Source: Actinomycetes bacterium (GTDB taxonomy: Bacteria; Actinomycetota; Actinomycetes; JACCUZ01). Taken from it: a stretch of 36,569 nt of DNA. Within the stretch, counting starts at the first letter, position 1. Each line of letters opens with the position of its first letter. The notes beneath the pieces were generated by a model. The model searched no databases, was not told the DNA's origin, and was given only the letters and a program-made list of their open reading frames with translations. The position numbers were made by a program, and so were the translations under genes. Positions 1 through 36,569 of this stretch are shown piece by piece. The stretch covers positions 1 through 36,569 of the forward strand of contig DATHAP010000150.1 of assembly GCA_035489715.1 (NCBI GenBank), in the 5' to 3' direction.

Positions 1-52
1 CCACACCTGTGCCGGACGCACCCCGCGGGCCGGCCGAGACCCTGGAGCCCTG

Positions 53-151
53 GTGCTGAAGATCCTGCTCATCGTCGCCGTGATCGCCGTCGTCGTCTTC
101 CTCGTCGTGCCGGCTCTGCGCCGTCGCAGCGGCACCCGCCGCGGCCTGTAG
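53..151 (+). CDS. small single-pass membrane protein (32 aa), or 3' end of a longer gene
   Basis: From the GTG at 53 the frame encodes 32 residues: a hydrophobic stretch of Ile, Val, Leu and Ala (residues 4-20) followed by a basic tail rich in Arg that ends in GTRRGL. This is the layout of a one-helix membrane peptide with the positive tail in the cytoplasm. The frame is also open upstream to the window edge, so it could be the C-terminus of a longer protein; however, the upstream residues are Gly/Pro/Arg-rich and look non-coding. A weak purine stretch (TGGAG) lies just before the GTG. Function is unknown. Confidence 0.45.
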   Translation: MLKILLIVAVIAVVVFLVVPALRRRSGTRRGL

Positions 152-171
152 GCGCACGCCGCACCCACGCG

Positions 172-1383
172 TCAGCCGGTCGTCGAGTCGGCTCCGGGGT
201 CGATGGTGCGCCCGGCCCAGGTCCACGCGTAAGAGGTGTCCTCGCACGCCAGCGCCGGCTCGAGCAGGTCGAGCGGGCGGAACGTGTCGACCATGACGGC
301 GAGCTCGTCGGTCGCCGCCTTGCCGATCGAGGCCTCGACCGACCCGGGCTGCGGGCCGTGGGTGAAGCCCGACGGGTGCAGAGAGATCGAGCCCTGCTCG
401 ATGCCGGCGCCCTTGCGCGACATGAAGTCGCCGCCGGTGTAGAAGATCATCTCGTCGGAGTCGACGTTGGCGTGGTTGTACGGCGCCGGGATGCCCTCGG
501 GGTGGTAGTCGAACAGTCGTGGGACGAACGAGCAGATCACGAAGTTCGGGCCCTCGAACGTCTGGTGCACCGGCGGCGGCTGGTGCAGCCGGCCGGTGAT
601 CGGCTCGAAGTCGTGGATCGAGAAGACGTGCGGGTAGAGGCAGCCGTCCCACCCGACGACGTCGAACGGGTGGTGCGCGTAGACGTAGCGCGTCCAGGCG
701 CTCGCCGTGCCGGGCCCGCGGTGCTGCACCAGCACCTCGACGTCCTCGCCGCCCGCGCTGAAGGGCTCGCCCGGGCCGCGGATGTCCCGCTCGCAGTAGG
801 GCGCGTGCTCGAGGAACTGGCCCTTGCTCGACAGGTAGCGCTTCGGCGGCCGGATGTGCCCGGACGCCTCGGTCACCAGCAGCCGCAGCTCACCCTGCGG
901 GACCCACCGGTGCGTGGTCGACGTCGGCAGGACGACGTAGTCCCCACTGCGCACGGTCAGCGCGCCGAACACCGTCTCGACGACCGCCTCGCCGCTCTCG
1001 ACGTAGACGCACTCGTCGCCGACCGCGTTGCGGTAGAGCGGCGACGGCTCGGTCGCGACCGCGTAGGAGAGGCGTACGTCGGCGTTGGCCATCAGGTGCT
1101 GGCGGCCGAGCACCGCGTCCTTGGCCGCTGCCGCCCCGTCGAGCTTGTGGGTCTTGAAGTGGCGCGGCTTGAGCGGGTGGTTGGGCTGCCGGTGGAAGAC
1201 CGGGGCGTCGTAAGCCTCGCTCGACACGATCGCCGTCGGGAGGTGGCGGTGGTAGAGCAGCGAGGCGTCCGACGAGAACCCCTCGACGCCCATCAGCTCC
1301 TCGGCGTAGAGGCTGCCGTCGGACTGGCGGAACTGGGTGTGGCGCTTACGAGGGATCTCGCCCACCTGGCGGTAGTAAGGCAT
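172..1383 (-). CDS. hmgA: homogentisate 1,2-dioxygenase
   Basis: Opens the aromatic ring of homogentisate to 4-maleylacetoacetate with O2 and Fe(II), the central step of tyrosine/phenylalanine breakdown; cytoplasmic. The 403-residue product starts MPYYRQVGEIPRKRHTQF and is a cupin of the shorter bacterial type. The probable iron ligands are visible: His about 304 in PYNHANVDSDE, Glu about 311 in the same motif, and His about 342 in SGFTHGPQPG. The ATG at 1383 fits the family N-terminus; the frame is open far beyond it, but that extension is antisense to fahA and is not coding. The gene is divergent from an unknown gene and fahA across only 55 bp, and hppD is 3 kb away, so the whole locus is for tyrosine catabolism. 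Confidence 0.95.
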   Translation of the reverse strand: MPYYRQVGEIPRKRHTQFRQSDGSLYAEELMGVEGFSSDASLLYHRHLPTAIVSSEAYDAPVFHRQPNHPLKPRHFKTHKLDGAAAAKDAVLGRQHLMANADVRLSYAVATEPSPLYRNAVGDECVYVESGEAVVETVFGALTVRSGDYVVLPTSTTHRWVPQGELRLLVTEASGHIRPPKRYLSSKGQFLEHAPYCERDIRGPGEPFSAGGEDVEVLVQHRGPGTASAWTRYVYAHHPFDVVGWDGCLYPHVFSIHDFEPITGRLHQPPPVHQTFEGPNFVICSFVPRLFDYHPEGIPAPYNHANVDSDEMIFYTGGDFMSRKGAGIEQGSISLHPSGFTHGPQPGSVEASIGKAATDELAVMVDTFRPLDLLEPALACEDTSYAWTWAGRTIDPGADSTTG

Positions 1384-1425
1384 GGGGCCACCCTGCCACG
1401 CGGACGGCCGCCTCGGGCAGCCCAG

Positions 1426-1431
1426 TAGGGT
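1426..1431 (+). promoter_or_regulatory. -10 box TAGGGT for the unknown gene/fahA operon
   Basis: TAGGGT fits the actinobacterial TANNNT -10 consensus and ends 7 nt before the GTG at 1439, the spacing of a leaderless transcript. The -35 region (about 1403-1408, GACGGC) is a weak match. It lies in the 55-bp gap shared with the divergent hmgA. Confidence 0.45.
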
Positions 1432-1438
1432 CCATCGG

Positions 1439-2275
1439 GTGGTGCCTCGCACACTGTTCGCCGCGCTCGTCGACGACGCGGCCCTCTTCCCGCCCGGCAA
1501 CGCCCCGATGGACCAGGCGCTGAAGGAGCACGCGGCCGTACGTCCGACCGGCCGGTCCGACCTGGTCGGCCCCTTCCTGTGCCCGGCGTCGCGGGTGACC
1601 GAGCTGCGCGCCCACCTGCCGGCCGACCAGAGCATCCGCCTCGCCGTGGTCTTCGACGTCTCCGGCGACGAGGCACACTCGTCGCTGCAGGCCTGTGCCG
1701 CCGACGAGACCCTGCAGCTGGTCGGCGTCGAGGCGTCGGCAGCCCGCCTCGGCGCCGACGCGGCCACCGTCGGACGCAACCTGACCCGGCTTCCCGGCGT
1801 CACCGGCGCCCTCGAGGTGCCGCGCACCGGCTTCGACGAGGCGCTGACCCTCGTCGGGCCCGAGGGCTGGACCGTCGCCAAGTACCGCACCGGAGGCACC
1901 ACGGCCGACGCGTTCCCGGCCGAGACCGAGTTGGCCGCCTTCCTCGTAGCCGCCGTCGCCCAGAGGGTGCCGGTCAAGCTGACCGCCGGGCTGCACCACG
2001 CCGTGCGCGGGACCGAGGCGGCCTCCGGCTTCGAGCACCACGGCGTCCTCAACGTCCTGGTCGCCACCCGGGTCGCGCAGGGCGGCGGCGCCGTCGAGGA
2101 CGTCGCGGCCGTGCTGGCCCAGCGCGCCGCACCGGCCCTGGTGGAGTTCGTCGCGGAGTGGGACGAGAGCACCTGCGGCGACGTACGGGCGACATTCCGG
2201 TCGTTCGGCTGCTGCGGGGTGCACGACCCCCTCGACGAGCTGGCCGGGCTCGGGCTGCTCGCGGAGGCCTCATGA
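1439..2275 (+). CDS. conserved-looking protein of unknown function, between hmgA and fahA
   Basis: A 278-residue soluble protein (277 if the adjacent GTG at 1442 is used) starting VVPRTLFAALVDDAALFPPG. I do not recognise a named family; it has no signal peptide, no membrane segment and no glutathione-S-transferase features. Visible blocks are DDAALFPPGNAPM near the N-terminus, GWTVAKYRTGG in the middle, KLTAGLHHAVRG (an alternating helix/strand pattern that could be a barrel-like fold) and SFGCCGVHDP near the C-terminus. It overlaps fahA by 4 bp (ATGA at 2272), so the two are translationally coupled and surely act together. By context it is a candidate for an accessory or isomerase step in homogentisate breakdown, which is inference only. 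The start was chosen from the TAGGGT box 7 nt upstream. Confidence 0.8.
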   Translation: MVPRTLFAALVDDAALFPPGNAPMDQALKEHAAVRPTGRSDLVGPFLCPASRVTELRAHLPADQSIRLAVVFDVSGDEAHSSLQACAADETLQLVGVEASAARLGADAATVGRNLTRLPGVTGALEVPRTGFDEALTLVGPEGWTVAKYRTGGTTADAFPAETELAAFLVAAVAQRVPVKLTAGLHHAVRGTEAASGFEHHGVLNVLVATRVAQGGGAVEDVAAVLAQRAAPALVEFVAEWDESTCGDVRATFRSFGCCGVHDPLDELAGLGLLAEAS

Positions 2276-3483
2276 CGACCACCTGGGCCGACCTGCCCGA
2301 GGGCACCGCATTCCCCGCGACCAACTTGCCCTACGGCGTCTTCTCGCACGACGGCGAGTTCCCGCGAGTCGGGGTCGCTCTCGGCGACGACGTGATGGAC
2401 CTGGCGCCGCTGGCCGCAGCCGAGGGGCTCGACGGCGGCCACGTCTTCGAGGCGCCGTCGCTCAACCCCTTCCTCGCGATGGGCCGCCCGTCGTGGTCGG
2501 CCGTGCGGTCCTGGCTGGTCGAGCTGGTGACCCACGAGGGCTACCGCGACCTGGTCGAGAGCCACCTCGTGCCGCAGTCCGAGGTCACCATGCACCTCCC
2601 GTTCGACGTCGCCGACTACGTCGACTTCTACTCCTCGCAGCACCACGCCGAGAATGTCGGCCGCATCTTCCGGCCCGACGGCGAGGCCCTGACCCCCAAC
2701 TGGAAGCACCTGCCTATCGGTTACCACGGGCGGGCCGGCACGGTCGTCGTCTCCGGCACCGACGTCGTACGCCCGAGCGGGCAGCGCAAGGCACCGGACG
2801 ACGCCGCACCCACCTACGGGCCGTCGCGGCGGCTTGACATCGAGGCCGAGGTCGGCTTCGTGGTCGGCGTCCCGTCGCCCCTCGGCCGCGCGGTCCCGAC
2901 CCGCGACTTCCGGCAGCACATCTTCGGCGTGTGCCTCGTCAACGACTGGAGCGCGCGCGACCTGCAGGCGTGGGAGTACGTCCCGCTGGGGCCCTTCCTG
3001 GGCAAGTCGTTCGCCACCTCGGTGTCGCCGTGGGTCGTGCCGCTGGACGCCCTCGGCGACGCGCGGCTGCCCGGCCCGGAGCAGAACCCGGCGGTGCTGC
3101 CCTACCTGGAGCGGCACTCGGACTGGGCGCTCGACCTGCGCCTCGAGGTGTCGTGGAACGGCACCGTCGTCGCGCGCCCGCCGTTCTCGCAGATGTACTG
3201 GACGCCCGACCAGCAGCTCGCGCACCTGACCGTCAACGGCGCTGCCCTGCGCACCGGCGACCTCTACGCCTCCGGCACCGTGTCCGGCCCGGAGCGCGAC
3301 CAGCGCGGCTCGTTCCTCGAGCTGTCCTGGAACGGCCAGGAGCAGGTCGCGCTGGACGACGGCTCGACCCGGACCTTCCTCGAGGACGGCGACACCGTGG
3401 CGATCTCGGCGTGGGCGCCGGGTCCTGACGGCACCCGCATCGGCTTCGGTGCCGTGACCGGCACCGTCATCCCCGGTCCCTGA
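2272..3483 (+). CDS. fahA: fumarylacetoacetase
   Basis: Hydrolyses 4-fumarylacetoacetate to fumarate and acetoacetate, the last step of tyrosine catabolism; cytoplasmic, Mg/Ca-dependent. The 403-residue product has the N-terminal SH3-like domain (TNLPYGVFS; residues about 1-110) and the C-terminal FAH hydrolase domain. Recognisable family blocks are DFYSSQHHAENVGRIFRP, HLPIGYHGRAGTVVVSG, RLDIEAEVGFVVG, VNDWSARDLQAWEYVPLGPF, SPWVVPLDAL and GSFLELSWNG. Length matches the eukaryotic-type FAH. It is coupled to the upstream unknown gene through an ATGA overlap, and its end overlaps the convergent GNAT gene by 17 bp. Confidence 0.96.
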   Translation: MTTTWADLPEGTAFPATNLPYGVFSHDGEFPRVGVALGDDVMDLAPLAAAEGLDGGHVFEAPSLNPFLAMGRPSWSAVRSWLVELVTHEGYRDLVESHLVPQSEVTMHLPFDVADYVDFYSSQHHAENVGRIFRPDGEALTPNWKHLPIGYHGRAGTVVVSGTDVVRPSGQRKAPDDAAPTYGPSRRLDIEAEVGFVVGVPSPLGRAVPTRDFRQHIFGVCLVNDWSARDLQAWEYVPLGPFLGKSFATSVSPWVVPLDALGDARLPGPEQNPAVLPYLERHSDWALDLRLEVSWNGTVVARPPFSQMYWTPDQQLAHLTVNGAALRTGDLYASGTVSGPERDQRGSFLELSWNGQEQVALDDGSTRTFLEDGDTVAISAWAPGPDGTRIGFGAVTGTVIPGP

Positions 3484-4042
3484 CGAAGGGGTCGAGCTCG
3501 GCACCGACCAGCGACAGCACGTCAGTGTCCAGCCGGTCGCCGCGCAGCGGGTAGTTCGAGCGCAGGGTGCCTTCGTGGACGAAGCCCAGCCGCTCGGCGA
3601 GCCGGCGCGATCGCTCGTTGGTGGTCCCGGCGTGCCACTCGACCCGCTCGGCCCCCAGGTCGGCGCGGGCGTGGCCGAGCTGCCAGCGGCACGCGGCCGA
3701 CACCACTCCGGCGCCCTCGCCGGCGGCGACCACCCAGCAGCCGAGCTCGACGTTCGCTGCGGCGGGGTCGTGGTGGAACAGCAGCGCCCCACCGATGAGC
3801 TGCCGCTCGTGCCACATCCCGGCGACGCCGACCCGACCGTCCTCCTGCCGTTCGTACGCCCCCAGCCACCCGGCTGCGCCGTCCGGCGTCCTGGTCACGT
3901 CGGGCCACGGCAGGTGGGTGCGCAGCCGGTCGAGGTCGGCGCTGACGTGGGCGGCGAAGGCTTCGGCGTCCGCGGCGGTCAGCAGCGACAAAGTGACCCG
4001 GCCGGGCAGCCGGGTCTCGAGGTCGACAGGTGTGTCCAGCAC
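3467..4042 (-). CDS. GNAT acetyltransferase, RimJ/RimL-like
   Basis: Predicted to transfer an acetyl group from acetyl-CoA to an amine, often a protein N-terminus in this subfamily; the substrate is unknown. The 191-residue product has the RimJ/RimL layout: an N-terminal strand with RVTLSLLTAADAEAFAAHV, a central block NVELGCWVVAAGEGAGVVSAA that takes the place of the acetyl-CoA pyrophosphate loop, and the late motif GTTNERSRRLAERLGFVHEGTLR typical of the family. It starts with GTG at 4042; a CAGGAT -10-like box ends 6 nt before it. The 3' end overlaps fahA by 17 bp in convergent orientation. Confidence 0.85.
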   Translation of the reverse strand: MLDTPVDLETRLPGRVTLSLLTAADAEAFAAHVSADLDRLRTHLPWPDVTRTPDGAAGWLGAYERQEDGRVGVAGMWHERQLIGGALLFHHDPAAANVELGCWVVAAGEGAGVVSAACRWQLGHARADLGAERVEWHAGTTNERSRRLAERLGFVHEGTLRSNYPLRGDRLDTDVLSLVGAELDPFVRDRG

Positions 4043-4085
4043 GCCGGCATCCTGGCAGCGAGTCGTGGCGGAGTGCCTCCGCGTT

Positions 4086-4388
4086 TCAGTCGAAGAGCTC
4101 CTCGAAGAAGCTCTTGCGCTTCTTGTGCGGCTTCTGCCCGTAGCCCTGGTGGCCGTAGGACTGCTGCCGGGCGTACTGCTGCTGCTGGTAGGCCGGCGCC
4201 TGAGGCGCGGGCGCCGCGGCGGGTGCGACCGGGCCGCCCGCCTGGAACCGAGTGTCGGCGTCGACCAGCCGCTCCAGCTCGCCGCGGTCGAGGAAGATGC
4301 CGCGGCACTCGGTGCACTGGTCGACGGTCACGCCGCTGCGCTCGTAGCTGCGCATCGGCGCCTGGCACTTCGGGCAGGTCAGGTCCAT
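4086..4388 (-). CDS. TFIIB-type zinc-ribbon protein
   Basis: A 100-residue protein with a zf-TFIIB zinc ribbon at residues about 5-40: CPKC then CTEC, followed by RGIFLDRGELERLV, the signature of this bacterial zinc-finger family. The middle is Ala/Pro/Gln/Tyr-rich and flexible (YQQQQYARQQSYGHQGYGQ), and the C-terminus is basic then acidic (KPHKKRKSFFEELFD). Molecular function is not established for such proteins; DNA or protein binding is plausible. It lies downstream of hppD on the same strand with a 77-bp gap filled by tandem repeats. Confidence 0.85.
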   Translation of the reverse strand: MDLTCPKCQAPMRSYERSGVTVDQCTECRGIFLDRGELERLVDADTRFQAGGPVAPAAAPAPQAPAYQQQQYARQQSYGHQGYGQKPHKKRKSFFEELFD

Positions 4389-4428
4389 GCCTGTCCCGAC
4401 GAGGCCCGGCCGCCGGGAGTTCCCGGAT

Positions 4429-5749
<1,321 letters not shown>

Positions 5750-5768
5750 TCAGGCCCACCGCACCGGC

Positions 5769-5774
5769 TAGGCT
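5769..5774 (+). promoter_or_regulatory. -10 box TAGGCT of the Lrp-family gene
   Basis: TAGGCT ends 7 nt before the GTG at 5782, which points to a leaderless mRNA and supports that start over the upstream in-frame ATG at 5686, which lies in the operator region. Confidence 0.45.
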
Positions 5775-5781
5775 GCGCACC

Positions 5782-6300
5782 GTGCCCATCGACGAGCTCG
5801 ACGCCCGGATCGTCGAGCTCTTCACCACCGAGCCGCGGGTCGGCGTCCTCGAGTGCTCGCGGCGGCTCGGCGTTGCGCGTGGCACCGTGCAGGCCCGTCT
5901 TGACCGGATGTCCCGGGACGGCGTCGTCCGCGGCTGGGGACCGGAGGTCGACCCGGCGGCGCTGGGCTACGCCGTGACCGCCTTCGTCACCCTCGAGATC
6001 CGGCAGCACCCGTCCGACGAGCGGCAGCCAACGGGCGGCCGGGCGGCGCACGACACCGTCGCCGAGCACCTGGCGGCCGTCCCGGAGGTCCTCGAGGCGC
6101 ACACGATCACCGGCCCCGGCGACGTCCTGGCCCGGGTCGTGGCGCGGTCCAACGCCGACCTGCAACGGGTCATCGACCGGGTGCTCGCCTCCGACGGCGT
6201 CGTCCGGGCGTCGACGGTCATCGCGCTGGACACCCAGATCCCTTGGCGGCTGCTGCCTCTCGTCGCCGACGCGACACGGGCAAAGACGTCGTCAACGTGA
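5782..6300 (+). CDS. Lrp/AsnC-family transcriptional regulator
   Basis: A 172-residue DNA-binding regulator. Residues about 1-50 form the helix-turn-helix (IDELDARIVELF, then VLECSRRLGVARGTVQARLDRM and GVVRGWGPEVD). The rest is an RAM/AsnC ligand-binding domain (FVTLEI, VAEHLAAVPEVLEAHTITG, DVLARVVARSNADLQRVIDRVL). Members sense amino acids or related metabolites. It is divergent from hppD with a shared palindrome, so control of tyrosine catabolism, perhaps with tyrosine or an aromatic keto acid as effector, is a reasonable inference. Its stop overlaps the next ATG by one base (TGATG). Confidence 0.92.
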   Translation: MPIDELDARIVELFTTEPRVGVLECSRRLGVARGTVQARLDRMSRDGVVRGWGPEVDPAALGYAVTAFVTLEIRQHPSDERQPTGGRAAHDTVAEHLAAVPEVLEAHTITGPGDVLARVVARSNADLQRVIDRVLASDGVVRASTVIALDTQIPWRLLPLVADATRAKTSST

Positions 6301-7598
6301 TGGGCTGTCGCCCCGGGGCACGGCACCATCCGACGGTGCCCCGCGCCCCCGCCCTCCGGCTGCTCGCGAGCGCCGTCGTCGTCGGTGTGGTGGGTGCGGC
6401 CGGTGCGCTGCTGCCCACGGCCGGGGCCGCAGCCGCGAGCGCCCCCTTGTCCCCCACCGACCAGCGGACCCACGACCGGCTCACGACCCGGTCGGGGGAC
6501 AGCCGGCTCGGACCGGACCTGGCCGGGCTGGTGACCGACCTCGGGACCGGCCGGACGATCTGGTCCTCCCACCGCGCCGAGCGCCAGCTCGCGGCGAGCA
6601 ACGTCAAGCTGCTCACCGCGGTCAACGCGCTGGAGGCCTTCGGGCCTGACCACCGGTTCCGGACCACGGTGGTGGCCGGCGCCACCAGCCACCGGGTCGT
6701 CCTCGTCGGCAGCGGCGACCCCTCGCTGTCCCGGGCCGACCTGCGCCGGCTGGCCACCCAGACCGTGGCGGCGGCCACCGCTGCCGGCACCGGGTGGGTC
6801 CGGGTCGACGTCGACGACTCGCTGTTCCCCAAGCCGCGGCCGGCGCGCGGCTGGCGGTCCGAGTACCTCATCTCCGAGGTCTCCCCCGTGCGGGCGCTCG
6901 TCGTCGACCAGCACCGCCGGTGGGACACCAGCCTCGACGCCGGGCGGATGTTCGCCGACGTCCTCGAGCGCAAGGGCCTCGACGTCCGCCGGTCGGTGTC
7001 CCGGGTCACGGCACCGGTCGGCGCGGCGACCATCGGCGTGGTGACCGGCGACGACCTGGCCGCCACCGTCGCCGACATGCTGCGCACCAGCGACAACGAC
7101 GTCGCCGAGGGCCTGCACCGGCTGGTCGCCCTGCAGACCGGCTACCGGCCGACCTGGCCGGGCGCGGCGGCGGCACAGGTCGCCGGCCTGGTGCGGCTCG
7201 GCATCACGCTGCCCGCCGGATCGGTCTACGACGGCAGCGGCCTCTCCCGCGCCGACCACCTGAGCCCGCACGACCTGGTGGCGGTGCTCCGTACCGCCTT
7301 CGACCCGACCCACCCCGCCCTGGCCCCGCTCCAGCAGGGCTCGCTCGCGGTGGCCGGCGTCAGCGGCACGCTAGCCCCCGACTACCTCCGCTACGTCACC
7401 GCCCCGACCAGCTGCGCGGCCGGGCTGATCCAGGCCAAGACCGGGTCCCTGCGCGGCGTCGTCGCACTGAGCGGCTATGCCCGGGGCGCGGACGGCCGGC
7501 TCAAGGTGTTCTCCTTCCTGCTCAACCACGCCCGATCCACGCTGGCCACCCGGCGGGCGGTCGACCGGCTGGCCACCACGGTCACCGGCTGCTGGTGA
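6300..7598 (+). CDS. dacB: D-alanyl-D-alanine carboxypeptidase/endopeptidase, PBP4 (DacB) family
   Basis: Peptidase S13 penicillin-binding protein that trims or cleaves peptidoglycan peptides outside the membrane. The 432-residue product has an N-terminal hydrophobic signal segment (about residues 20-47, LLASAVVVGVVGAAGALL). The three active-site motifs are S100-N-V-K103 (AASNVKLLT), SDN in RTSDNDVAEGL, and KTG in QAKTGSLRGV. It is slightly short for the family. The ATG at 6300 overlaps the preceding stop by one base; a GTG at 6336 placed right before the signal segment is an equally plausible start. The 3' end is tandemly repeated beyond the stop. Confidence 0.92.
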   Translation: MGCRPGARHHPTVPRAPALRLLASAVVVGVVGAAGALLPTAGAAAASAPLSPTDQRTHDRLTTRSGDSRLGPDLAGLVTDLGTGRTIWSSHRAERQLAASNVKLLTAVNALEAFGPDHRFRTTVVAGATSHRVVLVGSGDPSLSRADLRRLATQTVAAATAAGTGWVRVDVDDSLFPKPRPARGWRSEYLISEVSPVRALVVDQHRRWDTSLDAGRMFADVLERKGLDVRRSVSRVTAPVGAATIGVVTGDDLAATVADMLRTSDNDVAEGLHRLVALQTGYRPTWPGAAAAQVAGLVRLGITLPAGSVYDGSGLSRADHLSPHDLVAVLRTAFDPTHPALAPLQQGSLAVAGVSGTLAPDYLRYVTAPTSCAAGLIQAKTGSLRGVVALSGYARGADGRLKVFSFLLNHARSTLATRRAVDRLATTVTGCW

Positions 7599-7650
7599 CC
7601 TGCTGCTGACCGGCTGCTGCTGACCGGCTGCTGCTGACCGGCTGCGGTCC
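7584..7650. repeat. 14-bp tandem repeats covering and following the dacB stop
   Basis: Units of the form ACCGGCTGCTGCTG occur at 7584-7597 (with GGTG, containing the dacB stop region), 7598-7608 (shortened, 11 bp), 7609-7622, 7623-7636 and a diverging copy at 7637-7650. As at hppD, the last codons of the gene are the repeated unit. Confidence 0.85.
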
Positions 7651-7663
7651 GTGACGGCCGCAG
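7642..7663 (+). terminator. hairpin after dacB, probable terminator
   Basis: CTGCGG (7642-7647) pairs perfectly with CCGCAG (7658-7663), extended inward by a T-G and a C-G pair. It lies 44 bp after the dacB stop and has no T-run, as is usual in actinobacteria. Confidence 0.45.
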
Positions 7664-7787
7664 CCCACCCGGAACCGTCCGGACCCGATGCGCCCGACCT
7701 GTCCCGTTTCCGGCCTAGGATGACGCCCAGCCGTGTAGGACGGTCCAGACCCGGCCGTCCTCCAGTCCCCTTGCCGAAGGACCGTGC

Positions 7788-8129
7788 ATGGATCTCGTGC
7801 TGTCCACTCGCCAGGTCGACGACCTGGCCATCGTCTCCGTGAGCGGAGAGGTCGACCTCGAGACCGCCTCGCAGCTCGGCGACCACGCCCTGGACGCCTT
7901 GCGTGACGTGTCGCCCCACGTGCTGCTCGACCTGACCGACGTGACCTTCATGGACTCGACCGGGCTCAAGGTCCTGCTGTCCATCCAGCGCCGCGCCGAC
8001 CTGGCCGGCGGGTCCTTCGCGATCGCCGGCGCGTCGCGGTCGGTGCGCAAGATCCTGTCGGTCACCGGGCTGGACCAGACCTTCACCATCCACGAGACCG
8101 TCGACGAGGCACCGACCTCCCGGGCCTGA
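7788..8129 (+). CDS. STAS-domain anti-sigma factor antagonist
   Basis: A 113-residue SpoIIAA/RsbV-like protein. In partner switching, the unphosphorylated form binds an RsbW-type kinase and frees a sigma factor. The STAS fold is evident (VSVSGEVDLETASQLGDHALDAL, VLLDLTDVTFMDSTGLKVLL), with the phosphorylatable Ser57 in FMDSTGLK preserved. ATG 7788 has a GAAGG Shine-Dalgarno sequence 7 nt upstream. It stands alone, but an RsbW-like ATPase and a PP2C phosphatase are encoded at 18.3-20.4 kb; they may be its partners, which is inference. Confidence 0.93.
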   Translation: MDLVLSTRQVDDLAIVSVSGEVDLETASQLGDHALDALRDVSPHVLLDLTDVTFMDSTGLKVLLSIQRRADLAGGSFAIAGASRSVRKILSVTGLDQTFTIHETVDEAPTSRA

Positions 8130-8144
8130 CCACCTGGAGTGGTC
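8128..8144. terminator. short hairpin between convergent STAS and helicase genes
   Basis: GACCAC (8128-8133) pairs with GTGGTC (8139-8144) around a 5-nt loop. It begins at the last bases of the STAS stop codon and lies 22 bp from the helicase stop, so it could serve both strands. The stem is only 6 bp. Confidence 0.35.
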
Positions 8145-8166
8145 TACGGGCGGCCAACTGACCGGG

Positions 8167-9999
8167 TCAGCGGCGGCGCAGCGCCCAGGAGCGGATCAGG
8201 TCGATCCGCGCCTGCAGCTGCTCGGCACTGGCCTGCGCGGCGGGCGGGCCGCCGCAGGCCTGGCGCAGCTCGGTGTGCACCGCCCCGTGCGGGAGGCCGG
8301 TCCGATGGTGCCAGGCGCCGACCAGCCCGTTGAGCTCCTTGCGCAGCGCCGCGACCACCCGGTGCGTCGCCGCCGCCCGCGCCGGGTGGACCGGGTCGGC
8401 CGGATCGACCGGGTCGGCCGTGCCGGCCCCCCGGCCCCCGGCGGGCCGGCGGCGGGACGTCCGGCCGGCCTGCTCGCTGGCCCGGGCTCGCAGCAGGGTC
8501 GCCACCTGGTCCGGCTCGAGCAGTCCGGGCAGCCCCAGGTAGTCGGCCTCGTCCTGCGAGCCCACCGCCGCGAAGCCGTCGGCCGGGCCGAACTCGCCGC
8601 CGTCGAAGAGCACCCGGTCGAAGTGCGCCTCCGCCTCGAGCGCCTCGAACGCCGCGTCGTCCGCACCCGGCTCGGTGCCGGTCCGGTTGGCGGCCGCCAC
8701 CAGCGCCTCCTCCTGGGCGAAGAGGCCGTGCTCGTCGGTGTCGGACGGTGACCGGTCCAGGGCGTGGTCGCGCTCGGCCTCCATCTCGGCCGCGTGCTGC
8801 AGCAGCAGCGGCACCGACGGCAGGAACACCGACGCGGTCTCGCCACGCCGCCGGGCCCGCACGAAGCGCCCGACCGCCTGGGCGAAGTAGAGCGGGGTCG
8901 CCGTGGAGGTGGCGTAGACGCCGACGGACAGCCGGGGCACGTCGACGCCCTCGGAGACCATCCGCACGGCGACCATCCACCGGGCGTCCGAGTCGGCGAA
9001 CTCCTCGATCCGGGCGCTCGCGCCGGCCTCGTCGGAGAGCACCACGGTGGGCGCCTGGCCGGTGATCGCCCGCAGCTGCGCGGCGTAGGCGCGGGCCGAG
9101 GCCTGGTCGGTGGCGACGACCAGGCCGCCTGCGTCCGGTACGCCGTGGCGGACCTCGGTCAGCCGCCGGTCGGCAGCCGCGAGCACCTGCGGGATCCAGT
9201 TGCCCTGCGGGTCCAGCGCGGTCCGCCACGCCTGCGCCGTCGCGTCCCGGGTGAGCGGCTCGCCCAGGACCGCGCTGACCTCGTCGCCGGCCCGGGTGCG
9301 CCAGCGCATCTGCCCGCTGTAGGACAGGAAGATGACCGGCCGGACGACCCCGTCGGCGAGGGCGCGCCCGTACCCGTAGGAGTAGTCGGCGGCCGAGCGG
9401 CGCACCCCGTCGGGCCCGACGGCGTACGTCACGAACGGGATCGCGCTGGTGTCGGATCGGAACGGCGTGCCGGTCAGCGCCAGCCGACGGGTCGCGGGGT
9501 CGAAGGCCTCGCGCACCGCGTCGCCCCACGACAGCGCGTCGCCGCCGTGGTGCACCTCGTCGAGGATCACCAGGGTCGACCGCACCTCGGTCCGGCGACG
9601 GTGCAGCACCGGGTGCGCCGCCACCTGGGCATAGGTCACGGCCACCCCGGTGTAGTCGCGGCCGACCGCCCCGTGGGCGTTGCGGAACTGCGGGTCGAGG
9701 GCGATGCCCACCCGGCTCGCCGCGTCGGCCCACTGGTGCTTGAGGTGCTCGGTGGGGGCGACCACGGTGACCGCGTGGACGACCCCGCGCTCGAGCAGCT
9801 CGCTGGCGACCCGGAGCGCGAAGGTCGTCTTGCCGGCGCCGGGCGTGGCCACGGCGAGGAAGTCGCGGGCCGCCGGCCCGGACCGTGCCAGGTAGGCGGA
9901 CACGGCCTCCTCCTGCCAGGCGCGCAGGGCGCTGGCGGTGCCCCAGGGGGCACGCATCGGGAAGGCCGGGGACAGGTGGGAGGCGGCGCTGGTACTCAT
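8167..9999 (-). CDS. DEAD/DEAH-box (SF2) helicase, type III restriction Res-like
   Basis: ATP-dependent nucleic-acid translocase or helicase of 610 residues. Motif I is ATPGAGKT (51-58), motif II is DEVH (147-150), motif III is LTGTPFR (about 175-181), motif V is MVSEGVDVPR and motif VI is QAVGRFVRARR. After the two RecA-like lobes comes an acidic, low-complexity linker with a DPVDPADPV repeat (a gaccgggtcggccg direct repeat near 8388-8420), then a C-terminal helical domain (VAALRKELNGLVGAW, then ELRQACGG). Stand-alone helicases of this type are frequent in actinobacteria, often near DUF3039, which is present 3.5 kb away. No methylase or nuclease gene adjoins it, so a restriction role is not supported. 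Confidence 0.88.
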   Translation of the reverse strand: MSTSAASHLSPAFPMRAPWGTASALRAWQEEAVSAYLARSGPAARDFLAVATPGAGKTTFALRVASELLERGVVHAVTVVAPTEHLKHQWADAASRVGIALDPQFRNAHGAVGRDYTGVAVTYAQVAAHPVLHRRRTEVRSTLVILDEVHHGGDALSWGDAVREAFDPATRRLALTGTPFRSDTSAIPFVTYAVGPDGVRRSAADYSYGYGRALADGVVRPVIFLSYSGQMRWRTRAGDEVSAVLGEPLTRDATAQAWRTALDPQGNWIPQVLAAADRRLTEVRHGVPDAGGLVVATDQASARAYAAQLRAITGQAPTVVLSDEAGASARIEEFADSDARWMVAVRMVSEGVDVPRLSVGVYATSTATPLYFAQAVGRFVRARRRGETASVFLPSVPLLLQHAAEMEAERDHALDRSPSDTDEHGLFAQEEALVAAANRTGTEPGADDAAFEALEAEAHFDRVLFDGGEFGPADGFAAVGSQDEADYLGLPGLLEPDQVATLLRARASEQAGRTSRRRPAGGRGAGTADPVDPADPVHPARAAATHRVVAALRKELNGLVGAWHHRTGLPHGAVHTELRQACGGPPAAQASAEQLQARIDLIRSWALRRR

Positions 10000-10009
10000 C
10001 GGTCCGGCG

Positions 10010-10015
10010 AGGCTA
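10010..10015 (-). promoter_or_regulatory. -10 box TAGCCT of the helicase gene
   Basis: On the minus strand TAGCCT ends 10 nt before the ATG at 9999, which predicts a leaderless or nearly leaderless transcript. No clear Shine-Dalgarno sequence is seen. Confidence 0.35.
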
Positions 10016-10077
10016 GCCAGGTCGGTCCGACGACATGCGGACGGTGGGGGGAAGCTCCGAGATCAGGTCCGGTCGTG

Positions 10078-11535
10078 CTATCGCGTGTCGGCCGCAGGCA
10101 CCACCCGGTGCGCCGCCAGCGCGCCCGCCACGCAGACCACCGCCATGACCAGGTCGATCAAGAGGTACGGCGTCGCACCCACGTCTCCCGCGCCGGTCAG
10201 GTCGGTGGCGCCCCCGGCGTACGCCGCGAAGATCGCACCTGCGGCACCGATGAGCACGATGGACCCGAGCCCGTCGCTCACCTGCAGCGACGCGGCGTTG
10301 GCGCCCTGCTCACGCGGCTCGGACAGCTCGAGCACCAGGACGCTGAGCGAGGTCAGCCCGAGCCCCATGCCCAGACCGGCGACCGTCCAGCCGAGGGCGG
10401 CGGTCGCGGGCGGCACCCGGCCGGTGGCGGTCAGCGCCACCAGCCCGATCGCGACGAGCACGAGGAGGAAGCCGACGGTGAGCAGCACCCACCGCGGGGT
10501 GCGCAGGGTCGGCCGGCCCTGCAGCCACGCGCCGAACGACCAGGTCAGGGCGGCGCCGGTCAGCGACAGGCCGGCCAGCGTCGTGGCCACCGACCGCTCC
10601 TCGATCAGCATCAGCGGGATGAAGGTCTCGGCGCCGAAGAAGGCGCCGGCCATCACCCCGCGCAGCACCACCACGGTCGGCAGCCCGCGGGCGAGACGGA
10701 ACGACCCGGGGGGCAGCAGGCGCGGCACGCTCACCGCGAGCAGCGCCAGCCCGACGACGACCAGCCCGGCGGCCGGCCGGGCGTGGTCGGTCAGCAGCTG
10801 CCCGCCGTACTGGAGGAGGCCCGCGCCGAGCGCCGCGACGGCCGCCGCCGGCACCCGGCTGCGCCGCGCCGCGGGGTCCGGCGCCGGCTGCCCGTCCTCC
10901 GCGGCCACCGGCCCGTCCATCCCCCGCAGGTGCGGGCCGACCAGCAGCGCCGCGCCGGCGAGCAGGGGAAGCACGCCGAGGAACACCCAGCGCCAGGACA
11001 CGTGGTCGGCGAGCAGGCCGGCGATCGGCGGACCCACCAGCGACGGCAGGATCCACCCGCTCGAGATCGCCGAGAAGACCCTCGGCCGCAGCGCCGCCGG
11101 GAAGCCCCGCGCGACGATCACGTAGAGCGCGACGATGTTGAGGCCGGCCCCGAAGCCCTGGACCGCCCGGGCCAGCACGAGGACCCACATCTCGGTCGCG
11201 AGCCCGGCCAGCAGCAGGCCCGCCGCGAAGGTCACTGCCGCCGCGGCGAACGGCCGCACCGGCCCGCGCCGGTCGGACACGTCGCCGGCGACGACCATCC
11301 CGAGCAGGCTGGTGGTGAGGAAGACCGAGAAGGCCAGCCCGTAGACGCGCAGGCCGTCCAGCTCGCGCGCGGCGACCGGCATCGCCGTGGCGACCGCGAT
11401 CGCCTCGAAGGCCACCGCCACGACCACGCCGACGACGCCCACCACCATCGCCCGGTGCTCCGGCGCGAACAGCCGCAGCTCCGTGGCGTCACCTGCCGCC
11501 GGCGCGGCGGCGGGGGGCTCGGAGGTCACGGCCAC
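10078..11535 (-). CDS. MFS transporter, DHA2-like drug exporter
   Basis: A 485-residue integral membrane protein with 12-14 predicted helices. It begins with a short Ala/Pro-rich cytoplasmic tail, then helix 1 (AMVVGVVGVVVAVAFEAIAVATAMPVAA shape), the MFS motif A loop (GDVSDRRGPVRPF) and a motif C-like segment (SSGWILPSLVGPPIAGLLAD). It is likely a proton-driven exporter; the substrate cannot be read from sequence. GTG start at 11535, only 46 bp from the divergent molybdoenzyme gene, so the two share a promoter region. No dedicated regulator adjoins it. Confidence 0.88.
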   Translation of the reverse strand: MAVTSEPPAAAPAAGDATELRLFAPEHRAMVVGVVGVVVAVAFEAIAVATAMPVAARELDGLRVYGLAFSVFLTTSLLGMVVAGDVSDRRGPVRPFAAAAVTFAAGLLLAGLATEMWVLVLARAVQGFGAGLNIVALYVIVARGFPAALRPRVFSAISSGWILPSLVGPPIAGLLADHVSWRWVFLGVLPLLAGAALLVGPHLRGMDGPVAAEDGQPAPDPAARRSRVPAAAVAALGAGLLQYGGQLLTDHARPAAGLVVVGLALLAVSVPRLLPPGSFRLARGLPTVVVLRGVMAGAFFGAETFIPLMLIEERSVATTLAGLSLTGAALTWSFGAWLQGRPTLRTPRWVLLTVGFLLVLVAIGLVALTATGRVPPATAALGWTVAGLGMGLGLTSLSVLVLELSEPREQGANAASLQVSDGLGSIVLIGAAGAIFAAYAGGATDLTGAGDVGATPYLLIDLVMAVVCVAGALAAHRVVPAADTR

Positions 11536-11581
11536 CGATCATGCCTTGCCCGGCCCGGCCCGTTCCGGCTACACCTTGACC

Positions 11582-12718
11582 GTGACCACCACCGAGACGC
11601 CCAGCGCCCTCACCGAGCTCAGCCGGCCCGGCCGGGTGGCCGACGAGGGAGAGGGCATCGGGCTGGACGAGGCCGGACTGGCCGCCCGCAACCACGGGAT
11701 GCCGCTGGAGCTCCTGGCGCACGACGTCACCCCACTCGGGGCGCACTACCTGCTCACCCACTACGACATCCCGCTGGCGGACGCGGCGACCTGGACCCTT
11801 GAGGTCGGGGGGCTCGTGCGGTCGCCGCTCTCCCTGTTCCTCGCCGACCTGCGGGCCCGGCCCGCGGTGTCGCGCACCGTGACGATGGAGTGCGCCGGCA
11901 ACGGCCGGGCCTGGCTGAGTCCCCGACCGGTCAGCCAGCCGTGGCTGCACGAGGCGGTCGGCACGATGACCTGGACCGGCACTCCCCTGGCCGGTGTGCT
12001 CGCCGACGCGGCACCGCTCGGGGGTGCCGTCGACGTGGTCTTCACCGGCGCCGACCACGGCATCGAGAAGGGCGTCGAGCAGGACTACCAGCGCTCGCTC
12101 TCGGTCGAGCACGCGACGGACCCAGAAGTGCTGCTGGTGTGGGCGTGCAACGGCGTCGACCTGCCGCCGCAGCACGGCTACCCGCTGCGCCTGCTCGTGC
12201 CCGGCTGGTACGGCATGGCCTCCGTGAAGTGGCTCCGCTCGGTCGAGGTCGTGGACCACCGGTTCGACGGCTACCAGATGCGGGCCTACTCGCTGCGGCA
12301 GACCCCGGAGGAGGCAGGCGAGCGGCTGACCCGGATGGCCCCTCGTGCACTGGTGCAGCCGCCCGGCTTCCCGGACTTCCTGTCGCGCCGCCGGGTGGCG
12401 CGTCCCGGCCCGCAGGTGCTGACCGGCCGGGCCTGGTCCGGCTGGGGCGAGGTGGTGTCCGTCGAGGTCAGCGTCGACGGCGGCGCCACCTGGGTCGGCG
12501 CCGAGCTCGGCCCGCAGCCGGACCCGCGGGCCTGGCGCTCGTGGACCTGCCCGTGGACGGCGGAGGAGGGGATGCACGTCGTGTCGGCGCGGGCCACCGA
12601 CGCGACCGGCCGTACGCAGCCCGCCGAGCCGGCCTGGAACAGAGGGGGCTTCGCCAACTCGGCTCCGCAGGCGCTCGAGGTCCTGGTGGTCCCGGCCGAC
12701 GACCGAGGCGAGTCATGA
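11582..12718 (+). CDS. sulfite oxidase-family molybdopterin oxidoreductase
   Basis: A 378-residue molybdenum-cofactor enzyme. Residues about 40-250 form the oxidoreductase Mo-pterin domain; Cys104 in TMECAGNGRA is the expected Mo ligand, and WACNGVDLPPQHGYPLRLLVPGWYGMASVKWL is the characteristic cofactor-binding stretch. The C-terminal part (EVVSVEVSVDGGATW, then PWTAEEGMHVVSARATDATGRTQ) is the Mo-co dimerisation domain. There is no twin-arginine or Sec signal and no heme or cytochrome domain, so it is cytoplasmic and its electron acceptor is unknown. The substrate may be sulfite or another sulfoxide/oxyanion. GTG 11582 follows a TACACC box. It overlaps the VOC gene by 4 bp (ATGA). Confidence 0.92.
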   Translation: MTTTETPSALTELSRPGRVADEGEGIGLDEAGLAARNHGMPLELLAHDVTPLGAHYLLTHYDIPLADAATWTLEVGGLVRSPLSLFLADLRARPAVSRTVTMECAGNGRAWLSPRPVSQPWLHEAVGTMTWTGTPLAGVLADAAPLGGAVDVVFTGADHGIEKGVEQDYQRSLSVEHATDPEVLLVWACNGVDLPPQHGYPLRLLVPGWYGMASVKWLRSVEVVDHRFDGYQMRAYSLRQTPEEAGERLTRMAPRALVQPPGFPDFLSRRRVARPGPQVLTGRAWSGWGEVVSVEVSVDGGATWVGAELGPQPDPRAWRSWTCPWTAEEGMHVVSARATDATGRTQPAEPAWNRGGFANSAPQALEVLVVPADDRGES

Positions 12719-13236
12719 CCGGCCCGTCCGACACCGTCCCCACCGACAGCGAGCTCGCCGCCATCGAGAAGGAGCGCGACCGGATCCGCGCGACGTACCT
12801 CCGGCCGGACGGCGAGCGACCGGCGTCGTCCGCCCGCGGCCTGCACCACTTCGCGGTTGTGTGCTCCGACGTCGAGCGGACCGTGCGCTTCTACCAGGAC
12901 GTGCTCGAGTTCCCCTTGACCGACATCTTCGAGAACCGCGACTACCCGGGCTCCAACCACTTCTTCTTCGACATCGGCAACGGCAACCTGCTCGCGTTCT
13001 TCGACTTCCCGGGGCTCGGCGTCGGCCCGTACGCCGAGGTGCTCGGCGGGCTTCACCACATCGCGATCTCGGTCACGCCCGAGCGGTGGGAGCACCTGCG
13101 GGCCAGGCTCGACGAGGCCGGCGTCGAGTACCAGCTCGAGAGCAAGGTCTCGATCTACTTCCGGGACCCCGACGGGACCCGGCTCGAGCTGCTCGCCGAC
13201 CCGCTCGGCGAGATGTACGGCAGCAGGGTGCTCTAG
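12715..13236 (+). CDS. VOC-superfamily (glyoxalase/dioxygenase fold) protein
   Basis: A 173-residue protein with an N-terminal charged helix (SELAAIEKERDRIRATYLRPDG) and one VOC domain at about 42-165. Likely metal ligands are His in GLHHFAVVCSDVERTVRFYQDVLEF, His in GGLHHIAISV and Glu in TRLELLADP, so a metal enzyme is plausible. The reaction is unknown. It is translationally coupled to the sulfite-oxidase-like gene by an ATGA overlap, which implies joint function. It ends 4 bp into the convergent DUF3039 gene. Confidence 0.88.
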   Translation: MTGPSDTVPTDSELAAIEKERDRIRATYLRPDGERPASSARGLHHFAVVCSDVERTVRFYQDVLEFPLTDIFENRDYPGSNHFFFDIGNGNLLAFFDFPGLGVGPYAEVLGGLHHIAISVTPERWEHLRARLDEAGVEYQLESKVSIYFRDPDGTRLELLADPLGEMYGSRVL

Positions 13237-13508
13237 CCGTTGCTGTCGGCGCCGTGGTCGCCGTCGTCACCTGGGGGCAGCTGGCCGAGGATCTCCTTGC
13301 AGGTCGGGCAGACCGGGAAGCGGCCCGGGTCGCGGCCCGGGACCCAGACCTTGCCGCACAGCGCCACGACCGGGTCGCCGGACAGCGCCGACTCGAGGAT
13401 CTTCTCCTTCTTGACGTAGTGCGCGAACCGCTCGTGATCGCCGTCGTCGTTGGAGGTCTGGGGAGTCGTCTGCTCGATGACCTCGAGCCCCGGGGCTGAC
13501 TGCGTCAT
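13233..13508 (-). CDS. DUF3039 family protein
   Basis: A 91-residue actinobacterial protein of unknown function. The conserved middle is HYVKKEKILESALSGDPVVALCGKVWVPGRDP, followed by FPVCPTCKEIL; the Cys in ALCGK and the CPTC pair suggest a bound zinc. The ends are acidic and disordered. It lies 21 bp after yqgE on the same strand but has its own -10 box (TAGACT) 7 nt before its ATG, so it may be transcribed separately. It overlaps the VOC stop by 4 bp. Confidence 0.88.
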   Translation of the reverse strand: MTQSAPGLEVIEQTTPQTSNDDGDHERFAHYVKKEKILESALSGDPVVALCGKVWVPGRDPGRFPVCPTCKEILGQLPPGDDGDHGADSNG

Positions 13509-13515
13509 GCCGCCC

Positions 13516-13521
13516 AGTCTA
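13516..13521 (-). promoter_or_regulatory. -10 box TAGACT of the DUF3039 gene
   Basis: TAGACT on the minus strand ends 7 nt before the ATG at 13508, within the 21-bp gap after yqgE, again a leaderless arrangement. Confidence 0.45.
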
Positions 13522-13529
13522 GGCAGCGC

Positions 13530-14150
13530 TCAGTTCAGCGACGGGTCGGCGAGGTAGGTGGACACCATGGCCAGGTCGCCGCCCTGCCGGCGCAGCACCT
13601 CGCGCCAGAGCCGGTCCGGGTCGGTGGTGAAGGCGTCGGCGAAGGCGCCGTCGGCGCTGGCCGGCACGACGTACCAAGCACCCTCGTGCAGCTCGTCCTC
13701 GAGCTGGCCGCCGGCCCACCCGGCGTAGCCCGCGAAGATCCGCAGGTCGGTGAGCTCGGCCGCCAGCAGCTCGGGGGGCGTGTCCAGGTCGACCAGGCCG
13801 AGGCGGCCGACGACCCGGCGCCACCCCAGCGGCTCCTCGTCGTCGTCGGAGCCCGAGGGCACGAGCGCCAGCCCCAGGGCCGAGTCGAGGGCGACCGGCC
13901 CGCCCTGGAAGAGCACACCGGGCGCGCTGGCCAGCGGCTGCCACGACGGCAGGACCTCTGAGACGTCCACCTCGGTGGGCCGGTTGATGACGACGCCCAG
14001 CGCGCCGTTCTCGTCGTGGTCGAGGACCAGCACCACGCTGCGTTCGAACGGCCCCTCGCCCAGCTCGGGCGTCGCCACCAGCAGCCGGCCGGCCAGCTCC
14101 GGGTGCACGCCGGAGGGCAGCCCGGGGTCGTGCGCGCTCATGTGCGCCAT
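13530..14150 (-). CDS. YqgE/AlgH family protein (UPF0301)
   Basis: A 206-residue cytoplasmic protein of the YqgE/AlgH family. The signature is clear: GRLLVATPELGEGPFERSVVLVLDHDENGALGVVINRPT, LFQGGPVALDSALGLAL, LRIFAGYAGWAGGQLEDELHEGAWYVV and LWREVLRR near the end. The biochemical role is unsettled. ATG 14150 overlaps the VanZ gene by 13 bp; an ATG at 14141 is an alternative. It is part of the malic enzyme-VanZ-YqgE run. Confidence 0.93.
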   Translation of the reverse strand: MAHMSAHDPGLPSGVHPELAGRLLVATPELGEGPFERSVVLVLDHDENGALGVVINRPTEVDVSEVLPSWQPLASAPGVLFQGGPVALDSALGLALVPSGSDDDEEPLGWRRVVGRLGLVDLDTPPELLAAELTDLRIFAGYAGWAGGQLEDELHEGAWYVVPASADGAFADAFTTDPDRLWREVLRRQGGDLAMVSTYLADPSLN

Positions 14151-14493
14151 GATGCCCGGAGTCCGCGCCGCGTGCCCGACCGGTGGGCGATCAGCAGCCC
14201 GAGCGCGGTCCCTGCCAGGTCGGCGGCGACGTCGGCCGGCTCGCCGCTGCGGCCGGACAGCAGCCGGGCCTGCACCACCTCGCTGACCACGGCCTGCGCC
14301 ACCAGCAGCGGCACCAGCACCCGGTGGGGGACGCCGGCCCGGCAGCCTGCCCAGGCCACCGCCCCGAAGACCGCCGCATGGACGAGCTTGTCGACGTACG
14401 GCAGGCCGTTGCCGGCGGCGCGCGGCCAGTAGAGGACGGCGAGCTGCACCGCGACCGTGACCGCGAGCAGCGCGCGGTCCAGCCCCCGGGACG

Positions 14494-14497
<4 letters not shown>
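14138..14497 (-). CDS. VanZ-like integral membrane protein
   Basis: A 119-residue protein with about four short membrane helices (LDRALLAVTVAVQLAVLYWP, VDKLVHAAVFGAVAWAGC, VLVPLLVAQAVVSEVVQARL, DVAADLAGTALGLLIA). The VanZ-type pattern is YVDKLVHAAVFG, then SEVVQ, then GEPADVAADLAGT. Its function outside glycopeptide-resistance clusters is unknown, and there are no van genes here. GTG 14497 overlaps the malic-enzyme stop (GTGA). Confidence 0.85.
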
Positions 14498-15948
<1,451 letters not shown>

Positions 15949-16108
15949 GGGCCAGATCGTGTCAGAAGCGCCCGGAACGCGGTGACTCGCGTCACCCGCT
16001 CCGCGCGCCGTCGTCAAGACCGGGGTCCCCGGGACCGATACTGATCACCGCACGGGGTTTCGCCGGCCTCCCCGCGGCAACGTCAAGCGGCGGAAGGTGG
16101 TCACAGTC

Positions 16109-16231
16109 ATGATGTTCGCAGTCCTGCTCCTGCCCCTCGCCCTGCTCGCCGTCCTGCTGGGGATGGAGCGCCTCGAGCGGTGGACCGTCGACGACGGTGA
16201 GGAGACCCAGTCGGAGCGACCGGTCACCTAG
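16109..16231 (+). CDS. small membrane protein (40 aa)
   Basis: From ATG 16109 (or the next ATG at 16112) the frame encodes a hydrophobic helix, [20 protein letters not shown], followed by an acidic soluble tail ([17 protein letters not shown]). A good Shine-Dalgarno sequence (GGAAGGTGG) lies about 10 nt before the start, which is the best argument that it is real. Its stop codon overlaps the stop of the convergent response regulator (CTAG). Function is unknown. Confidence 0.65.
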
Positions 16232-16671
16232 CGTCTCGGCAGCCGCACCACCGTCACGAAGAAGTCGTCGATCTGCCGGACGACCTCGATGAAGCGCTCG
16301 AAGTCGACCGGCTTCGTGACGTAGGCGTTCGCGTGCAGCGAGTAGCTGCGCATCACGTCGTCCTCGGCCTCCGAGGTCGTGAGAACCACCACCGGGATCG
16401 ACGACAGCTCCGGGTCCGACTTGATCGACTCGAGCACCTGCCGCCCGTCCATCCGGGGCAGGTTGAGGTCCAGGAGCACCAGGTCGGGCCGAGGCCGGTC
16501 GGCGTACTCGCCCTCCTGGCGCAGGAACGCCATCGCCTCCGCGCCGTCGCTGACGACGTGCAGCTGGTTGCGGAGCTTGTAGTCGGCGAACGCCTCGCGG
16601 GTCATCAGGACGTCTCCGGGGTCGTCCTCCACGAGCAGGATCTCAACCTGTCGCTCGGGCTGCAGCGTCAT
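16228..16671 (-). CDS. CheY-like single-domain response regulator (Rcp1-type)
   Basis: A 147-residue receiver domain with no output domain. Acidic pocket residues are in LLVEDDPGD (14-20), the phospho-acceptor is Asp68 in [13 protein letters not shown], the switch Thr is in [12 protein letters not shown], and the conserved Lys is in AYVTKPVDF. The [11 protein letters not shown] and [11 protein letters not shown] blocks match the regulators that pair with phytochrome-like kinases. ATG 16671 overlaps the histidine-kinase gene by 29 bp, so the kinase is its likely phosphodonor. Confidence 0.94.
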
Positions 16672-18340
16672 CCGCCGTCCTCTCCGTCTCGTCCTCGGTG
16701 ACTGTCGTGTCGTCGGTCGTGCTGGTCGGCGCCGGCTCTCTGTCCGCCGAGTCCTCCGCCGCCACCGGCAGCGTCCACCGGAAGGTGGCGCCGGTGCCGT
16801 GCGAGCCCGGCCGCTCGGGGTCCAGCCAGAGCCGGCCGCCGTGGTGCTCCACGATCTTCTTGCACATCGCCAGGCCGATGCCCGTGCCACCGTAGGAGTC
16901 GCGGCCGTGCAGGCGCTGGAAGATCACGAAGATCTTGTCCTCGTACTGCGGGTCGATGCCGATCCCGTTGTCGCTGCACGTGAACTCCCACATCGGTTCG
17001 TCAGGCATCTCGCCCGGGGCACCAGCCATCCGGCGCACGCCGATGTGCACCCGGGGGGCCTGCTCGGAGCGGAACTTCAGGCCGTTGCCGACGAGGTTCT
17101 GCAGGAGCTGCACGAGCAGGCTGGCGTCACCACGGACCGTCGGCAGCGGGTCGTGGGTGACCTCTGCCTCCGAGTCCTCGATCAGCGCCGACAGCTGGCG
17201 CAGCGCCTGGGCGAGCACGTCCTCCAGGTCCACCGGCTCCAGGTCGGCGCCCGAGCGACCGACCCGCGAGAAGGCGAGCAGGTCGTTGATGAGCTGCTGC
17301 ATCCGCTTGGCGCCGTCCACCGCGAACTCGATGTACTGCTCGCCGCGCTCGTCGAGCTGACCTTTGTAGCGTCGCTCGATGAGCTGGCAGAAGCTTGCCA
17401 CCTTGCGCAGCGGCTCCTGCAGGTCGTGGGACGCGACGTAGGCGAACTGCTCGAGCTCGGCGTTGGACCGGCGCAGGTCCTCGGCCTGCGCCTCGACCAG
17501 CTCCCGCGCCTGCAGCGCCTCCTGCCGTGACTGCTCGGCCAGCGCGAACTCCTGCAGGATCCGGATCCGCATGCCCTCCACCTGTGCGGCCAGGGCGGCG
17601 ATCTCAGCAGGAGCGCCCTCGACCTCGATCGCGCGGGACAGCTCCCCGGCCTCGACCCGGTCGGCGGCGGCACCGAGCCGGGCCAGCGGGTCGGTCACCC
17701 AGCGACGCAACGCCTGCCAGGTCCCGGCCGCGATGAGCAGCAGGCCGACCAGCGCGGCGGTGAGCACGACCTGCAGCTGGCGCTGCGCGTCGTTCAGGTC
17801 GTCGTTCGCCGCGTCGCGCCGGGCGAGCACCGGCTCCTGCAGGGCGGTGAGCTCCTCCCGGATCGCGTCGAAGCGCTCCTTGCCCTGCTCGGCGTCGACG
17901 ATGACCTCGCGGGAGACGCCGCCTTCCGACCGGGCCGCTCGGATGGCCGGCATGGCCACCTGGCGGTGCCACTCCCGGGCGGCCGCCTGGACCGCTGCCA
18001 GCTGCGCCAGCAGCCCCGGGTCACCCTCCAGCAGCCGCGCGGTGTCGGCGAGCGCGTCCCGCTCAGTGCTCCGGCCGGTCTGGTACGGCTCGAGGAACTC
18101 CTCACGCCCGCCGGCGAGCAAAAAGCCGCGCAGGCCGGTCTGCTGGTCGCTGTAGGCGCGGAAGAGCGTCTCCGTCGAGAGCAGCGCGGGGCCGTAGACC
18201 TCGACCCGGTCGGTGGTGGCCCGCTCCAGCTGCACGAGCGCTCCGACGATCAGCGCCGCCAGCAGTGCGGTGACGACCCCGGCCATGGCGAAGAGCAGCG
18301 CGAGCCTGCGGCGCAGGCCACCGACGGCCATCCGGCTCAC
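16643..18340 (-). CDS. membrane histidine kinase with CHASE3 and HAMP domains
   Basis: A 565-residue sensor kinase. The order is TM1 (about 12-36), an extracytoplasmic CHASE3 domain (about 40-185, with [24 protein letters not shown]), TM2 (about 190-210), HAMP, a coiled coil (about 265-298), HisKA with the phospho-His about 305 in [14 protein letters not shown], and HATPase ([40 protein letters not shown]). A Thr/Asp/Glu-rich tail follows. The start at GTG 18340 gives a GTGA overlap with the phosphatase gene; GTG 18343 and ATG 18331 are alternatives. The input signal is unknown; the output is probably the overlapping response regulator. Confidence 0.93.
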
Positions 18341-19548
18341 CACCGCAGCAGCAGCAGGGCGACGTCGTCGGTCAGGTCGCCGCCGTTGCGCTCCTGGACC
18401 TCGCGCAGCAGCGCGTCGGCCAGCTCGTCACCGGCCAGCCCGTCCTGCAGGAGACGGCGGACGAGCTCGATCATGCCGTCCTCGCCCAGGCGCTGTCCGG
18501 GTGCCCGACCGCTGAAGCCCTCGATCATGCCGTCGGTGTAGAGCAGCAGCGTGTGACCCCGGCTCACCGGCGACTCGGCGCTGTCCCAGACCGCCCCCTC
18601 GAGCACCCCGAGCGCCAGCCCGGAGTCCTCGTCGGGCCCGCGGCGGGCCGCTCCGTCCTCGATGAGCAGCGGCACCGGGTGCCCGGCGAGCCAGAATCGC
18701 GCCCGCGTGCGGTCGGCATCGACCCGCACCATCGCCACCGTCGCGAACACCTCGTCGGAGTCCCGCTCGCTGACGAGCACGTCGTGCATCGACGCGAAGA
18801 TCGTGTCGGCGTCCGCACCCGAGAGGACGAGGGTGCGCCAGGCGATGCGGAGGCACACGCCTATCGCCGCCTCGTCGGGGCCGTGCCCGGCGACGTCGCC
18901 GATCAGAGCGAAGACCGCGCCGTCCGCGCACTCGACGACGTCGTAGAAGTCTCCGCCCAGCAGGGACTGGTGCCGACCGGGCCGGTAGAGCCGGTGCACC
19001 TCGACGCCCGGGTCGCGCACCAGCGGCTGCGGCAGCAGGCCCCGCTCGAGCCGGGCGTTCTCGGCCGCCCGGACCTCCGAGGCGTAGAGCCGACGCACGG
19101 ACTCGTCGGCCCGCTTGCGCTCGACCGCGTAGCGGATCGCCCGGGTCAGCAGCTGGCCGTCGATGGCGCCCTTGACCAGGTAGTCCTGGGCGCCGGCGGC
19201 CACCGCCTCGGTGCCCCGGTGCTCGTCGGCGAGGCCGGTGAGCACCAGGACGGCGATCGACGGCGCCACCTCGAGCACCGCGCGCAGCGCGTCGAGACCG
19301 TCGGCGTCGGGCAGCCCCAGGTCGAGCAGCACGCAGTCGACCTCGGCGGGCAGCGCCAGCCTCGCCTCGGCGAGCGTGCGGGCCCGGCTCAGCGTCACCT
19401 CGGAGCCGGCGTCCAGCAGCAGCTCGCGGACCAGGAACGCGTCGCCCTCGTCATCCTCCACGAGGAGGACGCGCACGGCCGTCGAGGGCAAGTGGGTGTC
19501 GTCAGTGCGGTCGACGGCCTGGGCGCTCAGCGCAGCTCCCCGGGCCAC
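18337..19548 (-). CDS. response regulator-PP2C phosphatase (SpoIIE/RsbU-type)
   Basis: A 403-residue fusion. The N-terminal receiver (about 25-145) has the acidic pair in LLVEDDEGD, the phospho-Asp76 in CVLLDLGLPDADG and the Lys in DYLVKGAID. A helical linker (ERKRADESVRRLYASEVRAAENARLERGLLPQ shape) leads to the PP2C SpoIIE domain, with metal-binding GGDFYDVVE, IGDVAGHGPDEA, LLYTDGMIEGF and [14 protein letters not shown]. Such proteins dephosphorylate STAS anti-anti-sigma factors when activated. The start at GTG 19548 overlaps the previous gene; GTG 19476 is an alternative. It is coupled to the kinase gene downstream. Confidence 0.93.
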   Translation of the reverse strand: MARGAALSAQAVDRTDDTHLPSTAVRVLLVEDDEGDAFLVRELLLDAGSEVTLSRARTLAEARLALPAEVDCVLLDLGLPDADGLDALRAVLEVAPSIAVLVLTGLADEHRGTEAVAAGAQDYLVKGAIDGQLLTRAIRYAVERKRADESVRRLYASEVRAAENARLERGLLPQPLVRDPGVEVHRLYRPGRHQSLLGGDFYDVVECADGAVFALIGDVAGHGPDEAAIGVCLRIAWRTLVLSGADADTIFASMHDVLVSERDSDEVFATVAMVRVDADRTRARFWLAGHPVPLLIEDGAARRGPDEDSGLALGVLEGAVWDSAESPVSRGHTLLLYTDGMIEGFSGRAPGQRLGEDGMIELVRRLLQDGLAGDELADALLREVQERNGGDLTDDVALLLLRW

Positions 19549-20018
19549 GACTCGGGGGCCTCGCCGGCGACCTGGCGGGCGAGCTCCCCGATGTACCAGC
19601 GCCGGAAGGCGACGACGTCCGAGGACGGCTCGAGGGTGAGGAGGGTGCCATCACGGCAGAAGGCGTCGGCCTCTTCGAGCAGCTGCTCGACCCGCTGGGC
19701 GACCTCGACGACGTCGGGCGGCACATGAAGCTCGATGTCCAGGCTGTCCTCACCGCGGGCCAGGGCCTCGTCTCGCACCTGCTCGCTGGCGTTGTTGCGC
19801 GCGGACCGGCGGTCCATCTCCTCGAGCAGCTCGAGCAGCGTCCCCGGCACCGGCGACCCCTGCTCCGAGGAGGCGAGCAGCGCGAGCTCGCGGTAGACCG
19901 ACTCGTAGTGCTCGCTGGCCCTGACCCCGAGCCGCAGGGGGTAGCGCCGGAGCCACACTCCGTGCAGCTCGGACTGGGCCAGGTCGGACGTCCCCGCACC
20001 GCTGAACTCAGAGGTCAC
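19527..20018 (-). CDS. unknown protein of the partner-switching operon
   Basis: A 163-residue soluble, mainly helical protein that I cannot name. Visible stretches are HGVWLRRYPLRLGVRASEHYESVYRE, LLELLEEMDRRSARNNASEQVRDEAL, LDIELHVPPDVVEVAQRVEQLLEEADAFC and FRRWYIGELARQVAGE. It lies between the RsbW-like ATPase (11-bp overlap) and the phosphatase gene (22-bp overlap), so co-translation is likely and it probably works with them, for example as a scaffold or sensor; that is inference. GTG 20018 was chosen for the short overlap; GTG 20027 is possible. Confidence 0.75.
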   Translation of the reverse strand: MTSEFSGAGTSDLAQSELHGVWLRRYPLRLGVRASEHYESVYRELALLASSEQGSPVPGTLLELLEEMDRRSARNNASEQVRDEALARGEDSLDIELHVPPDVVEVAQRVEQLLEEADAFCRDGTLLTLEPSSDVVAFRRWYIGELARQVAGEAPESWPGELR

Positions 20019-20436
20019 GCGGCACACCCTCCGCGAGCAGGTCGTCGGCGAGGAAGGACCACGCCTGCTCGTCCGGCCGGCCGACCTCGAACCAGACGAC
20101 CTTGCCGCCGCGAGCGGGGTCGGGCTCGACCCCCCAGCGGCGGGCCAGCTGCTCGAGCATCCGAAGTCCGCGGCCGGTGCCGGAAGTGAGCCGGAAGTGG
20201 TGGACCCGCGGTTCGACGGGGGAGGCGTCGTGGACCTCGACCCGCACCGTGTCGGCGCCGGCCTGGACGTCCAGCCTGATGTCGCTGCGCGCGTGCAGCA
20301 CCGCGTTGGTCACGACCTCCGACACCAGGAGCACGACCGTGTCGATGTCGGCCGCGGAGCTGCCGGCCGCCCGACGCGCGAACCGGCGGGCCACCGGGAC
20401 GCTGTCCGTCGATGGCGGCAGCTCGAGCGCGCTCAC
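20008..20436 (-). CDS. RsbW-like ATP-binding anti-sigma regulatory kinase
   Basis: A 142-residue GHKL ATPase of the serine-kinase/anti-sigma type. The N box is VVLLVSEVVTNAVLHA; HDASPVEP takes the place of the D-x-G-x-P box; the glycine lid is SGTGRGLRMLEQLARRWGVE; and VVWFEV ends the domain. No sigma-factor gene adjoins it, so its target is elsewhere or it acts on STAS proteins. It opens a minus-strand run: ATPase, unknown, response regulator-PP2C, histidine kinase, response regulator. A TACCCT box 7 nt before its GTG is the probable operon promoter. Confidence 0.9.
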   Translation of the reverse strand: MSALELPPSTDSVPVARRFARRAAGSSAADIDTVVLLVSEVVTNAVLHARSDIRLDVQAGADTVRVEVHDASPVEPRVHHFRLTSGTGRGLRMLEQLARRWGVEPDPARGGKVVWFEVGRPDEQAWSFLADDLLAEGVPRDL

Positions 20437-20443
20437 GCGCCCG

Positions 20444-20449
20444 AGGGTA
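20444..20449 (-). promoter_or_regulatory. -10 box TACCCT of the partner-switching operon
   Basis: TACCCT on the minus strand ends 7 nt before the GTG at 20436, predicting a leaderless mRNA starting at the ATPase gene. It lies in the 40-bp gap after plsC. Confidence 0.4.
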
Positions 20450-20476
20450 TCGCGCCGGGGTCTTGCGGCCCGGTCG

Positions 20477-21280
20477 TCAGGCGGTGTCGCCGCGCCGCCG
20501 GTCTGCGGCCCGGTCGCGCGCCTCCTTCGCCTGCGCGATGCGGGCTCGCCGCTCGTCGCGGTCGAGCTGCGCCGCCTCGTCCGGCGTCGGGGCCGACCCG
20601 CCGAGCCGAGAAGGCAGCCACCAGTCGTCCTCGCCGCGGGCGGGTCGGTCCGGATAGGTCTCCTGCGCCTCGTGCAGCATCCGCTCCATCAGGGCCCGCA
20701 GGTCTGCCGTGACCGCCACCGGGTCGGCGCCGGGGTCGACGGGCACCCGAGGGTCGACCATCACCGTGATCGGCACCCGGGTGCGGCCGAGCCGCTTCGA
20801 CCGGCCCTTGGTCCACACCCGCTGCGATCCCCAGATCACCGTCGGCAGCACCGGGACGCCCGCCTCCGCAGCCATCCGCACCGCGCCGGCCTTGAACTCC
20901 TTCAGCTCGAAGGAGCGGCTGATCGTGGCCTCGGGGAAGACCCCGACGATCTCGCCGCCGCGCAGCGCGTCGACGGCCCGACGGTAGGAGCCGGCACCCG
21001 CCTCACGATCGACCGGGATGTGGTGCATGCCGCGCATCAGCGGCCCGCTCACCCGGTGCTCGAAGACCTCCTGCTTGGCCATGAACCGCACCAACCGCCG
21101 CGCCGGGTGGGCGGCCATACCGGCGTAGGTGAAGTCCAGATAGCCGACGTGGTTGATGGCCATCACCGCGCCACCCGTGCGCGGGACGTGCTCGGTGCCG
21201 CGCAGGTCGAACCGCAGCCCCTGCAGGGCGAAGACCGCCCGCGCGAGGGTGATGACTGGCGGGTAGACCAGCTCGGCCAC
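20477..21280 (-). CDS. plsC: 1-acyl-sn-glycerol-3-phosphate acyltransferase (PlsC family)
   Basis: Acylates lysophosphatidic acid or a related lysolipid at the membrane. The 267-residue product shows the four acyltransferase blocks: NHVGYLDF (HX4D motif), GMHHIPVDREAGAGSYRRAV, VGVFPEATISRS (motif III, with PEAT instead of PEGT) and VPVLPTVIWGSQR. The C-terminal 50 residues are charged and Arg/Asp/Ala-rich. GTG start at 21280. The abhydrolase gene ends 9 bp upstream. Confidence 0.92.
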   Translation of the reverse strand: MAELVYPPVITLARAVFALQGLRFDLRGTEHVPRTGGAVMAINHVGYLDFTYAGMAAHPARRLVRFMAKQEVFEHRVSGPLMRGMHHIPVDREAGAGSYRRAVDALRGGEIVGVFPEATISRSFELKEFKAGAVRMAAEAGVPVLPTVIWGSQRVWTKGRSKRLGRTRVPITVMVDPRVPVDPGADPVAVTADLRALMERMLHEAQETYPDRPARGEDDWWLPSRLGGSAPTPDEAAQLDRDERRARIAQAKEARDRAADRRRGDTA

Positions 21281-21286
21281 GGCGGG

Positions 21287-21292
21287 AACCTA
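21287..21292 (-). promoter_or_regulatory. -10 box TAGGTT of plsC, overlapping the abhydrolase stop codon
   Basis: On the minus strand TAGGTT ends 6 nt before the GTG at 21280. Its first three bases are the TAG stop of the upstream alpha/beta hydrolase gene. Confidence 0.4.
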
Positions 21293-22018
21293 CCTGTCGG
21301 CGATGTCGTCGGCGAGAGGGGAGAGGAACGGTCGTACGTGCGACAGGTACTCCCCCGGCGCCGTCGTGTGCACATGGTGCCCGACGTCGACGGTCACCAG
21401 CCGGCCGTCCCGCACCAGCTCGGCGAGCTCGGCCAGCTCGCCCTGGTCGTTGGCGCTGGTCGGGCCGCCACCCACCACCAGGACCGGTGACGTGATGCGC
21501 GGCAGATCGGCCCAGGCCCGCGGGTCCGGGTCGTTGAGCTCGGCGATCACCGCCTCGAGCATCGCCCAGTCGAACGGCACCTCCTCGGGCGCCTCGGGCG
21601 GCGGGACCGGGAACTCGCGGGCGCCGGTCGCCGGGGCGGTGTCCTCGAGGACCAGCCGGGTCAGCCGGTCCGGCGCGGCCTCCGCGACGAGGACGGCCAC
21701 GCTGCCGCCCATGGAGTGGCCGACCAGGTCCAACCGCTCCAGGCCGAGGGCGTCGGCGAGGGCCAGCACGTCGTCGCGCATCAGCGCGAGCGAGTAGCCC
21801 GTCGTACGCCCTGAAGCGCCGTGGCCGCGCAGGTCCGGGGCGACCACCCACCGCCCCTCGGCCGCCAGCGCCTCGGCCACGACCGCCCAGTCGTCGGCGT
21901 CGCCGGCGAGGCAGTGCAGCAGGACGACGGGGCGGCCTGCCGGGTCCCCCCAGGTCCGGACGGAGAGCGTGACCTCGCCGAGGTCAACCAGCCGGCGCTC
22001 ACCGGCGGCTCCGCTCAG
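21290..22018 (-). CDS. alpha/beta-hydrolase, apparent CTG start
   Basis: A 242-residue cytoplasmic hydrolase. After VTLSVRTWGDPAGRPVVLLHCLAGDADDW shape (oxyanion loop LLHCLAGD) come PDLRGHGASG, the nucleophile elbow GHSMGGS, and the catalytic His region VGHHVHTTAP. The domain needs sequence upstream of the first in-frame GTG (21880), and no ATG, GTG or TTG exists in frame before cysNC. A CTG at 22018 overlaps the cysNC stop (CTGA) and has GGAGGT 6 nt upstream, so I take it as the start. The substrate is unknown; it lies between cysNC and plsC. Confidence 0.8.
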   Translation of the reverse strand: MSGAAGERRLVDLGEVTLSVRTWGDPAGRPVVLLHCLAGDADDWAVVAEALAAEGRWVVAPDLRGHGASGRTTGYSLALMRDDVLALADALGLERLDLVGHSMGGSVAVLVAEAAPDRLTRLVLEDTAPATGAREFPVPPPEAPEEVPFDWAMLEAVIAELNDPDPRAWADLPRITSPVLVVGGGPTSANDQGELAELAELVRDGRLVTVDVGHHVHTTAPGEYLSHVRPFLSPLADDIADR

Positions 22019-23940
22019 TGGGTGACCTCCAGCGCGTCGAGGAGCTGGTTGACGGCGTCGTCCAGCTCGCCGGACCCCTGGACCACGAGGTCCGGCTTCT
22101 CCGGCGGCTCGTAGCCCTGCCCGACGCCGGTCATGTTGGGCAGGGTGCCGGCCTTGGCCTTGGCGTAGAGGCCCTTCGGGTCGCGCTCGACGACCACGTC
22201 GGACGGGGTGTCCACCCAGACCTCGAGGAAGTCGCCCTCCTGGAACAGCCCCTTGGCCGCCCGCCGGTCACCGCGGAAGGGCGAGACCAGAGACACGATG
22301 ACGATGAGTCCGGCGTCCACCATCAGCTTTGCCGTCTCGGCGACCCGCCGGACGTTCTCGGCGCGGTCCTCGGGGGTGAAGCCGAGGTCCTTGTTGAGGC
22401 CGGTGCGCACGCCGTCGCCGTCGAGGACGTAGGTGTGCAGGCCCATGCCGTGCAGCTTGCGCTCGAGTGCGTCGGCGATCGTCGACTTGCCGGCGCCCGG
22501 CACACCGGTCAGCCAGAGCACCCGGGGGCGCTGGCCCTTGAGCAGGGCCCTTGCGTCCTGGTCGACGGTGAAGGCGTGCGGGGTGACGTTGTGGGCGCGC
22601 CGCAGCGAGTGGCGGACCAGCCCGGCCGCGACCGTGTCGCGGCTCACCCGCTCCACGAGCAGGAAGCCGCCGGTGTCGCGCGAGACGGCGTAGGGGTCGA
22701 GCGGCACCGCGGTGTCGGTGGCGATCTCGACATGGCCGATGTCGTTCATCTTCAGCGTGCGGCCGGCCATCTCCTCGCCGGACACCACGTCGCGCCGGCC
22801 ACGGATGGCGGTGACGACCGCCGGCACCGCGAGCCCGCCCGCGAGCAGCAGGTAGGAACGGCCGTGGCGCAGCTCCTCCTCGCCGGTCCACACCAGGTCG
22901 GCCGCGAAGGCCGAGGCGGGGCGCGGGTAGTGGTCGGCCGCCAGCCCCTCGGCCGGTGCGACAAGCAGGTCGCCACGGGTCACGTCGGTCTCGGTCTCGA
23001 CGGTGACGACCACGGCGGTCCCTGCGTGGGCCTCGTCGACTTCCTCGCCGCCCACCAGCACGCGCTCGACGATCGTCGACCCGCCCTTGGCGTTGACGAC
23101 GACCTTGTCGCCGGGCCTGACGGTCCCGCCGACGACGGTGCCCGCGTAGCCGCGGAAGTCGTCGGCCCGCACGACGTACTGCACCGGCAGGCGGAACGGC
23201 ACCACGTTGGTGTCCTCGGACGCCGCCGGCTGCCACGAGGTGAGCGCCTCGAGGACAGTCGGGCCGTGGTACCACGGCATCTGCGTCGACCTGTCGATGA
23301 CGTTGTCGCCGGTGAGCGCGCTCACCGGGATGACGTCCACCTCCTCGAGGTCGAACCGGGCGGCCGCCGACCGAACGCCGCCGGCCAGCTCCTCGAACGC
23401 CACGTGCTCGAAGCCGACCGCGTCGAGCTTGTTGATCGCGACGATGACGGTCCGCACACCCATGAGCGCGCAGACGGTCAGGTGCCGGTGGGTCTGCGGC
23501 CTGATGCCGCGCGTCGCGTCGACGAGCAGGATCGCGATGTCGGCCGTCGACGCCGCCACGGCCATGTTGCGTGTGTACTGCTCGTGCCCGGGGGCGTCGG
23601 CGATGATCGCGCGCCGGCCGGACGGCAGGTAGAGGTGCCGGTAGGCGACGTCGATGGTGATGCCCTGCTCGTGCTCGGCCTCGAGGCCGTCGGTGAGCAT
23701 CGAGAAGTCCACCTCGCCCTTGGGGATGGTGGAGCCGCTCCGGCGGGTGTTGCGCGCGTAGTCGAGGATGTCGTCCGGCACGCTCTCGGTCTCGGCGAGG
23801 AGACGGCCGATCAGGGTCGACTTGCCGTCGTCGACCGAGCCGCACGCGACGACCCGGACGATCGGGTGCTCGGCCAGAGCCCTGTCCTCGTCGGCCGTGC
23901 GCCGGGGAGCCACACCGGTCGGGGTGGTGGTGGTCGTCAT
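22015..23940 (-). CDS. cysNC: bifunctional sulfate adenylyltransferase subunit 1/APS kinase
   Basis: Activates sulfate: the CysN GTPase part drives APS formation with CysD, and the CysC part phosphorylates APS to PAPS. In the 641-residue fusion the GTPase motifs are GSVDDGKST (34-42), DAPGHEQY and NKLD, followed by EF-Tu-like beta-barrels. The APS-kinase domain starts near 470 with P-loop GVPGAGKST (479-487), FTPEDRAENVRR and VSPFRGDRR. In the usual LDGDNVRHGL block this protein reads LDGDGVRTGL, a Gly for the conserved Asn. It starts 1 bp after cysD; its stop overlaps the abhydrolase CTG. Confidence 0.96.
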   Translation of the reverse strand: MTTTTTPTGVAPRRTADEDRALAEHPIVRVVACGSVDDGKSTLIGRLLAETESVPDDILDYARNTRRSGSTIPKGEVDFSMLTDGLEAEHEQGITIDVAYRHLYLPSGRRAIIADAPGHEQYTRNMAVAASTADIAILLVDATRGIRPQTHRHLTVCALMGVRTVIVAINKLDAVGFEHVAFEELAGGVRSAAARFDLEEVDVIPVSALTGDNVIDRSTQMPWYHGPTVLEALTSWQPAASEDTNVVPFRLPVQYVVRADDFRGYAGTVVGGTVRPGDKVVVNAKGGSTIVERVLVGGEEVDEAHAGTAVVVTVETETDVTRGDLLVAPAEGLAADHYPRPASAFAADLVWTGEEELRHGRSYLLLAGGLAVPAVVTAIRGRRDVVSGEEMAGRTLKMNDIGHVEIATDTAVPLDPYAVSRDTGGFLLVERVSRDTVAAGLVRHSLRRAHNVTPHAFTVDQDARALLKGQRPRVLWLTGVPGAGKSTIADALERKLHGMGLHTYVLDGDGVRTGLNKDLGFTPEDRAENVRRVAETAKLMVDAGLIVIVSLVSPFRGDRRAAKGLFQEGDFLEVWVDTPSDVVVERDPKGLYAKAKAGTLPNMTGVGQGYEPPEKPDLVVQGSGELDDAVNQLLDALEVTH

Positions 23941-23941
23941 C

Positions 23942-24868
23942 TCAGAAGTACCCCTCGGTCTTCTTGCTCTCCATCGATCCGCCGCCCTCGCCGTCGATCA
24001 GCCGCCCGGAGCGCTCCGAGCGGCGGTCGACGAGCATCTCGGCCAGCAGGTCGTCGAGGTCGGCGGCGTCGGACTCCACCGCGGCGGTCAGCGGGTAGCA
24101 GCCGAGGGTGCGGAAGCGGACCTTGCGCTGCTGCGGCTGCTCGCCGTCCTCGAGCGGGTAGCGGTCGTCGTCGACCATGATCAGCTGGCCGTCGCGCTCG
24201 ACGACCGGACGCTCCTCCGAGAAGTAGAGCGGGACGACCTCGATGTTCTCCCGCTGGATGTAGCGCCACACGTCGAGCTCGGTCCAGTTGGACATCGGGA
24301 ACACCCGCATCGTCTGACCCTCGGCGAGCTGGGTGTTGGCCGTCCGCCAGAACTCGGGTCGCTGCTTGCGGGGCTCCCAGCGGTGGCCCGGCTCGCGAAG
24401 CGAGAACACCCGCTCCTTGGCCCGCGACCGCTCCTCGTCCCGCCGGGCACCACCGAAGGCTGCGTCGTATCCGCCCTCGTCGAGGGCCTCGCGCAGCGCC
24501 ACGGTCTTCATGATCCGGGTGTACTCGTGGGTGCCGTGGGTGAAGGGCGTCACGCCCTCGGCGACGCCCTCCTGGTTGGTGTGGACCAGCAGCTGCACAC
24601 CCTTCTCCCGGGCCATCCGGTCGCGGAACTCGATCATCTCCCGGAACTTCCACGTGGTGTCGATGTGCAGCATGGGGAAGGGCACCTTGCCGGGTGCGAA
24701 GGCCTTCACGGCCAGGTGCAGCAGGACCGAGGAGTCCTTGCCGATGCTGTAGAGCATCACCGGCCGGCGGAAGGCACCGGCGGCCTCGCGGAAGACGTGG
24801 ATGGCCTCCGCCTCGAGGGCGTCGAGGACCGCGTCGGGGGCGATGGCCGTCTCAGCGGCTGTGGACAT
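23942..24868 (-). CDS. cysD: sulfate adenylyltransferase subunit 2
   Basis: The PP-loop ATP pyrophosphatase that adenylates sulfate with CysN. It has 308 residues, with the PP-loop in [14 protein letters not shown], then [55 protein letters not shown] and the terminal [11 protein letters not shown] typical of CysD. ATG 24868 has an AGCGAGGT Shine-Dalgarno sequence upstream. It is first in the cysD-cysNC operon. The 250-bp region before it also holds the TetR operator, but about 195 bp away, so joint control is doubtful. Confidence 0.97.
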
Positions 24869-25063
24869 GAAGGACTGACCTCGCTGGCTCAGGGGCCGCG
24901 CCGGGCGCGACGGGGGGCAGCCGCCATTGTGCCCAGGGAACGTGTCGTCCACCCAATCGGCGTCCCCGGGGCCCGCGTTCGCTGTGAGCGGACAGCCGGC
25001 ATGCGTCCGGGGAGCGGGAATGCCGTTGCCGGTGTCGGTGCTGCCGTCTAACGTCCAGGTGCG

Positions 25064-25088
25064 GCGAAACGAAACCGTTTCGTTTCGC
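25064..25088. promoter_or_regulatory. perfect 25-bp palindrome, TetR operator
   Basis: GCGAAACGAAAC (25064-25075), a central C, then the exact reverse complement GTTTCGTTTCGC (25077-25088). Each arm repeats GAAAC, so two overlapping half-site frames exist. It lies 30 bp before the TetR ATG in an otherwise non-palindromic, locally AT-richer stretch, the classical place for autorepression of a TetR-efflux operon. Confidence 0.85.
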
Positions 25089-25118
25089 GCTGGTGAACGT
25101 TTATCGACGGAGGACGGC

Positions 25119-25766
25119 ATGCCACCCCAGGCGAGCGCCCCGGGTGCGGTGCAGGGGCGCGACAGCGCGATCTGCGACGCGACCCTCGCGCTGCTCGTCG
25201 AGGTCGGCTACGACCGGATGAGCATGGACGCGGTCGCCGCCCGCGCCCGGGCCAGCAAGGCCACGATCTACCGGCGCTGGCCGGGCAAGGCCGAGCTGGT
25301 GCTCGACGCGGTGCGCTCCCGGGCCCCTGGCCTGGTGGTTCCGGCCGACACCGGCAGCCTGCGTGGCGACCTGGTCGCCACCTACAGCGCCGCCGCGCAC
25401 GGGGCGGGCGCCGAGGAGGCGGAGCTGGTGGCGGGCGTGCTGCGCGCGATGCGCAGCGCCCCCGAGCTGGGTGACTGCGTGCGCGCCCAGGTCTTCGAGA
25501 GCAAGTGCGACGTCAGCCGCACCCTGGTATCTCGTGCGGTCACCCGCGGCGAGCTCCCCGTCGGCACCGACCCGCTGCTGCTGCACGAGGTGGCCGGCGC
25601 CCTCTGGTTCCACCGGGTCCTCGTTGTCGGTGGGCCGGTGGACGATCAGTTCATCACGCACGTCGTCGACGACGTCCTGATCCCCCTCCTCACCAGCACG
25701 CGACCCACAGTCCTGTCCGCAGCACGTTCCGAAGCAGACTCCGAAGCAGACATGGAGACGAAGTGA
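25119..25766 (+). CDS. TetR-family transcriptional repressor
   Basis: A 215-residue regulator. The TetR N-terminal helix-turn-helix (about residues 15-62) reads [44 protein letters not shown] in shape; the remainder is the helical ligand-binding domain, with [20 protein letters not shown]-like late helices. ATG 25119 has GGAGG 5 nt upstream. The stop overlaps the MFS start (GTGA), so the two are one operon, and the perfect palindrome upstream is its probable operator. The C-terminus carries a 12-bp DNA duplication giving SEADSEAD. Confidence 0.93.
25728..25751. repeat. 12-bp perfect tandem duplication near the tetR 3' end
   Basis: TCCGAAGCAGAC occurs at 25728-25739 and again at 25740-25751. 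It is in frame and duplicates the residues SEAD five codons before the stop. Confidence 0.9.
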
Positions 25767-27334
25767 CTGACCAGACCCGACCGTCCGACGAGGCTCTGGG
25801 CGAGCTCGTCGAGGACCCGCACACCAAGACTTCGGCATCCTCCGAGGCGCCCGACCCCCGCCGCTGGTGGGCACTCGCCGTGCTCGCGGCGGCGCAGCTG
25901 ATGATCGTGCTCGACGCGTCGATCGTGAACATCGCGCTGCCCTCCGCCCAGGAGGACCTCGGCATCAGCAACGCCAACCGGCAGTGGATGGTGACGGCCT
26001 ACACGCTGGCCTTCGGCAGCCTGCTGCTGCTCGGCGGCCGGATCGCCGACTACACCGGCCGCAAGCGCACCTTCGTCATCGGCCTGCTCGGGTTCGCCGG
26101 AGCGTCCGCGCTCGGCGGCATCGCGCCCAACCAGGAGCTGCTGTTCGCTGCCCGCGGGCTCCAGGGTGCGTTCGCCGCGCTGATGGCTCCGGCCGCGCTG
26201 TCCATCGTCACGGTGACCTTCACCGACCCGAGGGAGCGGGCGAAGGCCTTCGGCGTCTTCGGTGCCCTCGCCGGCGGCGGAGCCGCCATCGGCCTGATCG
26301 TCGGTGGCGTGCTCACCGAGTACGCCTCCTGGCGCTGGTGCCTGGGCGTCAACGTCCCGGTGGCCTTGATCGTGGCCGGCCTGGCGCTCCCGCTGGTGCA
26401 CGAGAGCAAGGCGCACGGCGACACCCGCTATGACGTGCCCGGCGTGCTTCTCGCCACGCTCGGCCTGTTCTCGCTGGTCTACGGCTTCACCGAGGCCGCG
26501 CGCGCCAAGCACCCGGAGATCCAGGGCGACACCTCGGTCCTGGGCTGGACCGCTCCCACGACCCTCGCTTTCCTGGCGGCTGCCGTCGTGCTGCTCGTCG
26601 GGTTCGTGTGGTGGGAGACCCGGGCCAAGAACCCGATGCTGCCGCTGCGCGTCGTCCTCGACCGCAACCGCGGCGGGTCGTACCTCACGTTCCTGCTGGT
26701 GGGCGCGGGACTCTTCGCGATGTTCCTGTTCCTCACCTACTACTTCCAGATCAACCTGGGCTACACCCCGCTGAAGGCCGGCTTCGCCTTCCTTCCGTTC
26801 AGCGTCGGCATCATCCTCACCGCCGGCGCGGTGGCCCAGCTGCTGCCCAGGTTCGGCCCCCGGCCGATCATGGTGCCCGGGCTGGTGATGGCGGTCGCCG
26901 GCATGCTGCTGCTGACGCAGATCGGCCCGGACACGTCCTACTGGACGCACGTGTTCCCGGCCGAGGTGCTGATGAGCGTGGGCCTGGCCGGGGTGTTCAT
27001 CCCGGCGTCGAGCACGGCACTGATCGGCGTGGGTCACCACGACGCCGGGGTCGCGAGCGCGGTGCTCAACACCTCGCAGCAGATCGGCGGCTCGCTGGGC
27101 ACGGCGCTGCTCAACACGCTGTTCGCCGGCGCGGTGACGGCCTACCTCACCGACAACCCGATCACCGATCCGGCCAAGGCCGAGGCGATCGGCAACTCGG
27201 CGCTGATCCACGGCTACCACGTCGCGTTCTTCTGGGGCGCGGTGCTGCTCGCCACGGCCCTGGTGACGACGCTGGTGTTCATCAACGCCCGCAAGGAGGA
27301 CGTGCCGCAGGACGCCGGCATGGTCGCCGCCTGA
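25763..27334 (+). CDS. MFS multidrug efflux transporter, DHA2 (EmrB/QacA) type
   Basis: A 523-residue, 14-helix proton antiporter. After a 35-residue acidic cytoplasmic tail come helix 1 (ALAVLAAAQLMIVLDASIVNIALP, with the DASIVNIALP motif D1), motif A (GGRIADYTGRKRTF) and motif C (GALAGGGAAIGLIVGGVL). GTG 25763 overlaps the tetR stop, so expression follows TetR de-repression. A strong hairpin lies 34 bp after the stop. The substrate is unknown; drugs or a metabolite are likely. Confidence 0.94.
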   Translation: MTDQTRPSDEALGELVEDPHTKTSASSEAPDPRRWWALAVLAAAQLMIVLDASIVNIALPSAQEDLGISNANRQWMVTAYTLAFGSLLLLGGRIADYTGRKRTFVIGLLGFAGASALGGIAPNQELLFAARGLQGAFAALMAPAALSIVTVTFTDPRERAKAFGVFGALAGGGAAIGLIVGGVLTEYASWRWCLGVNVPVALIVAGLALPLVHESKAHGDTRYDVPGVLLATLGLFSLVYGFTEAARAKHPEIQGDTSVLGWTAPTTLAFLAAAVVLLVGFVWWETRAKNPMLPLRVVLDRNRGGSYLTFLLVGAGLFAMFLFLTYYFQINLGYTPLKAGFAFLPFSVGIILTAGAVAQLLPRFGPRPIMVPGLVMAVAGMLLLTQIGPDTSYWTHVFPAEVLMSVGLAGVFIPASSTALIGVGHHDAGVASAVLNTSQQIGGSLGTALLNTLFAGAVTAYLTDNPITDPAKAEAIGNSALIHGYHVAFFWGAVLLATALVTTLVFINARKEDVPQDAGMVAA

Positions 27335-27368
27335 CGACGCTCCACCACCGGCAGGACCCGCACGACCC

Positions 27369-27399
27369 GCAGGGCACCGGCCGCCGGCCGGTGCCCTGC
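27369..27399 (+). terminator. 14-bp perfect-stem hairpin after the MFS gene
   Basis: GCAGGGCACCGGCC (27369-27382), loop GCC, and its exact complement GGCCGGTGCCCTGC (27386-27399). It follows the MFS stop by 34 bp and ends 14 bp before the next GTG, so it is both the probable tetR-MFS terminator and part of the promoter or leader zone of the gamma-glutamyltransferase gene. Confidence 0.75.
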
Positions 27400-27413
27400 G
27401 GCACGATGTCCCG

Positions 27414-28919
27414 GTGACGACCCGGGTCGCGGTGGCCGCGCCGAACGGCCATGCCACCGGCGCCGCCCTGCGGGTGGTCGCCGAGGGAGGGGGCGCCGTC
27501 GACGCCGCCGTCGCGGCGATGCTCGTCACGATGGTGACCGAGCCCGGCATCGTCTCGCTGGCCGGTGGCGCTTTCACCACGGTCTGGCCGGCGGGTGAGC
27601 CGGCCGCCGTCACGGTGGACGGCTACGTCGCGATGCCCGGGCTGGGGGGGCGGCGTGAGCCCGCCGTGCACGACGTGGTCACGGACTACGGCGCCGGCGT
27701 CACGATGACCGCGGGCCTCGGGTCGGTCGCGGTGCCCGGAGCCGTCGCCGGGCTGGCCCTGGTGCAGGAGCGGTGGGGCCATCTGCCCTGGCGCGAGGTC
27801 GTCGGGCCCGCGACCGAGGTGGCGCGGACCGGGTTCACGCTCGGTGCGGCGTCGGGCTACTACCTGCCGTACGTCCGCGACTCGCTCTTCGGGTGGGACC
27901 CGCAGACCCGGGCCGCGTTGGAGGGCCCGGACGGGCGGTGGCTCGAGACCGGCGACCTCGTGGTCGTCACCGACCTGGCCGACACCCTGGCCATGCTGGC
28001 CGCCGTCGGACCGGACGCCTTCTACACCGGCGACGTCGCTGCGATCATGGCCGAGGACATGGCCGACCGTGGCGGCCTGGTCTCGGCCGAGGACCTCGCG
28101 GCGTACCGCCCGGTGGTCCGGCCCGCACTGGACGTCGACGTAGGCGCCTGGCGGCTGCGGACGAACCCGCCGCCCGCCATCGGCGGGGCGGTGCTCGCGG
28201 CGATGCTGACCCTGCTGGGCGACCGGCCGCGCGGCGAGTGGACGCGCGACGACGTGGCCCACCTGGTGGAGGTGCAGCGACAGGTGCTCGAGGTGCGCCG
28301 CGAACGGATCGACCTCGCCGACGACCGGGGGGCCGCCGCGTGGGAGCTGCTGCGCGGGGTCGGGCACGCCGGTGCGACGTCACCGAGCACCGCGCACGTG
28401 TCGGTGGTCGACAGCGACGGCGGGGCGTGCGCCGTCACCTCGTCCTACGGCTACGGCTCCGGTGCCACGGTGCCCGGCACCGGCCTGTGGCTCAACAACT
28501 GCCTGGGCGAGCGCGAGCTCAACCGGGGTGCGCAGCCGCCGCCGGGCACCCACCTGGCGAGCAACATGGCGCCGACCGTCGGGCGCCGGGCCGATGGAGC
28601 GGCGCTGGCGATCGGCAGCCCCGGCGCCGACCGCATCACGACCGCGCTGCTGCAGGTGCTGGCGTCGTACGCCAACGGTGGGACGACCCTGCAGGCGGCC
28701 GTCGACCGGCCGCGGCTGCACGTCCACCACGTCGAGGGCGGCGGCGTGCGGGTCGACGCCGAGGAGGACCTGCCGCTTCCCGTGCTGGAGCTCGAGGTAC
28801 GGCGGCACCACCCGCACTCGATGTACTTCGGCGGCGTGGCGGCGACCGGCGTGACGCCGGACGGGGGGCTTCAGGCGGCGGGCGACCCACGACGTGCGGG
28901 AGCCGTGGCCATCGGCTGA
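27414..28919 (+). CDS. gamma-glutamyltransferase family protein (Ntn hydrolase)
   Basis: A 501-residue member of the GGT family, which cleaves or transfers gamma-glutamyl groups after self-processing. The N-terminal AAPNGHATGAALRVVAEGGGAVDAAVAAML block is typical. The processing site and nucleophile are probably Thr326 in SPSTAHVSVVD, followed by VTSSYGYGSGATVPGTGLWLNN (substrate loop) and GSPGADRI. There is no signal peptide, so it is cytoplasmic, unlike the periplasmic enzymes; it also differs at the loop residue after LNN (Cys). GTG 27414 has a CACGAT box 6 nt upstream. Its last 49 bp are antisense to the VKOR gene. Confidence 0.9.
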   Translation: MTTRVAVAAPNGHATGAALRVVAEGGGAVDAAVAAMLVTMVTEPGIVSLAGGAFTTVWPAGEPAAVTVDGYVAMPGLGGRREPAVHDVVTDYGAGVTMTAGLGSVAVPGAVAGLALVQERWGHLPWREVVGPATEVARTGFTLGAASGYYLPYVRDSLFGWDPQTRAALEGPDGRWLETGDLVVVTDLADTLAMLAAVGPDAFYTGDVAAIMAEDMADRGGLVSAEDLAAYRPVVRPALDVDVGAWRLRTNPPPAIGGAVLAAMLTLLGDRPRGEWTRDDVAHLVEVQRQVLEVRRERIDLADDRGAAAWELLRGVGHAGATSPSTAHVSVVDSDGGACAVTSSYGYGSGATVPGTGLWLNNCLGERELNRGAQPPPGTHLASNMAPTVGRRADGAALAIGSPGADRITTALLQVLASYANGGTTLQAAVDRPRLHVHHVEGGGVRVDAEEDLPLPVLELEVRRHHPHSMYFGGVAATGVTPDGGLQAAGDPRRAGAVAIG

Positions 28920-29365
28920 GCGCCGGCGGCCGGCGGTGCCAGAGCCGCGAGGAGCAGCACGACCGCGAAGAGCACCACGGTGGACACGTGGACCACGGTG
29001 CACCACAGGCAGATCGCGTCGATCCGGAACAGCTCGGCCCACACCAGGTAGAAGACGAACCCGACACCGGCGGCGAGCGCCGCGATCCGCAGCCGCGACA
29101 CCAAGGGGCTCGCCGTGCGCCACGCGACGGGCAGGCACAGGGCGACGATCCCCACGTAGTAGACGAGCCCGAGCAGGGCCACCGGCACACCGGCCAGCTC
29201 GGAGTACGAGCTGCTGGTGACCTTCACGCAGTTGATGGCACCGGTGTCGGGGCAGGCCAGCGTCGCCGACGTGGAGTAGTGCTCGTAGGCGAGGTAGATC
29301 GACACCCCGAGCCCCAGCAGGGCCAGGGGCAGCGTGAGCAGGACCGCCCGCCGGGTCGGGGTCAC
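28871..29365 (-). CDS. vitamin K epoxide reductase (VKOR) family membrane oxidoreductase
   Basis: A 164-residue membrane protein that reoxidises a thiol partner and passes electrons to quinone, making disulfides in exported proteins. It has four to five helices. The loop cysteines are in LACPDTGAINCVKV and the active CXXC is in ICLWCTVVH; the conserved Ser/Tyr region is SSSYSELAGVPVALLGLVYY. GTG 29365 overlaps the DUF929 stop (GTGA), so the two are coupled. The terminal residues (APARRGSPAA) lie antisense to the gamma-glutamyltransferase 3' end. Confidence 0.93.
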   Translation of the reverse strand: MTPTRRAVLLTLPLALLGLGVSIYLAYEHYSTSATLACPDTGAINCVKVTSSSYSELAGVPVALLGLVYYVGIVALCLPVAWRTASPLVSRLRIAALAAGVGFVFYLVWAELFRIDAICLWCTVVHVSTVVLFAVVLLLAALAPPAAGAQPMATAPARRGSPAA

Positions 29366-30294
29366 GAGCCCGCGTCGAGCTTCTTCGCCGCCGTCATCAC
29401 GCCCGTCGACATGCAGACGTTGTGCGGCTGTCCGTCGGTCAGCTCGCACAGGGCGGCCGTCAGCACGTTCGCCGACCCGTTGACGGCCTGCGCGGTGTCG
29501 CTCTGCGGGTCGTCGAGCGCGGACGCGATGTCCGTCCGAGACTTGCCCACCAGGACGTCGGGGACGTACTGCGACCCACCGAGGACGAACTCGCCGCCGA
29601 GGGAAAGGAACGGGATGGAGCCGGCTGGCCCGGAGATGAACGGTGGCCGGGCGTAGGTCACGAACGTCCGGGCGTCTTCACCCTTCAGCTCGTCCAGCTT
29701 CTCGTACGCGCCGTTCACCTTCTGGTTCGTGGACGTCTCGACACCGGTGAACGAGAGGTAGTCGCTGGTGTAGCTCGCGCCGTGGAAGGTCAGCGTCCTG
29801 GTGCGGGGGTAGACGTCGTCACTGGCCGACTCCGAGCCACCGAGGCCCTTCCAGGTGCCGAAGCGGGAGAGCGCGACGACCACCGGCCAGCGCTGGGCGG
29901 CGCAGAAGGGGCAGTACTCCGCCCCGACGTAGAGGACCTGGGGCTTGCCGTCCTGGGTGATCGCCCTGGCGTCCGGCACCCGGGTCGGCGGCGTCTCGCT
30001 GGTGCCGGCGCCGACCGCGTCCAACGCGGACGGGGGGACGCTGGTCGCCGCCTTGACCGCCGCATCGGCCGAGCTGGTGGACGCCGCGGCCGGGTCGTCG
30101 GCGCCGTCACCGAACCCGGCGACGCTGGCCACCACCAGCCCGGTCAGGACGAGGGCGACCGCAGCGATGGACGCCACGGCGATCCGCAGCCGGCGGCGGC
30201 GCTCGGCGTGCGCCCGCTCGGCGGCGAGCTCGCCAGCGCGGCGCTGGCGATCGGCCGCCTTCCTCGAGTTCGAAGTCGGCGTACGGCTGCTCAT
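29362..30294 (-). CDS. DUF929 thioredoxin-like membrane-anchored protein
   Basis: A 310-residue protein. Residues 1-35 are basic and cytoplasmic, 36-59 form a membrane anchor, a Ser/Ala/Asp linker runs to about 110, and the extracytoplasmic DUF929 domain follows with a CPFC redox motif (C128, C131) in LYVGAEYCPFCAAQRW. IPFLSLGGEFVLGGSQYVPD takes the place of the cis-Pro region, and two late Cys (AALCELTDGQPHNVC) may form a structural disulfide. It is translationally coupled to VKOR, so the pair most likely forms a disulfide-generating relay at the outer face of the membrane. Confidence 0.92.
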   Translation of the reverse strand: MSSRTPTSNSRKAADRQRRAGELAAERAHAERRRRLRIAVASIAAVALVLTGLVVASVAGFGDGADDPAAASTSSADAAVKAATSVPPSALDAVGAGTSETPPTRVPDARAITQDGKPQVLYVGAEYCPFCAAQRWPVVVALSRFGTWKGLGGSESASDDVYPRTRTLTFHGASYTSDYLSFTGVETSTNQKVNGAYEKLDELKGEDARTFVTYARPPFISGPAGSIPFLSLGGEFVLGGSQYVPDVLVGKSRTDIASALDDPQSDTAQAVNGSANVLTAALCELTDGQPHNVCMSTGVMTAAKKLDAGS

Positions 30295-30394
30295 GGGCGC
30301 GCTTCAGCGGTCACCCGACCAGTAGAGCGCGCCGCGATCCCTCGTGCCGAGGGCCGGACGGTCCGTGTCGCGGGGGACGTTGGTCCCGACCGGT

Positions 30395-30802
30395 CTAGCG
30401 CTTGCGCGTGACGCGCAGGATCATCCCGTCGTTGCCCGTGGTGACCGTCAGCCCGTCGCGGTGCAGCCGGGTGCGGGTGGGCTGGCTGGGGTCGGGCTGG
30501 ACGTCCTGCGGGTCCTCGAGGACGGCCCGGATCTGGTCATCGGAGATCTTCATGCCGGCGGCCGCGGCTCGGGCGCCCTTGAGCATCCGCAGCGAGCCGG
30601 CGGCCGGCTGGCCGTTGACCGGGCCGCCAGACCGGACAGGTCCGCCCGTTCCGCCGGAGCGACCGGACGGGCCGCGACCGGCGGAGCGGACGTCGTGCGC
30701 CGGCTCGTCGACCTCGTACGGGTCGACCCCGTCCGGGACGGGCGGAGCCTGGAACACCAGCGCGGTGGTCCCGCTGCCGGTGCCGTTGGTGGGTGTGGTC
30801 AT
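30395..30802 (-). CDS. unknown protein downstream of infA
   Basis: A 135-residue protein. The first 75 residues are Gly/Pro/Ser-rich and disordered; the last 55 (MKISDDQIRAVLEDPQDVQPDPSQ, then RTRLHRDGLTVTTGNDGMILRVTRKR) look like a small alpha-beta domain reminiscent of DUF4258/RelE-fold proteins, a weak resemblance only. ATG 30802 has a GGAGGA Shine-Dalgarno sequence. It starts 31 bp after infA on the same strand, so co-transcription is likely. A weak 5-bp hairpin (30374-30387) follows the stop. Confidence 0.75.
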   Translation of the reverse strand: MTTPTNGTGSGTTALVFQAPPVPDGVDPYEVDEPAHDVRSAGRGPSGRSGGTGGPVRSGGPVNGQPAAGSLRMLKGARAAAAGMKISDDQIRAVLEDPQDVQPDPSQPTRTRLHRDGLTVTTGNDGMILRVTRKR

Positions 30803-30833
30803 GTGTTCCTCCGTGGACCGGTGAGACCGCCGT

Positions 30834-31052
30834 TTACTTGTGGCGGTAGACCAGCCGGCCGCGGGTGAGGTCGTAGGTGGAGAGCTCGACGACGACTCGG
30901 TCCTCGAGCATGACGCGGATGTAGTTGCGCCGCATCCGGCCGGACAGGTGCGCCAGCACCTTGTGCCCGTTGGTCAGCTCGACGCGGAACATGCCGTTCG
31001 GCAGCGCCTCGGTGACGCGGCCCTCGACCTCGACAGCATCGGTCTTCTGCAT
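30834..31052 (-). CDS. infA: translation initiation factor IF-1
   Basis: A 72-residue OB-fold protein (S1-like), which binds the 30S A site during initiation. Core residues are all present: [46 protein letters not shown] and [13 protein letters not shown]. It departs from the usual actinobacterial sequence at the N-terminus (MQKTDAVEV instead of MAKKDGVIEIEG) and at MLEDR. It lies away from ribosomal-protein genes, rpmJ and map, so it is probably a second IF-1. GAGAGG 6 nt before ATG 31052 is the Shine-Dalgarno sequence. A series of hairpins precedes it. Confidence 0.95.
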
Positions 31053-31069
31053 GCAGGTCCTCTCGTACC

Positions 31070-31278
31070 GCCTCCCGGAGCGGGAGGCCAGGGCAACCGT
31101 TGCCCTGTGGATCACATCTCGTGGCGACCGGCTCGGCCCGGCGGGCTCGAGGTGCGTCGCCTGGGGGTGCCCGCGTGGCCACGGTCTCCCGTGGCCGGCA
31201 ACTCGCAGGCCGGGGCTCCCGTCCAGGACGGGAGCGACAATCGGGTCAAACACGCCCGCGGGAACCGGTGTTCCCGCG
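31070..31278. repeat. array of five perfect hairpins upstream of infA
   Basis: Perfect inverted repeats follow one another: 31070-31088 (8-bp stem GCCTCCCG, loop GAG), 31089-31107 (9-bp stem CAGGGCAAC, 1-nt centre), 31177-31196 (8-bp stem GGCCACGG, loop TCTC), 31215-31235 (9-bp stem GCTCCCGTC, loop CAG) and 31257-31278 (9-bp stem CGCGGGAAC, loop CGGT). The stems differ in sequence, so this is not a simple repeat family. Together with the long palindrome at 31319-31354 they fill the 324-bp gene-free stretch 31053-31376. If infA starts at the -10 box near 31298, all five lie in its leader. Confidence 0.8.
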
Positions 31279-31292
31279 TGTCCAACCCGGCC

Positions 31293-31298
31293 ACTCTA
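31293..31298 (-). promoter_or_regulatory. candidate -10 box TAGAGT for infA
   Basis: TAGAGT on the minus strand matches TANNNT. No good -35 is seen at the usual distance. It would give a leader of about 235 nt containing the five hairpins. It lies between the long palindrome and the hairpin array. Confidence 0.3.
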
Positions 31299-31318
31299 CC
31301 GCGCCGGCCCGCGTGCCG

Positions 31319-31354
31319 GTGCGCCGGGCAAGGACCGGTCCTTGCCCGGCGCAC
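31319..31354 (-). terminator. 18-bp-arm perfect palindrome, terminator of the propeller lipoprotein gene
   Basis: The left arm 31319-31336 (ending GGGCAAGGACC) and the right arm 31337-31354 (starting GGTCCTTGCCC) are exact complements with no spacer; as RNA the apex CCGG would open as loop. It lies 22 bp after the stop of the beta-propeller lipoprotein gene. Being symmetric, it would also stop transcription from the other strand. Confidence 0.8.
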
Positions 31355-31376
31355 TCCCCTCCGCCGGCTCAGCGCC

Positions 31377-32453
31377 TCACAGCGGCCGCGGGGCGACCCG
31401 GCTCACCGTGTCCCCGCCGACCGCCCACAGCACCCCGCCGGCCGAGGTGAGGGCGGCGACGTCGTGCCCGACGTCCAGCGAGCCGAGCACGTCGCCGGTC
31501 GACGGCTCGATCCGCGTCAGGTGGCCGCGGAAGCCCACGACCCGGGCCACCCAGCCCGAGCCCGCCAGCTCGGCCACACCCAGGGTCAACCCGGGCAGCT
31601 CGGTCTCCGTGAGCACCTCTCCGGTGACCGGGTCGATCTGGGACACGCTGCTGCCGCAGATCCGCGACGACACCCAGACGCTGCGCCCGACGGCGACCCC
31701 GCCGCAGGCGCCGTCGACCGGGACGGTCGCCACCACCTGGTCGGTGCGCGGGTCGATCCGGACCACAGCGTCGTCGCTGTCGACGTTGACCCAGACCGAT
31801 CCGGGCCCGACCGCCACATGGCCCGGTCCCTGCGGTGGGGTGCCCATGGGCACGGTCGCGACGACCTCGCGGGTCGCCGGGTCGATCCGGCTGACCGACG
31901 CGGTCGCAGAGCCGTGGTGGTTGGTGACCCAGACGGCGTCGGTGCCGGCAGCGAGCTGCCACGGGTCGTCGCCGACCGCGATCCGGTCCGTGACGGTGTC
32001 GTCCGACGGATCGATCCGTACGACGGTGTCCTCGGTCGGGCTGGTGGCCCAGACGGCGCCCGCACCGAACGCGACGAAGGTCGGCTCGCCGGCCGCGTTG
32101 TCCGCGCCGCGGCCGCCGATGTCGATCCTGGCGCGGACCTTGCCGGTCCGCCGGTCGAGCCGGACCACCTCGAGGCGCCGTGGCACGGTGACCCACACCG
32201 ACCCCGAGCCGACTGCCAGGTGGAACGCCCCACGGACCTTGGTGCGGTCCACGACCTCGGCGACGACCGCCGTGCCGTCGGTCACCACCGCAGCCGGCGT
32301 CGTCGACGGGGTCGTGGTCGTCGTCGTGGTTGCAGACGTCGTCGTGGTCGCGCCGGCGGCTGTCGGCTCGTCCCCCGCGCAGGCCGCCAGCAGGCAGGCG
32401 ACCAGGATGCCCACGGCTGCCCCCGTGAGCCGTTGTCCGGTGGTCCTTCCCAT
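31377..32453 (-). CDS. beta-propeller (YVTN/Vgb-like) lipoprotein
   Basis: A 358-residue exported lipoprotein. The signal peptide ends in lipobox LAAC (Cys25), and a Thr-rich linker follows (about 34-53). Then come about seven repeats of 40-45 residues, each containing a pattern such as VAVGSGSVWV, VAFGAGAVWA, LAAGTDAVWV, VAVGPGSVWV and VAVGRSVWV followed by RIDP-T-GEVV, which builds a seven-bladed propeller. No catalytic residues can be named; a binding or sensing role is likely. ATG 32453 has a GGGGGAGGA Shine-Dalgarno sequence. It is divergent from an ECF sigma factor whose partner has the same propeller type. Confidence 0.9.
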   Translation of the reverse strand: MGRTTGQRLTGAAVGILVACLLAACAGDEPTAAGATTTTSATTTTTTTPSTTPAAVVTDGTAVVAEVVDRTKVRGAFHLAVGSGSVWVTVPRRLEVVRLDRRTGKVRARIDIGGRGADNAAGEPTFVAFGAGAVWATSPTEDTVVRIDPSDDTVTDRIAVGDDPWQLAAGTDAVWVTNHHGSATASVSRIDPATREVVATVPMGTPPQGPGHVAVGPGSVWVNVDSDDAVVRIDPRTDQVVATVPVDGACGGVAVGRSVWVSSRICGSSVSQIDPVTGEVLTETELPGLTLGVAELAGSGWVARVVGFRGHLTRIEPSTGDVLGSLDVGHDVAALTSAGGVLWAVGGDTVSRVAPRPL

Positions 32454-32486
32454 CTCGGTCCTCCCCCTCGCGTGTCGGATGTACGG

Positions 32487-32556
32487 GCCCTGAGACGTGC
32501 ACCACCCGGATCGGTTTACCTGTCAACCGAAGCCGCGCTGGTGCGTCACTCAGGGC
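32487..32556. promoter_or_regulatory. nested inverted repeats in the sigma/lipoprotein divergent promoter region
   Basis: Outer arms: GCCCTGAG (32487-32494) with CTCAGGGC (32549-32556), continued by CACCA (32500-32504) with TGGTG (32539-32543). Inner arms: CGGTT (32512-32516) with AACCG (32525-32529). The two symmetry centres are about 1 bp apart, midway between the divergent genes. Confidence 0.6.
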
Positions 32557-32592
32557 GTCGGAAGGCGGATACTGCGGCCAAGGGGCTGACAC

Positions 32593-33129
32593 GTGGACGA
32601 GAGCCAGGTGTGTGCGGGCGCCGTGGTGGCCGACCCGCCCACCGGCGACCTCGTCGGCTCCCTGTTCGCCGCCCACTACCCGCGGCTGGTCCGGCTCGCC
32701 GTGCTCCTCGTCGACGACCAGGAGACCGCGGAGGACGTGGTGATGGACGCCTTCACCGGTCTGCACCGCCGGCGGCTCTGGCTGCGGGACCCCGACGACG
32801 GCTTCCGCTACCTGCGCTCGGCGGTGCTCAACGGGTCGCGCAGCAAGCTGCGGCGCCGCCGCACCGTGCGCAACACCGACCTGCCGGCGCCACCGACGAC
32901 GACCGGCTCCGCCGAGGAGGAAGCCCTCCAGCGCTCGCGCGAGCGCGAGCTGGTCGCCTACGTGCGTGGCCTGCCCCAGCGTCAGCGCGAGGTCGTCGTG
33001 CTGCGCTACTACGGCGGCCTCAGCGAGGCCGAGATCGCCGCCGAGCTGCGGATCAGCCGAGGGACGGTGAAGGCCCACGCGTCCCGGGCCCTCGACGCAC
33101 TCGCGCGGGCGATGGAAGGGGGTCGGTGA
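32593..33129 (+). CDS. ECF RNA polymerase sigma factor, SigE family
   Basis: A 178-residue sigma-70 factor with only regions 2 and 4. Region 2 runs about 20-90 (LFAAHYPRLVRLAVLLVDDQETAEDVVMDAF, FRYLRSAVLNGSRSKLRRRR) and region 4 about 115-170 (LPQRQREVVVLRYYGGLSEAEIAAELRISRGTVKAHASRAL, a clear helix-turn-helix). GTG 32593 has AAGGGG 8 nt upstream. The stop overlaps the next ATG by one base (TGATG), the usual position for a membrane anti-sigma or signalling partner. Confidence 0.94.
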   Translation: MDESQVCAGAVVADPPTGDLVGSLFAAHYPRLVRLAVLLVDDQETAEDVVMDAFTGLHRRRLWLRDPDDGFRYLRSAVLNGSRSKLRRRRTVRNTDLPAPPTTTGSAEEEALQRSRERELVAYVRGLPQRQREVVVLRYYGGLSEAEIAAELRISRGTVKAHASRALDALARAMEGGR

Positions 33130-34262
33130 TGACGACGCCGACGACGCAGCCGTGGGACCTGGAGCGCGCGCTGGAGTCCGCCCTCGCCGCCGAGGCCGAC
33201 GTGGCGGAGATCGACGTCCACGCGGCGGCCAGCCGGCTGGAGGAGCGTCTCGACCGATCACGCCGGACGGCGCGGGTCGTCCTGGCCGGCGCGGCTGCCG
33301 CCGCCGTCGTGCTCGTGGTGCTGCTCGTCCAGGGCGGTCCGGACGATCGGCGCAGCGCACCCCCGGCCGAGGACGACCGCCAGGGCGGGCAGGTGACCGC
33401 GGTGGTACCGCAGGGCGCCGGGCTCACCGACATCGGCCAGCCGGTCTACCGGGTCGGCAGCGACGGGCGCACCGCCTGGGTGACCGACCAGACCCAGCGG
33501 CTGACCGGCGTCGCGCTCGACGGCGGTGACATCACCACCCGGATCGAGCTGCCCGGCGAGGACGGCAGCGCGTTCGACGTCGAACCGGTCGGTGACCTGG
33601 TCTGGGTCAGCCTGCGACTGTCCAACCTGGTGGTCGCGGTGGACCCGCGCACCGGTGAGGTCGTGCACCAGGTCCGCACGACCGGCGACCGCGGGCCGTT
33701 CGGCATGGCCGTCGACGGCGGTGATCTCTGGTCGACCGCCGGCGCCACCCTGCTGCGGATCGACGCCGCCACCGGGGAGCTGCTCGACACCATCCAGCTG
33801 CCGCCGACCACCCGCGCCTACGACGTGGCCGTGGCCGGCGGCTCGGTGTGGGTCACCGACGTGGGTCCGCCGTTCCGCGTCCTGCGCTACCAGCCCGGGC
33901 GGGACCGGCTGGTGCCGACGCTGCTGCCCGCCTCCCCCGCCGGCATCGCCGCGACCGCCGACGCCGTCTGGGTCGCGATGGTGGCCCGCCCCGAGCTGCT
34001 GCGCGTCGACGCGGAGTCCGGGCTCGTCACGGACCGCGTCGAGCTGCCCGGCAACGGCCTCGCCGTCACGGCCACCGGCCCCTCGGTGTGGGTGGGGCTG
34101 CCGGAGATCGACCAGGTGGCCGAGGTCGACGCCAGGTCCCGACGGCTCGTGCGGCTGCTGCAGGTGGGGAGCTACCCGCCGTTCGCCCGGCAGTACGGCG
34201 ACATGCTGCTCGTCACGAGCAACCTGGGGGGCGAGCTGGTCCGGGTGCCGCTCGGCGACTGA
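33129..34262 (+). CDS. single-pass membrane beta-propeller, putative anti-sigma or sensor partner
   Basis: A 377-residue protein. A cytoplasmic N-terminal part (1-47, LERALESALAAEADVAEIDVHAAASRLEERLDRS shape) is acidic and helical, one membrane helix lies at about 49-67, and an extracytoplasmic seven-fold propeller follows (GRTAWVTDQ, GDLVWVSLR, GDLWSTAG, GGSVWVTDV, ADAVWVAMV, GPSVWVGLP, GDMLLVTSN). There is no zinc-binding anti-sigma motif, so the short N-terminus would have to hold the sigma factor by itself. Coupling to the ECF gene and topology suggest that the propeller senses an outside ligand and controls the sigma factor; this is inference. Confidence 0.88.
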   Translation: MTTPTTQPWDLERALESALAAEADVAEIDVHAAASRLEERLDRSRRTARVVLAGAAAAAVVLVVLLVQGGPDDRRSAPPAEDDRQGGQVTAVVPQGAGLTDIGQPVYRVGSDGRTAWVTDQTQRLTGVALDGGDITTRIELPGEDGSAFDVEPVGDLVWVSLRLSNLVVAVDPRTGEVVHQVRTTGDRGPFGMAVDGGDLWSTAGATLLRIDAATGELLDTIQLPPTTRAYDVAVAGGSVWVTDVGPPFRVLRYQPGRDRLVPTLLPASPAGIAATADAVWVAMVARPELLRVDAESGLVTDRVELPGNGLAVTATGPSVWVGLPEIDQVAEVDARSRRLVRLLQVGSYPPFARQYGDMLLVTSNLGGELVRVPLGD

Positions 34263-34274
34263 CCGCCGGTTCGG

Positions 34275-35102
34275 TCAGACGGTGACGCCGAAGGCCTCGG
34301 TGAAGGCCTTCTTCGCGTAGGCGTTGCTGGCGTAGGCGAACCCGTTGTCGCCCCAGCCGGTGCCCCAGCTGTTGCGGATGATGAAGCCGGTCGAGGTGTA
34401 GCCCACCATCGCGACGGCGTGCCCACCCCGGGCGGTGGCCGGCTTGTACGTCGTCAGCTTGCCCTTGCTCGCCGTTGCGTTGTCCCAGGTGCTGTCGACG
34501 TCGAGCCGGGTCAGGATCGGCCCGTTCTGGGCCAGCCAGGTGCGCCAGTCGGTCGGGTCGGTGCCGAGGTTGAAGTACGCGGCGATCTTGAGCTGGGTCG
34601 ACAGGGCGTAGAACGTGGCCACCTCCCCGGCGTAGAGCTTGCCGGACGCGAACGGCAGCACCGAGTCCTGCACGGCACCCCACTTGCGCGACACGTCCAA
34701 CGCCGCCTTGAGCCAGGTGCCGTCGGACTCGATGAAGGTCGTGGGCTGGGCCACGAACTGGTCGGTCTCCTTCGCGGCCATCCAGATGAAGCGCGGTGAG
34801 AGACGCGGCGTCTTGGGCAGCCGGCCGGCCTGCACGAAGTGCCAGCGCAGCACGCCCTCGGCCGTGGCCCACCCGACGCACGAGCCGGTGTCCTTCTGGT
34901 CGCCGACCGTCCACCAGTCCTCGCGCAGGTCGCGGGACGCCGGGATCGCGCGGGCGGGCGCCCGCATCACCCCCGCGTCGGCGGCGTTGTGCATCCGCCA
35001 GTCGGTCTCGGTCCCGGGCGACGGCTGGCAGTTGAGCACCCGGCGCACCCCGCCGACCTCGGTGCTCGCAACGCCCGGCACGGGCTTCTCCTTGATCGCC
35101 AC
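34275..35102 (-). CDS. papain-like cysteine peptidase (family C1)
   Basis: A 275-residue protein. The peptidase domain starts near residue 52 (AIPASRDLREDWWTVGDQKDTGSCVGWATAEG shape): oxyanion Gln69, nucleophile Cys75, catalytic His228 in GGHAVAMVGY and Asn244 in IIRNSWGTGWGDNGFAY. No signal peptide or membrane helix is seen, so export would need another route or the enzyme is intracellular; a 50-residue N-terminal part may act as a propeptide. GTG 35102 was chosen because GGAGG lies 5 nt upstream; ATG 35120 is an alternative. A chagasin-like inhibitor gene is divergent, and the stop lies 12 bp from the convergent propeller gene. Confidence 0.93.
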   Translation of the reverse strand: MAIKEKPVPGVASTEVGGVRRVLNCQPSPGTETDWRMHNAADAGVMRAPARAIPASRDLREDWWTVGDQKDTGSCVGWATAEGVLRWHFVQAGRLPKTPRLSPRFIWMAAKETDQFVAQPTTFIESDGTWLKAALDVSRKWGAVQDSVLPFASGKLYAGEVATFYALSTQLKIAAYFNLGTDPTDWRTWLAQNGPILTRLDVDSTWDNATASKGKLTTYKPATARGGHAVAMVGYTSTGFIIRNSWGTGWGDNGFAYASNAYAKKAFTEAFGVTV

Positions 35103-35174
35103 GGCGACCTCCTCCCCCATGCGGCGCGACCCGGCGCCGCTATGGTCGTGACGGTAGACGCAGGTCCGCCCCGC

Positions 35175-35555
35175 ATGGGAAAGGGCGGGCAAAGCCGCGG
35201 CGGCGGCCGAGCACCGGGACGGGTCGTGGACGAGTCCGAACGAGCGGTCGAGCGGGAGTCCCGGCGTGAGGTCACCGTCGGCGATGTCGTCGAGCTGAGT
35301 GTGTCCGACCTGCCCGGTGCGGGGTACCGCTGGGAGGTGCCTGCGCTCCCTCCCGGGCTGGCCGTCGTCGAGGACGACTGGGTGCAGCCCGACCCGCCGC
35401 CCGGCGTCGGGGCCGGCCGGGCGCGCGTGCTGCGGATCCGCGCCGACCGGACCGGCGAGTACGTCGTCCGGCTCGAGCTGCGCCGGCCCTGGGAGGCCGC
35501 CCCGGCCCGGGTGAGCGAGGTGCCGGTGTCCGTCACGGCTCCCGCTGGACCCTGA
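35175..35555 (+). CDS. chagasin-like cysteine peptidase inhibitor (family I42)
   Basis: A 126-residue protein from ATG 35175. The I42 fold is seen from about residue 31: EVTVGDVVELSV, the first binding loop DLPGAGYRWEVP (family NPTTGYxW), GVGAGRARVLRIRA (family GxGG...), GEYVVRLELRRPWE (family RPW loop). All three loops that enter a C1 active site are recognisable, though the first departs from NPTTG. There is no signal peptide. Starts at ATG 35142 or GTG 35226 (109 residues, the length of chagasin) are equally possible. It is divergent from the C1 peptidase, its natural target by context. Confidence 0.82.
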   Translation: MGKGGQSRGGGRAPGRVVDESERAVERESRREVTVGDVVELSVSDLPGAGYRWEVPALPPGLAVVEDDWVQPDPPPGVGAGRARVLRIRADRTGEYVVRLELRRPWEAAPARVSEVPVSVTAPAGP

Positions 35556-35582
35556 TCCCGACGGGCCCGGTCCGGCAGCGGC

Positions 35583-35588
35583 TAGCGT
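35583..35588 (+). promoter_or_regulatory. -10 box TAGCGT of the MBL-fold hydrolase gene
   Basis: TAGCGT ends 6 nt before the ATG at 35595; there is no Shine-Dalgarno sequence, so a leaderless transcript is likely. Confidence 0.45.
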
Positions 35589-35594
35589 GCCGCC

Positions 35595-36161
35595 ATGACC
35601 GCCGAGCTCACCGTCCTGCACGCCGGCTATGCGACCGGTGAGGGCGTGGCCTCGAGCGTGGTGCTGGTCCGCGACGGCGCCTCTACGGTCGTCGTGGACC
35701 CTGGAATGGTCCGCAGCCCCTCGCTGATCCTGGACCCGATGACCACTCTCGAGGTGTCGGCCGGCGACGTCACGGACGTCGTCCTGAGCCACCACCACCC
35801 CGACCACACGTGGCACATAGCGCTGTTCCCGAACGCGCGGGTCCACGACGCGTGGGCGGTCTACCAGGGCGACCAGTGGGACGACCAGCCGGCCGAGGGA
35901 CGGGAGGTGTCGCCGTCGGTGCGGCTGATGGAGACGCCCGGCCACACCGCCCAGGACATCAGCACGCTGGTCGAGACCGCCGAGGGGCTGGTCGCCTGCA
36001 CGCACCTCTGGTGGTTCGCCGAAGGTCCGGCCGAGGACCCGCGGGCGACCGACCTGCCGGCCCTGCACGCCAGCCGCGAACGGCTGCTCGCACTCGAGCC
36101 GGTCCGGGTGGTGCCCGGGCACGGGCCGGCGTTCGTCCCCGGCCCGTCGACGCCAGGCTGA
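35595..36161 (+). CDS. MBL-fold metallo-hydrolase
   Basis: A 188-residue metallo-beta-lactamase-fold hydrolase. The metal motif H66-x-H68-x-D70-H71 is in LSHHHPDHTWH; a further His is in ETPGHTAQDIS, an acid-site His in LVACTHLWWFAEG (where Asp is more usual) and the last His in VVPGHGPAF. The compact size resembles MBLAC1-like proteins. The substrate is unknown. Its last 203 bp are covered on the other strand by the tail of the neighbouring open frame. Confidence 0.9.
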   Translation: MTAELTVLHAGYATGEGVASSVVLVRDGASTVVVDPGMVRSPSLILDPMTTLEVSAGDVTDVVLSHHHPDHTWHIALFPNARVHDAWAVYQGDQWDDQPAEGREVSPSVRLMETPGHTAQDISTLVETAEGLVACTHLWWFAEGPAEDPRATDLPALHASRERLLALEPVRVVPGHGPAFVPGPSTPG

Positions 36162-36569
36162 GCCGACGGAGCGCCGGCTCTGGTCTCAGGCGGCAGCGTG
36201 CAGCCGTGGCCTCCTTGTAGGAGCCCTCGTCCGGCACGACCGTGAGGGTCCAGTCCTGCACCGTGCCGTCACAGACGGCCGCGCTCTGCTGGTCGACGAA
36301 GCCGGTCACCTTGGTGCCGCGAACGGTCTGATCGAGCCCGCCGAACAGGGACAGGCTCTCCGACTCCGTGCACGTGTACGTGCCCGAGACGGTCACCGTG
36401 AAGCGACCGCCACCACAGAGCACGGTGTCCAGGTCCTCCCCCGGAGTGCCGGTCGTGACCAGCATGCTGACGGAGTACGAGGAGTCGAAGGAGTCGATGT
36501 CCACGCCGGTGCGGGCGTCGGACGTGAACGTGTACCAGACGGTGGCGTCGGCTGGCGGGGGGCTTGCAG
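35959..36569 (-). CDS. 3' part of a beta-rich, probably secreted protein (5' end outside the window)
   Basis: The frame enters from the right edge. The first visible residues, ASPPPADATVWYTFTSDART, DIDSFDSSYSVSMLV, DLDTVLCGGGRFTVTVSGTYTC and AVCDGTVQDWTLTVVP, have the alternating, Thr/Ser/Gly-rich pattern of extracellular beta-sandwich (PPC-like) domains, with Cys pairs that may form disulfides. After about 36190 the frame turns Arg/Pro/Ala-rich (about 80 residues, antisense to the MBL gene) and looks non-native, so the true end may be near 36190 with a frameshift or lost stop. Function is unknown. Confidence 0.6.
   Translation of the reverse strand, partial: ASPPPADATVWYTFTSDARTGVDIDSFDSSYSVSMLVTTGTPGEDLDTVLCGGGRFTVTVSGTYTCTESESLSLFGGLDQTVRGTKVTGFVDQQSAAVCDGTVQDWTLTVVPDEGSYKEATAARCRLRPEPALRRLSLASTGRGRTPARARAPPGPARVRAAVRGWRAGPAGRSPAGPRPDLRRTTRGACRRPAPRRSRPAC

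Follow-up and report, generated by a model that had tools for sequence, protein, structure and literature searches.

Among the described ECF systems in which a short membrane-anchored tail is encoded beside the sigma factor, CnrY grips CnrH through two helices (PMC4598750, PMC7406223), and in AabA, the membrane helix of which lies at residues 42-64, a cytosolic fragment of approximately 41 residues alone inhibits SigAb (PMC12153292). The anti-sigma domains of class I (ASDI/ZAS) are marked by HxxxCxxC or by a four-helix domain of approximately 100 residues, and an average ASDI length of 101 +/- 33 residues has been reported (PMC7406223). In the present study, a three-gene locus was analysed within a window of 36,569 nucleotides (the whole stretch of actinomycete DNA under analysis), and the most plausible interpretation is that it represents a sigma/anti-sigma arrangement, widespread but little characterised, in which the ectodomain is a variant one and the local regulon includes a propeller lipoprotein. 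An earlier note on this DNA had described a lipoprotein propeller, an ECF sigma factor and a membrane propeller protein, and all three were recovered as open reading frames. The lipoprotein P0003 (358 aa; 31377..32453, reverse strand) is a YncE/YVTN-type beta-propeller according to Pfam and TIGR02276; the ECF sigma factor P0002 (178 aa; 32593..33129, forward strand) was assigned by profile match to the SigE family (TIGR02983); and P0001 (377 aa; 33129..34262, forward strand) is the coupled single-pass membrane protein, a putative anti-sigma factor with a propeller ectodomain. The family assignment of P0002 is borderline: the hmmscan score of 141.7 bits barely exceeds the cut-off (141.55), and the score in a six-frame search (141.2 bits) falls just below it. 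A paralogue with which the protein shares approximately 54% identity reaches 160.6 bits on the same model. At the junction GGTGATG, the ATG of P0001 at 33129 shares one base with the sigma stop codon, and translation from an alternative in-frame GTG at 33126 would produce the overlap of 4 bases that is typical of SigE-family units. Thus, the sigma factor and the membrane propeller protein constitute a translationally coupled unit, as previously noted, and one of a kind that recurs in the SigE family. A separate classical anti-sigma factor was looked for in the neighbourhood of the sigma gene, and none was found.

Elsewhere in the window, a papain-family cysteine protease gene (Peptidase_C1, 1.6e-14; 34275-35066, reverse strand) adjoins a divergent gene for a chagasin-family inhibitor (Inhibitor_I42, 8.4e-14; 34839-35555, forward strand), the type of inhibitor that acts on such proteases. 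In addition, a VKOR family protein (28871-29449, reverse strand) overlaps a DUF929 thioredoxin-like membrane protein (29362-30294, reverse strand), and these two proteins likely form a disulfide-forming pair.

The predicted topology of P0001 comprises a cytosolic N-terminus (residues 1-49; 33129..33275, forward strand), the putative sigma-binding segment, followed by a transmembrane helix (residues approximately 50-68; 33276..33332, forward strand) and a seven-bladed propeller ectodomain (residues 90-377; 33396..34259, forward strand). Hydropathy places 48-49 residues inside the cell, and the AlphaFold2 model contains one long helix at residues 8-68. The sequence and the model bear out the short acidic N-terminus, single membrane helix and seven-fold propeller described previously, with the refinement that the N-terminus is acidic over approximately the first 30 residues and then basic. 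Although built from only two sequences, the model has a mean pLDDT of 79, rising to approximately 90 in the propeller core, with a low-confidence linker; the predicted blades are four-stranded, span residues 106-374 and are closed by an N-terminal strand at 90-92, giving seven in all. The fold neighbours identified using Foldseek include, among other propellers, E. coli YncE, and a sequence match to the YVTN S-layer propeller 1l0q (E 1.7e-6) was also obtained. The features of P0003, read from the sequence alone, include a lipobox (LAAC at Cys25), Pfam matches to DUF6923 (2.6e-9) and Glu_cyclase_2 (1.3e-9), and the TIGR02276 propeller repeat above the cut-off. The VWV/RIDP repeats of P0003 confirm the shared blade pattern of the two proteins, and the two sequences are homologous, with 31% identity (E 1e-12), both belonging to a single broad superfamily of propellers. 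Their suspected paralogy thus stands as homology and fails as a local, recent duplication. The best match of P0003 in its own genome is another propeller (65.9 bits, versus 54 bits to P0001), and no close orthologue of either protein was detected in 60 relatives; a search for close relatives of P0001 returned none in the genome contigs and general propeller matches only in the 60 relatives. A recent duplication at the locus was therefore rejected as the origin of the pair. The better match of P0003 is to a propeller in a large multidomain protein elsewhere in the genome. A protein of 1064 aa (L063:138-3332, reverse strand; G000:C224) reads as a cyclase-like N-terminal domain and a membrane helix, followed by a YVTN propeller and a domain of the peptide-binding (ABC substrate-binding-like) type, the non-propeller domains being named by eye; in three further genomes, the propeller match recurs in open frames of 1103-1159 aa.

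To place P0001 among the partners of related sigma factors, 370 distinct SigE-type sigmas were collected from 80 named loci and from regions of several dozen further genomes, and partners were counted for the 364 sigmas with more than 400 nt of readable downstream DNA. An adjacent membrane partner was observed for 345 of these 364, most commonly in a 4-base overlap (261). The partner tails have a median length of 45 residues, one helix is predicted in 309/328 complete partners, and the HxxxCxxC zinc motif occurs in 0 of the 345. The same arrangement prevails in the genome studied herein, where all 11 other SigE-type sigmas with a readable downstream gene are followed by a partner with a tail of approximately 40-65 residues, one helix and a different ectodomain; the partners of four more distant ECF sigmas in this genome are larger and contain cysteines (HxxxCxxC-like). 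The tail consensus reads E..LR.AL...A..V.P..D.L..[LI]RR, and basic residues come after it. Residues 10-89 of P0001 are 43% identical to the partner of a paralogous sigma (G000:C56), and the match of the P0001 tail to the SigE-partner profile is weak, its score being reached by 86 of 1000 shuffles; on these comparisons, the tail is probably a divergent member of the SigE-partner class. With 48-49 cytosolic residues, no cysteine and no HxxxCxxC, P0001 falls outside class I, and its short cytosolic segment ahead of one membrane helix is the layout of class II (CnrY type). The view in the earlier note that approximately 47 cytosolic residues set this protein apart from known anti-sigma factors is thus not upheld, the short tail being the rule in the SigE family and CnrY and AabA being equally short. 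A search for known anti-sigma domains in 45 partners against Pfam and NCBIfam detected no anti-sigma family in Pfam, and the tails of most scanned partners matched no family model above the cut-off. The tail-plus-helix of several partners gave weak, below-cut-off matches to NF052375 ('anti-sigma factor') and NF038083 (CU044_5270), suggesting that part of the partner class may already have been named, though with no tested function; in the record checked, a SigE-family membrane partner is annotated as 'hypothetical protein'. Three SigE-family sigma genes were also observed within approximately 5 kb of one genome (21265, 22472 and 25712; L268, G016:C3:20800-29000).

The tail and helix are the constant part of these partners, and the ectodomain is the part that is exchanged. 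The 337 ectodomains compared fall into 164 single-linkage families, and the 12 SigE partners of the genome studied herein represent 12 ectodomain families. At 50-70% sigma identity, the ectodomain is common to only 7-12% of pairs, and tail identity climbs gradually. The constancy of tail and helix is seen in the sigmas closest to P0002, among them those of Pseudonocardiaceae (51-58% identity), several of which have partners of 65-98 residues consisting of tail and helix without an ectodomain. Such ectodomain-less partners adjoin SigE-type sigmas, or lie within approximately 1.4 kb of them, at six of the loci sampled. The ectodomains of other partners include Gmad2, PD40/TolB propellers, FG-GAP, lipocalin-like and proline-rich types, or are absent, and the PD40/TolB propellers occur in some partners, including that of the nearest paralogue in the same genome. 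No relative of the YncE-type propeller of P0001 was found among the other 344 SigE partners, nor a second propeller of the P0001/P0003 type near any other of approximately 370 SigE-type sigmas. Thus, conservation of the three-gene layout across actinobacteria, a prospect raised with the earlier description of the locus, is not borne out in this sample.

A predicted promoter pair linking the lipoprotein to the sigma factor adds a new point to that description. The intergenic region between the two divergent genes is 139 bp long and contains AACCGA-N13-CGTC in both directions: one site, with GGTAAACC at -35, is the predicted ECF-type promoter of the lipoprotein gene (32494..32516, reverse strand), and the other is the predicted autoregulatory promoter of the sigma operon (32525..32547, forward strand), which carries the AAC-N16/17-CGTC pattern expected upstream of an autoregulated ECF gene. 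The exact motif occurs in only 5 copies in the 3.53-Mb genome, two of which lie in this region, and none of the remaining three is clearly a promoter. In the wider sample, AAC-N17-CGTC was observed upstream of 109/371 SigE-type sigma genes compared with 8.8 in shuffles, a count that takes in orthologues, so that the sites are not independent; spacings of N16 and N18 are also raised. The aligned family sites read G-T-a-AACC...G-CGTC, of which GGTAAACC in the lipoprotein site fits the left part and GCGTC in the sigma site fits the right part. In 20,000 shuffles of the 139-bp region, AACC-N14-17-CGTC appeared in both directions in 0.03%, and with the same AACCnn in 0.005%; the resulting p of approximately 3e-4 is post hoc and indicative, as the pattern was drawn from the two sites themselves. 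Based on this matching divergent promoter, the lipoprotein gene is most likely a target of the adjacent sigma factor.

Herein, we propose, with a reasonable degree of confidence, that the locus encodes a SigE-family sigma/anti-sigma unit in which a YncE-type propeller serves as an exchangeable sensor and the gene of the propeller lipoprotein is a local target. The short tail of the propeller sensor probably retains the sigma factor at the membrane: the 48-residue cytosolic tail of P0001 would bind the sigma factor and keep it off RNA polymerase, and a signal at the extracytoplasmic propeller, via ligand binding or proteolysis, would set it free. The free sigma factor would then transcribe its own operon and, from the divergent promoter, the lipoprotein, which would most likely be an output of the circuit acting outside the cell, where it may either bind a ligand of the same kind or feed back on the sensor through contact.

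Coupling and conservation reveal a partnership and not its sign, and the membrane protein might instead act positively, as a partner or sensor through which the sigma factor is activated or delivered, with the tail as a docking segment and not an inhibitor. RskA, reported to be a dual activator-inhibitor (PMC7509140), provides a precedent. Moreover, neither the coevolution analysis nor the fusion model gave a clear interface. With 219 pairs, mean-field coevolution placed the top couplings between tail helix 2 and sigma2 and between helix 1 and sigma4, like the known dual interface; with 318 pairs, this pattern was only partly reproduced, the 2x2 helix-by-domain contrast gave p values of 0.16-0.84, and coevolution was dropped as proof of the contact. 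The inter-protein couplings exceeded those of random re-pairing (20 versus 1-6), although re-pairing also removes shared ancestry, and the helix/domain coupling blocks showed no clear enrichment over a membrane-helix control. In an AlphaFold2 model of a read-through fusion of a Pseudonocardia sigma and its mini-partner, with a readout that excluded contacts, the tail helix reached a pLDDT of only 62-66, giving no confident tail. However, where a short tail anchored in the membrane is encoded beside the sigma factor in known ECF systems (CnrY, AabA), the tail inhibits, and such a positive partner is considered distinctly improbable.

The role of the lipoprotein and the meaning of the promoter-like sites also admit other readings. 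Competition for one ligand between the two propellers, or its relay from one to the other, as suggested in the earlier note, would be one possible role. A co-sensor function, as in RseB or CnrX, in which the lipoprotein binds the P0001 propeller and gates release of the sigma factor, with sigma-dependent expression closing a negative feedback, is a refinement of the proposed unit, and both can hold together. The divergent genes with matching promoter-like sites, the homology of the propellers and the existence of extracytoplasmic accessory proteins of the RseB and CnrX types point in this direction; however, no similar lipoprotein lies beside the other sampled SigE-type sigmas and the binding partners of propellers with this fold are of many kinds, and we regard this function as possible but doubtful. 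The two promoter-like sites overlap a palindrome, TCGGTT-N8-AACCGA, which could be the operator of an unrelated regulator, leaving the lipoprotein as a bystander of the sigma operon. The sites mirror each other around one centre, one palindrome accounts for AACCGA both ways, and reverse-strand AAC-N17-CGTC is near background upstream of other SigE-type sigma genes, divergent sites thus appearing to be no general feature of the family. A simple palindrome, however, matches neither the equidistant CGTC elements on both sides nor the GGTAAACC extension, which fit the family promoter, and the operator interpretation is therefore judged unlikely.

SigE-family sigmas are abundant in actinobacteria, with one to approximately 20 strong matches per genome among the searched genomes that have them. 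If the short tail is an anti-sigma domain, hundreds of unnamed proteins could be read as one class of sensors in which the ectodomain is exchangeable, and the regulons of SigE-family units could be approached through the promoter motif. We tentatively extend this proposal to the whole family, which might possess a poorly described, zinc-less anti-sigma tail of approximately 45 residues with freely exchanged ectodomains, and to a closed circuit at the present locus, in which the propeller sensor, via the sigma factor, might induce a further propeller, a secreted one, with the same ligand or the sensor itself as its binding partner. As the sensor, the sigma factor and the likely target all lie within 2.9 kb, the locus provides a compact test case.

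Compared with known systems, the locus shares the sigma family, the coupling, the short zinc-less tail and the single helix with the actinobacterial TIGR02983 units, and differs from the other partners sampled in the YncE-type propeller ectodomain of P0001. With the class II proteins CnrY (with CnrH) and AabA (with SigAb), P0001 has in common approximately 40-50 cytosolic residues, one helix and a position adjoining the sigma gene, a likeness of size and layout only. Both are proteobacterial proteins that act together with a distinct extracytoplasmic partner; in P0001, by contrast, the sensor is fused to the tail. E. coli YncE and the archaeal YVTN S-layer propellers resemble P0001 in their YVTN-like repeats and, by the model, in fold, with structural alignments at 15-21% identity, but are not anchored to a sigma factor. 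Finally, the ECF57 sigma factors bear WD40-like C-terminal extensions (PMC8999054), and propeller-type repeats thus occur in a sigma pathway there as here; in ECF57 they are fused to the sigma factor, whereas in the present locus the propeller is predicted to be extracytoplasmic and is carried on a separate protein.

Follow-up and report, generated by a model that had tools for sequence, protein, structure and literature searches.

Chagasin-type proteins of family I42 inhibit cysteine peptidases of family C1A with Ki values in the picomolar to nanomolar range (PMC2607524, PMC5014320). In the chagasin/ICP and cruzipain system a signal-less cytosolic inhibitor controls an endogenous C1A enzyme; the two are not described as adjacent genes, and the enzymes are eukaryotic, lysosomal and carry an I29 propeptide. 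The bacterial I42 protein Cip1 of Pseudomonas is exported, acts on host proteases and inhibits papain with a Ki of 4 nM (PMC5014320). A 2016 paper describes the function of bacterial chagasins as not yet elucidated and notes that most Pseudomonas that bear an I42 gene have no C1A peptidase for it to inhibit (PMC5014320). Protealysin and emfourin of Serratia are an intracellular bacterial protease and its own small inhibitor, encoded in one operon, and substrates are cleaved only when the inhibitor is missing (PMC9505478). Staphopain and staphostatin (C47/I57) combine a papain-fold bacterial protease, which is secreted, with a dedicated cytosolic inhibitor (see also PMC7863939).

The locus described here joins a C1A peptidase gene to an I42 inhibitor gene, and by analogy we think that it may represent a bacterial counterpart of chagasin and cruzipain, with which it shares both families, in an arrangement like that of protealysin and emfourin. 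Unlike Cip1, its inhibitor has no signal peptide and is encoded beside a C1A gene. Protealysin and emfourin offer the nearest working parallel, but one of analogy only, as that pair consists of an M4 metalloprotease and an inhibitor of an unrelated family in a co-directional operon, and staphopain and staphostatin also belong to other families. The C1 and I42 families are both already known, and NCBI names each of the two genes on a Priestia plasmid; in a literature search of partial coverage, with few subscription journals, we found no paper on adjacent prokaryotic C1 and I42 genes or on the signal-peptide split reported below.

The peptidase and inhibitor genes

The window, by which we mean the whole stretch of 36,569 nucleotides that was analysed, is contig C150 of a genome bin of 3.53 Mb in 231 contigs that is 98.5% complete. 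Two genes lie head to head at its right end (Table 1), and profile searches find in them the C1 peptidase and the I42 inhibitor that an earlier note on this DNA had proposed at these positions. The peptidase scores 54.7 bits against PF00112 (cut-off 20.7) across the catalytic domain and the inhibitor 53.9 bits against PF09394 (cut-off 27.2) over residues 44-123 of the reading that begins at ATG 35142. As these are the only matches to either profile in the genome, and as the divergent pair recurs within the order, the pairing in the window is more than chance.

Table 1. Features at the right end of the window.
Feature	Position	Strand	Remarks
C1A papain-like cysteine peptidase, 281 aa	34275..35120	-	PF00112 E 1.9e-14, ATG at 35120
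Chagasin-type (I42) cysteine peptidase inhibitor	35226..35555	+	PF09394 E 2.2e-14, likely GTG start
Divergent intergenic region common to both genes	35121..35225	.	105 bp with GTG start
Metallo-beta-lactamase-fold hydrolase	35595..36161	+	PF00753 E 3.2e-14

Three start codons are candidates for the inhibitor gene, namely GTG 35226 (109 aa), ATG 35175 and ATG 35142, and the first is the most likely, since relatives of the protein have equally short leaders. The start-to-start gap is then about 105 bp, as opposed to 21 bp with ATG 35142, and it measures about 41-113 bp in three related genomes (G005, G006, G253). A promoter scan of the intergenic region detected no sigma-70 consensus promoter. 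The gene for a metallo-beta-lactamase-fold hydrolase follows that of the inhibitor on the same strand after 39 bp and could be co-transcribed with it, but it probably stands outside the unit because it is not kept beside the pair in relatives. Elsewhere in the window, at 32593-34259 (+), an ECF sigma factor gene is followed directly by a gene for a protein that combines a short N-terminal portion, a single transmembrane stretch and a beta-propeller. The two resemble a sigma factor and its sensor or anti-sigma protein, here a propeller held in the membrane. Another propeller protein, which has a lipoprotein-like signal, is encoded divergently (31377-32453, -).

The catalytic residues Q75, C81, H234 and N250 of the peptidase are invariant in alignments of 24 relatives and of 34 sequences, and the Gln-Cys-His-Asn set is therefore complete, as had been claimed. 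The earlier note named the right cysteine and histidine but numbered them Cys75 and His228; they are Cys81 and His234 when counted from ATG 35120, which lies six codons upstream of the start that the note assumed. The protein has no match to the I29 propeptide, and a motif conserved in a 20-member alignment of its subfamily, R(V/I)LNC.PS..(T/E).DW, precedes the catalytic domain at residues 27-41. An AlphaFold2 model (pLDDT 90.1, pTM 0.88) has 297 matches in the PDB at E <= 0.001, of which the best among the matches listed are all papain-like; the closest fold is that of xylellain, a short prokaryotic C1A peptidase (3ois, TM 0.73/0.77), yet the two sequences are only 20% identical. Profile, catalytic set and modelled papain fold together confirm the assignment to peptidase family C1A, and the protein is predicted to be active.

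The three loops of the I42 protein (LPGAGYRW, GVGAG and RPW) are present. When compared with the I42 motifs NPTTG, GxG(G) and RPW, L4 (GVGAG) and L6 (RPW) are found, whereas L2 (LPGAG) is not canonical; chagasin has PTTG at this place. The PGAG form is common to the inhibitors of the window, G006 and G253, while most I42s in the alignment carry T before the glycine. The double substitution T31A/T32A in chagasin raises the Ki for cruzipain from 7.6 to 1065 pM, a 140-fold loss of affinity, but lowers that for cathepsin L from 7.3 to 1.8 pM, with no loss of affinity (PMC2607524). Since the effect differs by enzyme, PGAG in L2 neither settles the affinity of the window protein nor predicts a loss of inhibition. 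By sequence, its matches in the PDB include amoebiasin-2 (3.3e-5) and chagasin (0.002).

Recurrence of the pair and the two kinds of I42

Within the order, a C1 gene occurs in four of eight sampled genomes, I42 occurs in the same four, and all four pairs are adjacent and divergent. We searched 395 genomes of the class with PF00112 and PF09394 and found C1 in 34, I42 in 67 and both in 17, where 5.8 are expected (P 3e-6). The C1 and I42 domains lie 87-1028 bp apart in 14 of these 17 genomes, compared with 0.02 expected under random placement, so that the search for the pair in other genomes, for which the earlier note had called, finds linkage far above chance. A fifteenth pair (G129) is missing from this count because its C1 scores 20.3 bits, below the cut-off of 20.7. 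The pairs of the class are divergent, tandem or convergent and involve several C1 subtypes. A second sample, of 258 genomes from the class of a Caballeronia genome that carries a pair, has both families in five genomes, two of which encode them adjacently and two as one-chain fusions.

The window C1 falls within a tight subfamily, from which 20 members were retrieved that are 49-77% identical to it, the next relatives being about 30% identical or less. The subfamily is spread over Actinomycetota, Chloroflexi, Bacteroidota, Chlorobi, Proteobacteria, Myxococcota and one archaeal bin, a patchy distribution across phyla that is in keeping with published reports of horizontal transfer among prokaryotic C1A peptidases (PMC10380794). 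A phage origin was considered and rejected, as viral contigs and phage records hold no close relative and long matches there are only about 28% identical. Outside the window's class, where the search was anchored on the enzyme, I42 lies beside C1 at seven loci (L007, L015, L017, L020, L041, L070, L078), among them a divergent pair in Chloroflexi (L007), a tandem pair in an archaeon (L020) and further pairs in Chlorobi (L015) and Caballeronia (L017). On a Priestia megaterium plasmid C1 is followed by I42 after a gap of 23 bp, and a Deinococcus aetherius plasmid (NZ_AP026562, L152 1392-5709) encodes C1, a hypothetical protein, I42 and a caspase-domain protein co-directionally; the caspase-domain protein (PF00656) has a weak EF-hand match.

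The subfamily enzyme also occurs without any I42, in nine of 15 other genomes searched (some of them possibly incomplete), which indicates that not every carrier of the enzyme needs the inhibitor and argues against a strict or obligatory toxin-antitoxin pair; in type II-like systems the antidote would always accompany the toxin. We found no general replacement inhibitor beside the I42-less members. Their neighbors include an adjacent DUF3574 lipoprotein (L012) and an unassigned 118-aa ORF (L006), as well as peptidoglycan hydrolases, namely an Amidase_2 protein on a Microvirga plasmid (L144 3203-6179), an M15 protein (L019 4986-6252) and a GH108 protein (L006 5001-7969). The Microvirga enzyme itself is preceded by a long N-terminal segment in which a peptidoglycan-binding match falls below threshold.

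The distances among C1 proteins and among I42 proteins correlate in eight tight-subfamily pairs (Mantel r 0.84, exact P 0.0015), a value that comes from few pairs and to which shared ancestry contributes. For C1 and I42 alike, the pair from Chloroflexi falls together with those from actinobacteria and the Chlorobi pair with that of Caballeronia, which fits joint transfer. The flanks of five pairs (G000, G005, G006, G253, L007) have nothing in common except the pair itself, and a conserved flanking pathway was accordingly rejected for this sample. Three proteins (L047 from Salinivirgaceae, L146 from G525 and L147 from G608) are single-chain fusions in one open frame, with a signal-peptide-like start and with I42 N-terminal of C1, in the place that a propeptide would take; in L146 the Pfam matches are I42 at 3.9e-16 and C1 at 8e-47. 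A model of the natural fusion L047, built as a view of how the two domains dock, is of too low confidence for this (pTM 0.50, pLDDT 61.5). Taken together, linkage, parallel divergence, differing flanks and fusions support the view of a protease-antiprotease module put forward in the earlier note.

Neither protein of the window has a signal peptide, in agreement with that note, and we compared the leaders of 54 I42 genes of the class using a simple, crude hydropathy rule. By this rule, a signal peptide is present in none of 15 linked I42s versus 35 of 39 unlinked ones (Fisher 4e-10), a comparison that was chosen after seeing the data and that covers one class, whose species are not independent. 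Two unlinked signal-less I42s from one genus (G110 and G170; L196, L198) have no C1 neighbor and are exceptions to the linkage rule. Of the others scored as signal-less, one is only about 100 bp away from the end of its contig (G249), and for the other the rule did not accept a leader that is lipobox-like (L177). In the three genomes that encode both C1 and I42 but not side by side (G307, G345, G369), I42 begins with a strongly hydrophobic leader. The linked C1s of actinobacterial pairs show no convincing signal peptide, and an intracellular location of these pairs is thus supported by sequence. Across the family, I42 does occur mostly without the peptidase (50 of the 67 class genomes have no PF00112 match), an outcome that had been named as evidence against the module; it does not bear on the cytosolic type, because the I42s without C1 are nearly all exported.

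Linked I42s with export signals are found outside the class, in L015 and L017 (signal or lipobox), L041, L070 and L078. The C1 protein has a signal-like start as well in L070 and L078, but it has none in L015 and L017, where an exported-looking inhibitor beside a signal-less enzyme is a poor fit to a purely cytosolic pair.

Proposed restraint of the peptidase and alternative readings

Computation shows that both families are present with the catalytic residues intact, that the two genes are linked repeatedly and diverge in parallel, that fusions exist and that the actinobacterial pairs lack signal peptides. Our reading of them, to which we give a probability of about 0.8, is that the two genes form a compact, horizontally mobile unit whose inhibitor acts in the cytosol to restrain the C1A protease encoded next to it. 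The unit would consist of a cytosolic C1A peptidase of a distinct short prokaryotic, xylellain-like subfamily and a cytosolic chagasin-type inhibitor, the three loops of which are expected to bind the active-site cleft of the neighboring enzyme. We infer that binding would be tight and inhibitory, so that the peptidase would be held in check until the level of the inhibitor or the location of the enzyme changes, and that the pair may be regulated from the common intergenic region.

According to the broadest view, prokaryotic chagasins fall into exported orphans directed against foreign proteases and cytosolic ones tied or fused to C1, and the tied pairs are a widespread mobile conflict or cell-death device; we regard this as doubtful. 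The roles in cell death, development or defence that the earlier note had suggested received no direct support, and a PADLOC search was blank, for which reason anti-phage defence was rejected.

In an effector-immunity system, the peptidase would be delivered into competitors and I42 would protect the producer. The patchy, horizontally spread distribution and the copy on a small plasmid of Priestia are consistent with this, as are the peptidoglycan hydrolases that adjoin some subfamily members (M15 in L019, the amidase in Microvirga, GH108 in L006) and the exported-looking I42s of L015 and L017, whose C1 proteins have no signal peptide. On a Vibrio plasmid (NZ_MZ496297, L155 1-3699) I42 is found in an island of small genes behind an RHS-repeat toxin-like gene, an immunity-gene-like position, and the authors of the protealysin-emfourin study propose an equal role for their pair (PMC9505478). 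However, Pfam and PADLOC searches find no secretion marker or delivery domain in the window C1, which also has no signal peptide, the supposed immunity gene is absent from the nine subfamily genomes mentioned above, and both proteins look cytosolic in actinobacterial pairs. We therefore consider effector-immunity unlikely for the window, although possible in some lineages.

A programmed cell-death or stress switch, in which the freed protease damages the cell in the manner of a toxin-antitoxin system or a caspase, appears decidedly improbable. The divergent common control region and the Deinococcus operon would suit such a switch, as would an I42 gene that lies amid toxin-antitoxin modules on an Acetobacter plasmid, but outside the actinobacteria the inhibitor is absent from most genomes that have the enzyme subfamily, no PADLOC match was obtained and no caspase or toxin-antitoxin gene stands beside the window pair.

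Even less credible for the linked proteins is that the inhibitor is aimed at foreign C1 proteases of predators, hosts or phages and that adjacency to C1 is secondary. Such targeting is exemplified by Cip1, an exported protein that inhibits tomato proteases and comes from a genus that mostly lacks C1A (PMC5014320), and the majority of class I42s are exported and unlinked; the linked I42s, on the other hand, are signal-less, diverge in step with the C1 beside them and are linked to it far above chance. That the genes are chance neighbors is refuted statistically by 14 adjacent pairs against 0.02 expected, found in several orientations and accompanied by fusions.

If the cytosolic inhibitor does restrain its neighbor, the linked pairs supply natural partners, enzyme and inhibitor, for direct assay, and they offer a route to what bacterial I42s do. 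From the split in signal peptides one would predict internal targets for the signal-less linked I42s and external ones for those that are exported and unlinked. The secreted chains in which I42 precedes C1 raise the possibility that I42 may act as a built-in pro-domain, and such fusions may already be known.

Strongly diverged I42 proteins also occur about 1 kb from C1 genes. Three of them are of the RGARGYVWTW type (L093, L094 and L095, from G142, G332 and G378), and at a fourth locus (L148 in G540) the C1 protein bears C-terminal repeats rich in HWW.
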